A stretch of 64,000 nt of DNA from Legionella sp. (lineage in GTDB: Bacteria; Pseudomonadota; Gammaproteobacteria; Legionellales; Legionellaceae): assembly GCA_013911415.1 (NCBI GenBank), contig JACETI010000001.1:186001-250000 (forward strand), in the 5' to 3' direction. Of this stretch, positions 1 through 64,000 are shown piece after piece (the stretch's first letter is position 1; each line of letters starts with the position of its first letter). Below the pieces are notes generated by a model that saw only the letters and a program-made list of their open reading frames with translations, was not told the DNA's origin and did not search any database. Made by a program: the position numbers and the translations under genes.

Positions 1-1438
1 TAATTTTAGCATTTCTATCATTATGGCGATAAAATCCAAATATCCCTTTTAAGTCTGTTTGAATTTTTTGAATATGCACCTCAATCTTCGTACGTATATC
101 ATGTAAATCTTGAGGCATCTTTGCTTGAGCTTTGAGAATTTTTTCCTCACGTAACCTAACTGCATCTGCGCCTTCTTGTAACCAAGCGAGATCATTTACC
201 TCTCCAATTTTTTTATTTTCTAAATCAGCAATCAACTTTGCCTCGGCATGCAAAGGAAGACCGTTTTCAGTAATAAAGGCTTGGTTTAATCCATAATGAG
301 CAAAAGAAAAAGTGGCAACGTGCTGATCAATAATATCTTTTTTATAAAATAACGCAGGAAATAATGCATGAATTAACGCGTCTGGGCCAGAGGTATTGAC
401 AATACTTCCTTGGCACAACGCTCTACGATGTCGCTTACGTATTTGGGTTAAAAATTCATCGTTATCTTTTATACTAGCAAGGGATTGAAGTTCCTTATAC
501 TGATTTTTGGGCAAGAACAACCAGCTTGTCCAGCTTAACTCTTTTTTTAGCTCAGCTCTGTCCTCCTCAGCCTTCTGACGAATGCATTCATCACCAGGGA
601 GGTCAGGCGTATTACCTAAAAAGCCTAGCTCTTTTTTACTATAGATCAGATTACTCTCAGTATAGTCTAACACCGCTTTGCGTACCTCACGCATCGTCTT
701 TCCGCAACTCAAATCTTTCAATGTAAGCAGCGTTTCACCATCTGGCATCTCATTAACCAGGAGGGTTGCCAAAGCGAAAGGGAATGTCTCAAATAGTCTC
801 TGCTGGTAAGAGAGAATGGAATCGGCAATACAATTTTTTTGAGCAGATTGTTTAGAGCAATTATTCTTAAGCGTTTGTTGTATTTTTTCAATTAAAGGAG
901 CAGCAGCTTGGCTGTCAACGACAGCTATTGTATCGTTATTAATACAAACAGCCTCGTAACCGTCAGGCATTATACCGCTTCCTAAATTCATTAGAAGGGG
1001 TTGTTCAACTGGTATGATGGAGGGAAAATTTTGCGTGTCCACTTTAACATCAAAATCAGTGTAAGTACCCAATTCATAAACAGGTTTTAGCCAGCGTAAA
1101 ATATCACTCGCTACGCCCAAGTTCCCTCCTCCTTCTAGATGAAAGATCTCATCCTCGTAAATTTCAATTAATCTTTCTTCTAGAGCGGTTTGGCATTGCG
1201 GAATGATGACCTCGGGTACATCTTTATCAGCAATCTGGTAGCGCAGGCAGAAATCTTTTAAAGCCTTTATGGCAGCTGCAGACAATAAGCGACTGTCATA
1301 TATTAAATTAATTTCATCACTGGGATTCAGCTCTCGCAGTTTAGCCAGACGTATCCGATTCTCCAGATTTAAAAAAGTATGAGGATCTTTACTCAGCCAA
1401 ATTTTCACATGACGATGAGGGTTAAAATTATAGGCCAT
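1..1438 (-). CDS. TcdA/TcdB-like glycosyltransferase, putative effector (3' end outside window)
   Basis: The reading frame is open from ATG at 1438 to the window edge, giving at least 479 residues without a stop. An N-terminal GT-A type glycosyltransferase domain is visible. GGGN (103-106) leads into an ASDILRW segment (110-116), and a YTDFDV segment follows with the DxD metal/nucleotide-sugar motif at D128-D130. The spacing and the GGN...ASDILR...G.Y.D.D pattern are those of the large clostridial toxin and Gly_transf_sug families, which transfer a sugar from UDP-sugars to host proteins. An NTSGPDAL segment further on is also typical of this fold. No signal peptide is seen. It is divergent from ychJ. 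The role as a translocated effector is inferred; the acceptor is unknown. Confidence 0.72.
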   Translation of the reverse strand, partial: MAYNFNPHRHVKIWLSKDPHTFLNLENRIRLAKLRELNPSDEINLIYDSRLLSAAAIKALKDFCLRYQIADKDVPEVIIPQCQTALEERLIEIYEDEIFHLEGGGNLGVASDILRWLKPVYELGTYTDFDVKVDTQNFPSIIPVEQPLLMNLGSGIMPDGYEAVCINNDTIAVVDSQAAAPLIEKIQQTLKNNCSKQSAQKNCIADSILSYQQRLFETFPFALATLLVNEMPDGETLLTLKDLSCGKTMREVRKAVLDYTESNLIYSKKELGFLGNTPDLPGDECIRQKAEEDRAELKKELSWTSWLFLPKNQYKELQSLASIKDNDEFLTQIRKRHRRALCQGSIVNTSGPDALIHALFPALFYKKDIIDQHVATFSFAHYGLNQAFITENGLPLHAEAKLIADLENKKIGEVNDLAWLQEGADAVRLREEKILKAQAKMPQDLHDIRTKIEVHIQKIQTDLKGIFGFYRHNDRNAKI

Positions 1439-1595
1439 ACTACCTCCCCTTGCTCTTAATTGAAGCAGCCAAACAATTTTGGGAAAGTTTACCGAATAAC
1501 CAATCTGAATACATTAGAAATCTTTCCTTTGAAAAATTGTTTTTTCACGCCATTATTATCTAATGTTTTGCTAACTTTAAATGAGATGCAATCTG

Positions 1596-2072
1596 ATGAG
1601 TTGTCCGTGCTGTTCTCACAATGATTATTTAACCTGCTGCGAACCTTTTATCACGGGTAAAGAAATTCCAACGCGACCAGAAGCACTCATGCGTTCTCGT
1701 TATACCGCTTATACCATGGCGAATGTTGCCTACGTAAAAGCCACGATGAAAGGTGAAGCTCTTGCATGTTTTAACGAAACAGAAGCAAAACGTTGGGCTA
1801 AGCGGGTACAATGGCTTAAGCTGCATGTCATTCAATCGAGTCTTGAAAATTCAAACACAGGTTTTGTAGAATTCGAAGCAAATTTTATAGATGGTCGGCG
1901 TTTACAATCAATCCACGAAAAGAGTCAATTTACCTACACAGAAGGTCGTTGGTACTATGTCAGCGGTACGCATCTACCCTCAAGCTATCCTGAACGAATA
2001 GTCGCTCGGAATGCGCCATGCCCATGTGGTAGCCTGCGAAAATTTAAGAATTGTCATGGAGGTCGTTGTTAG
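1596..2072 (+). CDS. ychJ: YchJ family SEC-C metal-binding protein (UPF0225)
   Basis: A 158-residue protein with the YchJ layout: an N-terminal cysteine motif (CPCCS), the conserved RPEALMRSRYTAY stretch, a central NTF2-like domain, and a C-terminal SEC-C zinc-binding motif (CPCGSLRKFKNCHG). The family is widespread in proteobacteria and its biochemical role is unsettled. ATG at 1596 is preferred over ATG at 1581 because family members start right before the first CPC motif and a GAG lies about 10 bases upstream; the upstream start would add MRCNL. It is divergently oriented from the glycosyltransferase gene. Recognition of the family is secure; function is not. Confidence 0.9.
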   Translation: MSCPCCSHNDYLTCCEPFITGKEIPTRPEALMRSRYTAYTMANVAYVKATMKGEALACFNETEAKRWAKRVQWLKLHVIQSSLENSNTGFVEFEANFIDGRRLQSIHEKSQFTYTEGRWYYVSGTHLPSSYPERIVARNAPCPCGSLRKFKNCHGGRC

Positions 2073-2268
2073 TATTGGATCGATAACTTTTAATAAGATA
2101 ACGATATTATTATTCTAAGTAATGCTCTCAAAATATCTATCATTCATGTTAAAAATTGCGATTTGTAGACGCATTAGAAATTCTGGATATATCGAAAAAT
2201 TAGTGGGGCATTTTTGAAAAATGCTGTCGGGGTAACTATCGAGCAAGAGAATCAAAATTTTTATTGTG

Positions 2269-2344
2269 TGGCTCCCCGGGACGGGCTCGAACCGCCGACC
2301 TAATGATTAACAGTCATCCGCTCTACCGACTGAGCTACCGGGGA
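2269..2344 (-). tRNA. tRNA-Asn (GTT)
   Basis: A 76-nt cloverleaf on the minus strand. The 7-bp acceptor stem TCCCCGG/CCGGGGA is followed by discriminator G and an encoded CCA. The D arm has AGCTCAGTCGGTAGAGC, the anticodon loop CTGTTAA reads GTT, and the T arm contains GGTTCGAGCC. It stands alone between ychJ and the NlpC/P60 gene. Confidence 0.97.
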
Positions 2345-2569
2345 ATGCTTGGAAATGTTAATGTGATTTAAGGTCCAGGTCAAGTATAGAATTGTTTAAT
2401 TATATAAATTAATAAGACGAGTTACCGTAGCTGTCATCTTTGAGATAATATTTATCTTTTTTTATATAAAGCAAATAAATTGTTTGTTATTAATAGCTTA
2501 ATTTGCATTAAATGATCAAGTAGAATATAATAAATCCAATTTTTAAATGAACTTTAAATTTAATAACCA

Positions 2570-4108
2570 ATGAATGATCCTTTCTTCCCTTCGCCCGTTT
2601 TTCATAAGTACTTATTTAATTTAATCCGTTTACCATTTTTTCTCCTTAGTTTGGTTTTTCCTTTTACATCAATGGCGCTAGACTTGCCTGTGGAAGATTT
2701 TCCTTTGGATCAATACCCACAAAAAATTTCCATTTATTTTAATTCTGACGATACATCATACGACAAACCCTTATTAGACTCTTCCTATCAAAATGATCAG
2801 ATGAAAGAATTTTACCGTCATTATTATGCAAGTGCTGCAAATGGGCTATCTCCCTGGAACCCTCATCTGATCAAATCTACTCTCCCTTATATTAAAGAAC
2901 AAATGCCAAAGATTTTGGAAACTTTCAATAATGAGAAAGTATCTTTAAAAGATAAGCATTACGGGGAAAATTTTAAACGCAAGAATTGTCGTTGGTGGAA
3001 AACAATTACAACCAACGTCAATTTGCAAGCGGTGGACGCTGCCACTTTTAATATTCACAATCGTGCTATCTCAATCGCAAATACCTTCGTACGTGCCTTA
3101 CCTGATGACGCACCTGATTTTTTTCATCCTAGTCTACCCGGTCAAGGCTTTCCATTTGATAATCTTCAAATGTCGGTGTTATGGGCTGGGACCCCCCTAT
3201 ACGTTATCAGTACGTCTAAAGATAAAGCATGGTCTTTAGTGCTCACCCCTGATAGCTATTACGGATGGGTAAAAAGTAAAGACATAGCTTATGCCTCTTC
3301 TTCTTTTATTCGTAACTGGCAGTCGGCAGCACGCCATCGACTGGGTGCTATCACCCAAACAAACACGTCAATTACAACGGATCATGACCAGTTCCAACTG
3401 TCAGGATATGTCGGTGCAGTCTTTCCAATTATTCATCAATATAAAAATCACCCCACTGCTTCTATTCTCATTCCTATCAAGGATGAGCAACACCAAGCAA
3501 AAATTCAGTACGGCTATCTTCCGACAAAAGCCATTACGTCGATGCCTCTACCGGCTTCCAAAAAAAGCATTGCTCACCTCTTAGATCAATTGAAAGGCAG
3601 GCCTTACGGGTGGGGGGGCGCATTTTTCTATAATGATTGCTCTCAAGAAATGAAAAGTTTATTCACGCCATTTGCAATTTGGCTACCCAGAAATTCTGCT
3701 CAGCAAGCCAAATTGAATGCCTCCTTTGATATGTCAACTGTTCCGCCAAGCGAACGGTTAAAGAGGTTAAAGGATAGAGGCCACCCGCTAATGACGCTTA
3801 TTTATATCGGGGGGCACGTCATGCTCTATTTAGGTGAAAAAAAATTACCTGCTGACAATCACACAAAGTTAATGAGCTATCAAAATTTATGGGGCATTTC
3901 GTCTTTAAACCAAGACAAGCGCTATGTCATCGGGCAATCTGTCTTTTTCCCGCTCGTACAACAATATCCTGAGTTTCCTGACGGCTTCTCACAAATCAAT
4001 AAATCGACTTTTAAATTAATTTATTTAGATGAATTAAAAATCAATACACAATCTCCTCAAAGCTACTCGCAGGAAATTTTCGGAAGTGCATCGTCTCCGG
4101 TTTCTTAG
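2570..4108 (+). CDS. Secreted NlpC/P60 peptidase with N-terminal SH3-type domains
   Basis: A 512-residue protein. It starts with a long hydrophobic signal sequence (about residues 12-36), probably cut after SMA. The middle (about 190-330) looks like the paired SH3-like domains of YkfC-type murein peptidases. The C-terminal third carries the NlpC/P60 catalytic core: a GRPYGWGG turn, the nucleophile Cys357 in NDCS, and His416 in GGHVMLYLG. Such enzymes cut peptidoglycan stem peptides in the periplasm, usually at gamma-D-Glu-diaminopimelate bonds. The gene is alone and convergent with the nitroreductase. The family call is firm; the exact cleavage specificity is inferred. Confidence 0.85.
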   Translation: MNDPFFPSPVFHKYLFNLIRLPFFLLSLVFPFTSMALDLPVEDFPLDQYPQKISIYFNSDDTSYDKPLLDSSYQNDQMKEFYRHYYASAANGLSPWNPHLIKSTLPYIKEQMPKILETFNNEKVSLKDKHYGENFKRKNCRWWKTITTNVNLQAVDAATFNIHNRAISIANTFVRALPDDAPDFFHPSLPGQGFPFDNLQMSVLWAGTPLYVISTSKDKAWSLVLTPDSYYGWVKSKDIAYASSSFIRNWQSAARHRLGAITQTNTSITTDHDQFQLSGYVGAVFPIIHQYKNHPTASILIPIKDEQHQAKIQYGYLPTKAITSMPLPASKKSIAHLLDQLKGRPYGWGGAFFYNDCSQEMKSLFTPFAIWLPRNSAQQAKLNASFDMSTVPPSERLKRLKDRGHPLMTLIYIGGHVMLYLGEKKLPADNHTKLMSYQNLWGISSLNQDKRYVIGQSVFFPLVQQYPEFPDGFSQINKSTFKLIYLDELKINTQSPQSYSQEIFGSASSPVS

Positions 4109-4167
4109 AGCAGATGGTATAAGCAGACTGGGAAAATTAAGAAACTTGATCAAACAAAGCCTGAACT

Positions 4168-4225
4168 AAGAAGCAAGGTAATTATAAAGAGCATGTGCCC
4201 TGAAGAGTCACTTGCCTTGCTTCTT
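4168..4225. terminator. Inverted repeat between convergent genes, possible bidirectional terminator
   Basis: Arms 4168-4181 and 4212-4225 pair over 14 bases with a single G-U wobble, around a 30-base loop. It lies between the convergent NlpC/P60 and nitroreductase genes. There is no long T run, so factor-independent termination is only a possibility. Confidence 0.4.
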
Positions 4226-4279
4226 CTGCTAAGATTAACTGTTCTGTGAGACTTTCATCAAAGAATAGCTTGATTCATT

Positions 4280-4975
4280 TCACTTGAGGCTACACTGCTT
4301 ACCCCATGCCTCATCAAAACAGATGGTATCAATCTTATGACGTCCACCGTACGGTTTATCTTGCCCTTTACGTTTGCCAATCGCTAATAAGGCAACGACA
4401 CGCACGTTTTCTGGAATATCTAACAAGGCTTTGACCTTATCTTCGAAAAAACCTTCCATTGGTGCTGTATCATAACCCAATGTTTCCGCACGCCACATCA
4501 TCGTAGTAAAGGCGATCATCACATGACGATTGACCCAAACCGCGTAATCAGGAGACAGCCCCATTGCATTTCCAGCCGGGCCACTAAATACTTGCGTTAC
4601 GCTTTTCTTAACGATTTGATTCTGTTCTCTACTAAAACCATATTTCTCAGATTCCGTTAACACAGCATCTAAATTTTTTTCACCTTTCGCATCTAGGTCA
4701 CCACAAAAAACCACTACTGCACTGGCTTGCTCAACTTTTGGCTGATTCATCGCTGCTTCACGCAAACGTTTTTTTTGTTCAGGGCTGCGTACTACGATAA
4801 AACGCCATGGTTGTAAATTATAACCGCTGGGTGCCGCCATCCCTGCTTCCAATATTGAGGCCAGTATTTGATCAGGTATAGGTGAGCCATCAAAGCTTGA
4901 GGTTGCACGACGCTCCTTAAGCGCTTCACTTAATGATCGTTCTTGTTGAGTTGACGATAAATGGCCATCTTCCAT
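4280..4975 (-). CDS. Nitroreductase family FMN oxidoreductase
   Basis: A 231-residue nitroreductase-fold protein. Near the N-terminus are the FMN-phosphate contact RRATSSFDG and the family signature EAGMAAPSGYNLQPWRF. Later come AETLGYDTAPMEGFF and a C-terminal VALLAIGKRKG strand, all typical of the NfnB/RdxA/NfsA-like superfamily. It probably reduces nitro or quinone compounds with NAD(P)H in the cytoplasm; the physiological substrate cannot be told. ATG at 4975 is preferred to ATG at 4981 because AAGGAG then sits 8 bases upstream. Confidence 0.87.
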   Translation of the reverse strand: MEDGHLSSTQQERSLSEALKERRATSSFDGSPIPDQILASILEAGMAAPSGYNLQPWRFIVVRSPEQKKRLREAAMNQPKVEQASAVVVFCGDLDAKGEKNLDAVLTESEKYGFSREQNQIVKKSVTQVFSGPAGNAMGLSPDYAVWVNRHVMIAFTTMMWRAETLGYDTAPMEGFFEDKVKALLDIPENVRVVALLAIGKRKGQDKPYGGRHKIDTICFDEAWGKQCSLK

Positions 4976-5069
4976 ACACATCTCTCCTTGATGAGGGTTT
5001 TCTTTAAGCTTATCGTTAGAATTTAAATTTCGCTACTCATCGCTACTAAAGCAATTGGTCAGTTCATAG

Positions 5070-5075
5070 TATAAT
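5070..5075 (+). promoter_or_regulatory. Candidate -10 box for psd
   Basis: A perfect TATAAT lies 28 bases upstream of the psd start codon. No good -35 hexamer is seen at 16-18 bases upstream, so the assignment is tentative. Confidence 0.35.
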
Positions 5076-5103
5076 ATGACATTCTTTTTTTTAGACCGCC
5101 TCC

Positions 5104-5946
5104 ATGTTTCAAGATTACATCAAGATTGCAACACAGCAGCTTTTACCTAAACGAATTCTCACATCCTTCGCAGGCTTAATGGCTAACGCTAAGATACCAG
5201 CGGTAAAAAATTTTTTAATTCGCCGTTTTATTGAGGTATATCAAGTCAATATGCAGGAAGCTCAATTTGAAACCTCTGAAGAATACGCATGCTTCAACGA
5301 TTTTTTTATTCGACAGTTAAAACCATCATGTAGACCTCTTGGTGGTTCAGGAATTCTTTCTCCTGTTGATGGATTTATTAGTGAATTCGGAACGATCGAA
5401 AAGGGCATGTTGCTACAAGCAAAAGGTCGTCATTATAGTGTCAGTGAACTTTTAAATGACCATTCAAACGAGGTAAATGCCTTTGAAGGCGGGCAATTTG
5501 CAACCTTATATTTATCGCCCAAAGATTATCACCGGATCCACATGCCTCTGGATGCTCGCTTAAAGTATGCTGTCTATGTTCCTGGTAAATTATTTTCTGT
5601 CCAACCCTCGTGTGCACGTCTCATTCCACGTTTGTTTAACCGTAATGAGCGACTGGTGCTATTCTTTGAAACAAAGATAGGATTAATGGCAATGGTACTT
5701 GTCGGCGCTACCATCGTTGGTTCAATCGCAACGAAATGGCATGGTGAGCTCCCTCGTAAACGCCATACCTATGTTTTAAAAGACGTCTTCTCAAACCTTG
5801 AGATCAAGCAGGGAGAAGAAATGGGCTATTTTAAACTGGGATCTACTGTTATTTTATTATTTTCGGCTGAAACACCGATTGAATGGTTAGGGCACTTAAA
5901 CGCAGGAACACCACTGCGCTATGGCGAAAACCTCGCCAATCTTTAG
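5104..5946 (+). CDS. psd: Phosphatidylserine decarboxylase proenzyme
   Basis: A 280-residue enzyme that converts phosphatidylserine to phosphatidylethanolamine at the inner membrane. The family blocks are present: FNDFFIRQLKP, SPVDGFISEFG, the catalytic-histidine block YLSPKDYHRIHMP, FNRNERLVLFF, and the self-cleavage motif LGST. Within LGST, Ser247 becomes the pyruvoyl prosthetic group after cleavage between Gly and Ser. The length fits the gammaproteobacterial enzyme (about 285-320). It is convergent with atpC, 27 bases apart. Confidence 0.97.
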   Translation: MFQDYIKIATQQLLPKRILTSFAGLMANAKIPAVKNFLIRRFIEVYQVNMQEAQFETSEEYACFNDFFIRQLKPSCRPLGGSGILSPVDGFISEFGTIEKGMLLQAKGRHYSVSELLNDHSNEVNAFEGGQFATLYLSPKDYHRIHMPLDARLKYAVYVPGKLFSVQPSCARLIPRLFNRNERLVLFFETKIGLMAMVLVGATIVGSIATKWHGELPRKRHTYVLKDVFSNLEIKQGEEMGYFKLGSTVILLFSAETPIEWLGHLNAGTPLRYGENLANL

Positions 5947-5973
5947 CACAGTGATTAAAGAGAGTTAAAAAAA

Positions 5974-6396
5974 TTACTGTAGATTTTTACGTAATTTTTT
6001 AATGGTGCGAATTTGCGCGACGGCTCGCGCTAATTCTGCTGCTGCTTTTGAATAGTCGATATCACCTTGTTTATGTGACAACGCTTCTTCAGCACGCGCT
6101 TTTGCTGCAAGGGCAGCAGCTTCATCAAGTGCGTCGGCTCTTTCTACCGTATCCGCTAAAACCGTAGCGTGGAAGGATTGTACTTCTAAGATACCGCCCG
6201 ACACATAATAAATCGTTTCTTCGCCATTCATTGGCTTTATGCGGATTTCGCCCGGTTTAAGCAATGTGAGCAAAGGTGCATGGCCGGGAACAATGCCAAG
6301 CTCTCCCAGTTCGCCTGTCGCCACAAAAGATTCCACAACACCAGAAAAAATTTCTGCTTCAGCACTAACAATATCGAGATGCATTGTAATAGCCAT
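5974..6396 (-). CDS. atpC: F1 ATP synthase subunit epsilon
   Basis: A 140-residue epsilon subunit, the last gene of the atp operon. The N-terminal beta-sandwich starts [14 protein letters not shown] and carries the conserved [14 protein letters not shown] loop. The C-terminal helical hairpin ([19 protein letters not shown] onwards) can inhibit ATP hydrolysis. MAITMHLD at 6396 is chosen as start because it matches the family N-terminus and has GAGG 9 bases upstream. An in-frame ATG at 6411 overlaps the atpD stop (ATGA) and would add five residues. Confidence 0.97.
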
Positions 6397-6407
6397 ACCA
6401 GCTTGCC

Positions 6408-7811
<1,404 letters not shown>

Positions 7812-7827
7812 TTATCGCTAACGTTGC

Positions 7828-8691
7828 CTACGCAGCTGTTCCGCCTACAATTTCAGCTAGTTCTTGTGTAATGGCAGCTTGGCGCGCCTTATTATAAGCC
7901 AACTGAAATTCTTTGATTAACTCACCTGCATTATCCGTTGCATTTTTCATTGCAAGCATTTTCGCTGCCTGCTCGCAGGCAATGTTCTCAACAACACCTT
8001 GATAAACCTGCAACTCTATATAGCGTTCAAATAAATCATCTAATAACTCTTTAGAATCCGGTTCGTAAATATAATCCCATCGATGGCCTAATGATTCTGC
8101 GTCTTCGGCATTTAACGGTAAAGGTAAGAGTTGCTTAACAACAGGCTTTTGAGTCATTGTTGAAACAAACTCGTTATATACTAACTGCAGTTGATCAATT
8201 TTCCCTGCATAAAAAGCATCTAGCATCACTTTGACGCTACCTACTAAATTTTGAACACTAGGTGTATCGCCAATTTGATCCACAGTCGCGAGGATATTCC
8301 CTCCTACTCGCTTAAAAAAAGCTTGCCCTTTTCGCCCAATGACACAAATATCAATCGCTTTACCTTCTTGTTGCCATTGGCGCATTGTCTTTAAAGTTTC
8401 TCTTAACAAATTTGCGTTCAATCCACCGCATAAACCTCTATCCGTTGTAACCACGATAATACCTACACGACTCACCGGCCGATGCGTAATAAACGGATGA
8501 TGGTATTCTGAATTTGAACGCGCAACGTGTCTCACAACGTTGTAAATCTTAGATGCATACGGACGAGAGGCATGCATGCGCTCTTGTGTTTTACGCATTT
8601 TACTGGCGGCAACCATTTCCATTGCACGTGTAATTTTTTGCGTTTTTTTAATGCTCGCAATTTTCGAGCGAATCTCTTTTGCCCCTGCCAT
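7828..8691 (-). CDS. atpG: F1 ATP synthase subunit gamma
   Basis: A 287-residue central-stalk subunit. It has the hallmark N-terminal helix [32 protein letters not shown], the [10 protein letters not shown] motif, and the C-terminal helix with [12 protein letters not shown] and the [18 protein letters not shown] end. It rotates inside the alpha3beta3 hexamer and couples the c-ring to catalysis. It sits between atpA and atpD in the usual order. Confidence 0.98.
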
Positions 8692-8735
8692 ATGTTGTTA
8701 CCTCATAAGTTCCTGGTGCTTCCTGGTATTTAGAA

Positions 8736-10289
8736 TTACCAGCTTCCCATCAACTTAAAATCTTCGACGGCTAATTTTAATTGCGACTCGATGTCCGCAT
8801 TATAAGCACCGCTCTCATTGATATTTGCCAACAATGCTGCATGCGTTGAGCGCATGTAAGCATGCAAAGCGTTTTCAAATGCAGTCACTTCTGCTACTGG
8901 GATATCATCCAAATAGCCTTTCTCAACAATAAAGAGTGAAACAGCCATTTCTGCTACCGATAAAGTCGCATATTGCTTTTGTTTCATTAGCTCTGTGATA
9001 CGTTGGCCGCGATCTAACTGTTTGCGGGTTGCTTCATCTAAATCAGATGCAAATTGAGAAAATGCTTCTAATTCTCGATATTGAGCTAACGCTAAGCGCG
9101 TACCCCCACCGAGCTTTTTCATAATGTTGGTTTGCGCTGCACCACCGACACGAGAAACAGATAAACCTGAGTTGATTGCAGGGCGAACACCAGCATTAAA
9201 CAAATCGACGTCCAAGAAGATCTGACCGTCTGTAATCGAAATAACGTTTGTTGGAACAAATGCAGAAACGTCGCCGGCTTGCGTCTCAATCACAGGCAAT
9301 GCAGTCAGTGATCCTGTTTTTTTAGTCACTTTACCATTTGTCAATTTCTCAACTGTTTCTGGGTTAATCCGAGCAGCACGTTCCAATAGACGAGAGTGCA
9401 AATAAAAAATGTCCCCAGGGTAGGCTTCCCGACCAGGAGGTCGTTTTAATAATAAAGAAATTTGACGATATGCCCATGCATGCTTGGTTAAGTCATCGTA
9501 CACGATTAAGGCGTCTTCACCCTGTTCCATGAAAAATTCGCCCATTGCGCAACCTGAATAAGGGGCAATAAATTGCAGCGCCGCTGAGTCGGCTGCGCCT
9601 GCGACAACAACAATTGTATGATCCATCGCACCATGTTCTTCTAATTTGCGAACAATAGCAGCAACAGAAGATGCTTTCTGGCCAATTGCTACATACACGC
9701 ATTTAACGCCTGTATGCTTTTGGTTGATAATTGCATCGATAGCAATCGCAGTTTTACCTGTTTGACGATCACCAATAATTAATTCACGCTGTCCTCTACC
9801 AACAGGAATCATCGCATCAACAGATTTTAAACCTGTCTGTACGGGTTGGCTCACTGATTGACGATCGATAACACCTGGGGCTACTTTTTCGATCGGTGAG
9901 TATTTCTCGCTCTCAACAGCGCCTTTACCATCAATTGGGTTACCTAAAGCATCAACAACACGACCAAGTAGTCCTCGGCCTACGGGCACTTCGAGAATAC
10001 GCCCCGTGCATTTCCCTTTCTGTCCCTCTGATAAGTCTGCAGAGTCACCTAAGATAACGACACCAACAGAATCACGCTCTAAGTTAAGCGCCAACCCATA
10101 GATACCGCCGGGAAACTCAATCATTTCTCCTTGCATTGCTGCGGCCAACCCATGTAAACGAGCAATACCATCTTTCAAACTGACGATTGTTCCTTCGTCA
10201 CTGGCCTCTGCTGTCACATTAAATGTTTCAATTTTTTTGCGGATTAGTTCACTAATCTCTGAAGGATTCAATGCAATTTGTTCTGACAT
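8736..10289 (-). CDS. atpA: F1 ATP synthase subunit alpha
   Basis: A 517-residue non-catalytic nucleotide-binding subunit. Visible are the P-loop GDRQTGKT, the [13 protein letters not shown] stretch, the Walker B region [17 protein letters not shown], and [23 protein letters not shown]. The [23 protein letters not shown] block carries the arginine of the catalytic interface. Length matches the 513-residue E. coli protein. It has no apparent anomaly. Confidence 0.98.
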
Positions 10290-10304
10290 GAAATCAATTC
10301 CTCT

Positions 10305-10868
10305 TTATGCGGTTAAACTGACGCTCAATCTTTGTAATTTTCCACGCACTGAGCCATCAATAACAAAATCATTCGCTTGAATAATCATCCCTCCTAAGAT
10401 GGAAGGATCAACAGTGACCTCAAGTGTAATTTCTCGATCGAGTCGTCGTGCAAGTGCTGTTTTTAAACGAGTTTGCTGCTCTTCAGAAAGCGGAGAAAAA
10501 CTTTTAACTTTTACTTGCTGCTTTCTTTCATGCGCCGCCCGAGATCCTTCAAACACATCACGAATATCAGAAAGTAGAAACAAGCGCTTATTTTTTACCA
10601 GCAAATCAAGTAAGTTTTGAAGCGCGTCCGTTAGAGATGCGCTCTCTGTAAAAAAGGGAAGTGTTGATTTTAATACTTCTAATAAAAATGTCACTTGTTG
10701 TGTTGGCGAAACAGCTGGGTTTGTTAAAAACTGTATCGATTGCTTGTCTTCAACAACCAAGGCCACTGCACTTAATATTTGAGACCACTTTTCCAAGTCA
10801 TTTTGCATTAAAGCATGTTCAAATATAGCATTCGCGTAAGGTCTAGCAAGCGTTTTCATCTCTGACAT
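10305..10868 (-). CDS. atpH: F1 ATP synthase subunit delta
   Basis: A 187-residue peripheral-stalk subunit in the position between atpF and atpA. The start MSEMKTLARPYANAIFEHA matches the family N-terminus. The C-terminal block DREITLEVTVDPSILGGMII and GSVRGKLQRL is the standard delta/OSCP signature. It joins the b-dimer to the top of the alpha subunits. It ends 15 bases before atpA. Confidence 0.96.
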   Translation of the reverse strand: MSEMKTLARPYANAIFEHALMQNDLEKWSQILSAVALVVEDKQSIQFLTNPAVSPTQQVTFLLEVLKSTLPFFTESASLTDALQNLLDLLVKNKRLFLLSDIRDVFEGSRAAHERKQQVKVKSFSPLSEEQQTRLKTALARRLDREITLEVTVDPSILGGMIIQANDFVIDGSVRGKLQRLSVSLTA

Positions 10869-10870
10869 GG

Positions 10871-11341
10871 CTAAATCTCTTCAATGAAGGTGTCTAATAG
10901 TGCATGATTGGATGCATCATCCACTTCACGATGCAAAATTTTCTTAGTCCCTTCCAACACCAAATCAGCAAGATGATTTTTCAATTCATCCTTAGCACGT
11001 TGAATAGCCTGTGCCAATTGCTCTTCTGCAAGTTTTGCTTGTTTTTCTGCAGCTAACTTCGAAGCAACTTTTGCTTCATCGATGAGTTGAGCTCCTCGCA
11101 GATTCGCTTTTTCCAAAATTTCAGCCGCTTGCACTTTCGCTTGCTTCAACTCTTCTTTGATACGATGCTGAGCTAATTCTAATTCTTTGCGACCTCGTTC
11201 AGCTGCAGCCAGACCATCAGCAATTTTATTTTGGCGTTCTTCCATTGCCTTTGACAAAGGAGGCCAAACGAAGCGCATGGTAAACCATACAAATGCAGCA
11301 AAAACGAGCATTTGTACGATTAGTGTCACGTTAATATCCAC
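10871..11341 (-). CDS. atpF: Fo ATP synthase subunit b
   Basis: A 156-residue subunit with one N-terminal membrane helix (about residues 5-27, [20 protein letters not shown]). A long charged coiled coil ([20 protein letters not shown] onwards) follows and forms the stator dimer. Only two bases separate it from atpH, so the two are probably translationally coupled. Length equals the E. coli b subunit. Confidence 0.97.
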
Positions 11342-11369
11342 GTTGATTCCCCCTCAAATTACTGGGACT

Positions 11370-11654
<285 letters not shown>

Positions 11655-11713
11655 CTAATGAATGTTAATAAAATGAACCCGGACGTGTATCAAAAAACCA
11701 CCTCAAATCACGA

Positions 11714-12918
<1,205 letters not shown>

Positions 12919-12953
12919 TTTCAAGCTTCTGTAGGAATCTTTAGGTTATTAAA

Positions 12954-13739
12954 CTAGAACGATGTATCTAAATTTTCGCCCTGACGATTTTTGTTTTTCC
13001 ATTCAACGTCAATGCTTCCTACAGGTAAATTAGCCAGTTTCGAATCTACAGCGACACGGTTATCAAACACAAAGCAGTGTCCATCCCACAAGGATTCGTC
13101 CGCAGGTGTGTTAGCACAGTAATTTAAGATGCCTCCATCAAGTTGGTACACGCGTTCAAAACCTTTTGCTTTTAAGTAGGCAGTTGATTTTTCACAACGT
13201 ATTCCACCGGTGCAAAACATCGCAATTTTACGGTGTTCTTGGTTTTTAAGGTGTTGTTCAACAAAGCTGGGAAAATCTCGAAAGTTTAAAGTGCTTGGAT
13301 TAATAGCGTTCTTAAAGGTACCTAATTTAACTTCATAATCGTTACGAACATCAATGACCACAACATCTTCTTCGGAAATGAGTTGATTCCATTCTTTCGG
13401 CTTTACATGTTCTCCCGTTTCAACGGAGGGATCAATTCCGGATATACCAAAGGTGACAATTTCTGTGCGCAGCTTTACTTTTGCCTTGTCAAAAGGGTTA
13501 AAGTCACAGTGACTTTGTTTGAAAGTAAGGTCCTCTAATCCGGCATATTGCTTTAGATAATTAAAAAACTGTTCACTGTTTGAAGGTTCGGCGCATATGG
13601 TTCCATTAATTCCTTCTGAGGCAATGATAATTGTTCCTTTCACCTCATTAACCTTCATTTGCGCAAGCAAGTCAGCCTTTAAAGACTCACTTGCTGCGAA
13701 AGATGTAAATTTATAGAAGGCCAGAACCGTATAACTCAT
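12954..13739 (-). CDS. trhO: tRNA uridine(34) hydroxylase (rhodanese family)
   Basis: A 261-residue TrhO/YceA-type protein. An N-terminal acylphosphatase-like domain ([19 protein letters not shown]) is followed by a rhodanese domain. The active-site loop [16 protein letters not shown] holds the catalytic Cys, and LDGGILNYC and [14 protein letters not shown] follow. The family hydroxylates U34 of tRNAs on the way to 5-(carboxy)methoxyuridine. It overlaps pnp by ATGA, so the two are co-transcribed. It is shorter than the E. coli protein, lacking most of the C-terminal extension. Confidence 0.93.
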
Positions 13740-15955
13740 TGGGTATCCTCATTGGACTCAGCGCTAATCGATTCTGATTCAATGTCATCAGCAGCTATGT
13801 TATCAACAGGAGCTACTATTTCTTTAGGCTCATCTTCTTTAACGACTGGATCTGGAGATGCAGCAACGTTCTCTGGATTCTTTTTCCATTCCAGCTTCAC
13901 ACGACCTTGTTTATCGATACCCGCTACAAATACATCAATCTCTTGCCCTTCCGTTAAAACAGATTCCACTTTTTGTGAGCGATCGCTACAGATTTGAGAG
14001 ATATGTAGTAAACCATCCTTTCCTGGAAGCAAATTAATAAACGCACCAAAATCTACAATCTTACTCACTTTCCCATGGTATGTTTTGCCCACTTCTACTT
14101 CCGCTATCAATGCTTTAATTTGTCGTTGTGCTTCTTCTAAAGCAGCGGCATCGGGGGAAAATAGTTGAACGACACCTGTGTCATCAATATCGATTGAAAC
14201 GCCAGTACCTTCACTGAGACTTTTAATGGTAGAACCACCTTTACCGATAATCGTGCGAATTTTATCTTCTGCTACTTTCATCGTTGTAATCCGTGGAGCA
14301 TGTGGGGATAATTCTTGTCTTGGTGTTGCTAAGGCATGTTTCATAATCTCTAAGATATGCATGCGACCATCTAACGCCTGCTCTAGTGCTTGAGAAAGAA
14401 TTTCCTGAGTAATACCGCCAATTTTTATATCCATTTGTAATGCAGTTACACCTTTTGCTGTACCTGCTACTTTAAAATCCATATCGCCCAAATGATCTTC
14501 GTCACCTAAAATATCTGTTAGAACTGCAAACTGATCATTTTCTTTGATCAATCCCATCGCCACCCCAGCTACAGGTGCTTTCAGAGGAACTGCTGCATCC
14601 ATAAGCGCCAAGCTCGTGCCGCAAACAGTTGCCATTGAGCTGGAGCCATTCGATTCTGTAATTTCTGACACAATACGCAACACGTAAGGAAATTCTTGTG
14701 CCGTGGGTAGAACCGGTAAAATGGCCCTTTTTGCTAATCGTCCGTGGCCTATTTCTCGACGTTTAGGACTGCCCATCATACCCACCTCTCCAACGCTGTA
14801 GGGGGGAAAATTATAATGGAGCATGAAACGATCTTTGCTTTCGCCTGTTAGATAATCCAAGAGTTGTGCGTCTCTTTCATTGCCTAACGTTGTTGTGACG
14901 AGCGCTTGGGTTTCTCCTCTTGTAAATAAAGCGGAGCCATGTGCCCTTTCTAACAGCTTTGTGCGAATAGCAATCGGACGAACCGTCACGTGATCACGGC
15001 CATCGATACGCGGTTCGCCAGCTAATATGCGCTCACGCATAATTTTTTTACCAAGTTTGTCTAAAGCCTTTACTACTGCTTCAGGATTAAAGCTTGATCC
15101 TTCTTCTGTCGTTTTTTCAAGCGTTTTTTGCTTTATGAGGGCAAGCTTCTGATAGCGTTGCATTTTATCTTTAATTAAATAGGCGTCACTGATTTCTTGG
15201 GCAGCTAGATTTTGGACTGCCGTCTCCAGTTCTGCGTCAGCGGCAGGAGGTGTCCAATCCCATTTAGGTTTATTCACTTCGCGTGCAAGCTCATTAATGG
15301 CTCGGATAACGCCTTTGAGCATCTCATGACCATAAAAGATTGCACCTAGCATCACTTCTTCGCTAAGTTCTTTGGCACCTGATTCAACCATCAAGATTGC
15401 ATCAGACGTACCTGCAATCACTAAGTCTAAATCAGCGTCGCTTAAGGTTTGATAACTAGGGTTCAACAAGTACACGCCGTCTTTGTAACTGACGCGCGCT
15501 GCTCCAATTGGGCCGTTGAAAGGGATTCCGGAAATGGCAAGTGCAGCAGACGCACCAATCATTGCCACGACATCGGCAGGAACCTTAGGATCTAGAGATA
15601 ACACAGTAGCAACTATTTGTACTTCATGAAAGAAATTTTCAGGAAATAAAGGACGTAGAGGTCTGTCAATCAGTCGCGAGACCAAAACCTCATGTTCATT
15701 CGGTCGGCCTTCTCTTTTATTAAATCCACCTGGTATCTTTCCGGCTGCAAAAGCTTTTTCTTGGTAATTAACAGTCAAAGGGAAAAAATCTTTACTTCCT
15801 TCCTGATTTTGTTTACCAACAACAGTAACAAGAACTTGTGTACTCCCTACTGATGCAAAGATAGCGGCATCAGCTTGGCGTGCGATCTCGCCTGTTTCTA
15901 AGAATAATGTATGATCCCCGAATGGTATTTGTTTAGTGATTTTAGTCACGGACAC
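13736..15955 (-). CDS. pnp: Polyribonucleotide nucleotidyltransferase
   Basis: A 739-residue PNPase. It has two RNase PH domains, with [29 protein letters not shown] in the first and [18 protein letters not shown] and [19 protein letters not shown] in the second. A KH domain ([12 protein letters not shown]) and an S1 domain ([28 protein letters not shown]) follow, then an acidic tail of about 45 residues. It degrades RNA 3' to 5' by phosphorolysis. It sits downstream of rpsO with a long hairpin between them, and overlaps trhO by four bases. Confidence 0.98.
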
Positions 15956-15997
15956 TACCTCATTTAAAGAAATGGATGTCTCCTTGAAATGAAAGCA

Positions 15998-16063
15998 ATG
16001 CCCGTACTTTCATAGGGGAGAGACTGGATTAGGATGCCTCTCCTCTAATAAAGCAAAGGGCAT
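15998..16063 (-). promoter_or_regulatory. Long imperfect hairpin between rpsO and pnp (RNase III-type leader)
   Basis: In the minus-strand transcript, ATGCCC at the outer left pairs with GGGCAT at the outer right. CTTT pairs with AAAG in the middle, and AGAGGAGAG pairs with CTCTCCCCT with one mismatch, around a loop of about 16 bases. In E. coli a long stem in the same place is cut by RNase III and underlies pnp autoregulation. Position and shape match; the regulatory role here is inferred. Confidence 0.6.
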
Positions 16064-16093
16064 CCCATGAGATTTTATATTTTGTTTTTAGAC

Positions 16094-16369
16094 TTAATAG
16101 GAGTCTCTTAAACCAAGATTACTTATTAGTTGTTGATAACGATCTTTATAGTGTGCTTTTAAATATTGCAATAAGTGACGGCGTTTATTCACTAAAGCTT
16201 GCAGGCCACGTCTGGAATGAAAATCTTTTTTATGTGACTTAAAATGTGTCGTTAGATATTGAATACGGTTAGTTATTAACGCCACTTGCACTTCAACAGA
16301 CCCAGTGTCTTGTTCTGAGCGTTTGAATTGATTAATAATTTCTGCTTTCTGTACGCCAACTAGGGGCAT
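16094..16369 (-). CDS. rpsO: 30S ribosomal protein S15
   Basis: A 91-residue S15 with the family blocks [34 protein letters not shown] and [13 protein letters not shown]. It binds 16S rRNA in the central domain of the small subunit. GGAGAG lies upstream of the ATG. It is followed by pnp, the conserved gammaproteobacterial pairing, with the hairpin at 15998-16063 in between. Confidence 0.98.
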
Positions 16370-16445
16370 AATTCACTCTCCAAAATTTGACTCTTTACAT
16401 TTCCCGTCGACAGGGATTAAAAATCGGGATATAAACAAGCAGAGT

Positions 16446-16474
16446 ATTTTAACAAGACTCGTTGCTAGGCACAA
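16446..16474 (-). promoter_or_regulatory. Sigma-70-type promoter of rpsO-pnp
   Basis: On the minus strand TTGTGC (-35) and TAAAAT (-10) are 17 bases apart, about 75 bases upstream of the rpsO start codon. The geometry is ideal; the match to consensus is moderate. Confidence 0.55.
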
Positions 16475-16537
16475 GAAAAACTGGCTTTTAAATTAAAAAA
16501 TATTATAATAGAGCTCGCATTTTACGTGACAACATTG

Positions 16538-16543
16538 TATAAT
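16538..16543 (+). promoter_or_regulatory. Candidate -10 box for the cold-shock gene
   Basis: A perfect TATAAT lies 158 bases before the cold-shock start codon, with no clear -35. If used, it gives a leader of about 150 nt, similar in size to the long structured leader of E. coli cspA, which controls translation at low temperature. This is suggestive only. Confidence 0.35.
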
Positions 16544-16701
16544 GGGAATTAACTTGTGGTTTTCCTTCCTCATTTGGATCATCTCTTGCCGTGACAGCCT
16601 ATTCTTTTTTTCAGAGTCGTGAAATCGCGTTAAGTTATTTTTTGGTCTCAATGCCGGATTGTGGACCCAAGTCATTGTTTAATTAATTGGAAAAAACTGA
16701 A

Positions 16702-16917
16702 ATGGCTAATAAAGAAACTGGCTCCGTTAAATGGTTTAATGATGATAAAGGGTATGGTTTTATTACCCGAGATAATGGAGCTCCTGATGTATTTGTGCAT
16801 TTTCGCTCAATTGTAAGCGAAGCTTCTCGTAAAACACTTTGTGAAGGTCAACGCGTTGAATTCAAAGTCACCGAAGGCCCCAAAGGGTTTCAAGCTGAAG
16901 AAGTAGAAGAACAATAA
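16702..16917 (+). CDS. Cold-shock domain protein, CspA family
   Basis: A 71-residue single cold-shock domain starting [21 protein letters not shown]. Both RNA-binding motifs are present: RNP1 (KGYGFI) and RNP2 (DVFVHF). The family melts RNA secondary structure and binds single-stranded nucleic acid. ATG at 16702 is the start; an in-frame TTG at 16687 would add five residues that do not fit the family. It is the only plus-strand gene inside the minus-strand translation block, convergent with truB by 15 bases. Which csp paralogue it is cannot be told. Confidence 0.93.
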
Positions 16918-16932
16918 GCTGCTAGAAAATAG

Positions 16933-17667
16933 CTATCCACTCGGTACCTGTGTACAAATTACATTAGAGACATAATCGAAAGATAATAAACACTGTGCTA
17001 ATTCTTCTGGCGTTTTTTCCTTAAGCACATCGAGCGTATGCATTGATTCTTGAGAAAAACCGCCAGTATATACACGGTGCAATTTGGTTACATGCGCACC
17101 CACACCTAACAAATCACCAATATCTTCTACTAAATTTCGGATGTAAGTGCCCTTAGAACACACAACGTCTATATCAAAAAAAACGCCATCAAAATTAGAG
17201 TAATTTAAGGCGCGGATAAAGACCTGCCTCGTTTTAGGAGGAACTACAATCCCTTGTCGTGCATAATAGTAAAGAGGCTTTCCCTGATACTTGAGCGCCG
17301 AAAATTGAGATGGAGTTTGAGTAATTAAGCCTTGAAATTGCGAAATCGCTGTTTTTAGTTGTACTTCTGTTACCTGAAAATCTGTTTTGCTTTCGATGAT
17401 GTCCCCTAAAGCATCTGCAGTAGACGTTTTAACGCCTAGTTTTCCTTGTGCTCTATAAGCCTTATCTGCGTCTAAAAACCGTTGCGATAATTTTGTAGCT
17501 TTCCCGAAACAAATCGGGAGCATACCTGTGGCTAGCGGATCTAAGCTACCTGTATGTCCTGCTTTTTTAGCTTGATAGAGCCTTTTAACCGTTTGCAAAC
17601 AAGCATTGGAAGTAATACCTTGCGGCTTGTTCACCAGCAAGATGCCATCAACTACTTGCTTAATCAT
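16933..17667 (-). CDS. truB: tRNA pseudouridine(55) synthase
   Basis: A 244-residue TruB. It shows GILLVNKPQGITSN, the catalytic-Asp motif GHTGSLDPLATGMLP, KAYRAQGKLG, and CSKGTYIRNLVEDIG. It makes pseudouridine 55 in the T loop of tRNAs. It is somewhat short compared with the E. coli enzyme (314), ending soon after the catalytic core with a reduced PUA-like tail. It overlaps rbfA by ATGA. Confidence 0.96.
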   Translation of the reverse strand: MIKQVVDGILLVNKPQGITSNACLQTVKRLYQAKKAGHTGSLDPLATGMLPICFGKATKLSQRFLDADKAYRAQGKLGVKTSTADALGDIIESKTDFQVTEVQLKTAISQFQGLITQTPSQFSALKYQGKPLYYYARQGIVVPPKTRQVFIRALNYSNFDGVFFDIDVVCSKGTYIRNLVEDIGDLLGVGAHVTKLHRVYTGGFSQESMHTLDVLKEKTPEELAQCLLSFDYVSNVICTQVPSG

Positions 17668-18278
17668 TTTTTACCCGATGTTTCTTTGAAGTCGGGATTT
17701 ATGGTTAATTTTTCACTGATATCTTTTTCAGTTCCATTGGTTGCTGCATATTCTGTATCTAATCCTTGTACCTTGGAGAGATCATCTTGTGTAGGCTCCG
17801 GATTAATAGAACTCATAAGCTCATTTGATTCTGCCAGATCTGACTTTAGTGTGTCGGAGTCAGTTTCATTTTTCTGCTCTTCTTCTGCAGCGGAGTCTAC
17901 CTGATTCGCCGTATCAATCAGCTGACGAAGGTGTCTACTATGCTGTATTGAGTCATCGTAAACAAAAAATAAGGTAGGAGCGACGCGTAACATTTTTAAT
18001 GACTTAGCAAGGTTTAAACGCAAAAAACCTGCTGCGGCATTTAAGTGATGTACCGCGACATTGCGCTCTTCTGCCGTCAATTCTGTGTGAGATGCACGAT
18101 TCAGTGCTGTGAAATATACTCTAGCATGTCGCAAGTCAGGGGAAACCTTTATCGCTGTAATACTGATAAAACCTGGCAACCGAGGGTCCCTCAAACGGTG
18201 TTGAATCAGTTGCGCCAGCTCTGGTTGTATTAATTCAGCAATACGTTCGTTTCGTTTAAAGTCGCGGGTATTCTTCAT
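17664..18278 (-). CDS. rbfA: 30S ribosome-binding factor A with acidic C-terminal tail
   Basis: The first 120 residues are a standard RbfA KH-type domain: [47 protein letters not shown], and the [15 protein letters not shown] end. RbfA binds the 5' helix of 16S rRNA during small-subunit maturation. The remaining 80 or so residues are an acidic, Ser/Glu/Asp-rich tail absent from the 133-residue E. coli protein and probably disordered. It overlaps infB and truB by four bases each. Confidence 0.95.
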
Positions 18279-20959
18279 GCTATTTCGCGTTTTATTTCAA
18301 CAGTCTCAAAAACTTCGATTAAATCACCATTTTTGATGTCATTATAATTTTTCACGCCGATACCACATTCAAACCCTTGTCGAACTTCCACAACATCATC
18401 TTTAAACCGTCGCAGCGATTCCAATGTGCCTTCGTAAATAACGACATGATTTCTTAAAACGCGAATAGGGTTGTTTCTTTTGATTAACCCTTCTACCACC
18501 ATGCAGCCTGCGATTGCACCAAGTTTCGGCGAACGGAAGACGTCTCTAACTTCAGCGATACCAATAATTTCTTCTTTAAACTGTGGTTTGAGCATGCCGG
18601 ATAAGGCTTGCTTCACTTGATCAACGATATCGTATATAACGCTGTAGTAAAGCAAGGAGATACCTTCTTGTTCAGCAAGTCTTTTCGAACTATTGTCTGC
18701 TCGCACATTAAAGCCAATCAAAATGGCTTGCGATGCCGAGGCTAAATTGACGTCTGACTCTGTAATACCGCCAACACCACTGCCCACGATTTGGACTTTA
18801 ATTTCATCAGTAGATAATTTAACCAACGCATCAGAAATTGCTTCAACAGAACCTTGGACATCTGCTTTTAAGATAATATTGAGTGCTTTTGTTTCAGTTG
18901 CCGCCATGTTCTCAAAAAGCCCTTCAAGGCTTGCTTGATGACGTTTTGCCAATTTCACATCACGGAACTTACCTTGCCGGAACAATGCTACTTCACGCGC
19001 TTTTTTCTCACTAGGAACAACAATGGCTTCATCACCAGCATGAGGCACTGCAGATAGTCCGAGCACTTCAACAGGCATGGAAGGACCCGCGCTGTCGACC
19101 AAACTGCCATTATCGCTAATCAAAGCCCGTACACGGCCGTACTCTAAACCAGCTAACAAAATATCGCCTTTGTGCAATGTGCCGTTTTGAACAAGAACTG
19201 TCGCGATTGGCCCACGTCCTTTGTCCAAACGAGATTCAATAATCACGCCCTTTGCTGCACCATCGGTCGCCGCACTTAGTTCTAATACCTCTGCTTGCAA
19301 TAAGATAGCATCCAGCAGTGTATCAACGCCTGCACCTGTTTTGGCTGAAATATTGACGAACATTACGTCGCCACCCCAGGCTTCTGAAATGATTTCATGG
19401 GTGGAAAGTTCATTCATCACCCTATCAGGATCGCTATCAGGCTTATCCATTTTGTTGATAGCAACGATAATAGGAACTTTTGCAGCTTTAGCGTGTTGTA
19501 TAGCTTCGATAGTCTGTGGCTTGACACCGTCATCAGCCGCAACGATAAGAATGACAATATCGGTTACTTCAGCACCTCTTGCTCGCATCGCTGTGAATGC
19601 CGCATGGCCAGGGGTATCCAGAAAGGTCACGGCCCCTTTATCTGTTTCTACGTGATAAGCACCTATATGCTGTGTGATGCCCCCTGCTTCACCAACTGCA
19701 ACTTTAGTACGACGAATGTAATCCAGTAGCGATGTTTTACCGTGATCTACGTGACCCATGATCGTCACTACCGGTGCACGTGATGCATGGTTACTCCCAT
19801 GAGAAATCACTTCACCCAAGGTGTCTTCAATTTGGTTTTCTTTGAGAATAATGGCCTTATGACCCATTTCTTCAACAACAAGTAATGCTGTATCTTGATC
19901 AATGACTTGATTAATGGTTGCCATTGCTCCCATCTTCATCATTGCTTTGATCACTTCTGTTGCTTTAACGGACATACGTTTTGCCAATTCAGAAACTGTA
20001 ATTGTTTCTGGAATTAAAACCTCACGCACAACAGGCACTGTCGGCATAGCAAATCCATGGGTTAAGGCTTCTTCTGCTTCTTTATATTTCTCTGATTTTT
20101 CAAGCACCTTACGCTTTTTAGGCTTGCCACGTTTATGTCTATTTTGTGCAGAATCTTGCTCTTCAGTATCTTGAATGCCATATTTCTGTCTTTTTTTGCC
20201 CTTTTTAAAATCGGTGGTGGTTTCGGGTTCTCTTTTTTCTTGGTGTTTCTTTTTAGCACCTTTTTCCGATTTATCCGTTTTCTCTGATTTTTTAGCTAGT
20301 TGTGCTGCATTTGGATTATTATCTTCTGCGGTTTTCTCTGAGACAACTGTCTCTGAAGGCGTTGCTCCAGCAACTTCTATTTCTGATACATTGGTTTGAA
20401 GCTCTTGTTCAACTGCTTGCTGATTATCCTCAAGTGACTGTTCCGCGGATTCTATTGTAATTGGCAGATTTACTTCCTGAACAACTTCTTCTGAAGAAAG
20501 CGTTGCTGTCTCTTGGCCTTCTATCGCTGCATTGCCAGCTTCGACGAACGATCGTTCCTTGCCTTCAAAGTTTGATTCTGTTGCTATCGAACTATCGCTT
20601 GTGGCCGATTCAACCTCTCCTTCGCTTGCTTCTTGATTCTGTAAGGGGCGTTTTACATAAGTTTTTTTCTGACGTACAACAACGTTAATCGGTTTTTTAG
20701 TCGTAGGAATTTTAGGACTATGTGCTACACCAGTCACTTGCGGCTTGATGGTCATCTGACTTGTACGTTTTAACGTAATACGGATTTCTTGACTTGAATT
20801 ACTTTTTAAATAGTTCAGTAAAATACGTTTTTGCTCTTCATTGACGTGTTCCGTATCTTCAGAAAAACTTAGCCCAGCTGCATTCAGCTGATCTAAAAGG
20901 CGCGTCGCAGGAATCCCAATGACTTGAGCCAATTGTTTAACCGTTACATCCGCCATCAT
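18275..20959 (-). CDS. infB: Translation initiation factor IF-2
   Basis: An 894-residue IF-2. The N-terminal IF2_N helix bundle ([21 protein letters not shown]) is followed by a long charged linker (about residues 85-300), a second IF2_N-like segment ([21 protein letters not shown]), and the GTPase domain. G1 is GHVDHGKT, G3 DTPGH and G4 NKMD. The beta-barrel domains and the fMet-tRNA-binding C2 domain complete it. It brings initiator tRNA to the 30S subunit. The start could equally be the adjacent ATG at 20956. Confidence 0.98.
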
Positions 20960-21025
20960 TCAACCCCCATCGCAGTTTCAACACTGCGTTAAAAATTCGA
21001 TCTTGCCGCAAACACACATAAACGA

Positions 21026-22513
21026 TTAATTAAACCAAGGTTCACGTGCTTTCATGATCAGCGCTGCTGCTTTCTCTGCTGTAATGCCTGCGACCACTTG
21101 CATTAATTCATCCACAGATTGCTCTGCCAGTTCTTCCACTGTCATAATACCTGCACCAGATAATTGCTCTTCTAATTCTGGTGTTATGCCTTCGAGCTCC
21201 GTTAAGGCTGTAGCGGTATTCTCCTCTCCCATTGCTTGTTCTGAAGAAGTCAGTGCTTCAGTTAACAAGACATCATTCGCTCTATGTCTTAATTCCTCAA
21301 CAATTTCCTCATCAAATGCTTCGATAGCCAGTAACTCTTCCTTAGGCACGTAAGCAATTTCTTCTAGAGAAGAAAACCCATGTTGTACCAGCAAATTTGC
21401 GATCTCTACATCAATATCCAGTGCATCCGTAAAGAGTTGAAGCAATTTTGTTGATTCTTCGTTACTTTTTTGATCAAAATCTTCCACGGTCATCACATTT
21501 AATGTCCAACCGGTAAGCTGGCTGGCTAAGCGAACGTTCTGTCCATTTCTTCCAATGGCTTGAGACAATTGCTCTTTCTGAACAGCCAAATCCATGGTGT
21601 GGCTTTCTTCATCGACGACGATAGAAGTAATTTCAGCGGGCGCCATTGCATTAATCACTAATTGAGCAGGATTATCATCCCATAAAATAATATCGACTCG
21701 TTCACCACCTAATTCACCAGAGACTGCCTGAACACGAGCCCCTCTCATCCCAACACATGCGCCAACAGGATCAATTCGGCCATCATTCGTTTTAACAGCA
21801 ATCTTAGCTCGGCTTCCTGCCTCTCGGGCAGCTGCCTTAATTTCAATGATGTTTTCACCCACTTCCGGCACTTCGATACGGAACAATTCTATAAGCATTT
21901 CGTTGCGGACACGGCTTACAAAGAGTTGAGGTCCTCTCGCCTGAGAAAGCACTTCATAAAGATAAGCCCGCACTCGATCATTGGGCCGAAACATTTCGTT
22001 GGGTAACGTTTCACTGCGAGGCATAAAAGCCTCCGCTTTCCCTAAGTCAATAATAATATGGTCGCGCGTTACTTTTTTAACCGAACCGTATATCAGTTGA
22101 CCTCGTTTACTTTCATATTGGTCAACTACTTGTTGTCTCTCAGCTTCACGCACCTTCTGCATAATGACTTGCCGCGCTGTTTGCGCAGAAATACGACCAA
22201 ATTCGACAGAAGGGATAGGTGTTTCAATACGATCACCTACTTTGCTGGTCGAAGAACGAGCTTGTGCTTGAGATAAAGCGAGTTGCCGCTCTGGGAATTC
22301 GATTTCTTCATCGTCAGCGATCACATCCCAATAGCGATAAGTTGTATAATCACCCGTGCGAGAATTTAATTGCACACGTATTCCAACTTCATGATCAAGA
22401 AACTTGCGCGTCGCAGATTCTAAAGCGGCTTGAATCGCCTGTAATACAACTTCCTTACTCACACTTTTTTCATTCGCTAACGCTTCAGCGACTAATAATA
22501 ATTCTTTACTCAT
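21026..22513 (-). CDS. nusA: Transcription termination/antitermination factor NusA
   Basis: A 495-residue NusA with the full gammaproteobacterial domain set. The N-terminal polymerase-binding domain starts MSKELLLVAEALANEKSVSK. An S1 domain (GSVKKVTRDHIIIDLGKAEAF) and two KH domains follow (DPVGACVGMRGARVQAV and QLSQAIGRNGQNVRLAS). Two C-terminal acidic repeats end the protein. It modulates pausing and Rho-dependent or antiterminated transcription. Confidence 0.98.
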   Translation of the reverse strand: MSKELLLVAEALANEKSVSKEVVLQAIQAALESATRKFLDHEVGIRVQLNSRTGDYTTYRYWDVIADDEEIEFPERQLALSQAQARSSTSKVGDRIETPIPSVEFGRISAQTARQVIMQKVREAERQQVVDQYESKRGQLIYGSVKKVTRDHIIIDLGKAEAFMPRSETLPNEMFRPNDRVRAYLYEVLSQARGPQLFVSRVRNEMLIELFRIEVPEVGENIIEIKAAAREAGSRAKIAVKTNDGRIDPVGACVGMRGARVQAVSGELGGERVDIILWDDNPAQLVINAMAPAEITSIVVDEESHTMDLAVQKEQLSQAIGRNGQNVRLASQLTGWTLNVMTVEDFDQKSNEESTKLLQLFTDALDIDVEIANLLVQHGFSSLEEIAYVPKEELLAIEAFDEEIVEELRHRANDVLLTEALTSSEQAMGEENTATALTELEGITPELEEQLSGAGIMTVEELAEQSVDELMQVVAGITAEKAAALIMKAREPWFN

Positions 22514-22535
22514 TGCTCGCCTCGTTACTTGCTGG

Positions 22536-22973
22536 TCAAATCAAATGCGCTGCCCTTATTTCACTAAATAAAATTTCTAATTCCGTCTCATTCACAGTTA
22601 ACAAAATGGATTTGTCATTGGCAGCAATCAGCGTTCCAGCAAGCTTACGTTTATCGTTAATCGGATTTTTTAAATTGAGCTGAATACGTTGCCCATAGTA
22701 ACGACTATATTGTTCCTTACGGAATAAGGGGCGCGGAATGCCTGGAGAGGATATTTCTAATGTATAGTCTCCCGGTATACGATCTTCAACATTTAAGTAA
22801 GCACTTACTTGATGACTCACGCGCGTACAATCATCAAGGCTGATTCCTGCAGGTTGATCGATATAAAGGCGCAATAAGGCGCGTCGATTCTGCATTAAAT
22901 ATTCACAACCCCAGAGCTCGTAACCTAATCCTTCTACTACCGGCTTGAGCATTGCTTCAATATCGTTAATCAT
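22536..22973 (-). CDS. rimP: Ribosome maturation factor RimP
   Basis: A 145-residue RimP. It carries the GYELWGCEYL strand, RLYIDQPAGISLDDCTRVSHQVSAYLNVEDRI, and the invariant LEISSPGIPRPL motif. It acts early in 30S assembly. It lies 22 bases before nusA and directly after the initiator tRNA, as in E. coli. Confidence 0.97.
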   Translation of the reverse strand: MINDIEAMLKPVVEGLGYELWGCEYLMQNRRALLRLYIDQPAGISLDDCTRVSHQVSAYLNVEDRIPGDYTLEISSPGIPRPLFRKEQYSRYYGQRIQLNLKNPINDKRKLAGTLIAANDKSILLTVNETELEILFSEIRAAHLI

Positions 22974-23000
22974 TCAATGAAACCAAATAGCACATAATAA

Positions 23001-23022
23001 AAAACCCCAAAAGAGGGGTTTT
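23001..23022 (-). terminator. Intrinsic terminator between tRNA-fMet and rimP
   Basis: A perfect 8-bp stem AAAACCCC/GGGGTTTT with a 6-base loop. On the minus strand it is followed directly by a further T-rich stretch (TTTTTTATTAT counting from the stem). It would end or attenuate transcription from the tRNA gene before rimP. Confidence 0.8.
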
Positions 23023-23030
23023 ATAAAAAT

Positions 23031-23107
<77 letters not shown>

Positions 23108-23188
23108 TCAAGTGAATAGTATTATATCTGTATTTATAATAACTGGCAAGTTTTAATTTCAACCCTATCACTTAACTAATACTTCCAC

Positions 23189-24769
23189 CTATTGGGGTAA
23201 AGCAATTGGCTTGATATCTACATCATTTTTCTGCCCGATGATTGTTTCCGGCGGCTGATTATTCTGGGCATTCACCGCAAAAAGAGTCGAGTAGGTTTGT
23301 GAGTAAACGCTGCGAGCTGCCTCTTGAGGTGCTATCGACTTTTGGGTATCTGAGGGCTTGACCTGCAGCCCTAAGGGTAAATTATTCGGGTGATCCTCCT
23401 GCGGTATTTCACTCTCAGGCATTTCTTCAGTAATAACGGGCAGACGTTGATATAAGCTGCTTGTTAAATTAAAGCATTTAAATAACTTCGGATCGACTTG
23501 CGTCATATCTATTGACTGACAAGATTGATTTGGCTTCTTAAGAAAGTATGCCGCTGCTTTTTTCCCCATGATTCTAAGAGTCTTGCTATATTCTTGGTCA
23601 ATGTTTCCCGCCCCCCCAATAGTGTGCCTTAAGCTTGGCTCCTGCTTTCCATTATAATGAACCAAAGAAAGCGTTACATTATGCGGTAACATCGCGGGTG
23701 TTTTTGAGAGGTACTCATTTAAAGCATTCAAGATTGAATCTTTGTTGTCAATTAACGATAAGTTAATCTGTTTCTTAGGATAAGATTGGGCGAGTTCATG
23801 GGCTTGGGCATAGATTATTAATACCTTACTGTGATCAAAAACTGGTAAGTCGTTCTGTTCAATGCAATTTGGACCGCGTGTATACTTGAACGTTGTTCCA
23901 AGAGGTAGGTTATTAAAGCAATCAGGTAGCAGTAGTTTATTTAATAGTACATTATCGTTATCAAAAAATTTCTGAAGCATTTCCACAGCTGAAAAAATGC
24001 AATCGGCTTGATAAAGATATTGTCTTCCCTGTCCAATGGACACAGGCTCTCTATGGTAGGATTTATTGCGATTGTTTAGTTTAGCGGACTGACGAGAGGA
24101 ACCGACTAAGAAAATATTTATGTTCATTTCATTGAGCGTATTCACTCTGATGGTCGCCAAGTCTTGCTTCGTTAGCCGTTGGTTCTCCTTGTCAAAACAC
24201 GCCCTATAGGGTGCTTCCATCGCATTGAGTGCATCATTAAACTGCGTACTCTTCGTGAAGCATTGACGAGCATTTCGGATTGTCTCATCAAGGTATTTCA
24301 ATAAGTTTTTGTTAGTATGCTTGAAGGTCTTACCCATGATTTCATTTTCAATACTTAGGATCGTTTCAAGCAGTATTAGCCGCTCTTTCCTTAAAGTCTT
24401 CAGTTGTTCATTCGATGACAGCTTTGGGTTAACTGATTGCCGTTTTTCGGTAGCGATTTTTTGCTCGTTGATCCTTATTTGCTCTTCTAACGCTGATAAA
24501 TCGTTGGATTTAGCCGCGTAACGTGCTTGCAGGTGGGAACGAAAGAGCCGATGGAATAAGCACCCATCCGCATCGAAGGAAAATGCTTGAACCTTGCCTG
24601 CATCGGTTGGCAGCTCGAAAAAAGTTTCGGGGGTATTTTCTATTTCGCTGTTCCAATCTGAAGTAATGTTTACGAAGGGTTGGTTTTTGGATGGCGAGTT
24701 TTCTTGAGAGCTTGATAAATTGACGTTGTTTTTTTTAATTTTTTCTACAAATGATTTTTTCATGACCAT
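23189..24769 (-). CDS. HAD-like protein, putative effector (paralogue of 54475-56715)
   Basis: A 526-residue protein with no housekeeping resemblance. HAD-type phosphohydrolase motifs can be read: motif I FSFDADGCL (D66, D68), motif II FLVGSSRQS (S224/S225), a candidate lysine in DHSKVLIIY (K315), and an acidic motif IV in SLIDNKDSIL (D341, D344). A coiled-coil insertion (about 85-145) sits between motifs I and II. The same motif order occurs in the protein at 54475-56715. The C-terminal 80 residues are proline- and glutamine-rich, probably disordered. There is no signal peptide. A secreted phosphatase-like effector is inferred; catalysis is untested. Confidence 0.6.
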   Translation of the reverse strand: MVMKKSFVEKIKKNNVNLSSSQENSPSKNQPFVNITSDWNSEIENTPETFFELPTDAGKVQAFSFDADGCLFHRLFRSHLQARYAAKSNDLSALEEQIRINEQKIATEKRQSVNPKLSSNEQLKTLRKERLILLETILSIENEIMGKTFKHTNKNLLKYLDETIRNARQCFTKSTQFNDALNAMEAPYRACFDKENQRLTKQDLATIRVNTLNEMNINIFLVGSSRQSAKLNNRNKSYHREPVSIGQGRQYLYQADCIFSAVEMLQKFFDNDNVLLNKLLLPDCFNNLPLGTTFKYTRGPNCIEQNDLPVFDHSKVLIIYAQAHELAQSYPKKQINLSLIDNKDSILNALNEYLSKTPAMLPHNVTLSLVHYNGKQEPSLRHTIGGAGNIDQEYSKTLRIMGKKAAAYFLKKPNQSCQSIDMTQVDPKLFKCFNLTSSLYQRLPVITEEMPESEIPQEDHPNNLPLGLQVKPSDTQKSIAPQEAARSVYSQTYSTLFAVNAQNNQPPETIIGQKNDVDIKPIALPQ

Positions 24770-24880
24770 TACCGTTTGAAATTTTTGTTATTTCATCATA
24801 AAAAACAGTAATAGTCAAAAAAATAATCATTATGATTTCATGATAATTTATCTATCCTTTTATAATCCATCGTTGCCACA

Positions 24881-26647
24881 CTATAAATCGCTTAACTCGG
24901 GTAAACTTTTGCGCTTACTGTTTAGGGCGCTATTTTTTTTTGCTCCCTTTTTGTGCGAGTCAATACTAGACTGGAGGCTCAGCCATAACGTATCGCCCGA
25001 CCAATCCAGTACAGAATTACCTTGGTAAAGCACCTGAGATAAGCGAGCTATCGCTTCTTTTAAAGCAGGGTCTTCTATGTAACCTTGCAGTTCCCCTAAG
25101 GTTAAACAAGCTTTTGTTGGATACTCTATTCGTGCCCAAGCCAAAAGAGCCTTTTGCGCTTCCTTAGGCTGATTCTTTTGGCAGGTGTTTTTTAAATGTT
25201 TCAGAGCTGAGCGTCTATCATGCAGAGTGGCTTGTTCTTTCTTGGATGTTGCAAACGTTGCCGCCGGCTGACGCTTTTTTCTTTTAAATTGGATCAGCAC
25301 TAACGTACCTATCCAAAGGAGCATTAGCAATCCTGCCGTACCCCACGCAACAGTGGTAGAGCGCAATAAAGCCTGCGATTTTAGCCAAGGTAGGACTGTA
25401 ATATCCTCTGTCTGATTTGAACCCTTGTCTTCAATACGATTATTTTTTAACGCTGCAGAAGGTAGGGAGGCTCCCCCCTGTTTGCCGAGGTGTGTTTTAC
25501 TCGCCATTGATGGTTGGGTTACTGGCGCAGTTACTTCGATCGTCCGTGACGGCAAAATGGTGGTTATAACTTTATTTGAAGTTGTATTAAACCACTTCAC
25601 TTCGATTTCAGGCAATGTCACCTTCCCCTCTTGATTAAAAAGATAGGTCACTTTCGTGGTGCTTGTTCCGACAATATTTCCATCCCGAAAATGACTGGTT
25701 TCTGTGGGCGGCTCAGGGTAAATGGAAACATTATTGCCTACAAAATTAAGTTTCGGTAAGAGTTGACCCGGCGCCCCAACTGCTTCTAAAGAAACGGTTC
25801 TCGTTAAAATATCTCCCGTGTGTAGGTTTGGTTTTCGATGATCATATTGCTCGCTTAGCATGACCACTTTAGCAGGTAGCCAGCTTTCTTCCGGGGCATT
25901 CGCAGGAATTGCTTTAACGGATAAGTCAATTGCTTTTGCTTCTCGGGCAATGTTCTGTGGTAAACCACTGTATTTCTCCACCATAGCGCGCAGAGAAGGG
26001 CCTTGAATTCTTAAGCGGCCTTCTTTTTGCGGAAAAATAGCGTACTGTTGTTCTTCTACCGAATACATGTAGCCGTGTTTCATTTCTTGGCGATGTTTTC
26101 CTGTTCCCAATGGAATAAGCAATGCATCTTCTATTTGGGGCGGATGATATTCCATGTTAAGCAACCGCTGTTTGTAATATAGTTTAACGGTGTAGATTAC
26201 TTGTTGATTCAAATAGGGTTCAAAGTCGCTCACATTGGCTATGAGCATTGTGCCTTCCTGAGGTCGATCGATGTCGCCTGAAGCAGGTTTTGCTGAAGCC
26301 ACGTTGATTGTTTGAGGCTGTGTTTTTTCATTACCCACTCGTAGGGCCGGTATTGAAAGCTTACCGGTCTTGATTGGCGTTAGTAATAGAGTCCACTGTG
26401 TAATCGTTCGAGTATTTCCATTAATGAATGTGTAATTCATACTGCGTTGGGTCCCAATGATTCGAAAGTCAGATTCCAACGGACTTAAATCGGGGATTGA
26501 ATGGGCTTGATCACCTTCAACGGTCAAAGTTACCTTTAGAGTTTCGTCGGCTGCCACATCTGCTGTTTCCAGTTCGATGGACACAGACGCAAGGGCCACC
26601 TGCCAAATACATCCCAACAGACCACTTATTATCACCTTCAAAAACAT
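24881..26647 (-). CDS. batD: BatD family protein (oxygen tolerance/envelope)
   Basis: A 588-residue BatD. It has an N-terminal signal peptide cut near ALA|SVSIEL, and a long extracytoplasmic region of beta-sandwich repeats containing QQVIYTVKLYYKQRLLNMEY and GTGKHRQEM. A single membrane helix lies near residue 440 (STTVAWGTAGLLMLLWIGTL). A cytoplasmic tail follows with KALLAWARIEYP, as in BatD proteins. It is the last gene of the moxR-bat operon. BatD is thought to work with the VWA proteins BatA and BatB in an envelope chaperone-like complex; the mechanism is unknown. Confidence 0.92.
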   Translation of the reverse strand: MFLKVIISGLLGCIWQVALASVSIELETADVAADETLKVTLTVEGDQAHSIPDLSPLESDFRIIGTQRSMNYTFINGNTRTITQWTLLLTPIKTGKLSIPALRVGNEKTQPQTINVASAKPASGDIDRPQEGTMLIANVSDFEPYLNQQVIYTVKLYYKQRLLNMEYHPPQIEDALLIPLGTGKHRQEMKHGYMYSVEEQQYAIFPQKEGRLRIQGPSLRAMVEKYSGLPQNIAREAKAIDLSVKAIPANAPEESWLPAKVVMLSEQYDHRKPNLHTGDILTRTVSLEAVGAPGQLLPKLNFVGNNVSIYPEPPTETSHFRDGNIVGTSTTKVTYLFNQEGKVTLPEIEVKWFNTTSNKVITTILPSRTIEVTAPVTQPSMASKTHLGKQGGASLPSAALKNNRIEDKGSNQTEDITVLPWLKSQALLRSTTVAWGTAGLLMLLWIGTLVLIQFKRKKRQPAATFATSKKEQATLHDRRSALKHLKNTCQKNQPKEAQKALLAWARIEYPTKACLTLGELQGYIEDPALKEAIARLSQVLYQGNSVLDWSGDTLWLSLQSSIDSHKKGAKKNSALNSKRKSLPELSDL

Positions 26648-26726
26648 TGCTAGTGAACTCCCCGTTTTCTATTACCTTCTCTGACCCCCGGACTACTAAT
26701 TCTAGAGTAACATCTTAAAAGGCTAT

Positions 26727-27782
26727 TTATTCTTCATACTGTTGCGCTTGTCGTTGATGTTCTCGCAAGAATTTTTCTCGCAATAAACCACCTGGATCGT
26801 CAGGAATTAAACGAAGCCATTGGGCGTGAGCTTGTCGTTTTTTGTCTTCTTGTGGGGCATGATCGGGTGTTGATTTGGTGATGATATTTTTCGAGTCTTC
26901 TTTTGCTTTTGTCGGTGAACTTTGAGCAGCATTGCCTTGCTTTGCTTGTTCTATATTTTGCAAGTCTGATTGTTCTTTGTCAGATCTACTGTCAGTATCC
27001 GTAGTAGCATCGTCTTTCTTAGCTTGTGCTTTATCCTGCTCAGAATCCGTATGTTTCTGCTCCTGCTTGGCATTTGATGGTGTTTCTGCAGAGGTAGCAT
27101 TTTCTTGTTGTGATGCTTGCGCCTTTTTTTGCTCATCAGCTTTAGATTCTGCTGAAGAACTTTCTTGTTTTTTCTCGTCTTCTTTGTTTTGAGGATGCTC
27201 TTTATCTACCTTAGCCTCAGAAGCCGTGTTATCTGACTGTTCCGATTGGTCAGCTGAGTTCTGTGGAGTCTTTTCTTGATTTTGATTCGCATGCTTCGAA
27301 TCATTCGTTTCTTTTTCGTCTTTTTTGTCCGTGGTTTGAGATTGTTCTTGAGACTCTTTCTTTGACTGTTGCGATTTTTTTGATTGTTCATCTAAGAAAG
27401 TTTTGATTTTTGCTCGGTTGTATTGCGCATCTTTGTGCGTTGGATTTAACGCGAGCGTTTTGTCATAAGCCTTTAAAGCCGCTTCAAAACGTCCTAGGTG
27501 CGCTAATGCATTTCCTTGGTTGTAATAGCTCTCTGCTGTTCCTAAAGATTGATAGTAAGAGACTGCTTGCTCAAGTCGGTTACCTCGATAGGCTGCTGTT
27601 GCTTTCCAGTCAAAGGTTTTGAATTTCTCTTCCGCTTCTGCGAAAGCGCCCTTTTGCATCAAAGCCTTGCCTTGCTGCTCTGACGTCCACCACAAATCTT
27701 TCCAATTAAACGGATAGGCTACATTAACCATGAGGCTTAGCAGGACAATTATCTTAAGGCTTTTAACCCAAATACTTATCAA
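26727..27782 (-). CDS. TPR protein of the Bat operon (BatC-like) with charged linker
   Basis: A protein of about 351 residues. A signal peptide (WVKSLKIIVLLSLMVNVAYP) is followed by TPR repeats (KGAFAEAEEKFKTFDWKATAAYRG and AESYYNQGNALAHLGRFEAALKAYDKTLAL). About 170 residues of Gln/Lys/Glu/Ser-rich low complexity come next, then a conserved WLRLIPDDPGGLLREKFLREH end. The TTG at 27782 is chosen as start: it overlaps the batB stop (TTGA), has GAGG nine bases upstream, and puts the signal peptide at the terminus. A longer frame opens at 27842 inside batB. In many species this module is fused to BatB. Confidence 0.82.
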   Translation of the reverse strand: MISIWVKSLKIIVLLSLMVNVAYPFNWKDLWWTSEQQGKALMQKGAFAEAEEKFKTFDWKATAAYRGNRLEQAVSYYQSLGTAESYYNQGNALAHLGRFEAALKAYDKTLALNPTHKDAQYNRAKIKTFLDEQSKKSQQSKKESQEQSQTTDKKDEKETNDSKHANQNQEKTPQNSADQSEQSDNTASEAKVDKEHPQNKEDEKKQESSSAESKADEQKKAQASQQENATSAETPSNAKQEQKHTDSEQDKAQAKKDDATTDTDSRSDKEQSDLQNIEQAKQGNAAQSSPTKAKEDSKNIITKSTPDHAPQEDKKRQAHAQWLRLIPDDPGGLLREKFLREHQRQAQQYEE

Positions 27783-28714
27783 CTTAAGAATCCTCGACGA
27801 AAAACGGGTAATAAGCAGAACAATGCCGGCCATAAAAACCACCGTCCTTCATCACGCCAATGCGGTATTTGATCGGCCGCATTTTTTACAAAATGCGCTG
27901 CACTATCTTCTGATTGAGACCATTTCATTATGTCTGCAGCAGAGGCATCTAAGCTAAATACTTTTCCACCACCAGTGTCAGCTAACTTTTGAAAAAACGC
28001 TTCCTCATTATTCGCCCCGTCTTTTGTTTTTCGTACCGGAATAATGGATGTATAAATTGCCTGCTGCCGCAGTTTGTCCACTTGCTTTAATGCATATAAA
28101 GACGGAAGATTGGGGGTTAAAATCATGATCTTCCCTTCGTTGAAACCGGCCTGTTTGAGAAGCTCCCGCGCCTTTTTCAAAGCGTTATCCAAGGCGTGCC
28201 CCCCCACGGGCATTACATCTAGTGTTAAGGCAGGCAATAAAGCATCAATGGTTTGAGCATCCTCTGTTAGTGGGGACACCACGAACGGTTCACCACTATA
28301 AACTACCATTCCCACCTGACCTGACTTTGCTTGTTGAAAAATATCATGCAAAATAAACTTCGCTCTTTGCAAACGGCTTGGTGTCACATCAGTAGCAGAC
28401 ATCTTTTCTGACATATCTAATAAAATTACCAAGGGTTGGATCTTCTTATATGTCGGTACAGGTAATCGCGTCCATGTTGGCCCAGCAAGTGCGACAATCA
28501 TTAATAAAACAGCGAGCACTAAAAACCAGGGAATAGTTCGTGCGTGCGCGCCCTTTTTTGTTTCCAATAAGTATGACAATAAATGAGGTTCGCAAATTGC
28601 CGACCAACTTTCTTTTAATGGCAGAGATCGTCGAAAGGCAATATAAATCATCACCAGCAACGGAAACATAGCCACTAGCCATTCAGGTCTGAGAAAATGA
28701 AAAGTAGCCCTCAT
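27779..28714 (-). CDS. batB: VWA-domain membrane protein BatB
   Basis: A 311-residue protein. N-terminal membrane helices (about 14-27 and 62-80) precede a von Willebrand A domain (about 93-275), and a C-terminal helix follows (WFLWPALFCLLPVF). The metal site that normally reads DxSxS is DMSEK here, so the second serine is a lysine. The downstream ATDVTPSRLQRAKF block is conserved. It pairs with BatA in the periplasm or membrane. It overlaps batA by ATGA. Confidence 0.9.
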   Translation of the reverse strand: MRATFHFLRPEWLVAMFPLLVMIYIAFRRSLPLKESWSAICEPHLLSYLLETKKGAHARTIPWFLVLAVLLMIVALAGPTWTRLPVPTYKKIQPLVILLDMSEKMSATDVTPSRLQRAKFILHDIFQQAKSGQVGMVVYSGEPFVVSPLTEDAQTIDALLPALTLDVMPVGGHALDNALKKARELLKQAGFNEGKIMILTPNLPSLYALKQVDKLRQQAIYTSIIPVRKTKDGANNEEAFFQKLADTGGGKVFSLDASAADIMKWSQSEDSAAHFVKNAADQIPHWRDEGRWFLWPALFCLLPVFRRGFLS

Positions 28715-29748
28715 AGTGCTTTTACCTCTTCAAGTTTGGGGCTTTGCATCCTCTGATTTTTTTTCTTTGTTTTATAGACTTCTTTCGATAACCAGAGCAT
28801 TAATACAAGAAAGGCAAGTGAAAGTGGCCATACATAATATTCCTGTTGAGGGCGTACGGTTGCATAATCTTGGGGCAGGGCTTCTAGCGCATTAATTTTC
28901 TGATAAATTTGGGATAAAGATTGAGTATCTGTGGCACGGAAATAATGCCCGTTAGTCATCTTGGCAATCGCTTTTAATGTTGTTTCGTCAAGATCCGATC
29001 CCGGGGGTCGGTTATATATTATTCCTTGCGTTAATGCAGAAGCTGCTTGGCTGCCTAGACCAATGGTATATACTTTCACTTTTTCCGACTGCGCTAGTTC
29101 AGCTGCTTTTAACGGCGGCAACACCCCTGAGTTATTTGCTCCATCAGTCAATAAAATTACCAAACGTGCTTGCTCAGGTGTTTTTTTCAAATGTTTAATA
29201 GCCAGACCTAATGCATCGCCTAACGAGGTCGTTTGACCTGCTAAACCCACAACCGCCTCATCCAAGCGCTGTAAGACTGAAAGATGATCATAAGTGAGTG
29301 GTGTTTGTAAGTACGCCCTTGTCCCAAACAAAACTAAACCTAGCCGATCGCCGGCACGCTGCTGAATAAATTGCTTTGCCGTTTCCTTTACTACTGTCAA
29401 CCGCATCACTTGCGTGCCATGTAAACGCATATCATTCAAAGCCATACTACCTGATAAATCAAGAGCTAACATAATGTTGTGGCCTTCTCGTGTGAGCGGT
29501 TGCAACTTTCCTATCCAACGCGGCCCGGCCAAGGCTAAAACGAGACAAGTCCAAATAATCGTATACCAAGTCACTAACCCCGTCCAAAAAACAATCTGCC
29601 GTTTATTCGATTGTAATTTAATGATGTCGCTAAAAAAGGGCACCCTGACTGCCGCAGAACATGTCGCTTTCTTCGCGGGTAGAATAAAACGCAATACAAA
29701 AGGTAAAGGTAAGAGTAAAAGCACCCAAGGATCAGAGAATTCAAACAT
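28711..29748 (-). CDS. batA: VWA-domain membrane protein BatA
   Basis: A 345-residue protein starting MFEFSDPWVLLLLPLPFVLRF, the standard BatA N-terminus and first membrane helix. The VWA domain has an intact metal site (ALDLSGSMALNDM) and TDGANNSGVLPP, and a C-terminal membrane helix (WPLSLAFLVLMLWL) follows. ATG at 29748 is preferred to 29781 because it matches the family and overlaps the upstream stop by eight bases. It probably forms a complex with BatB and BatD. Confidence 0.93.
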   Translation of the reverse strand: MFEFSDPWVLLLLPLPFVLRFILPAKKATCSAAVRVPFFSDIIKLQSNKRQIVFWTGLVTWYTIIWTCLVLALAGPRWIGKLQPLTREGHNIMLALDLSGSMALNDMRLHGTQVMRLTVVKETAKQFIQQRAGDRLGLVLFGTRAYLQTPLTYDHLSVLQRLDEAVVGLAGQTTSLGDALGLAIKHLKKTPEQARLVILLTDGANNSGVLPPLKAAELAQSEKVKVYTIGLGSQAASALTQGIIYNRPPGSDLDETTLKAIAKMTNGHYFRATDTQSLSQIYQKINALEALPQDYATVRPQQEYYVWPLSLAFLVLMLWLSKEVYKTKKKNQRMQSPKLEEVKAL

Positions 29749-30256
29749 CTCGCCCCCTTTGCACAATCCAAAGATGTGCACAGCGATAGAATATTTGAAT
29801 ATCTGACTCTATATCTTGCCTTTCTTTGCCTTGCTTTATGAACGAGCTCGGTTGATAAGGGAGTAACAACAGATATTCGCTTACCGATGAAAAATCGACA
29901 CCTTTAACATGTTGATTTAAGAATGCTAGCCACGCTTTACCATACAAACCTGCAACCGCAGCCCTTGGAAAATAAACCAAAGCAACACGTCTTAATAATT
30001 CTGAGACTTGTTTGCTAAACAAACGTGCATCTTTTTTTTCCTGGTAGATTCTTTCATAACCTTTTAACAAGGTCAAAGCTTCACGTTTTTTTCTGTCACG
30101 TCGGTGATGCTGCCAGTATCTGTAAAATAGCCTAAGCAATAACAGCATTATCAGAGTAAGCAATACATACCAGCCTGGGGCTAACACCCATTTCGAGGTT
30201 GGTGGTGGTAAGTGAATGTCCCGTAGTTGGTTTAGCAGAGAAGCCTTATCGTCCAT
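29741..30256 (-). CDS. DUF4381 membrane protein of the Bat operon
   Basis: A 171-residue protein starting MDDKASLLNQLRDIHLPPP. One membrane helix (VLAPGWYVLLTLIMLLLLRLFY) precedes a cytoplasmic helical domain (LRRVALVYFPRAAVAGLYGKAWLAFL), the DUF4381 signature. ATG at 30256 overlaps the DUF58 gene by 11 bases; a longer frame from 30376 would lie inside that gene and is rejected. The family is found almost only in MoxR/Bat operons; function is unknown. Confidence 0.88.
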   Translation of the reverse strand: MDDKASLLNQLRDIHLPPPTSKWVLAPGWYVLLTLIMLLLLRLFYRYWQHHRRDRKKREALTLLKGYERIYQEKKDARLFSKQVSELLRRVALVYFPRAAVAGLYGKAWLAFLNQHVKGVDFSSVSEYLLLLPYQPSSFIKQGKERQDIESDIQIFYRCAHLWIVQRGRDV

Positions 30257-31166
30257 AATGGCTCCGAGCAAAGGTCGTTTGCACCAAGTTCGGAAGATCC
30301 ATACCGGTAATAACAGGCGTTTCCTGGATTTGTAGCTGCTTGCAAATAGAGACCAGTCTCTGACGACGCTCTTCACAGTAGCTTTGATAATTTTTACGAA
30401 AATGCGGACAAGTCATGTCTAAAAAATCAAAATCCTGTCCATTAGTGATTGGATAACGTCCCGGCAAAGGAGGGCTGATTTCAAACGGATCCCAAATAGA
30501 ATAAATAGCTAAGGGATAATGCTGCCGTAATCGAATCAATTGTTTCTCGGCTGCATCATCCAGCGTGTAAAAATCACTGAGGATAATAATAAGGCTACCT
30601 GGCCTAAGACGCGGCGTTAAGCGCTCTAATAAACTGCTTAAATTCGAGTTTTCTTGACCATTATACTCATCATAAGTCAGCTGCGTAGCCGTACTAAGAG
30701 AGGACAAGATAGGCAATACGCCATTGTGGCGTGCCCTAGGAAGCCAATCGCGGTAACCTGCTGCTGTGTGAATAATACCGCCAATTCGATCTTCTTGCTG
30801 TACAACCGTCCAAGCAATTAATGCTGCTAACCTTGCTGCAATGACTGACTTTAATGCTATCTTAGTGCCAAAGTAAAGCGATGCCCCAAATTCACACACG
30901 AGCATGAAGGGACGCTCTCTTTCTTCCTGATAAAGTTTAATGTAAGGACGACCAGTGCGTGCTGTTACACGCCAATCCATATGGCGGATTTCATCACCTG
31001 GCTGATAGTTTCGCACCTCTGCAAAATCCATTCCTCGGCCTAGTATTCGCTTATCCGTTTGACCTGGTCCTTGATTAGTGCGCCACTTCAAGTAACAGCC
31101 TTTCGACTGTACATGCTGTTTCAAGCCAATCAATTCCTCTAATTCTGCAACGAGTCCCGTCTTCAT
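30246..31166 (-). CDS. DUF58 protein of the MoxR/Bat operon
   Basis: A 306-residue DUF58 protein. The signature RGMDFAEVRNYQPGDEIRHMDWRVTARTGRPYIK is complete, followed by a degenerate VWA-like domain without a metal site. The usual partner of MoxR ATPases, it is proposed to link the ATPase to the VWA membrane proteins. It begins six bases after moxR ends. Confidence 0.93.
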   Translation of the reverse strand: MKTGLVAELEELIGLKQHVQSKGCYLKWRTNQGPGQTDKRILGRGMDFAEVRNYQPGDEIRHMDWRVTARTGRPYIKLYQEERERPFMLVCEFGASLYFGTKIALKSVIAARLAALIAWTVVQQEDRIGGIIHTAAGYRDWLPRARHNGVLPILSSLSTATQLTYDEYNGQENSNLSSLLERLTPRLRPGSLIIILSDFYTLDDAAEKQLIRLRQHYPLAIYSIWDPFEISPPLPGRYPITNGQDFDFLDMTCPHFRKNYQSYCEERRQRLVSICKQLQIQETPVITGMDLPNLVQTTFARSHYGR

Positions 31167-31172
31167 GTTATT

Positions 31173-32207
31173 TTAGGGGATAGGAACCAAGGTCAATAAT
31201 TCAGTAATAAATTGATCGCTGGTCACCCCTTCTGCCTCGGCGGTGAAGCTTAGCAAGATGCGGTGCCTAAGAACATCATGAATGATGCTGTGTATATCCT
31301 CAGGTATCATATAATCTCGTCCCTTTAACCATGCATGGGCTTTTGCGCACCGATCAAGCGCAATCGTGGCGCGAGGGCTTGCTCCAAATCGTAGCCACCG
31401 ATTCAATTCTTTTTTATAAGGGCCAGGCTTACGAGTGGCTACGATCAATTGCACGAGATATCGATCAATATTTTGGCTTGTATGGACCTTCAAAACTTCT
31501 TGCCTAGCAGCAAACAATGTTTTTTGAGATAAATGTTGGAATTGTTGAGAGATTGTACCAACGCGATTGGGATATCCGACTGCCTCTGATCGCGCCAATT
31601 CTAGGATGCTTTGCTCTACCTGGGCATCGGGATAATCCATTTTTACATACATTAAAAAACGATCCAGCTGCGCCTCGGGAAGTGAATACGTACCTTCCTG
31701 CTCGATTGGATTTTGGGTGGCCATCACTAAAAACAATTCTGGCAATGGATAAGTAGTTCCACCGATGGTAATCTGACGTTCGGCCATGGCTTCTAACAAG
31801 GCGGATTGCACTTTTGCAGGCGCTCGATTGATTTCATCCGCTAAAATCAAATGATGGAAAAGGGGGCCAGGCTTAAAAACAAATGATCCGTTTTCTGGAC
31901 GATACACATCTGTACCGGTCAAATCGCCGGGCAATAAATCCGGCGTAAATTGAATGCGCTGAAAATCGCCTTCTATGATGGCTGCAACCTCTTTCACCGC
32001 TCGGGTTTTCGCTAAACCAGGCGCGCCCTCAACTAGCAAATGGCCATCAGCAAGTAACGCAATAAGCAACCGGGTCATTAATAGCTGTTGACCCAAAACA
32101 CGAGTATCTAAATAGGTACTAATTTCTGAAAACTGGCTTTGTAAATTTTGTCGAACCTGAACCGTATTTAAATCCTCAGTACCCACTGAAATTTCTGCGA
32201 ACTCCAT
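31173..32207 (-). CDS. MoxR family AAA+ ATPase
   Basis: A 344-residue MoxR ATPase. Walker A is EGAPGLAKTRAV, Walker B HLILADEINRAPAKVQSALLEAM. The sensor/arginine region MATQNPIEQEGTYSLPEAQLDRF and the WLRFGASPRATIAL lid motif are present. The family acts as chaperone for metal-cofactor or envelope complexes. It is the first gene of the seven-gene bat operon; no clear promoter was recognised upstream. Confidence 0.95.
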   Translation of the reverse strand: MEFAEISVGTEDLNTVQVRQNLQSQFSEISTYLDTRVLGQQLLMTRLLIALLADGHLLVEGAPGLAKTRAVKEVAAIIEGDFQRIQFTPDLLPGDLTGTDVYRPENGSFVFKPGPLFHHLILADEINRAPAKVQSALLEAMAERQITIGGTTYPLPELFLVMATQNPIEQEGTYSLPEAQLDRFLMYVKMDYPDAQVEQSILELARSEAVGYPNRVGTISQQFQHLSQKTLFAARQEVLKVHTSQNIDRYLVQLIVATRKPGPYKKELNRWLRFGASPRATIALDRCAKAHAWLKGRDYMIPEDIHSIIHDVLRHRILLSFTAEAEGVTSDQFITELLTLVPIP

Positions 32208-32284
32208 TCAGCTTATTTTCCTCTTTTTAAATCATCGATGTTGAAACCTTCTTGCATTTTATAATACACGAGCAAAAATCAGAG

Positions 32285-32929
32285 TCAATACAAAGGCACG
32301 GACCATTTTCCAAAAACAAATAACACATTTCCTGTGCGACTTGATCCGGGAATATACGTAAAAAAAACTGTACCTCGATGAAAGTGCACCGAAGCTAATG
32401 GCAAGATGCCAGGGAAAGGAATATTATGCCAAATATCAGGCCGCATTGTCAGAAAAAGTGTATAGCCAAAACCAAATGTTAATGGGTATAGACGTTCTAA
32501 ACTAGGTAATGGTTTTAAAAAACCATAGCCGCCGATTGGCTCAACGTTTTTATGCGAATCTAAAAAGGCCATCGCATACAGGCCGTGCCAATTTCCATTT
32601 TCATCACGGAGGCCTTTGCCTAAACCTCCCCCCCAGGACAATTCATTATAAGATCCTACTTTATCACGAGGATAAGTATAACGATTATGCCAGGCGTACC
32701 CCGTCATATAGATTTCATAGGCACCTTCGTGCCACACTTGAGCAACTTGCTTCGCCCACGTGTAAAGAATAAAGGGCTTGCAGTTTGAACATTGCTCAAC
32801 TGCAGCAGTAGAAAGCTGCTCAGTAGCCGAGAAACTGGAAGAAAAAATCAATAAAAAACCTATACCACTAAAAATTTTTCGTGGTAATTTATAGATCCAT
32901 TCCTTGATCAGTAGCGATGTAGGGCTCAT
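32285..32929 (-). CDS. pagP: Lipid A palmitoyltransferase PagP
   Basis: A 214-residue outer-membrane barrel enzyme that moves palmitate from phospholipid to lipid A, as the Rcp protein does in Legionella. A signal sequence spans about residues 18-35. Catalytic residues align with E. coli His33-Asp76-Ser77: His81 in YAWHNRY and Asp124-Ser125 in YAMAFLDSHKN. NGNWHGLYAMAF, EPIGGYGFL, PGILPLASV and TYIPG are all family blocks. The modification gives resistance to cationic peptides and dampens innate recognition. It sits alone between the bat operon and coq7. Confidence 0.93.
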   Translation of the reverse strand: MSPTSLLIKEWIYKLPRKIFSGIGFLLIFSSSFSATEQLSTAAVEQCSNCKPFILYTWAKQVAQVWHEGAYEIYMTGYAWHNRYTYPRDKVGSYNELSWGGGLGKGLRDENGNWHGLYAMAFLDSHKNVEPIGGYGFLKPLPSLERLYPLTFGFGYTLFLTMRPDIWHNIPFPGILPLASVHFHRGTVFFTYIPGSSRTGNVLFVFGKWSVPLY

Positions 32930-32949
32930 TTTTCCTGGATACTATTATG

Positions 32950-33603
32950 TTAAACATAATAACTCAGACAGGTCATTACCTTTGCTACGGTTCCCATTCC
33001 TTTTCTGAGCACCCAAGGTAATTCCACTGCGCCCAAATCCTTTGCCATCTCAGCGTGATGTCGCTCATCCATTTCCATTTGCGTTAAGATTGCACGCGTT
33101 TTTAAATCTGATACTGGCAATTGATGGATATGATTTTGCAAATGTTTAGAAACTTGATGTTCTGTTTCTGCAATAAACCCTAGCCCCCATTTATCGCCTG
33201 CTTTACCAGCAATGGCCCCTAATAAAAAAGAGCCCGCGTACCATACAGGATTTAGATAACTGGGTTTACGCCCTACATCATTCAGTCGTTGTTCACACCA
33301 AGCAAGGTGATCAATCTCTTCATCAGCCGCTACGTAAAGCTCTTTCTTGAGTAAAGCAGAATCTGTCGTTGATGCCTGCCCTCGATACAGTGCTTGTGCA
33401 CATACTTCCCCGGCATGATTGACCGCCATTAATCCACCGACATGCCGCTTTTCTTGTAGTGTTAACGGTTTTTCCGAAGACTGTGCATCAATCGCTGGTT
33501 GAGGGACTGAGCGTGGACTGTGACGAGTTGTTGGCGGCAGCAGTGTACGTAAGGCTGCGTCGACTTCACCGATTAAGCTTTCCAGAATCATAGAGGTACT
33601 CAA
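32950..33603 (-). CDS. coq7: Coq7-type demethoxyubiquinone hydroxylase
   Basis: A 217-residue diiron monooxygenase of ubiquinone synthesis (the step done by UbiF in E. coli). The ligand set is present: GLMAVNHAGEVCAQALY, ADEEIDHLAWCEQRL, FIAETEHQVSKHL and MEMDERHHAEMAKDLGA. TTG at 33603 directly abuts the stop of the upstream gene and has GGGGA close by; ATG at 33591 is a good alternative. Coq7 rather than UbiF is common in Legionellales and pseudomonads. Confidence 0.94.
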   Translation of the reverse strand: MSTSMILESLIGEVDAALRTLLPPTTRHSPRSVPQPAIDAQSSEKPLTLQEKRHVGGLMAVNHAGEVCAQALYRGQASTTDSALLKKELYVAADEEIDHLAWCEQRLNDVGRKPSYLNPVWYAGSFLLGAIAGKAGDKWGLGFIAETEHQVSKHLQNHIHQLPVSDLKTRAILTQMEMDERHHAEMAKDLGAVELPWVLRKGMGTVAKVMTCLSYYV

Positions 33604-34212
33604 CTATCTTCCCCTCACTGGAGAAATTGATTTACTACGCACTCGCTGTGTTTCTCTTGGGGCTTCGGGTGGATATCCATAACCTTCAGCGGCAAGTTTT
33701 TTAACCATTTGTAAATAGTTATCACCCCAAGCGCCTGGATCATAATTAATAATAACAAGATTATTTTTTGTACAGTTGATGACGACCTCGAACGCCTTAC
33801 GACATGCGATTTCGTGACCGTCCACTGTGATTTGTACTTCAGTTTCACCGTCAACGCCTTGTTCCTCTAAACGCTCGATAACAAGGCGCATCATTTTTTC
33901 AATGGTATAAAAAAGTTTGCAATTTGACATGCTTGTTGCAGGCATGTCAAAACCCTTGGTTGTTGCAAATTCATTGCCATAGTCAACGATAGGGTAAACG
34001 AATTCTTCTTCCCCAGAATCTGTTACCAGTGCGGGAGGGATAATAACGGGCACAGCAAACGGTGGAATTTCAGGAGAAATAATTGCCACCCGGATATCTG
34101 CACATAGATTCCAGCTAATCTGATAGACTTGTTCTGATAAGGATAAATTTTCGGCGGAGGATACTAAATACTTATCAAAAACGTCTTGATTGTTGTCAGA
34201 AGCATCGGACAT
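33604..34212 (-). CDS. Unknown protein upstream of coq7
   Basis: A 202-residue acidic protein that I do not recognise. It has no signal peptide or membrane helix. The middle contains hydrophobic beta-like segments rich in proline and isoleucine (PEIPPFAVPVIIPP), and the end is basic (ETQRVRSKSISPVRGR). It abuts coq7 without a gap and is probably co-transcribed with it, but nothing ties it to quinone synthesis. An AT-rich minus-strand segment (TTATTATAA) about 40 bases upstream may hold its promoter. Confidence 0.7.
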   Translation of the reverse strand: MSDASDNNQDVFDKYLVSSAENLSLSEQVYQISWNLCADIRVAIISPEIPPFAVPVIIPPALVTDSGEEEFVYPIVDYGNEFATTKGFDMPATSMSNCKLFYTIEKMMRLVIERLEEQGVDGETEVQITVDGHEIACRKAFEVVINCTKNNLVIINYDPGAWGDNYLQMVKKLAAEGYGYPPEAPRETQRVRSKSISPVRGR

Positions 34213-34517
34213 ATAACAATAGCCTCTATTAAGATCGAACGGTATTCTCTTTTATAATAACGCTTAGAACCTTTCAATTACTATAGTCCCTTCTGGCTTA
34301 GAAAGCCATAAAAGTGCTGCATTTCTTCTCACTAACCTGAGCAAATGTAATCATTTAATCAATTCAGTAAGGTTGTTTCCCCCTTTATCTTAGGTCTGTC
34401 CTTGCTAAAATTTATGGCGAAAAACAGGATAGGGATCGCTAAAAAGATTCGAATCAACAAATGCCCAAATCAGTTTGAGACCCTGGTTCAATTATCTCAT
34501 CATTTATAATTAAAGTT
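34213..34517. other. Intergenic region downstream of feoC
   Basis: About 305 bases with no convincing gene. It contains a small perfect hairpin (TGGCTT/AAGCCA, 34294-34308, three-base loop) without a T run, and the presumed promoter of the 202-residue gene at its left end. Nothing else is recognised. Confidence 0.5.
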
Positions 34518-34748
34518 TTATTTTTTTTGGCAATATTGATAATAAATTAACGATTGAGGTTTACATTGAAGACACCCACTTTGACAATTTTTTTTGCCAG
34601 AACGTTCGTGGGCAACCAAAACCCCTTTCGTCACCCAAAATTCCAGCATGGGTTGAAGCGCGTGTATATCTATACGAAAGTGACGTGCAATTTGTTGATT
34701 ACTTGCCGTCTGCTCTTGACGTAGATAATCCCGAATCTGCAATAACAA
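34518..34748 (-). CDS. feoC: FeoC-like ferrous iron transport regulator
   Basis: A short winged-helix protein (76 residues from TTG at 34748). Its N-terminal half LLLQIRDYLRQEQTASNQQIARHF is a DNA-binding-like helix pair. The C-terminal half has the FeoC cysteine cluster (NCQSGCLQC). GAGGAG sits six bases before the TTG, so this start is preferred; a GTG at 34778 would add ten residues. It overlaps the end of feoB. FeoC protects FeoB or senses iron/oxygen through a cluster at the cysteines. Confidence 0.8.
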   Translation of the reverse strand: MLLQIRDYLRQEQTASNQQIARHFRIDIHALQPMLEFWVTKGVLVAHERSGKKNCQSGCLQCKPQSLIYYQYCQKK

Positions 34749-37017
34749 AGGTCTCTCCTCGTTTCTCCGCTTTAACACAATAACGTTTTAACCCGTAGTA
34801 TCCTAAACAGAGGCTGGACAAAATACTAATCACCCACGCAAGTGAGGTAGATGGATGTTGGATAAAAGTAGCGATTTGATAAAATAAGACGGCACTGGCG
34901 TAAGCAATGATTGCAGACCAAATAATGGAAAACCACATGAGCTTCGTATTTGTTTCTTGTCGAATAACAGCCATCGTTGAAACACACGGCACATACAATA
35001 AAATAAAAATCAGATAAGCATAAGCACCGGCCTTGCCATCGAAACGCTCAGCCATAATCCCATAAATAGGTTGCGCCAGGGCGTCATCACCGACGCTAAC
35101 TTGGGTTGGATGAATGAATAAATTCAGGAAATGACCTAGATTTTCAGGGATAGAGAGCACTGCTTCCTTCAGTGTCACTCCTATTGCTGAGAGACTCACA
35201 GCACTGTCCCACATAACTAAAGTTTGTGTATATAAGGAATTTAAGGTGCCGATAACCACTTCTTTGGCGAGAAAACCCGTCAACAACCCTACTGTTGCTG
35301 GCCAATTGTCCGCGGTTACACCGAACGGTGTAACCAGCGGCGTTAACCACTGCCCCACCACCCCCAAAAGCGAAATGGTCTGAAAGCCTGCACTAACGGG
35401 CTGACTAAACGTCACTTGTTCTAGAAGACCCAAAAGCATGCATACAGGAATGATCATTTTACTCGCACGATTTAAGAAATGCTGTAATCGAAATCGTGTC
35501 TCTCTCAAAAGACGCTTAAACGTGGGTCGATGGTACGGGGGTAGTTCTAAAATTAACGGTGAAGCCTGCCCTTTCAATAGCGTGCGACGAAGGATAAACC
35601 CGGTTAACATCGCCATCGCAATACCCATTAAATACAGGGAAAAAATGATGTTTTGACCACCATGAGGAAAGAATGCTGCCACAAAAACCGCGTAAATCGC
35701 TAGGCGCGCGCTGCAAGACATAAAAGGACTCATCAAGATAGTCAACCAGCGATCGCGACCAGACTCTAGCGTCCTAGCTGCTAAGACAGCGGGGACGTTG
35801 CAACCAAAACCGACGATCATAGGAACAAACGACTGGCCAGGCAGACCTAAAAACCGCATGCCTTTATCAACAACAAACGCTGCACGAGCCATATATCCAG
35901 AGGCTTCTAATAAGGCTAGAAAGAAATACATAGACGCAAGCACAGGCACAAACGTTAAGGTTGTATTAATGCCTTTGCCGATACCAGAAGCTACCAGTGC
36001 AATTAACCAAAGGGGTGCATTTAATTGTTGTAAACACCAGGCGCTACCTTGTACAAAAATAGCCTCGGTACTCATATCAAAGAAATCTTGGAAGGCACCC
36101 CCAAGGTTGACCGCAAAGAAAAACATAAGGTACATAACCCCAAAAAACAAAGGCAACGCAAAATAACGATGTAGCACAATACGATCAAGCTTTGCCGTAA
36201 AATACTCGCTCATATCACTACGCTTACGTTGAACGTCTTGTACCCACTGATGAATATTGTGATAACGGGCATCTGCCATCAGAACTTCTATGTCCTCAGA
36301 AAAAGTCGCTTTGAGACTTTTAATGTGCTTTTTTAAGGCAGTACAGGTAGCGGTTGAAACAACATTCTCTCGTAATAATGTTTCATCTCCTTCAAGCAAC
36401 CGATTGGCATAGTAACTCGCCAAAGGCTGGGGTAGTTCAGCTTTTAACCATTCATTTTTGACGTGATTTAACAATGCTTGAACATTCTCAGGAAAGGTTA
36501 TCGTGCAATCGTTGGGGCTTTGAGGAGAAGGTGCTGTCAGTTGCTCCAATAAATTTTCTAAGCCAATTTTTTTATGCGCCTGAATAGCAATCACAGGGCA
36601 GCGCAAGGTTTTTGATAATGCATTGATATCAATAGCAATACCGCGCTGCTTTGCAATATCGGTCATATTCAACACAACCAACGTTGGTTTACGCAATTCA
36701 ATTAATTGACTGGTTAAATAAAGATGGCGTTCTAAAGCACAAGCATCAATCACATTAATTATCAGATCATACGGGAGCGTATGGATAGCATCTATTGCAA
36801 TTTGATCATCTTGTGTCGCATTATCAGCTAAATTTAAAGAGTAAATACCAGGTAAGTCCGTCACTTCCAAGGAATTTTTTACAGAACAAACGACGCCTGT
36901 TTTTTTTTCGACGGTCACCCCAGGCCAATTACCCACTCTTTGGTTAGCACCCGTTAGCGCATTAAAGAGCGTGGTTTTACCACAATTCGGATTACCTACT
37001 AATATCACCCTTTTCAT
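34699..37017 (-). CDS. feoB: Ferrous iron transporter FeoB
   Basis: A 772-residue Fe(II) transporter. The N-terminal G-domain has G1 GNPNCGKTTL, G3 TDLPG and G4 LNMTD. It is followed by the GDI helical domain and about eight membrane helices with the two Gate motifs (FVPMIVGFGCNVPAVLAAR and the later FILLYVPCVSTMAVIRQE). It overlaps feoA by ATGA and feoC at its 3' end. Intact in all motifs. Confidence 0.97.
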   Translation of the reverse strand: MKRVILVGNPNCGKTTLFNALTGANQRVGNWPGVTVEKKTGVVCSVKNSLEVTDLPGIYSLNLADNATQDDQIAIDAIHTLPYDLIINVIDACALERHLYLTSQLIELRKPTLVVLNMTDIAKQRGIAIDINALSKTLRCPVIAIQAHKKIGLENLLEQLTAPSPQSPNDCTITFPENVQALLNHVKNEWLKAELPQPLASYYANRLLEGDETLLRENVVSTATCTALKKHIKSLKATFSEDIEVLMADARYHNIHQWVQDVQRKRSDMSEYFTAKLDRIVLHRYFALPLFFGVMYLMFFFAVNLGGAFQDFFDMSTEAIFVQGSAWCLQQLNAPLWLIALVASGIGKGINTTLTFVPVLASMYFFLALLEASGYMARAAFVVDKGMRFLGLPGQSFVPMIVGFGCNVPAVLAARTLESGRDRWLTILMSPFMSCSARLAIYAVFVAAFFPHGGQNIIFSLYLMGIAMAMLTGFILRRTLLKGQASPLILELPPYHRPTFKRLLRETRFRLQHFLNRASKMIIPVCMLLGLLEQVTFSQPVSAGFQTISLLGVVGQWLTPLVTPFGVTADNWPATVGLLTGFLAKEVVIGTLNSLYTQTLVMWDSAVSLSAIGVTLKEAVLSIPENLGHFLNLFIHPTQVSVGDDALAQPIYGIMAERFDGKAGAYAYLIFILLYVPCVSTMAVIRQETNTKLMWFSIIWSAIIAYASAVLFYQIATFIQHPSTSLAWVISILSSLCLGYYGLKRYCVKAEKRGETFVIADSGLSTSRADGK

Positions 37018-37241
37018 ACACGTTCCCAGTTTAACTCTTTGGCCTCTTCTTTACGCAGTGCAAGCGCGGTACCTCGCAACTCAACGTGCACGGGACACCC
37101 CAACGGTGCTAAACGAATCACAGACAGCTCGACACCTCGGGTAATTCCTAACGACAATAATTTGCGTCGATAACCAGGTTCGGTTTTACCAAAATCGACT
37201 AAACGTACGTGATCGCCGGCCTTAAACTCTGATATTCTCAT
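37014..37241 (-). CDS. feoA: Ferrous iron transport protein FeoA
   Basis: A 75-residue SH3-like protein: MRISEFKAGDHVRLVDFG, GYRRKLLSLGITRGVELSVIRLAPLGCPVHVELRG, and a C-terminal ALRKEEAKEL. It is a cytoplasmic partner of FeoB. MRISEF at 37241 is chosen as start on family length; an upstream in-frame ATG at 37295 would add 18 unrelated residues. A Fur-box-like site lies about 140 bases upstream. Confidence 0.94.
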   Translation of the reverse strand: MRISEFKAGDHVRLVDFGKTEPGYRRKLLSLGITRGVELSVIRLAPLGCPVHVELRGTALALRKEEAKELNWERV

Positions 37242-37377
37242 GCTGCTTACCTGGGGGCTAAATTCTCCGTGCAGCGCGCCTCCTCTTATTGACATTTTTA
37301 CTACCGAATTTGAATAGCAATGAACAATTAGAGAGAACTGACGGAATGTTTTTTATTTTATCATCTCTCATCCAAAT

Positions 37378-37396
37378 GATAGCGAGAATCATTCGC
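37378..37396. promoter_or_regulatory. Fur-box-like site upstream of feoABC
   Basis: GATAGCGAGAATCATTCGC matches 14 of 19 positions of the consensus inverted repeat GATAATGATAATCATTATC. It lies between the divergent feoA and glutamate-synthase-like genes, the expected place for iron repression of feo. Binding is inferred. Confidence 0.6.
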
Positions 37397-37528
37397 ATTT
37401 ACAATCTTGCTATCCCATTCTTCCGAATTAACCTTTTTGTTTTTGAACGAGCCAACACCGAACAGGTCTTTCTTAAAAAGGTATGTATATAATAGATATA
37501 TCGGAGATTCAGCTTAGGATGAGCAATT

Positions 37529-39106
37529 ATGTGGCAAAAAACCTTCTATTCGATCGCTTTTTTAGTCTCTCTGCTAATCCTTGGCCTTGCCTTGATATGG
37601 CCTCATGCGCTTTACTGGCTCATTTTAGTAATCCCGCTGATAGCCATAGGCGTTGCGGATACCTATTCGCGTCATAATATTCTTTACAATTATCCAGTAA
37701 TTGGACACATTCGCTATTTTATGGAATTTATTAGTCCAGAAATACGCCAATATTTCTTGGAAGATGATAAAAGTGGTCGCCCCTATAATCGAGAACAGAG
37801 AGACCTCATTAAGCATCGCGCACGTGGCCATGCTGGTATCCATGCCTTTGGTACAGAACAAGATATTCTGTCACATGGATATGATTTTCTGTTGCATTCG
37901 CTTGCAGTGAAAAGCGTTCCTCAACAAGCAGCTCGTGTGCTTGTAGGCGGTCCTCAGTGTTTGAAACCCTATCTCAGCTCTCGTCTTAACGTTTCCGGGA
38001 TGAGTTTTGGCGCTTTAAGCGCACAAGCCGTACTGGCCATGAATAAAGGGGCTCAATTAGGCGGTTTCTTTCAAGATACAGGCGAAGGTGGCCTAACCCC
38101 CTATCATTTAAAATATAATGCCGATGTTGTCTGGGAAATTGCTTCCGGCTACTTCGGTTGCCGCACTGCTGCCGGACGGTTCGATCCTGAAGAATTTCAA
38201 AAAAAAGCACAACAAGATGCAATTAAAATGATTGCCATCAAAATATCACAAGGCGCTAAGCCAAGCGATGGCGGTCTATTACCGGCACCAAAAGTAACGG
38301 AAGAAATTGCGGCATACAGGGGAGTACCTCCTTGGCAAGATTGCCAATCCCCTGCAACGCACCCTGAGTTCAGCACCCCAACGGGTTTGCTGCTTTTTCT
38401 TCAACGTTTACGCAAGCTCTGTGGTGGCAAACCCGTGGGTTTTAAACTATGTATTGGCAAACGCAGTGATTTTTTAGGTATCTGTAAGGCCATCTTAGCA
38501 ACCGGCATTCTTCCCGATTTTATAACCATCGATGGGGCCGAAGGAGGCACAGGCGCAGCACCAACTGAATTATCCGATCACGTGGGTTTAGCATTAGACG
38601 AAGCTTTACCTTTCGTTCATTCCAGTTTAGTTGGCTGTAACCTCCGGCACAACATACGTTTACTCGCCAGCGGTAAGATTGTTGATGGCTTTGATATGAT
38701 TAAAAAAATCGCATTAGGTGCCGATATCTGCAGCGTTGCCAGACCGATGATGTTTTCAGTGGGCTGTATCCAAGCGTTACGCTGTCATACAGGTACTTGT
38801 CCAACAGGTGTCACAACACAAGATCCGCGTCGTGCTCGAGCGATTAATGTAGATGAAAAAGCAATCTACGTAAAAAATTATCATCACGCAACTATCCAGA
38901 GTTTTTTAGACTTACTGGGCATCCTTGGATTAGAAGATCCGAGTCAATTAACGCCAAATATGATTTGGCATCGCGTTAATGAGAAATCGGCTAAAACTTA
39001 CGCCGAACTTTATGACTATCTAGCGCCCAGCGCACTACTCAATGATAAGGTTCCTGCACACTTCCAAGCCATATGGGATGAAGCAAATGCACTCTCTTAC
39101 AATTAA
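37529..39106 (+). CDS. FMN-binding glutamate synthase family protein, membrane-anchored
   Basis: A 525-residue protein resembling the FMN/3Fe-4S catalytic domain of glutamate synthase, without the glutaminase domain. Two N-terminal membrane helices (about 5-22 and 28-45) precede it. Blocks seen: NVSGMSFGALSAQAVLAMNKGA, DTGEGGLTPYHL, KISQGAKPSDGGLLPAPKVTEEIA, TIDGAEGGTGAAP and SVARPMMFSVGCIQALRCHTGTCPTGV, the last holding the iron-sulfur cysteines. Such stand-alone proteins occur in many proteobacteria; their true reaction is not established. Divergent from feoA. Confidence 0.88.
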   Translation: MWQKTFYSIAFLVSLLILGLALIWPHALYWLILVIPLIAIGVADTYSRHNILYNYPVIGHIRYFMEFISPEIRQYFLEDDKSGRPYNREQRDLIKHRARGHAGIHAFGTEQDILSHGYDFLLHSLAVKSVPQQAARVLVGGPQCLKPYLSSRLNVSGMSFGALSAQAVLAMNKGAQLGGFFQDTGEGGLTPYHLKYNADVVWEIASGYFGCRTAAGRFDPEEFQKKAQQDAIKMIAIKISQGAKPSDGGLLPAPKVTEEIAAYRGVPPWQDCQSPATHPEFSTPTGLLLFLQRLRKLCGGKPVGFKLCIGKRSDFLGICKAILATGILPDFITIDGAEGGTGAAPTELSDHVGLALDEALPFVHSSLVGCNLRHNIRLLASGKIVDGFDMIKKIALGADICSVARPMMFSVGCIQALRCHTGTCPTGVTTQDPRRARAINVDEKAIYVKNYHHATIQSFLDLLGILGLEDPSQLTPNMIWHRVNEKSAKTYAELYDYLAPSALLNDKVPAHFQAIWDEANALSYN

Positions 39107-39159
39107 CTATGAAATTTTGATTAGACGCTAGATTGCTTTAAATTTGGATATTTTAAAAT

Positions 39160-39192
39160 CATATTAATAATATGTTATAATTATTGTATAAT
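39160..39192 (+). promoter_or_regulatory. AT-rich promoter region with palindrome and two TATAAT boxes
   Basis: A perfect 15-base palindrome with a one-base centre (39160-39174) is followed by TATAAT at 39176-39181 and again at 39187-39192, about 30-45 bases before the next start codon. No good -35 is seen. The palindrome could be an operator overlapping the promoter. Confidence 0.4.
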
Positions 39193-39220
39193 ATTTTATT
39201 ATATTCTGTTGAGGATCTTC

Positions 39221-40165
39221 ATGGCTAAGCAATTGATTGAGAAAGGCATAGCACCGGAACTTGAACCAAATCTTGATGTACTGCTACAGCATTTGATTAC
39301 AGCGAAAAAACTACATATCCCTCAAGGCGATAAAACATTAAGCTTTAACTTAACGACTGATGACCTTCAATTATTAACAACTTTACAACAGAATTTAAGA
39401 AACAATCGCCAACAAGATCAAACGACTCTTTTAACAAGTCTCAATCAAACCTATGAAAACCTTTCTTTTTACAAGAACAACCCCGCACAAGCTCCGAAGC
39501 TTGAAATGAGCAATGAAACCCTCAAGCAATTAAACATTAAAAATCCTGCTCCTCAACCACAGCCTCAATGGCAGGAAACAAAAAAGGGTGCATCAGAAGC
39601 CTGGGACAGTTTAAAAAAGGTTGCTGTAGCCGGGAAAGACTTCACCCTGAACATTTTAAAAATGACGGGACAAATAACGCGTGATCTTGTGCAAAATGCG
39701 GCTCTGTCAAAAAAAACCATCTCTCTTGCTGATGAAAAAGCAATAAATTATCTCGCACAGAAAAAAGCTCCAAACGCAGCAGCCCTCGCCGACTTAGAGC
39801 AACAAAAAGACAACTTAGAACTCCAGCAAAACAAACTGGATGCACAAGCAGCAAAGTACAATACAACGAGTATGGGTAAATTTAAATCCCTAATGAATGC
39901 TGCGGAAAACTTTGGCACCGTAGTAAAAGGGTTGGTTAACTTACTTAAACTGCCCTTAGGCTTTGCGAAAGACGTAAAAAATATAATAAAAAATAAGTAT
40001 TTTAACTCCGATCCTTATAAGGACAAGATGAAAGCGTTGAAGCAGTCCCAAACGCAAGTGCAAGCCTCTGTTCAAGAAGAAGCAATAAATTTAGCAGCAC
40101 CTGAACCAAAGCCAGAGGTGAAAAAAGAGAAGTCTCATCTTCCTAAGTCCCCTTTCCACCACTGA
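39221..40165 (+). CDS. Unknown coiled-coil protein, possible effector
   Basis: A 314-residue protein that I do not recognise. It is rich in Gln, Lys and Asn. The N-terminal third is helical; the middle (about 125-185) is amphipathic (KKVAVAGKDFTLNILKMTGQ); a coiled coil of about 40 residues follows (ADLEQQKDNLELQQNKLDAQ). The tail is charged and Pro/Lys-rich (PEPKPEVKKEKSHLPKSP). There is no signal peptide. ATG at 39221 has GAGG six bases upstream. The composition resembles translocated effectors of intracellular bacteria, which is weak evidence. Confidence 0.65.
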   Translation: MAKQLIEKGIAPELEPNLDVLLQHLITAKKLHIPQGDKTLSFNLTTDDLQLLTTLQQNLRNNRQQDQTTLLTSLNQTYENLSFYKNNPAQAPKLEMSNETLKQLNIKNPAPQPQPQWQETKKGASEAWDSLKKVAVAGKDFTLNILKMTGQITRDLVQNAALSKKTISLADEKAINYLAQKKAPNAAALADLEQQKDNLELQQNKLDAQAAKYNTTSMGKFKSLMNAAENFGTVVKGLVNLLKLPLGFAKDVKNIIKNKYFNSDPYKDKMKALKQSQTQVQASVQEEAINLAAPEPKPEVKKEKSHLPKSPFHH

Positions 40166-40223
40166 GTCGAAATGCTATTTAATTTAAAAGTCAGAAATAG
40201 GTGTTTAAAAAAGGAGAATGTTA

Positions 40224-40634
40224 ATGGATACCCGGTCTGAGGAAAACGTTAATCCATCCGATGACGAGAATTATGAAAGTAGTTTACTCATTTGTGATGA
40301 ATTGCAAAGAGTGATCCCCGACCTTTTCTATTATTTAAGCGCCTTAAAACACTTGGACAATCGTTTTTATAGCGATGCTCGCTTGGCTGAGGTAATCGAT
40401 GAGCTTTTATCCCTTGCTCGACTAGAGAGCCTGCGCATCGGCAACAACGCAGAGGATTACGTTAATCGTTACCGCGATCAACTGGTCGAAAGCTTAAATA
40501 AGCTGCAAGGTTTTATGAGCACGCTCTCTGATCCCACCTCGCTTGACGCAGACCAAACACAACAGCTACTGGCCATCCTTAAACATTTGTTTGATGGGCA
40601 AGCTCAAATTGTTGAGATTTTAGGGCACTCATAA
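40224..40634 (+). CDS. Unknown small acidic helical protein
   Basis: A 136-residue protein that I do not recognise; acidic and all-helical by composition, with Leu-rich amphipathic segments (ELQRVIPDLFYYLSALKHL, LLAILKHLFDGQAQIVEIL). No signal or membrane segment. ATG at 40224 is preferred because AGGAG then lies seven bases upstream; ATG at 40218 is too close to the ribosome site. It may be transcribed with the preceding coiled-coil gene, 58 bases away. Confidence 0.65.
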   Translation: MDTRSEENVNPSDDENYESSLLICDELQRVIPDLFYYLSALKHLDNRFYSDARLAEVIDELLSLARLESLRIGNNAEDYVNRYRDQLVESLNKLQGFMSTLSDPTSLDADQTQQLLAILKHLFDGQAQIVEILGHS

Positions 40635-40678
40635 GAGATGCTACAGCTGTACCGTGTTAAACACTTCACACAGCATTC

Positions 40679-40710
40679 TTTCGCTTGCGTCCGAACGAAC
40701 GCAGGCGAAA
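40679..40710. terminator. Hairpin between convergent genes, probable bidirectional terminator
   Basis: A 12-bp GC-rich stem (TTTCGCTTGCGT with ACGCAGGCGAAA, one G-U pair) closes an 8-base loop. It lies between the 136-residue gene and yidC, which converge. No long T run flanks it. Confidence 0.55.
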
Positions 40711-40755
40711 TTAAAGGTTCTTGAAATTATTAGTTATTTGACCAGGCTAAGCTTG

Positions 40756-42444
40756 TTACTTTTTTTGTACGCTTTTTTCACCGTACTTACGGGTGATATA
40801 CCATTGCTGCAATATGGATAAGGTGTTGTTCACAATCCAATATAAGACCAAGCCAGCAGGAAAATTCCAGAACAAGCCGGTAAACAAGATCGGTAAAAAC
40901 ATCATGATCTTGGCTTGCATTGGATCAGGCGGGGCAGGATTTAACTTTTGCTGAACAAGCATGGTTCCGCCCATAATAATAGGCAGTACATGATACATAT
41001 CAGGACTAGATAAATCATTAATCCAAAAAATAAACGGCGCTTGCCTTAATTCGACACTTTCTAATAAAACCCAATAAAGAGCAAAGAACACCGGAATCTG
41101 CACTAAAATAGGCAGACAGCCTCCGAGTGGATTAATTTTTTCTTGTCGATAAAGTTCCATCGTCGCCTGGCTTAGCTTGGCTTTATCGTCTCCATAACGT
41201 TCCTTTAGCATCTGAAGCTTTGGCTGCACGCGACGCATACCTGCCATAGAGCGATAGCTTTTTGCTGATAATTGATAAAACGCTAATTTAATCAGCAAGG
41301 TTACCAATACAATTACCCAACCCCAATTACCAATGAAAGAGTACAAGCCTTTCATTAATGAAAACAACCAGGCTGATAAAAACCATAAGATACCGTAGTC
41401 AACGGTTAAATCTAGTCCAGGGGCAATTGCTTTGAGATCTTTGGTAATTTCGGGACCGACGTACAAATCCGCCCCCACGGTTTCTTTTTCACCAGGTTTG
41501 ACCGTGATCGCAGGCGTCATGGTTCCGATTGTATAATTGTTATTAAGCGTACGTGAGTAAAAGAGGTTTTGGCTGTTTTGAGGCGGAACCCATGCCGTTA
41601 AAAAATAATGCTGTTGCATGGCAATCCAACCACCTGAAGATTGCGTATCTAAATTGGTTTTGTGCATCGCATCAAATGATAATTTTTGATAGCGGTGCTG
41701 ACCTGGCACAGAATAAGAAGCACCTGTATAAGATCCAACGTGGAAGATGCTCGCTTTATCTTCAGGTGGCGCATGCCTAACCAATTGCGTACCAAAATAA
41801 CCAATCCATGGCTGTAAATTTTCATTGTTTAAAACGTAGCGAACACCAATGAGATAACTGCCGCGTTTAAAATGAAATTCCTTACGAACTGCTAACCCTT
41901 CCTCTGTTTTGCCCGATAATGTAACAATTAATTCTTTTGCTTGCTCATCTAATGTATAGATACTAGAGGGCGTTGTGAAATTTACAGCCGTAGGCTCAAG
42001 TTTCTGACCATTGGAAATCAACAAACGACTGTTTGCAACGTAGCGTTGCGTTGTCTGATCCTGCAACAATGTAAAAGGTTCTGTTTTTTTATCAATAGCG
42101 GCAGGGTAATCAATTAATTGTGCCCCCACGATATCACCCTGTTTAGGATCAATCGCAATGTTTAGCACATCTGTTTTCACCCTAATCACAGAGGTTGCAG
42201 CCGGTCGCGATTCTTCTGAAGTAACGGTTGCATTACTGGTTGAAGCAGTTAGAGGGTCAGAAGTAGCTACCTGAGGTAACAAATCCCCTTCGTTCGTCGT
42301 AGAATCGGGATTCTCAAGGTGAATTGTTTGAGATGATAAGGCATTGGATGATGGAACAACAGGATAATCTTTTTGCCAACTTGTATAAAGAGAATATCCT
42401 AAAAAAACCAAAACAGCGTATAGTAGAACACGTCGAGTATCCAT
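40756..42444 (-). CDS. yidC: Membrane protein insertase YidC
   Basis: A 562-residue insertase. An N-terminal membrane helix ([17 protein letters not shown]), a Ser/Thr-rich linker, a large periplasmic beta-sandwich (about 75-330), and a C-terminal Oxa1 core follow. The core contains [61 protein letters not shown] and [16 protein letters not shown]. It inserts proteins into the inner membrane alone or with SecYEG. Its start shares one base with the yidD stop. Confidence 0.98.
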
Positions 42445-42740
42445 TACAACTTTCCTCGATTAGATGGGTTAGAACGGCCTGCGCACCTTTTGGTAATAGG
42501 CGGAACAGGATCATAACCACCCTTTGCCCAAGGATGGCAGCTTAATATACGATACAGGACAAGCCACATGCCTTTTAATACTCCCCAACGTTGAATCGCA
42601 TCCAGCGCATATTCTGAACAACACGGGGAATAGCGGCAAGCAGGACCCAGGTAAGGGCTTAAAAGAAGTCGATAAGCTTGAATAGGAAAGCGGATTAAAC
42701 AGCGACTGAGCTGTTGGCTGTATGCAATAATTTTTTCCAC
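42444..42740 (-). CDS. yidD: Membrane protein insertion efficiency factor YidD
   Basis: A 98-residue protein with the YidD motifs [29 protein letters not shown] and [23 protein letters not shown], including the conserved cysteines. A GTG start at 42740 lies 46 bases inside rnpA in another frame. It sits in the universal rpmH-rnpA-yidD-yidC order and assists YidC. Confidence 0.95.
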
Positions 42741-43054
42741 GATCTTACCAAGCTCGAAATAATTTTTTCATTGTCGATAGAAGCCAGGCCATGCCTCGCT
42801 AAAACGACAATATCTACGGGTGGCAATTGCTCTACTCGAAAAGTCTCTCGCAACAAACGTTTCATGCGGTTTCTATCATGTGCTTTCGGTAGCATTTTTT
42901 TAGACAAGGCCAAACCAAGTCTGGCTTTGCCAAGAGAATTCCTACTGTATAAAATAACAAATTCTCTTGAGACCATCTTTTGCGGGCATGCAAACACACC
43001 CGCGTAATCACGCTTGGTTAAGAGACGACGAGATCGGTCGAATGGATAATTCAT
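42695..43054 (-). CDS. rnpA: Ribonuclease P protein component
   Basis: A 119-residue protein with the RnpA signature KKMLPKAHDRNRMKRLLRETFR and the N-terminal RLLTKRDYAGVF. It assists the RNase P RNA in trimming tRNA 5' ends. Its 3' end overlaps the yidD start by 46 bases. Basic, of normal length. Confidence 0.97.
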   Translation of the reverse strand: MNYPFDRSRRLLTKRDYAGVFACPQKMVSREFVILYSRNSLGKARLGLALSKKMLPKAHDRNRMKRLLRETFRVEQLPPVDIVVLARHGLASIDNEKIISSLVRSWKKLLHTANSSVAV

Positions 43055-43096
43055 GAAACGGCTTAATACTCACACAGCACGTGATAAAAGTGCTTA

Positions 43097-43231
43097 TTAT
43101 GCCGTTAAACGTTTACGTCCTTTAGCGCGACGGCGTTTCAATATCATTCGCCCCCAACGCGTTGCCATACGCTGGCGGAATCCATGATCTCTTTTACGCT
43201 TTAAATTACTGGGTTGGAAAGTTCGTTTCAT
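43097..43231 (-). CDS. rpmH: 50S ribosomal protein L34
   Basis: A 44-residue highly basic protein: [19 protein letters not shown], then the [18 protein letters not shown] end, close to E. coli L34. It lies 42 bases upstream of rnpA, the standard pairing. No dnaA gene or DnaA-box cluster lies upstream; the neighbour there is the 1087-residue repeat protein. Confidence 0.98.
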
Positions 43232-43373
43232 TGAAGAGCCTACTGCCTGTTAAATATATTAATTAGATGCTTTGCGGAAAGGCAAGCCCTTGCATTTTGC
43301 CTTAAAAGTGTATCAAAAAGCAAGATATTTAAAGAAACTTCAGAAACCTATATGTTCGAAGCACTCAAAATGT

Positions 43374-46300
43374 TTACTTTTTATAAGAATTATTTTGAGG
43401 CTTATTAACTGACTGGTCCATTGATTCTGTTCTACGACCTGATTTAAGCACGGCTGACTGATCAATTGATCCTGTTCTCTTGCGACCTGAGTTAAGCGCT
43501 GCATCGGGCTCCCCGCCTGTACGGTACGTTTGCGGTTTAAAAAAAGAGCCTGCGGGATAATTCACGGATTGATTTACCCCCCGAGTGCTTTTATTTGCCT
43601 GGAAGCTGGTATTGCTACCTCCCTCAATGCGATGTTGGGATGCCCCTCTTTGCTTAGATGACGATTTCCCTTCATTTTCCCTATTCGGTTTAACAAGTGA
43701 ATTGTTGGAATCAGTTTGAGGCCTTGCTGTTTGGGAACCAGCTGGGAAGGATACCGGTGGTAATTTATTAGTTGAATTGTATTTTTCTTGGTTTCTCTGT
43801 AGGTATTTTTTTAAAGCATTGATGTCAGGACGTTCTGTACCAAGTTCTTTTTGTTGTGCTTTACGTAGTATATCTTTGGCATAAGTAGAGGGTGTTTTCA
43901 ACGTCATTTTGGACGTTTTTATTGAATCGAAATTAGGCTTACTCACTAGATTCCCTTGAATGGAGGACGATAAGCTCTCAACCTTAGGCTTTAAAATTTC
44001 CTCAATTTGCAAAGACAACATATCTACTGCTTGAGGCATAGGGTTTTGCTGTTTAGATGAGTTTGTTTGTATGTTACTATGGTGGGGTATGGCTGATCTT
44101 ATGAGCAGGTCAAGTTGATTTGTCTCTAAAGACAATAAATGATATATGGATAGGCCTTTTACACTTTTAAAAAGAACCTTGATTCTTTCCTGTGCATTGT
44201 TAAGTTCGCAACTATCCCTCAACTTTCTTACATTATTAGTGAGTGTAGCTGCATCTACTTGACTCACATTCGCAGCTAGCGTACTTAAAGCAACCACCAG
44301 CCCGTTTGCCCAGCTTGGATCCCATTCATTAAAACGGTCCAAACACCGCTGGTCAATACATTCAAAGAGCTTTGGTAGCTGCGCTTGCATTGATTGTAAC
44401 CAGATCAAACACTCTATTGCAGGAAGCGAGGATTTTTCATTGTGCGATAACGATGAAGATTGTAAGGGTTTATGTTCGGGCTTTTTATCTTTGCCAAAGA
44501 GCGCTGTTAATGAGCGTTGAATGTTAACCCCTTCCTCCGTCTGGTTATCCGCAAAAAAACATCGCACTACGTTTGGTTCAAACGTTTTTAATGCGGATAA
44601 AAGTTTCCAGTTTTCTTGAGCTGACTCTTTATTCAATCCAGCGATAAAAGCGTTATTTTTTAGGATTGTCGTTGCAACATCAGCGGGTATCTCTTTTAAT
44701 TCAGTCATGATATTTTCAAGCTGACAACCGCTGTTTTCGGCAAGCTTTAACAATGCTTGGGCGTGTTCTAGAAACACCTCTCTTATTCTTGCATCGAAAG
44801 GCTCTAGTTCTGATAAACCTTTAGCAAGCGCATTATCTAGAGTTTGAGCATTTTTTTGATGAGCGAGCAATTGAATAAAGTAATTTATTTTTTTATAAAT
44901 TATGAGAGGAGAATACCCACGAACGTTCATTTTGATAATGTCGCGTACCAAAATACTAATCAGCGCATTGGGCATATCAGCAAACGGATTCTCTTTTTCA
45001 AACCTCCTGTAGCTAATGTGGTTTTTAATGACCTTAATCATTGCACCCGCTTCTTCTAAATGGGACAGTAAATTATTAAAAAGGCCTAAATCACTTTCAA
45101 ACAATTTTTGTAGGGTTTTGATTGATATGCCTGTGCTTACTTTGATGTGCGCCCATCTTATATAATTCATATCTTTATACATCAGGCTTTGTATCGTTTG
45201 TAGGTACGGTTTTTGATAGGTTGCAACATCTTTTAACAAGGGCAGTTCACTGAGACGTTCAACAGGATGATCTGCCAAGTCATTACCTGATTTGCGCTCG
45301 AAAAAAACCATATGCAAGTCTTGAATTAACTTATCAAAATTTTCCTCTTTCTTCACGGCTGCTTGCTCAGCCTTTTCACCTTTCTTCACGGCTGCTTGCT
45401 CAGCCTTTTCACCTTTCTTCACGGCTGCTTGCTCAGCCTTTTCATCTTTCGTCTCGGCTGCTTGCTCAGCCTTTTCATCTTTCGTCTCGGCTGCTTGCTC
45501 AGCCTTTTCACCTTTCGTCTCGGCTGCTTGCTCAGCTTTTTCATCTTTCGTCTCGGCTGCTTGCTCAGCCTCATCCGTTTGATTTTGAACAGGTTGTCGT
45601 ACATCCCCATCATTATAGCGAATTAATTGCTCGATACTCTCATACCGACTTTGCACTGACCGAACAATATCTTCCTCTTTTTTTGGAATAACTTGATCGG
45701 TTTTCTCCTCTTTCTTTTTAGCTGATTGTTCAACCTTCTCGTTCTTATTCTGGGATGATTGATCAGGTTTTATAACTTGCTTTTGAGTGACATTCGCAGG
45801 CGCAACCTTCTGCACTACAACCCCTTGCCCTCTCTTAACAGTAACATGTACTACCTTTGTAGCTTTCTTTTGAGCAATTTGGTTAACAACCTCAGTTTTG
45901 GGTTCAGCCTTTTGACTATTATTTTCATTTGTTGATTGGATAGGTTGATCTAGTTTTTCGTCTTCTTCTGTGGATTGATCAAAACTCTCCTCCATTCCTT
46001 GCGTCAATTGCTCAGAAATCTTATTTTTGCTTTTCTTATATTGTTTATTAAGCTCTGTCCAAATCTCGTCTAAAATAATGCGAGGATGGGAGGTTTGATA
46101 ATCAACCATGTTTCGTAACCGTTTATCCATCCATCCAATCAATGATTCGCGTTGTTCAGACGTGAGCATATGCAAACGTGCTCCAATCTTACGGAGTGTT
46201 TCCCGAAAAAATTGTTGGTTATTTTTCATCGCCAGTAATAATGATTTGGTTAAGGCGACCTGACTACTTAAATTATCGCGTAAACGATTAAATCGCTGCC

Positions 46301-46637
46301 TCTTTGTACTCAAAAAAATTTCTTGATCTTCTTCATCATTTATAGAAGACTCATGAGACTGGACAATTTCTTTCATTCGTTTCAAGAATACTTTAGAAGC
46401 AGAGTGTTGAAGTGTAGGCTCTTCAATGGGCCCATAAAGATAGGCGTTACAAGTATCGAGCTCCCTTAGAAAATTGTCCGCTTCTTTGAAACCGCTTTTT
46501 TCTACGAGCTCAAACATTGCTAACCGGATTGAGCGGAAAGCCTCATCTAATTTCTCATTAATTCCCGACTCGATGCCTCTGTGGCCTTCCTTAATGGGAT
46601 GCTTGGCAATACTCGTGGTCTTTCCTTTACCTTTCAT
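43374..46637 (-). CDS. Large repeat-containing protein, putative effector
   Basis: A 1087-residue protein that I do not recognise. The first 230 residues are helical and charged. A Lys/Glu/Gln-rich region (about 235-430) includes seven near-perfect copies of an 11-residue unit with core EKAEQAAETKD or EKAEQAAVKKG. A helical, leucine-rich domain spans about 435-870. The tail is low-complexity, rich in Ser, Asn, Gln and Arg, and ends with two near-copies of RTGSIDQSA / RTESMDQSV. No signal peptide or membrane helix. ATG at 46637 is the start; TTG at 46649 is in frame. Composition suggests a secreted effector, by inference only. Confidence 0.65.
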   Translation of the reverse strand: MKGKGKTTSIAKHPIKEGHRGIESGINEKLDEAFRSIRLAMFELVEKSGFKEADNFLRELDTCNAYLYGPIEEPTLQHSASKVFLKRMKEIVQSHESSINDEEDQEIFLSTKRQRFNRLRDNLSSQVALTKSLLLAMKNNQQFFRETLRKIGARLHMLTSEQRESLIGWMDKRLRNMVDYQTSHPRIILDEIWTELNKQYKKSKNKISEQLTQGMEESFDQSTEEDEKLDQPIQSTNENNSQKAEPKTEVVNQIAQKKATKVVHVTVKRGQGVVVQKVAPANVTQKQVIKPDQSSQNKNEKVEQSAKKKEEKTDQVIPKKEEDIVRSVQSRYESIEQLIRYNDGDVRQPVQNQTDEAEQAAETKDEKAEQAAETKGEKAEQAAETKDEKAEQAAETKDEKAEQAAVKKGEKAEQAAVKKGEKAEQAAVKKEENFDKLIQDLHMVFFERKSGNDLADHPVERLSELPLLKDVATYQKPYLQTIQSLMYKDMNYIRWAHIKVSTGISIKTLQKLFESDLGLFNNLLSHLEEAGAMIKVIKNHISYRRFEKENPFADMPNALISILVRDIIKMNVRGYSPLIIYKKINYFIQLLAHQKNAQTLDNALAKGLSELEPFDARIREVFLEHAQALLKLAENSGCQLENIMTELKEIPADVATTILKNNAFIAGLNKESAQENWKLLSALKTFEPNVVRCFFADNQTEEGVNIQRSLTALFGKDKKPEHKPLQSSSLSHNEKSSLPAIECLIWLQSMQAQLPKLFECIDQRCLDRFNEWDPSWANGLVVALSTLAANVSQVDAATLTNNVRKLRDSCELNNAQERIKVLFKSVKGLSIYHLLSLETNQLDLLIRSAIPHHSNIQTNSSKQQNPMPQAVDMLSLQIEEILKPKVESLSSSIQGNLVSKPNFDSIKTSKMTLKTPSTYAKDILRKAQQKELGTERPDINALKKYLQRNQEKYNSTNKLPPVSFPAGSQTARPQTDSNNSLVKPNRENEGKSSSKQRGASQHRIEGGSNTSFQANKSTRGVNQSVNYPAGSFFKPQTYRTGGEPDAALNSGRKRTGSIDQSAVLKSGRRTESMDQSVNKPQNNSYKK
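45355..45580 (-). repeat. 33-bp tandem repeat, about 7 copies, in-frame
   Basis: Units begin at 45355, 45388, 45421, 45454, 45487, 45520 and 45553. Each is 33 bases, so each adds 11 residues without shifting the frame. All share the core CGGCTGCTTGCTCAGC (one has no change at all from its neighbour); the variable part alternates between CTTTCTTCA and CTTTCGTCT versions. Copy number is likely to vary by slippage. Confidence 0.93.
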
Positions 46638-46732
46638 AGTATTTTTCAATATAGAGGCTATATGAATTAATTTTAGGATATTTTTACAAAAAATAACAAA
46701 ATCTCAATTCTGAGCAAAGAAGCTATAAGAAG

Positions 46733-48238
46733 TTACTCCGCTCTCTTAGGGGGGCAATTAAATTCGCTTAGGATGTGTTCCGATTGATCAATAACCTGCA
46801 AGGTAATAGGAAATTTCCAAAGCATGTGTAAATATTTTAAAACTTCAGAGGTGGTTTCTTCTAAAGGAACTCTGTCTTGCTGTAAATAACGCAATGTCAG
46901 CGTTCTATCGCCTTGACAATTAACGCTAAAAACTTGTATATCTGGTTCGATATGACCTAAATTATATTGACGAGATAATGCGTTGCGGATGGTTTGATAC
47001 CCACCTTCATTATGAATAGCTTTAACCAATAGATTTGGTTGTAAATCGTCATCAACGATTTCAAATAATTTCATCTCTCTGATTAATCGCGGCGACAGAT
47101 ATTGTGCGATAAAGCTTTCATCTTTGAAATTGCGCATCGCATGATCGAGGCTTGTTATCCAGGGTGTGTTCGCAAGGTAAGGAAACCAACGTTTATCTTC
47201 CTCACTTGGCGCTTCACAAATGCGTTTGATGTCCCTTAACATATTATACCCTAGGGTATAGGGATTAATTCCTGAAAACCCTGGATGATTAAAAGCTGGC
47301 TGAGCAATCACATTCGTATGGTTTTGAAGTGCCTCTAACATGAATTCATCGGTTACCAAACCTTCATCGTAAAGAGCGTTTAAAAGCGTATAGTGCCAAA
47401 AACTAGCCCATCCTTCATTCATTACTTTGGTTTGGCGTTGAGGATAAAAATATTGCGCCACTTTTCTAACGATCCGAATCACTTCTCTCTGCCACGGCTC
47501 TAACAAGGGTGCATTTTTTTCAAGGAAATATAGAATATTTTCTTGAGGTTCTTCGGGAAAATGTTGCGCTGCTTTCTTACCTTCTATAGGTTGAGTTTCC
47601 GGTATAATGCGCCATAATTCGTTGACTTGTGACTGCAAATACATTTCGCGATTTTTCTGTCGAATCCGCTCTTCTTGGATCGACAACGGTGAAGGATGCT
47701 TGTATCGATCAACCCCATAATTACGTAAGGCATGGCATGCATCTAAAAGCGCTTCTACTTCATTAATTCCATAACGTTCTTCACACTCTCTAATATAATT
47801 TTTAGCAAAAACTAAATAATCAATGATAGAGTCCGCAGTAGTCCACATTTTAAATAAATAGTTGCTTTTAAAAAAAGAATTATGGCCGTAACAAGCATGA
47901 GCAATCACCAAGGCCTGCATGGCCATGGTATTCTCTTCCATCAAATAAGAAATGCATGGGTTAGAATTAATCACCAATTCATAAGCTAACCCCATCTGAC
48001 CACGTTGATAACTCCGTTCAATAGAAACAAACTGCTTTCCAAAGGACCAATGATGATAGCCGATAGGCATACCAACTGAAGCGTAAGCATCAATCATTTG
48101 TTCAGCAGAAATAACTTCAATCTGATTGGGATAAGTGTCTAAACCAAAATCCTTTGCAAGTCTTCCGATCGCTTCGTCATATCGAACAAGGAGGTCAAAT
48201 GTCCACTCTGCTCCAACAGACAGAGGCTCTTTCCTCAT
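46733..48238 (-). CDS. SpoVR family protein (YcgB)
   Basis: A 501-residue SpoVR/YcgB protein: YELVINSNPCISYLMEENTMAMQALVIAHACYGHNSFFKSNY, then NEGWASFWHYTLL and NPYTLGYNMLRDIKRICE. The family is linked to stress and stationary phase; its activity is not known, but it always sits with a PrkA kinase and a DUF444 protein. It overlaps the DUF444 gene by ATGA. Confidence 0.95.
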   Translation of the reverse strand: MRKEPLSVGAEWTFDLLVRYDEAIGRLAKDFGLDTYPNQIEVISAEQMIDAYASVGMPIGYHHWSFGKQFVSIERSYQRGQMGLAYELVINSNPCISYLMEENTMAMQALVIAHACYGHNSFFKSNYLFKMWTTADSIIDYLVFAKNYIRECEERYGINEVEALLDACHALRNYGVDRYKHPSPLSIQEERIRQKNREMYLQSQVNELWRIIPETQPIEGKKAAQHFPEEPQENILYFLEKNAPLLEPWQREVIRIVRKVAQYFYPQRQTKVMNEGWASFWHYTLLNALYDEGLVTDEFMLEALQNHTNVIAQPAFNHPGFSGINPYTLGYNMLRDIKRICEAPSEEDKRWFPYLANTPWITSLDHAMRNFKDESFIAQYLSPRLIREMKLFEIVDDDLQPNLLVKAIHNEGGYQTIRNALSRQYNLGHIEPDIQVFSVNCQGDRTLTLRYLQQDRVPLEETTSEVLKYLHMLWKFPITLQVIDQSEHILSEFNCPPKRAE

Positions 48239-49503
48239 GCGGGTTTCCTCTTAAATAGGTTATGGAATACCGGATAAATATCAGCAACATTATCAATATT
48301 TTCCATGGCAAAATTTGGATGCTTTCGCTGAATTTGTTGGTACACTTCCCATAAACTTTGATGGTGCCTTGGCATAATTTCGATATAAGCAAAATATTGG
48401 ATCCAAGGAATAATTTTTTCTTGCAGTATTTCTCTGCAATAGGGTGAATCCGCATTCCAATTATCACCGTCTGACGCTTGAGCGACGTAAATATTCCATG
48501 CTGATGAAGGAAATCGGGTTTCAATTAAACGACCTAATAGCTCCAATGCACTAGACACCACGGTTCCACCTGTTTCGCGCGAATAGAAAAATGCTTCTTC
48601 ATCCACTTCTTTAGCAGAGGTGTGGTGACGAATAAATACCAATTCGATTTTTTCATAATTCTTCGTTAAGAAAAGATACAAAAGAATAAAAAAACGCTTG
48701 GCGATATCTTTTTTAACCTCATCCATGGATCCAGAAACATCCATGACACAGAACATTACGGCTTGTGTAGAGGGAAGAGGGAGTCGCACATGGTGGTTGT
48801 AGCGTAAGTCAATCGTATCAATGAATGGAATCGATTTAATTTTGCGCTCTAAAAAGTTTCGATCTTCTTCTAAGCGGTTTTGTTCACTGTGTTCAGCGCA
48901 AGGATTTATTTTATGCTTTTCAAGAGATTCTTTAACATTCCGTAAACGGCGTTTGTAGGGAGCTGTTAATGCCATGCGTCGAGCTGCTGCTTGTCGCATG
49001 GAACGCACGACATTAATATTTGCGGGTGTACCTGTTTGCGTAATGCCGGTACGAACCATCTTGTAATCGCGAATGCTTACCAAATCTTTCTTAATTAAAT
49101 CCGGTAGCTCTAAATCCTCAAAGTACAAATCCATAAATTCTTCACGTGACAATTGAAAGGTGAATTCATCCTCAGCCACACCCTCCGAATTCCCTTTATC
49201 ACCAGGGGCCGCCCCTCCTCGCATGGGGGGAGGACGTTTGATTAAGTCTCCTGTCATAAATTCTTCGTTGCCCGGCAAAACGTGTTCTATATAACCCCGT
49301 CGGCCGCTTTGGAATTGGGGTTCAGAAATATCCTTTGTAGGAATACTGATAGGCTCCCCTTGATCAATATCAGTGATACTGCGTTTGCCAACGGCATCTG
49401 CGACTGCCTGTTTAATTTGATTCTTATAACGTCGCAGGAAGCGTTGTCGATTGACCATGCTTTTCTTACCTGCATTTAAGCGTCGATCAAGAAATTGTGA
49501 CAT
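48235..49503 (-). CDS. DUF444 VWA-like protein (YeaH)
   Basis: A 422-residue YeaH/YhbH protein. It starts SQFLDRRLNAGKKSMVNRQRFLRRYK, has an F-x-L-SREEFMDLYFEDLELPD block, and a VWA-like region with FCVMDVSGSMDEVKKDIAKRFF. Part of the yeaG-yeaH-ycgB stress module; its role is undefined, probably a substrate or partner of the kinase. It lies 16 bases after prkA. Confidence 0.95.
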   Translation of the reverse strand: MSQFLDRRLNAGKKSMVNRQRFLRRYKNQIKQAVADAVGKRSITDIDQGEPISIPTKDISEPQFQSGRRGYIEHVLPGNEEFMTGDLIKRPPPMRGGAAPGDKGNSEGVAEDEFTFQLSREEFMDLYFEDLELPDLIKKDLVSIRDYKMVRTGITQTGTPANINVVRSMRQAAARRMALTAPYKRRLRNVKESLEKHKINPCAEHSEQNRLEEDRNFLERKIKSIPFIDTIDLRYNHHVRLPLPSTQAVMFCVMDVSGSMDEVKKDIAKRFFILLYLFLTKNYEKIELVFIRHHTSAKEVDEEAFFYSRETGGTVVSSALELLGRLIETRFPSSAWNIYVAQASDGDNWNADSPYCREILQEKIIPWIQYFAYIEIMPRHHQSLWEVYQQIQRKHPNFAMENIDNVADIYPVFHNLFKRKPA

Positions 49504-49519
49504 TGCTATGATCCTCTGC

Positions 49520-51463
49520 TTATTGCGATTTTCGGACCCTTAAATACCATTCACAAAGAAGACGCACTTGTTTACGGGTGTAGCCCTTTTCCACCATGCG
49601 CGCGATAAAATCTTCATGTTTTTTCTTATCATCTTCAGAGGACTTCGCATTGAAAGAAATAACGGGTAAGAGATCTTCGGTATTGGTAAACATTTTTTGC
49701 TCGATCACGGTTTTTAATTTTTCATAACTATTCCATAAAGGATTTTTACCTTGATTATTTGCGCGTGCACGTAACACGAAATTAACCACCTCATTACGAA
49801 AATCCTTTGGATTTGAGATACCGGCAGGTTTTTCTATTTTTTCAAGTTCTGCGTTTAAAGAAGCTCTGTCAAAAATTTCCCCTGTATCCGGATCACGATA
49901 ATCTTGATCCTGAATCCAAAAGTCGGCGTAGGTTATGTATCTATCGAAAATATTTTGGCCGTATTCCGAGTAAGACTCCAAGTAAGCGGTTTGAATTTCT
50001 TTGCCGATAAAATCCACATACTTAGGCATCAAAAATTCTTTGAGAAAGGTGAGAAAGTGTTCATGGATTTCTTTGGGAAACTGTTCTTGTTCTATCTGTC
50101 GTTCTAAGACATATAGTAAGTGAACAGGATTAGCGGCAATTTCTGTCTGATCGAAGTTGAAGACCTTTGATAGAATTTTAAAAGAGAAGCGAGTGGAAAT
50201 GCCTTGCATACCCTCATCAACGCCGGCAAAGTCACGATATTCCTGGTAAGATTTTGCCTTAGGATCGGTGTCTTTTAAACTTTCGCCATTATAAACCCGC
50301 ATTTTTGAAAAAATGCTCGAATTTTGCGGTTCTTTTAATCGTGTCAATACTGAAAATTGGGCAAGCATATCGAGCGTCCCCGGCGCACAGGGAATATGCT
50401 TTAGTGAACTTTGATCTACTAGTTTTTGATAAATCTTAATTTCTTCAGAGACACGTAAACAGTAGGGCACCTTAACGATATTAATACGATCGATAAAAGC
50501 TTCGTTGTTTTTATTATTACGAAATGCTTGCCATTCTGACTCATTTGAGTGCGCTAAAATAATACCTTCAAACGGAATCGCCGATAAACCTTCGGTCCCA
50601 TTGTAATTACCCTCTTGAGTGGCCGTCAGTAAAGGGTGCAAGACTTTTATGGGTGCTTTGAACATTTCCACAAATTCGAGTAGCCCTCGATTTCCCCGAC
50701 ATAAACCACCGGAATAGCTATAAGCATCCGGATCATTTTGAGAGAATTCTTCCAATTTTCGTATATCAACTTTACCCACTAAAGAAGAAATATCTTGATT
50801 GTTCTCATCACCGGGTTCTGTCTTCGCAATTGCGATTTGTTTCAAACGCGAGGGTTTTAATTTAATAACTGTAAATTTTGAAATATCGCCATTAAACTCT
50901 TGCAATCGTTTGATTGCCCAAGGAGAAAGAACATACCTTAAATGTCGTCTTGGAATTCCGTACCGTTCCGCTAGCAATTCTGCATCTTCTTCCGGATCGA
51001 ACAAGGATAAAGGAGATTCAAAAACAGGCGAGCCTTTAATGGCATAGAAAGGAATTTTCTGCATTAAGTTTTTTAATTTTTCAGCTAATGATGATTTACC
51101 ACCCCCAACGGGTCCTAATAAATAAAGGATTTGTTTCGTCTCTTCTAGGCCCTGAGCCGCGTGCTTTAAAAAGCCAACGATTTGTTCAATGGGTTCTTCC
51201 ATCCCAAAAAACTCTTTAAAAACAGGATAATAATTGATAACTTTGTTTGAAAAAAGACGCGAGAGCACGGGATCATAGCGAGTATCGATACGTTCAGGCT
51301 CACCAATAGCCGTTAATAATCTTTCTGCAGGATTAGCATAGGCGAGAGGTTCTGTTTTACAGAGCTCAAGGTAGTCTTGAAGGCTCATTTCTTCTTCATC
51401 GCGATACCCAGCAAAACGTTGCGCGCAACGCTCTAAAAACGTATCGCCTACATTCATCACCAT
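49520..51463 (-). CDS. PrkA family serine protein kinase (YeaG)
   Basis: A 647-residue PrkA. An N-terminal AAA-type domain carries the P-loop LLGPVGGGKSSL and the blocks GNRGLLEFVEMFKAPIKVLHPLLTATQEG and GIILAHSNESEW. A C-terminal kinase-like domain follows. In E. coli YeaG affects stress and nitrogen-starvation responses. ATG at 51463 is chosen because AAGGAGG lies six bases upstream; the frame extends to 51517. First gene of the three-gene operon, divergent from pepN. Confidence 0.95.
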   Translation of the reverse strand: MVMNVGDTFLERCAQRFAGYRDEEEMSLQDYLELCKTEPLAYANPAERLLTAIGEPERIDTRYDPVLSRLFSNKVINYYPVFKEFFGMEEPIEQIVGFLKHAAQGLEETKQILYLLGPVGGGKSSLAEKLKNLMQKIPFYAIKGSPVFESPLSLFDPEEDAELLAERYGIPRRHLRYVLSPWAIKRLQEFNGDISKFTVIKLKPSRLKQIAIAKTEPGDENNQDISSLVGKVDIRKLEEFSQNDPDAYSYSGGLCRGNRGLLEFVEMFKAPIKVLHPLLTATQEGNYNGTEGLSAIPFEGIILAHSNESEWQAFRNNKNNEAFIDRINIVKVPYCLRVSEEIKIYQKLVDQSSLKHIPCAPGTLDMLAQFSVLTRLKEPQNSSIFSKMRVYNGESLKDTDPKAKSYQEYRDFAGVDEGMQGISTRFSFKILSKVFNFDQTEIAANPVHLLYVLERQIEQEQFPKEIHEHFLTFLKEFLMPKYVDFIGKEIQTAYLESYSEYGQNIFDRYITYADFWIQDQDYRDPDTGEIFDRASLNAELEKIEKPAGISNPKDFRNEVVNFVLRARANNQGKNPLWNSYEKLKTVIEQKMFTNTEDLLPVISFNAKSSEDDKKKHEDFIARMVEKGYTRKQVRLLCEWYLRVRKSQ

Positions 51464-51624
51464 AACCGCCCTCCTTGAGGTGCTCACTAAGGAAAGACCT
51501 TTACATATCGTTCCCAAAAGCGAGACACTAGTCTCCTAAGTATCGTCAAACCATTGGTTTTCCCAATTCGATGATTAGGTATTAAAAAATAATCCTTGAT
51601 TATGTGATAAAAGGAGCAAACTCC

Positions 51625-54237
51625 ATGCCAGCAGACACCATTTATTTAAAGGACTATCAACCTCCAGCGTTTACGGTTAAAGAGACCATTCTTGCCATTG
51701 ACCTTTATGAAGATCATGCGCTTGTCACCGCGCAACTATCGCTACAACGGCAACATTCAGGGCCTTTATCACTTTACGGCGATACCTTAGAGCTAATAAA
51801 AATCCAGCAAAATGACAAGGAACTATCAAAAGAAAACTATCATTTGACAGAAGATCGATTAACGCTGACAAACTGTCCCGACACATTGACACTAGAGATT
51901 GTGACGCGTATACGCCCCCAGGATAATACTGCACTTTCAGGCCTTTACCGCTCCAATCAGCTTTTTTGTACACAATGCGAGGCCGAAGGTTTTCGACGGA
52001 TTACTTTTTATCCAGATAGACCCGATGTATTGAGTATTTTTACCACCAGGATTTCAGCTGATAAAACCCAGTACCCTATTCTACTTTCGAATGGCAATCA
52101 GGTTGGGGCTGGTGAACTGCCTGACAATCGTCATTGGGTTGAATGGCATGATCCTTTTAAAAAACCTTCCTATCTCTTTGCATTAGTTGCCGGCGACCTT
52201 GCCTGTATCAAAGATACATTTATTACCTGCTCGGGGAAATCGGTGGCCTTAAGCATTTACGTTGAACACGGCAACGAAAACAAATGCCAGCATGCCATGA
52301 CCTCTTTAAAAAATGCTATGCGTTGGGACGAAGAGCATTACGGTCGTGAATATGATTTGGATAATTTCATGATTGTGGCGGTTAGCGATTTCAACATGGG
52401 TGCGATGGAAAACAAAGGTTTAAATATCTTTAATTCAAGCTATATCCTTGCAAGCCCGACCTCCGCAACCGATCTTGATTTTGTGGGTGTTGAAGAAGTT
52501 GTGGGTCATGAATATTTTCATAACTGGACAGGCAATCGCATTACCTGTCGAGATTGGTTTCAACTCAGTCTGAAAGAAGGGCTAACCGTCTTTCGAGAAC
52601 AAGAATTTTCAGCGGATATGAATTCAAAAGCTGTGAACCGCATACAAGACGTTTGTGTACTGCTAAACAGTCAATTTCCTGAAGATGCAGGAACTATGGC
52701 ACACCCGGTAAGACCAAGTTCTTATCAAGAAATCAATAACTTCTACACCTCAACAATTTACAACAAAGGTGCTGAGGTCATTCGTATGCAACAAACTTTA
52801 CTGGGTACCCGAGGTTTCCGTCGTGGGATGGATTTATACTTTGAACGTCATGACGGACAAGCCGTCACTATTGATGATTTTGTTGCAGCTATGGAAGATG
52901 CCAATGATATTGATTTGAGTCAATTTAAACGCTGGTATAGTCAAGCTGGCACACCTGTTGTTGAAGTCAGCAGTCATTTTGAAAACCAAAAGTTAAGTTT
53001 AACCTTCACGCAAACTTGCCCACCTACTCCCGATCAACCAACGAAAGAACCTTTTCATATTCCGATCCGTTTAGCCCTATTTGACGACGAAGGACAATCC
53101 ATCAGCCTTGCACAAGATCTTATTGAGTTAAAAAAAGGCAAAGAGAGTTTTCACTTTACCGGTATTGAAACACCGCCACGCATTTCATTGTTGAGAGGGT
53201 TTTCAGCACCGATTAAACTAAAGTGGAAAGCAGAAGATAACCTTTTAAACCAAACAGCCTTATTTGATCTCTTGCGTTTTGAGACCGACGGCTATGCCAA
53301 ATGGCATGCTGCTCAGCGACTTGCGTTGAATTGCATTACGCACTATTTCAACACCGATTCACAGACTTGGCAATTTCCTTCCGAGCTTCTTAGCGCTTAC
53401 CGCCATGTTTTAGTCGATACCAATTTAGATCCTGCGCTTCGTGCAGAGATTTTAGTTCCTCCTGGTTTTGAAGAAGTCGTTGCCGATTGCCACAACGTTG
53501 ATGTCGACAAAGTAGAGGCCGCGCGCGACTTTTTCCGAGTACATCTTGGAAAAGGACTATTTGATGCCGCGCAATTGACTTATCAAACACTATGGCAGCA
53601 GGAAGATCACGCGATGAACCCCAGGGCATATGCTCGTCGTCGACTTCGTAACGTGTGTTTATGGCTGATGTCTAAAGGAGATGAAAAACGCGCTTTACCA
53701 CTGGGTCAGGAGCAATTTTCTGACGCTCAAACCATGACCGATCAACTCGCTAGCCTTGCTTTATTGAATAACGTATCCGATCAAGGGATACGTCATAATG
53801 CACTGGCATCTTTCTATGAACAATGGGCAAATGAGCCACTGGTGGTCGATAAATGGTTTGCCATGCAATCAAGCTGCGAATTACCTCATACCTTAGACCA
53901 AGTAAAACATTTGCTGACACATCCTGACTTCACCTTCAAGAATCCCAATAAAGTAAGAGCATTGGTCGGTACTTTCTGTCATACAAACTTTCGACATTTT
54001 CATGCCGCAGATGGGCAGGGGTATGTTTTTTTAGAGGATATTTTAAAAATTGTTGATCCTTTAAATCCTCAGATTGCTTCGCGATTGGCAACACCGCTAA
54101 CACGATGGCACCGCTATGATCCAAAAAGACGTACGCTGATAAAAGAAACACTCAATCGGTTAATCCACTGTAGTTTATCCCCTGACTTGCATGAAATGAT
54201 TGCAAAAAGCCTTGCTCCATCCTCACCAAGCAAGTAG
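51625..54237 (+). CDS. pepN: Aminopeptidase N
   Basis: An 870-residue M1 metallopeptidase that removes N-terminal residues from peptides in the cytoplasm. The exopeptidase motif GAMEN and the zinc site HEYFHNW with the downstream Glu (LKEGLTVFRE) are intact, and the length equals E. coli PepN (870). ATG at 51625 is chosen because AAAGGAG lies eight bases upstream; a GTG at 51604 is also in frame. Confidence 0.97.
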   Translation: MPADTIYLKDYQPPAFTVKETILAIDLYEDHALVTAQLSLQRQHSGPLSLYGDTLELIKIQQNDKELSKENYHLTEDRLTLTNCPDTLTLEIVTRIRPQDNTALSGLYRSNQLFCTQCEAEGFRRITFYPDRPDVLSIFTTRISADKTQYPILLSNGNQVGAGELPDNRHWVEWHDPFKKPSYLFALVAGDLACIKDTFITCSGKSVALSIYVEHGNENKCQHAMTSLKNAMRWDEEHYGREYDLDNFMIVAVSDFNMGAMENKGLNIFNSSYILASPTSATDLDFVGVEEVVGHEYFHNWTGNRITCRDWFQLSLKEGLTVFREQEFSADMNSKAVNRIQDVCVLLNSQFPEDAGTMAHPVRPSSYQEINNFYTSTIYNKGAEVIRMQQTLLGTRGFRRGMDLYFERHDGQAVTIDDFVAAMEDANDIDLSQFKRWYSQAGTPVVEVSSHFENQKLSLTFTQTCPPTPDQPTKEPFHIPIRLALFDDEGQSISLAQDLIELKKGKESFHFTGIETPPRISLLRGFSAPIKLKWKAEDNLLNQTALFDLLRFETDGYAKWHAAQRLALNCITHYFNTDSQTWQFPSELLSAYRHVLVDTNLDPALRAEILVPPGFEEVVADCHNVDVDKVEAARDFFRVHLGKGLFDAAQLTYQTLWQQEDHAMNPRAYARRRLRNVCLWLMSKGDEKRALPLGQEQFSDAQTMTDQLASLALLNNVSDQGIRHNALASFYEQWANEPLVVDKWFAMQSSCELPHTLDQVKHLLTHPDFTFKNPNKVRALVGTFCHTNFRHFHAADGQGYVFLEDILKIVDPLNPQIASRLATPLTRWHRYDPKRRTLIKETLNRLIHCSLSPDLHEMIAKSLAPSSPSK

Positions 54238-54249
54238 TTTGCAATGTCC

Positions 54250-54278
54250 TGCTCACCAAAGCATTGTCTTGGTGAGCA
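54250..54278 (+). terminator. Terminator hairpin after pepN
   Basis: A perfect 10-bp stem TGCTCACCAA/TTGGTGAGCA with a nine-base loop starts 13 bases after the pepN stop. It is followed by TATTT, a weak U tract. Confidence 0.65.
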
Positions 54279-54474
54279 TATTTGGTTCATAAGCTTTAAT
54301 CGACTAATCTTCTTAAGCATTTGATTTTAGAGATCGTTCAATGCCCATCATTAAATCAAGAAACCCATATAAAAACAGTTATGCAAAATTTTCCCCGTTC
54401 TCATCAATACGATGTCATCTTAATTAATTACATGCTAATCTTTAACCCCTTTGACGACATGCAGAGTTTCGAAC

Positions 54475-56715
54475 ATGGCCAATAATAATACGCTTGCAGA
54501 ACAAGTACGTGCTGCGCTTAAAGATCCCTCTTTATGGGCAGAAGTCCATCGTACAATAGAAAAAAATACAGCTGCTCTCCAGCCAAATCGTATCCAATGG
54601 ACGCTGTATCAAGCTGCTCGTGCAGGCCAATTAGCTTTGATCAAACAATGGATCTTTCTCAAGGATTTTCCCATACAGACAGAAGGCTTAATTGAAGTGT
54701 GTGAGAAAATCGCTAATATTTTCACAAGCCTTGAACATGTCAATCTCAGTGATAACGATTGGCAGAATCTCTTTTTTCTCATGGGCTACATTGGGACAAC
54801 CTTAGATACGGAAAATTTAAATAATAATCATACATTCGATGCTTACACCAACTTAATCTCTGAATTATATGCACGGGCATTTGCAAGCAATCGTCTTGAG
54901 CTTTTTAAAAAAATCGCTGGTTTACCATACGCCACTGAGATTTCAGAATTGCCTGCTGTTTTTCCGACACCTAAACAATATTTAAGTGCTTTGCAAAGTC
55001 ACGATTGGCAATCCTTAGAAGGCCTTTATTTAAAACAAATTTTAAGGCAATTAAGGCAAGCCGGCCATTCAAAAGATTGGAATAAGATAGAAAATCTACT
55101 GAAATTAGATGGACCTAAGCTTCCACCCGCTCGTCTTCAATGGTTATTAACACTTGCTTGCCGTCATGGCCAAACAGCGCTTATCGATCATATACTTGAT
55201 ACGATTTTTCAGGAAAAAGACATCGAGAGAATGCAATCTGTTTGTGAAAATATCGGGCAAATTAATACTAGCCTGAAAAATGTGCAAATCAGTAACCAAG
55301 AATGGGAAGGGTTAATCCATCTTATAAAACGCATGAACACCTATGAAAAAGCATCCGTACAAGAAGAACATGCTGATTTCATCACCGGCCTTTTAGAAGA
55401 TCTCGTCGTTCGCGCTTTTATCAAAGGAAAATTGGAGATTCTGCAGGACTTAAGCACGCTACCCCATTTTTCTGAGATTAAGCAGCTTGATCTACCTGCT
55501 AAATACAGCAAAGATTTGCTTTTAGCGCTGCAAGAAAAAAATGAGCAAGCGGTTGCATCCGTTTACCAAACCTTTAAAACAGATACTTCACCTCAACCAA
55601 TCATCGTACCCTCTAAATCCCTTATCAATGAAATGCGTGACATGATGGAACCCACAAGAGACACCCACCCTCATGCACCTATCAATCAACCCTCTTTGTT
55701 TTTTCAAGCCCCTGACTCACCCCAAGCGCGATCACAAGATGCTAATCCTCTCCATGTTTTTTCACTTGACTATGATGGATGCTTGGCACACAGAGATTAT
55801 CATCAGGTGCTGCGTTTCTTATCAGGCGAAAAGAAAACAAAGCCTGAACTCAGGGTCAAATCTCTTATCAAAGTGAACAAAGCATTGATTGACAATTTTA
55901 AACAGCAGATGAATGCTAACCCAACTCTACAGGATCCTATTATATTCTCAGGCTCTACTCGCCAATCCATTTACGTTGAATATGTCAATCTCAAACGCCA
56001 TCACCACTTGCCTTCTTCTTGCTTAGACATCGAAGCATTAGCTAAAGCCTTAGGCGCACAATTCTGCCCGCTGCTGATGGAAGATGCGTATTTTAATTGG
56101 CTCCCCGGTGAAACGTTTTCTCAAATTAAGGGGCTGGAATTATCTGTCGATACACAAAGCACCGATCCCTATCAGGAGAGAGTACGTGTTTTTGAGGAAC
56201 ATCTGCAAAAACATCCTGAGGAAAGATCTTTTTACGCAGACGAAAGTAAGGTAGCCGTTTTATTTCTGCAAATGTGGGAAATAGCCCTTGCTTATCCTGA
56301 AAAAATCATCAAATTTCACTTTTATGATGACAAAACTGAGGGAATTTTGGATGAGTTAGCTAAACTCTATAACGCTTCGCCCTTTCTCATCCCTGGCAAT
56401 CTCGACCTGACATTACATCACTATGCAAAAGGGGAAATGCAAGCTTCTTTTCCCCCAATCGTCGGCACAGGTAAACTCGATACAGCGATGGATCATTATC
56501 AAATTGCACGTTGGATCTTAGCTGAAGCCCAACAAATCCAACTGGAAAAATCGACACTTCCTGTAAACATTGAACCTAACTTAAATCAGCTTGCGAAACA
56601 ACAACCTGTTCCAAAGTTACTAAGCGAACAGGCCCTGCCTCTATTTTTTAAAGCGGTGGAAGGAACGATTCGCAATGCAGATTATCCGGCTGATACCGTC
56701 GCTTATCAGAAATAA
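54475..56715 (+). CDS. HAD-like protein with duplicated helical N-terminus, putative effector
   Basis: A 746-residue protein. The first 365 residues are two copies of a helical module of about 180 residues. RIQWTLYQAARAGQLALIK in copy 1 corresponds to RLQWLLTLACRHGQTALID in copy 2, and CEKIANIFTSLEHV to CENIGQINTSLKNV. The C-terminal half has HAD-like motifs FSLDYDGCL (D432, D434), FSGSTRQS (S494/T495), DESKVAVLF (K592) and HFYDDKTEGIL (D618, D619), in the same order as the protein at 23189-24769. No signal peptide. ATG at 54475 is the start; TTG at 54451 is in frame. Phosphatase activity and secretion are inferred. Confidence 0.65.
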   Translation: MANNNTLAEQVRAALKDPSLWAEVHRTIEKNTAALQPNRIQWTLYQAARAGQLALIKQWIFLKDFPIQTEGLIEVCEKIANIFTSLEHVNLSDNDWQNLFFLMGYIGTTLDTENLNNNHTFDAYTNLISELYARAFASNRLELFKKIAGLPYATEISELPAVFPTPKQYLSALQSHDWQSLEGLYLKQILRQLRQAGHSKDWNKIENLLKLDGPKLPPARLQWLLTLACRHGQTALIDHILDTIFQEKDIERMQSVCENIGQINTSLKNVQISNQEWEGLIHLIKRMNTYEKASVQEEHADFITGLLEDLVVRAFIKGKLEILQDLSTLPHFSEIKQLDLPAKYSKDLLLALQEKNEQAVASVYQTFKTDTSPQPIIVPSKSLINEMRDMMEPTRDTHPHAPINQPSLFFQAPDSPQARSQDANPLHVFSLDYDGCLAHRDYHQVLRFLSGEKKTKPELRVKSLIKVNKALIDNFKQQMNANPTLQDPIIFSGSTRQSIYVEYVNLKRHHHLPSSCLDIEALAKALGAQFCPLLMEDAYFNWLPGETFSQIKGLELSVDTQSTDPYQERVRVFEEHLQKHPEERSFYADESKVAVLFLQMWEIALAYPEKIIKFHFYDDKTEGILDELAKLYNASPFLIPGNLDLTLHHYAKGEMQASFPPIVGTGKLDTAMDHYQIARWILAEAQQIQLEKSTLPVNIEPNLNQLAKQQPVPKLLSEQALPLFFKAVEGTIRNADYPADTVAYQK

Positions 56716-56740
56716 CACTAAAAAAAGCTAAGCCGCTCTC

Positions 56741-56779
56741 GCACTAACTTATGTCATCTAGCTTGGCATTTGTTAGTGC
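56741..56779. terminator. Two-part hairpin after the HAD-like gene
   Basis: GCACTAAC pairs perfectly with GTTAGTGC. After a TT/TT internal bulge, ATGTCA pairs with TGGCAT (one G-U), closing a seven-base loop. It starts 26 bases after the stop codon. No T run follows, so it could be a terminator or an RNA-stability element. Confidence 0.5.
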
Positions 56780-56814
56780 TCGAATAATACAAAATAATAA
56801 AAAAGGATATTTCG

Positions 56815-59073
56815 ATGACTCCTATGACCTTCTCATCATGCGCTGCCGTGGCTAGTTTTTTATACCAAAGAGAGCAACAGATTTCCTCCAATAGATTTGA
56901 GGAAAACATTATGCATGCTTATGCACGAATGTTTTTGGAGGAATTTATGAATCTATGGCCGACCATAGAGACTCAATCGGAAGCTGAACAAGCATTGGCA
57001 GTTCGTTCTTTTCTATTAAGGAACCAAAAATTTATACTTGAGCACTTTAAATCCTATGCTGCTTTTCCTCTCGATTTAATTCGTCCGTTGTTGTTTGCTC
57101 TGACTCGCTGCGTTGTTGTAGTTATGAATGATACAGATGATGTCTTCGGATGCTTAGATATCTTAATACCCCCGGGTTCAATATCATTTGATGGAGAATT
57201 TGCCTATCTATATGATATATTTTCAAATGAGACATACGAGCGATCAGAGTTCCCTAAATCTTTACAATTCAAATTTAAATTGACGTCAAAACTCATTGAA
57301 CTGTTGCAAGTAAAGTATGAATTTTCTTCTTTTATGGATCTACGGATCTTTTCAACCCTACCAACCGATGAGATTTATCAAATATTGCTTGAGCAGCCTG
57401 CTGTACATCAGCAAATTTTAAATGAGCTTGGTAATATAAATGTGTTCTCACATTTTTGCAAAAAATTCTCGGCAGATAAATTGAAAGGCTATTTACCTCT
57501 ATTGCCATCACTGATTGCCACTATTGTTCGCTCTCACACCGATATTATTGTTTTGCTCAATGAACTTGATGATGAGAAAACAGCCCTAATCATTCAAGCT
57601 GCTTCTAAAAAGTTCTCAAAGCTTATTACGGATTGGCAAACTTTAAATGCAGTTAGCTTCCATTTAAGACCCGCTCAAAACTTAGCGTTGATGACCTCGC
57701 TATCTGAGGTCTTGCTTTCTTGTAGATATGATGATCTTTCATTTCGATCACTGCTTCGTTATGGCAACGATCGTGAACACACACAGCTATTAGAATTAGT
57801 AGCACCTCATTTACCGCAACACCTTCTATCACAACAACAGCTGCGTACTTTTTTACGTTTAGTCCGTTCATGTAATCGATTGTTCATTTTGAGATCTGTC
57901 CGTGAAAAGTTGCCTGGGTTAATTACCAAATTATCTGAACTTACTGAACTTTTGCATGAGTTAGATACGCCTGGCCAGTATAAATTACTTGAGGCGCTTG
58001 ATGGTCATTTATCAAAAATAATAAACAATAAAATTCAATTGGAACGACTTTTAGATGCCCTGAGCATCCAACAACCTGCTATTACGCTACAAGCTTTGGG
58101 AGAGGAATTGCCCTCTCTCATTGACAAGGTTTTTTTAGAGGAACTTAAGACACTTTACTTACCGACGCAGTCATATGATCAACATCTATGTTTCATTGAT
58201 TTGAGCGGTATTCTCAAGTTACTCTCACCAGAGCAGTGTGATCAGGTATTGCGAGAGCTGCACTGCCTCCCTCTACTCTTTCCTCATGTCATCGATGTAA
58301 CAGAGACCCTAAAAGAACTATCGCTTGAAAATGGCAAGCAATTTATGAAACACATTCGATTATTAGATGAAGAGGGAAAGCTAAAACATCTGAATAAAGA
58401 GTATAGAGAAACTGAAGAGCTTGCGAATGCGATGCGTCATTTCTCGATGGAACAATCTAAGCTTTTCATTGAAGCATTGAATTTAAAACCTATCATTATG
58501 TCCAGTAACCATTCATTGAGTGAATTTTTGAGCCAATTAACCAGTGAAAGAGGCCTAGAAATATTGAAGATTCTTGGAAATGACTCCTTAAAATATTATA
58601 AAGGAGGCGACAAATTCTTCAAACATTTGAAAACCTTATCGATCGTTGAAAGTAATGACGTATTTGAGGCCTTAGTCGATGCAATCGACGCCCTTCTGAA
58701 AGGAACTTATCAGCACGACAATGCTTTTCCTAGCTTATCCAATCAAGAACGCGCCCTAGCGTATCATGTTCTTTTAGAAATGCTACCTCGCTTTATTCGT
58801 AATCAATCCCAGCTCGTTCATACCTTCCAATCTTTACCTGCCTCGCTATGTGGAGAACTGCGATTAAAGATGAAAAGTTTGAAGGTATATGAAAATAATT
58901 CTCAGCGTCTAATCGATGTCCTAAAAGATGAACCAGAAAAAATCAGTATCCTTCAACAAAAAGAACAATCTAATTTTCTAAGTTCACTGAATCCCTTCAA
59001 TTTTTTTTCGGGAGGGGAACAAAAAAAGGATGTTGTTGCAGATATCCGAGAGCCCTTACTGCCTAAATATTAA
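56815..59073 (+). CDS. Helical solenoid protein, putative effector
   Basis: A 752-residue protein that I do not recognise. About residues 240-440 contain roughly six degenerate repeats of 31-34 residues with the pattern L..L......hh..h...LP.LI.....L (for example ELLHELDTPGQYKLLEAL and RLLDALSIQQPAITLQAL). The C-terminal part (about 459-717) is paralogous to the next gene. An acidic-dileucine-like end (IREPLLPKY) closes it. No signal or membrane helix. AAGGA lies eight bases before the ATG. A scaffold-type host-interaction protein is a guess from architecture. Confidence 0.65.
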   Translation: MTPMTFSSCAAVASFLYQREQQISSNRFEENIMHAYARMFLEEFMNLWPTIETQSEAEQALAVRSFLLRNQKFILEHFKSYAAFPLDLIRPLLFALTRCVVVVMNDTDDVFGCLDILIPPGSISFDGEFAYLYDIFSNETYERSEFPKSLQFKFKLTSKLIELLQVKYEFSSFMDLRIFSTLPTDEIYQILLEQPAVHQQILNELGNINVFSHFCKKFSADKLKGYLPLLPSLIATIVRSHTDIIVLLNELDDEKTALIIQAASKKFSKLITDWQTLNAVSFHLRPAQNLALMTSLSEVLLSCRYDDLSFRSLLRYGNDREHTQLLELVAPHLPQHLLSQQQLRTFLRLVRSCNRLFILRSVREKLPGLITKLSELTELLHELDTPGQYKLLEALDGHLSKIINNKIQLERLLDALSIQQPAITLQALGEELPSLIDKVFLEELKTLYLPTQSYDQHLCFIDLSGILKLLSPEQCDQVLRELHCLPLLFPHVIDVTETLKELSLENGKQFMKHIRLLDEEGKLKHLNKEYRETEELANAMRHFSMEQSKLFIEALNLKPIIMSSNHSLSEFLSQLTSERGLEILKILGNDSLKYYKGGDKFFKHLKTLSIVESNDVFEALVDAIDALLKGTYQHDNAFPSLSNQERALAYHVLLEMLPRFIRNQSQLVHTFQSLPASLCGELRLKMKSLKVYENNSQRLIDVLKDEPEKISILQQKEQSNFLSSLNPFNFFSGGEQKKDVVADIREPLLPKY

Positions 59074-59106
59074 ACAATATTGATCTTATTTTCTGGAATT
59101 TCATTC

Positions 59107-60129
59107 ATGCAATCTAAATCGGAACAGCAGACTTACAATTATAACCGCCCAGGCATCACCGACCAAGACGTAGCTCTGCAGCTGCCTATTGTCGATATAA
59201 ACAGCCTTCGTATTGTATTGATGTTATTGGCACCTCAGCAATGTGCAGAGAGGCTGAAAAATTTTCACAAATTACCGCTCATTGTACGAAGCATCTTCGA
59301 CATCACCGCAGTACTTCGAAACTTACCTGTTGAAAACGGAAAGGTGTTTATCCAGCACCTAGGGAAGTTCAAAAAAACACGCAGATTTAAACGCTTAAAC
59401 AAAGAATGGTTAGACTGTGTCTCGCTCGCTTTTGCGCTACGTGATCTATCGCCAGCACAGTGTAAACTCGTCCTCGATGAATTCGATATTAGACCAAAAA
59501 TTATCCATAACCAACCTGGGCTTGCCGATCTTATTACCTGGGTGAATGCCGAATTACACGCACCCCTTGTGAAAATACTCGGTCCTAAACTTCTTCCCGT
59601 CTTCAAGGAAGGTGATAAACTGCTACAGTTTTTAAACGATTTACCTGTACGTGAGCGCAAACCATTTTTTGAATCATTTTGCGATACTCTAGAGACGATA
59701 TGCCAAGGCAACTATTCACATGAAAAAACATTTACGACCTTTAATCACCAACAACGAGCACTCATTTTCAGAGTGATGCTGGACATTACTGTCCCTCTCG
59801 TTATCCGTTCGCCGATGGATTTTATGGATATATTTAAAACTTTGCCACCGTCCTTAGATGAAGATTCCCTAGATAAAATAGACCATGAATTTTATCAAAC
59901 TCTGTATAAAGAAGAAGCCATCAATCTCTTGTGGAGTGAGCCAGAAAAAATCAATATTTCTAGGCAACAAGAAAAAAACATAGTGCCAGAATTACCTGAT
60001 TTATATACATTTTTCTCTCATTTGAGAAAGCCTTCTCCCATTCCTCTTCAGGAGCAAGAAGAGCTGTCGGAAATGCCAGACCTATATTTCACTAAAGATG
60101 AGCGTTCATCGAATGGGAATGTGATTTAA
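59107..60129 (+). CDS. Paralogue of the C-terminal half of the preceding protein
   Basis: A 340-residue protein. About residues 27-300 align along their length with residues 459-717 of the preceding one: LAPQQCAERLKNFHKLPLI against LSPEQCDQVLRELHCLPLL, LPVENGKVFIQHL against LSLENGKQFMKHI, and EPEKINISRQQEK against EPEKISILQQKEQ. It lacks the N-terminal solenoid. ATG at 59107 is chosen over an in-frame TTG at 59080. Only 33 bases separate the genes, so they are probably co-transcribed. Its 3' end overlaps the convergent next gene by 24 bases. Confidence 0.65.
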   Translation: MQSKSEQQTYNYNRPGITDQDVALQLPIVDINSLRIVLMLLAPQQCAERLKNFHKLPLIVRSIFDITAVLRNLPVENGKVFIQHLGKFKKTRRFKRLNKEWLDCVSLAFALRDLSPAQCKLVLDEFDIRPKIIHNQPGLADLITWVNAELHAPLVKILGPKLLPVFKEGDKLLQFLNDLPVRERKPFFESFCDTLETICQGNYSHEKTFTTFNHQQRALIFRVMLDITVPLVIRSPMDFMDIFKTLPPSLDEDSLDKIDHEFYQTLYKEEAINLLWSEPEKINISRQQEKNIVPELPDLYTFFSHLRKPSPIPLQEQEELSEMPDLYFTKDERSSNGNVI

Positions 60130-61269
60130 AGTATTAACTTCTTTTCCGGATCGCTTTGCTTGGTCGAGCGTGTCAATAAGATGCATTGCGCGATCCATTT
60201 GCTGCAATTTTGCATTATTTTGCAGACCAACGGCTTCTTTAAAGCGTTTAGCTAACTCCTCCAAAAGAGGAGTTAGCAGCTTGTTTTCTTTAGACTGCAG
60301 GCTAATAACCAGCCTTTCCGCTATATCAAATAGCTCATTTGTACAAGAAAATTTTAAGGCTTCTAAGCAATTATCTTTTCTTAAACAATCAATCAGCTTA
60401 CTACGTTGATAGGTATTATTTAGGGACGTTATCAGTCGAAGTAATTGCAACCGTTGGAAAGATTTTTTTAAAGAAATACGCTCTATTAGCGCTTGCTGAT
60501 AGTTTAATTTTTCATAATTGGTAACGGTTGAAAATTCTTCCGGTTTATTCTTAACAAAACTGACATGGACGGTACCAGGTGCTGGATTATAGGTGTGCAC
60601 AATTTTCTTTATCTCAACATCTGGCCTTAATAGATTAAAATGGCTAATCACTTCAAAAACGGCCGCCAAATTCTGATACGAGGTGGTATCTTTGCCATTT
60701 TTTAATAAAAACGCTTGTGTTTTATCTTGCTCAGCGACAAAGTTTGACGGCAAATGTTTAAATCTAAAATTTTTCATTCTGTCATGAAAACTTAAAAAAT
60801 CCATGCCTTTTTTTTGTGGTTCAAATGCGTTAACGCCTATTTCTTTATAAAGTTTAATAATCGATTCACGTGCAAAATTTTTTTCTAAGAAAAAGAGAGG
60901 ATAACCTTTTTTTTGAATATTCTCCTGAAAGGATGCGACATCAATGCCCTTTTGTTGACTCAAAAGCGATCGCTTTTTTAAGTACCAGGGAAAATAGCCA
61001 TTGACGAATTTGCCCCCGGTTAAACAAATTTTTAGTTCTTCCCCTTCTTCTACGTCTCGTAACAGTTTCTTAAGTAAATCATTAGGATCTGACTTTCGAT
61101 AAAAATGCGCAAAAATTTTTAGATTTTTTCCTTTAATATATATAACGACACAATCCTTTACATCTGTCGTAAAAACGCGGTAAATCTGGTTATATTCTGC
61201 TTCTTTTTCAGGCGATGCTTTCGAAAAACATTTATAACCTCCAGTGGGTACAAAAACGTTTAAAAACAT
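60106..61269 (-). CDS. Unknown protein with possible CheD-like deamidase motif
   Basis: A 387-residue protein without an obvious family. Residues 34-86 show a Thr-Cys-His arrangement (T34, C40 in KDCVVIYIKG, H55 in IFAHFY) followed by a helix and ELKICLTGGKF. This is the order and nearly the spacing of CheD-type glutamine deamidases. The C-terminal 120 residues are helical (LEELAKRFKEAVGLQ, MDRAMHLIDTLDQ). No signal peptide. The enzyme hypothesis rests on this motif alone; it could be coincidence. Convergent with the preceding paralogue gene, overlapping it by 24 bases. Confidence 0.6.
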   Translation of the reverse strand: MFLNVFVPTGGYKCFSKASPEKEAEYNQIYRVFTTDVKDCVVIYIKGKNLKIFAHFYRKSDPNDLLKKLLRDVEEGEELKICLTGGKFVNGYFPWYLKKRSLLSQQKGIDVASFQENIQKKGYPLFFLEKNFARESIIKLYKEIGVNAFEPQKKGMDFLSFHDRMKNFRFKHLPSNFVAEQDKTQAFLLKNGKDTTSYQNLAAVFEVISHFNLLRPDVEIKKIVHTYNPAPGTVHVSFVKNKPEEFSTVTNYEKLNYQQALIERISLKKSFQRLQLLRLITSLNNTYQRSKLIDCLRKDNCLEALKFSCTNELFDIAERLVISLQSKENKLLTPLLEELAKRFKEAVGLQNNAKLQQMDRAMHLIDTLDQAKRSGKEVNTLNHIPIR

Positions 61270-61457
61270 CGAAGCCGCCTTCGTTTAAAAAACGTCATAA
61301 TAGGATAGAAATTAAATCGTGTATATATTTTTAAACTTACATGGCAGTCAAACACCCTAAAATAGGCCCTGAAGTTTTATCTTCGTTTTAATTATGCCGT
61401 AACTTTTCCTATAAAAATCATGCTACAGTAATTAAATCATCGACGGAAATGATGTAG

Positions 61458-61476
61458 GCTCCAAGCTTGTTGGAGC
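61458..61476 (+). other. Hairpin in the leader of the sterol reductase gene
   Basis: GCTCCAA and TTGGAGC form a perfect 7-bp stem around a five-base loop, 27 bases before the start codon and upstream of the AGGGAG ribosome site. It could be a leader structure or a short upstream terminator; no T run follows. Confidence 0.45.
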
Positions 61477-61503
61477 AACACTTAAGTTAGGTAGGGAGAC
61501 TTT

Positions 61504-62802
61504 ATGCGTTCATCTTTACGAAATTTTTTGGGCCCCCTGTTGCTGATTCTGCTCTGCCCACCCTTTGTCATGCTCATGTGGTACACCAATACCCAGCTTG
61601 GTGGTTCACTCTCAACAATGTTTGCACAAATTCAAGCGCAGGGTTTATGGACAGCTATCCATCAAGTAGCAAGTCCGTATTGGTTAGGCTCAACGCTAGC
61701 GTGGAAAATGATTACTGGGTTTATCTGTTTTGAGTTGCTCCTCATGCGCTTTCTACCCGGCAAAATATTTCAAGGCCCTCTTACCCCGAAGGGTAATACA
61801 CCCATCTATAAAGAAAATGGTTTATCCGCTTTTCTAATAACCATGGGCTCTTTTTGTTTTGCCAGCTTTGGCTTAAACCTCTTTTCTGCAAGTGTATTGT
61901 ATGATCATTTAGGGGCTTTGTTAGGCGCACTTAACCTTTTTAGTCTTATTTTCTGCGGCTTACTTTATTTCAAGGGACGTTATTTTCCTTCTTCTACCGA
62001 TTCAGGGATCACTAAAAATCCTTTATTTGATTATTACTGGGGCACTGAACTCTATCCTCAAGTGGGTGGTTGTCATCTCAAAAAATTGATTACTTGTCGT
62101 CTTGGCATGATGAGCTGGGGATTATTATTGCTATCTTACGCTGCAAAACAAATTGAATTAAATGGTGAACTTTCAAACGCCTTGTTGATTTCAGTTTTAC
62201 TGCAATTTTTTTACCTAACAAAATTCTTTATCTGGGAAAAAGGTTACCTACGATCACTAGATATCATGCATGATCGTGCTGGTTTTTATATTTGCTGGGG
62301 TTGTCTTGTCTGGGTGCCTTGTATCTATACATCCCCAAGCATGTACCTTGTTCTCCATCCGATCCAACTCAGCGAAGGCCTAGCCATCAGCATTTTACTT
62401 TTAGGTAGTATCAGCATTCTGATTAATTACCTGGCCGATCGACAACGTTTGTTTATCCGTTCCACACAAGGTCAATGTAAAATCTGGGGTAAAACGCCCA
62501 TTGTGTTGCCCGCACATTACACAACTCAAGAGGGTGCTCGAAAAGAAACACTTTTATTAGCTTCCGGATGGTGGGGTGTGGCACGGCATTTTCATTATGT
62601 TCCAGAAATTGCCGCCGCATTTTTATGGTCGCTTCCAGCGCTTTTTACCCATTTTGCACCGTATTTTTATGTGTCCTTTCTAACAATACTCTTGATAGAT
62701 CGCGCTTTCAGAGACGATCAACGGTGCGCAGCGAAGTACAAGGAGTATTGGAATGACTACTGTAACCTCGTCCCTTACAAGATTATTCCTTATGTACTCT
62801 AA
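61504..62802 (+). CDS. Sterol reductase of the ERG4/ERG24 (DHCR7-like) family
   Basis: A 432-residue polytopic membrane protein of about nine to ten helices. It carries family signatures of eukaryotic delta-7/delta-14 sterol reductases: NPLFDYYWGTELYPQVG, HDRAGFYICWGCLVWVPCIYTSPSMYLV, SGWWGVARHFHYVPEI, and the C-terminal DRAFRDDQRCAAKYKEYWNDYC with LVPYKIIPYVL. These enzymes reduce a sterol double bond with NADPH. Coxiella burnetii and some amoeba symbionts carry such genes although they make no sterols, so host sterol modification is the likely role. AGGGAG lies six bases before the ATG. Confidence 0.9.
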   Translation: MRSSLRNFLGPLLLILLCPPFVMLMWYTNTQLGGSLSTMFAQIQAQGLWTAIHQVASPYWLGSTLAWKMITGFICFELLLMRFLPGKIFQGPLTPKGNTPIYKENGLSAFLITMGSFCFASFGLNLFSASVLYDHLGALLGALNLFSLIFCGLLYFKGRYFPSSTDSGITKNPLFDYYWGTELYPQVGGCHLKKLITCRLGMMSWGLLLLSYAAKQIELNGELSNALLISVLLQFFYLTKFFIWEKGYLRSLDIMHDRAGFYICWGCLVWVPCIYTSPSMYLVLHPIQLSEGLAISILLLGSISILINYLADRQRLFIRSTQGQCKIWGKTPIVLPAHYTTQEGARKETLLLASGWWGVARHFHYVPEIAAAFLWSLPALFTHFAPYFYVSFLTILLIDRAFRDDQRCAAKYKEYWNDYCNLVPYKIIPYVL

Positions 62803-62826
62803 GCATAAGTAGGTGTACTTATACTT

Positions 62827-63558
62827 TTATGGCGTTGTATTGATTGTCACGTGAGCAGCAGGTGGCTCACTAGCCGCTCTAAAACGTCTGTGGCCACTGA
62901 AGAAATCGTAGCGGCTAGGCTGCTGCGATGCCTCTCGTACAGCGCTTAGTTGTTCGATCGCGTTTTGTTCAGTTATTTTTAAGGCTTTATCTATTGCTAC
63001 TCTTTCAGAGAGTAAGCTGTGCTGATGAACATTCTCATTATCATGCGTTAAGTCGCGAGCGGCTTCGCTTCTTTGCGTCGTTCTCAAACTGTCTTCGGGA
63101 GTATTGGGCCCAGAGGCAGACGGGTTAGCTACATCACTGAAATTGGTATTGGCTTGCACATCTTCATTATTAGAAACAGGATTTACTGTTTGAGGTCTTT
63201 CTGGCATGTTTGCATTTGCTAGTTCGGCTTCAAGTCTTTGCGGATTATCGGCTCGTTCTAGATCGATTGTCCTTGCTGATTGCTTATTTGAGAAGGTCAA
63301 GCAGTCGCAACATTTTGCTCGCTCTTTTCTCAAAAAACAGCAGAAAATTAACAAAGCAAGCCCTCCACCGACACCAAAAATAATTCCTAAATCGCCTCCA
63401 TCCAGTGACGTACCGGAATGGTTTGTAGTAAGAGTGGCATTGTTCGTATTGTTGACCGCAACTGTGCTGTTTTGCTGCGCCTGGACAACTTTATTTGCCA
63501 ACGCTGCTGATAAAATCAACGTTGTCGTTAAAAGATTATTCAAGTTTTTATTATTCAT
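62827..63558 (-). CDS. Unknown single-pass membrane protein with N/T-rich ectodomain
   Basis: A 243-residue protein that I do not recognise. A signal peptide (about 8-27, LLTTTLILSAALANKVVQA) is followed by a short Asn/Thr-rich segment, a glycine-rich membrane helix (about 57-77, DLGIIFGVGGGLALLIFCCFL), and a basic, cysteine-rich juxtamembrane stretch (RKERAKCCDC). A 160-residue hydrophilic tail rich in Asn, Glu and Pro follows. The layout is that of a type I membrane protein. Convergent with the sterol reductase gene, 24 bases apart. Confidence 0.6.
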   Translation of the reverse strand: MNNKNLNNLLTTTLILSAALANKVVQAQQNSTVAVNNTNNATLTTNHSGTSLDGGDLGIIFGVGGGLALLIFCCFLRKERAKCCDCLTFSNKQSARTIDLERADNPQRLEAELANANMPERPQTVNPVSNNEDVQANTNFSDVANPSASGPNTPEDSLRTTQRSEAARDLTHDNENVHQHSLLSERVAIDKALKITEQNAIEQLSAVREASQQPSRYDFFSGHRRFRAASEPPAAHVTINTTP

Positions 63559-63711
63559 GATTTAAAAAACAATGCGGGTTACTGCGCATGTTACCACGCC
63601 CTTCTAAATTTTGTATATTACACTTGCACATGGTGCACGTTTTTAGATTTTATTGCAGTGATCAAGAGTGGAATAATCGTATGCAGGCTTAAATAAGCCT
63701 GCCCTTGTTCT

Positions 63712-64000
63712 TTAGATTGCATATCTATTGATATTGACGGTTTCTTGAGCTTCATTAGGATTAGTATTAGTTTGTGCGCGATTATCTTGAAAAATGCCAA
63801 AATTACCGACTCTAGGCTCTTCATTTTGTAAATGAATTGCCTCTGGTGCATGCGCCACAGGATTTTGCATATTTATTTGTTGGGCAAGCTCTACCTCAAC
63901 GTTGTTATTATTAACAGGGGCGGCATTATCGCCTTCCTGGACCTGTCCTTCCCCCTGTGGCACTACCGGGTTTGTGGTACGAAGTCGATTTTGGACTTGT
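63712..64000 (-). CDS. Unknown Asn/Gln-rich protein (5' end outside window)
   Basis: The frame is open to the window edge and ends at 63712, giving at least 96 residues. It is hydrophilic and rich in Asn, Gln and Glu (QEGDNAAPVNNNNVEVELAQ), and ends NINRYAI. Style and composition resemble the tail of the neighbouring 243-residue protein, which may be a relative. A GTG at 63963 lies in frame but is unlikely to be the true start because the frame continues upstream. Confidence 0.55.
   Translation of the reverse strand, partial: QVQNRLRTTNPVVPQGEGQVQEGDNAAPVNNNNVEVELAQQINMQNPVAHAPEAIHLQNEEPRVGNFGIFQDNRAQTNTNPNEAQETVNINRYAI

What the first reader, a model, noticed from the sequence alone, without database searches (positions are those of the whole stretch)
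61504..62802. DHCR7-like sterol reductase in a bacterium without visible sterol synthesis
The protein has the full ERG4/ERG24 signature set including the HDRAGFYICWGCLVW block and the C-terminal DD..C..KY..YW motif. This is typically a eukaryotic enzyme. Coxiella has similar genes thought to be acquired from a host. It lies within a run of putative effectors.
Basis: partly seen in the sequence, partly recalled or inferred. Interest (0 to 1): 0.72.

Follow-up and report, generated by a model that had tools for sequence, protein, structure and literature searches.

The report
Sterol reductase in a Legionella relative
This gene encodes an enzyme that reduces a double bond in sterols; it is a further copy of a gene already known in Legionella and other bacteria that live in amoebae, kept although the bacterium makes no sterols, so it most likely acts on sterols of its host.

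Summary
In detail: 61504-62802 (+) is an intact 432-aa ORF matching Pfam PF01222 over nearly its whole length (E 1.2e-68). The genome belongs to Legionellaceae, in a genus of its own among the genomes listed. It has one such gene and no match to squalene synthase, squalene/oxidosqualene cyclase or emopamil-binding isomerase. [quoted passage not shown] It is not an isoprenylcysteine methyltransferase. The find is not new: DHCR7 in Legionella drancourtii, with a proposed plant origin and host-cholesterol role, was published in 2009; Coxiella has a homologue. What I add: 58 of 143 Legionellaceae genomes carry the type (55 full length, 3 broken or partial). The 25 Legionellaceae rows of my tree form one clade (100/96), and six close pairs show strong purifying selection. 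So this copy is an old family gene rather than a recent host acquisition. The same clade reaches Chlamydiota, Bacteroidota and Myxococcota, including two Bacteroidota bins with an oxidosqualene-type cyclase. Most likely role: NADPH-dependent reduction of host delta-5,7 sterols such as amoebal ergosterol. That role is inferred, untested here.

The parts
61504..62802 (+). DHCR7-type sterol reductase ORF, 432 aa plus stop
   Evidence: ORF; PF01222 E 1.2e-68; 63-72% identical to the 26 other full-length DHCR7-type genes fetched from Legionellaceae genomes; trees
61493..61498 (+). AGGGAG, ribosome-binding-type sequence 5 nt before the ATG
   Evidence: read from the sequence; no test of function
62212..62214 (+). 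codon of Tyr237, aligned with MaSR1 Tyr241 (proposed proton donor)
   Evidence: Y in 46 of 46 aligned proteins; role of Tyr241/Asp363 from PMC12489058 (passages)
62587..62607 (+). codons of His362-Phe-His364-Tyr-Val-Pro-Glu368, aligned with MaSR1 H357-N359-D363 (NADPH and catalytic positions)
   Evidence: H362 and H364 in 46 of 46, E368 in 45 of 46
62701..62739 (+). stretch with codons of Arg400, Arg403, Asp404, Lys411, Tyr412, aligned with MaSR1 R395, R398, D399, K406, Y407 (cofactor end)
   Evidence: R400, R403, K411, Y412 in 46 of 46, D404 in 40 of 46 (H in 6); role of N359/R395 from PMC4951196 (passages)

Best explanation
A membrane-embedded, NADPH-dependent sterol reductase of the DHCR7 (delta-7) type, inherited within Legionellaceae. 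By analogy with MaSR1 and ERG24, NADPH would enter from the cytoplasmic side and the sterol from the membrane; Tyr237 would give the proton and NADPH the hydride, reducing the C7 double bond of a delta-5,7 sterol. Since the cell appears unable to make sterols, the substrate must come from the host: for an amoebal host such as Acanthamoeba, ergosterol, giving a brassicasterol-type product. The effect would be to change the sterol composition of the bacterial or vacuolar membrane. Shown: family, residue conservation, absence of key pathway genes, clade, purifying selection. Inferred: delta-7 specificity, host substrate, location, benefit.
For: Nearly full-length PF01222 match. Residues aligned with the MaSR1 catalytic pair Y241/D363 are Y237/E368, and R400, R403, D404, K411, Y412 are kept (roles from passages). 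Identity 49% to the recalled plant DHCR7, 38% to recalled human DHCR7, 36% to MaSR1, 27-30% to the second Legionellaceae type. Tree: recalled plant DHCR7 plus all bacterial DHCR7-type rows one group at 100/100, apart from MaSR1 and the second type. The published tree put the L. drancourtii homologue in the DHCR7 cluster, and it is transcribed (PMC2667531). No pathway genes. dN/dS 0.013-0.094 in 6 of 6 close pairs tested. Ergosterol is the main sterol of Acanthamoeba castellanii (PMC5557935, abstract and passages). A DotI/IcmL gene of a type IVB secretion system is present, consistent with a host-associated life.
Against: No activity, sterol profile or host is known for this organism. The Coxiella relative Stmp1 is described as having broad specificity, and no cholesterol production by it was detected during infection (PMC8787468, passages), so homology may mislead about the substrate. 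CBU1158, the delta-7 homologue in Coxiella, has no shown activity. The plant and human references are recalled sequences, and the human one and MaSR1 are long branches. Four active-site columns differ from the only solved bacterial enzyme found, and Asp404 is His in 6 of 46 relatives. No structure could be predicted.
Confidence: 0.68

Rival explanations
1. Sterol reductase of another or loose regiospecificity (delta-14, delta-24, or several bonds), still acting on host sterols.
For: PF01222 covers all three activities (established knowledge of the family); best solved match is a delta-14 reductase; Stmp1 is described as having broad specificity (PMC8787468).
Against: Identity and tree place it with the recalled DHCR7s, away from MaSR1 and the second type; same placement published for L. 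drancourtii.
Confidence: 0.17
2. A step of a native sterol pathway made by unknown enzymes.
For: Related genes occur in bins with squalene synthase and oxidosqualene-type cyclase (two Bacteroidota); bacterial sterol pathways do use unrelated enzymes at C-4 (PMC10202945, passages). This genome has one P450 and one FA_hydroxylase protein.
Against: No squalene synthase and no cyclase in a 98% complete genome; 0 of the 7 same-family genomes in those searches, own included, has a cyclase.
Confidence: 0.03
3. It serves redox or oxysterol handling: using NADPH to reduce sterols or oxysterols that would harm the bacterium, not to remodel membranes.
For: Coxiella work links Stmp1 to cholesterol and 25-hydroxycholesterol levels in infection (PMC8787468, passages); an oxidative-stress role is suggested in PMC8290121 (passages).
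Against: The Stmp1 data concern the other, delta-24 type; nothing here separates the two readings.
Confidence: 0.1
4. A passenger gene from lateral transfer without present function.
For: Patchy presence (58 of 143 Legionellaceae genomes), no conserved neighbours of the window copy, some broken copies.
Against: Intact ORF; dN/dS 0.013-0.094 in 6 of 6 pairs of relatives (the window copy itself was not in a pair); Y237, H362, H364 kept in 46 of 46 proteins over several phyla.
Confidence: 0.02

Closest known systems
Legionella drancourtii sterol delta-7 reductase (PMC2667531, parts 1 and 2 of 3 of the text read)
   Same: Same enzyme type in the same family of bacteria; lateral origin and a host-sterol role already proposed; transcribed there.
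   Different: The paper held it to be the only Legionella with the gene; here it is widespread in the family and in a further genus. That protein itself was not aligned here.
Coxiella burnetii CBU1158 (delta-7 homologue) and Stmp1/CBU1206 (delta-24 homologue) (PMC8787468, passages)
   Same: Orphan sterol reductases in an intracellular bacterium without the pathway.
   Different: Stmp1 is the other subtype, active in yeast and needed for normal intracellular growth; CBU1158 activity unknown. Neither sequence was fetched.
Plant sterol delta-7 reductase DWF5
   Same: 49% identity and the same four cofactor-site residues, on a sequence recalled from memory.
   Different: Works in a complete sterol pathway in plants (recalled); the bacterial rows form their own group (97/94).
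MaSR1, delta(14)-sterol reductase of Methylomicrobium alcaliphilum, PDB 4quv
   Same: Same family, aligned catalytic Tyr and most cofactor residues.
   Different: 36% identity; N316, K319, N359, D363 replaced by D, R, H, E; comes from a sterol-making bacterium.
DHCR7 homologues in sterol-producing myxobacteria (Nannocystis, PMC10152446, passages)
   Same: Bacterial DHCR7 named by homology.
   Different: There within a proposed native pathway; sequence not compared here.

Membership tests
ERG4/ERG24 (PF01222) sterol reductase superfamily | Full-length profile match over curated cut-off | tested here: met
   232.3 bits vs 27, profile 22-432 of 432
ERG4/ERG24 (PF01222) sterol reductase superfamily | Catalytic Tyr and acidic residue, NADPH-site Arg/Asp/Lys/Tyr | tested here: met
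   Y237, E368, R400, R403, D404, K411, Y412; Asp to Glu at the acidic position, as in the recalled plant enzyme
Sterol delta-7 reductase (DHCR7/DWF5) | Groups with DHCR7, not with C14 or C24 reductases | tested here: met
No proven C24 reductase was in the tree.
Sterol delta-7 reductase (DHCR7/DWF5) | Reduces the C7 double bond of delta-5,7 sterols | not testable with these tools
   needs an enzyme assay or sterol profile
Isoprenylcysteine methyltransferase | ICMT/PEMT profile match in a short protein | tested here: not met
   no such Pfam match at E<=0.1 for the window protein; the 227-aa relative L010 does match PEMT and ICMT
De novo sterol biosynthesis enzyme | Squalene synthase and oxidosqualene cyclase in the same genome | tested here: not met
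Type IVB secreted effector | Translocated into host by Dot/Icm | not testable with these tools
   a DotI/IcmL gene is present; Stmp1 is reported not to be secreted that way

The most novel reading that the evidence does not exclude
One clade of plant-like DHCR7 is a shared host-sterol tool of unrelated amoeba-associated bacteria (Legionellaceae, Coxiellaceae-like, Chlamydiota). It was passed among bacteria and may have come from sterol-making Bacteroidota or Myxococcota rather than from plants or amoebae, and it turns amoebal ergosterol into delta-5 sterols in the vacuole or bacterial membrane.
Probability: 0.25. Interest if true: 0.55.

Novelty: new member of a known kind. Interest (0 to 1): 0.25.

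Why it matters
An enzyme for one late step of a pathway that the cell lacks points to use of host sterols. Its spread over 58 of 143 Legionellaceae genomes, with strong purifying selection in the six pairs tested, says that the activity is worth keeping, which the 2009 single-species report could not show. The wider clade, with members in bins that have squalene synthase and an oxidosqualene-type cyclase, reopens the published view that the bacterial gene came from plants or amoebae. For this window itself the gene is an ordinary member of a described family.

Tried and rejected
Giant-virus relatives: two scans of viral contigs and the phage collection gave none; the Mimivirus homologue is known to me here only from PMC2667531. 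Plasmids: one distant hit, in Planktothrix. Synteny: neighbours of the window gene have no relatives in 34 Legionella-type flanks (some flanks are short); at most 10 of the 34 share any one neighbour with each other. Promoter/terminator scan: promoter-like sites at chance level, 4 found against 4.2 expected; terminator-like 3 against 1.8. Isoprenylcysteine methyltransferase: rejected. Native sterol pathway: rejected. Recent host acquisition: disfavoured for this copy, because it lies in a Legionellaceae clade (100/96; 100/99) and because GC of the ORF, 41.6%, is close to that of the window, 41.1%; its third-position GC, 39.0%, is a little above four other genes of the window, 30.4-37.1%. Origin: holding the plant and human rows together against the bacteria was rejected (p-AU 0.012), but these are two recalled sequences, and the human one is on a long branch, so the direction of transfer stays open. 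Myxococcales cyclase type: the frame that I scanned gave no match and was probably not the matching one, so only the Pfam cyclase match stands for that genome.

Rows dropped: one search found 105 relatives and returned 80. L067, L051 and L064 (broken or partial) were left out of both large trees. The careful tree (72 rows) leaves out 16 of the 88 rows of the quick tree: 15 with close relatives left in, and L089, a long branch. The 25-row Legionellaceae group was named after the quick tree had been seen; three of its rows (L015, L028, L029) bear only wider names (Proteobacteria, Gammaproteobacteria). For the flank analysis 34 Legionella-type loci were used. The subtype count in 143 genomes rests on bit-score bands (211-244 against over 400) plus the identities of the fetched loci. 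Three of 58 are broken or partial (G031 over two contigs, G177 in two pieces, G106 partial). The 22 handles hold at least one genome twice (G022 and G058). The name C24-like for the second type is mine, from its higher PF01222 score and a recalled ERG4 motif; no proven C24 reductase was compared.

Full report
WHAT IS THERE. The ORF at 61504-62802 (+) is intact, 432 aa, starts with ATG and follows an AGGGAG stretch 5 nt upstream. It matches PF01222 nearly over its full length (232.3 bits, E 1.2e-68) and, in solved structures, MaSR1 of Methylomicrobium alcaliphilum (4quv, E 6.4e-69) and a second delta(14)-sterol reductase (9l5r, 3.8e-33). NCBIfam gives no match at E<=1. Both neighbours lie on the other strand, so it is probably a single-gene transcript (inference).

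WHOSE GENOME. The window is part of contig 1 of a 2.5-Mb, 15-contig genome, 98.33% complete. A same-family genome, G022, gives the same coordinates and score for PepN as the genome behind my Legionella jamestowniensis locus (G058), and its contig length, 2,329,967, is that of the L. jamestowniensis record. So the family is Legionellaceae. No other listed genome bears genus code g1 (61 genomes without a match were not listed). PepN of the window is 57-67% identical to those of the 10 same-family genomes searched. A DotI/IcmL gene is present.

NO STEROL PATHWAY. In the whole genome: PF01222 1 gene; PF00494 squalene/phytoene synthase 0; PF13243 cyclase 0; PF05241 EBP 0; PF08491 one 20-bit match, with E. 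coli also ringing; one P450 of 405 aa (86 bits) beside a 261-aa protein that by eye resembles a TauD-type dioxygenase; one FA_hydroxylase-family protein. Among the 22 handles (at least one genome is there twice), squalene/phytoene synthase matches occur in 5 and a cyclase in 3: one Myxococcales and two Bacteroidota bins. For the Bacteroidota G069 and G068, in this order, the cyclase scores 718 and 710 bits to the squalene/oxidosqualene model and 717 and 708 to the oxidosqualene model (below its cut-off of 851), against 269 and 299 to hopene cyclase (below its cut-off of 431); their squalene synthases score 447 and 458 (cut-off 287). So relatives of the gene occur in bins that may make sterols, while the window genome shows no such pathway. 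None of the 7 same-family genomes in those searches (own included) has a cyclase.

WHICH REDUCTASE. Identity of the window protein is 49% to Arabidopsis DWF5, 38% to human DHCR7, 36% to MaSR1 and 27-30% to two proteins of a second PF01222 type of other Legionellaceae. They behave as published: recalled DWF5 is 52-53% identical to two Legionella copies (published 52.03% for L. drancourtii), and recalled human DHCR7 is 39% identical to MaSR1 (published 37%). In the careful tree of 72 rows the recalled plant enzyme and all bacterial DHCR7-type rows form one group at 100/100, and the bacterial rows without it one group at 97/94. MaSR1 and the second type lie outside. Aligned with MaSR1, the proposed proton donor Y241 is Y237 and D363 is E368; R395, R398, D399, K406, Y407 are kept. 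MaSR1 N316, K319, N359, D363 become D312, R315, H364, E368, the same letters as in the recalled plant enzyme; the second type also has His at 364. In 46 bacterial proteins Y237, D312, R315, H362, H364, R400, R403, K411 and Y412 are the same in 46 of 46, E368 in 45, R361 in 42, D404 in 40.

HOW OLD AND HOW COMMON. Of 143 held genomes of the order, own included and all of one family where listed, 62 have a PF01222 match. By bit-score band, 55 have a full-length DHCR7-type gene, 3 a broken or partial one, 4 the second type (one of these, G170, has both), and G153 only a short methyltransferase-like match. Apart from the window's own gene (L001) and the truncated G031 gene (65%), the 26 DHCR7-type genes fetched by these searches are 63-72% identical to the window protein. 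The 25 Legionellaceae-type rows form one clade, 100/96, with the window inside smaller supported sets of 17 and 18. In 16 genomes, trees of PepN and of the reductase both separate Legionellaceae from six other bacterial bins at 100 and share the groups G028+G005 (99/99 and 94/91) and maioricensis+(tucsonensis, steelei) (98/93 and 92/95). The places of the window, L. jamestowniensis and G031 are unresolved in the PepN tree, so agreement is shown only for those groups. Close pairs give dN/dS 0.013, 0.045, 0.048, 0.062, 0.068 and 0.094 (6 of 6 tested; the window copy is too far from the others to be one of them). GC of the ORF is close to that of the window (41.6 and 41.1%), while third-position GC, 39.0%, is slightly above four other window genes, 30.4-37.1%. 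The copy is therefore best read as an established family gene under selection.

BEYOND THE FAMILY. The genome scan found 105 relatives, 80 returned: Legionella and unnamed kin, Chlamydiota, a Coxiellaceae bin and other gammaproteobacterial bins, Myxococcales, Bacteroidota, Verrucomicrobiota. Most of those outside Legionella are metagenome bins, which can hold stray contigs. In the quick tree Bacteroidota form one group (100) and Chlamydiota need 3 changes. Deep branches among phyla are weak (10/3 and 71/65), so the order of transfers is not resolved. In Bacteroidota 5 of 6 loci examined share two downstream genes, and 2 of 6 have a P450 next to them.

WHAT IS IN PRINT. Moliner et al. 2009 (PMC2667531; parts 1 and 2 of 3 of the text read) described the gene in L. 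drancourtii, its transcription, a plant origin and a possible role in host cholesterol parasitism, and held other Legionella to lack it. PMC3220658 (passages) and PMC3423634 (passages) add Naegleria and exchange with amoebae; PMC3220658 also names L. longbeachae as an exception among bacteria. PMC8787468 (passages) names Coxiella CBU1158 as the delta-7 homologue, activity unknown, and Stmp1 as the active delta-24 homologue. PMC9666466 (passages) reports chlamydial sterol reductases. PMC10152446 (passages) names DHCR7 in Nannocystis. PMC12507675 (listing only; could not be opened) holds the words DHCR7, Legionella, Waddlia and Protochlamydia and may contain an expression test of bacterial enzymes. 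I saw no paper giving the family-wide count in Legionellaceae in the listings; these cover open-licence papers only, and most listed papers were not opened.

MECHANISM. The best reading is reduction of the C7 double bond of host delta-5,7 sterols with NADPH. Acanthamoeba castellanii has ergosterol as main sterol (PMC5557935, abstract and passages; the earlier-reported 7-dehydrostigmasterol would be a delta-5,7 sterol too). That ergosterol would give a brassicasterol-type product follows from the chemistry and is my inference, as are the location and the benefit. No structure could be predicted.

VERDICT. Confirmed observation, interpretation largely right in enzyme type but already published; a new member of a known kind. 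Interest 0.25.

Noticed in passing
NZ_LR882940.1 (Planktothrix agardhii plasmid p2) 36556-59122; L145, L147: A plasmid-borne cluster that looks like a sterol pathway: squalene/phytoene synthase family, squalene-oxidase-repeat protein, FAD monooxygenase, four P450 features, three Rieske proteins, SDR, emopamil-binding protein, and a relative of the window protein annotated hypothetical (29.6% identity).
   Followed up: partly
L002, L102, L103, L104 (G011, G080, G088, G170): Four of 143 Legionellaceae genomes carry a second PF01222 type (over 400 bits; C24-reductase-like by a recalled motif only); G170 has both types, as Coxiella is reported to have.
   Followed up: partly
L067 (Legionella tunisiensis), G031, G177: Copies of the reductase that look broken: two stops in the matched stretch of L067; G031 gene ends at a contig end with its tail on another contig; G177 in two pieces.
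   Followed up: no
window 56815-59073 and 59080-60129: Two adjacent genes encode paralogous proteins (32% over 269 aa) with no Pfam or NCBIfam family over cut-off.
   Followed up: no
G057:C2:615494-616099 (L095): The Legionella massiliensis genome has a squalene/phytoene synthase match (79 bits, partial) that the window genome lacks.
   Followed up: no
L127:1408-3407 (own genome C1, near 357 kb): A P450 directly beside a protein that by eye resembles a TauD-type dioxygenase; possibly a small operon.
   Followed up: no
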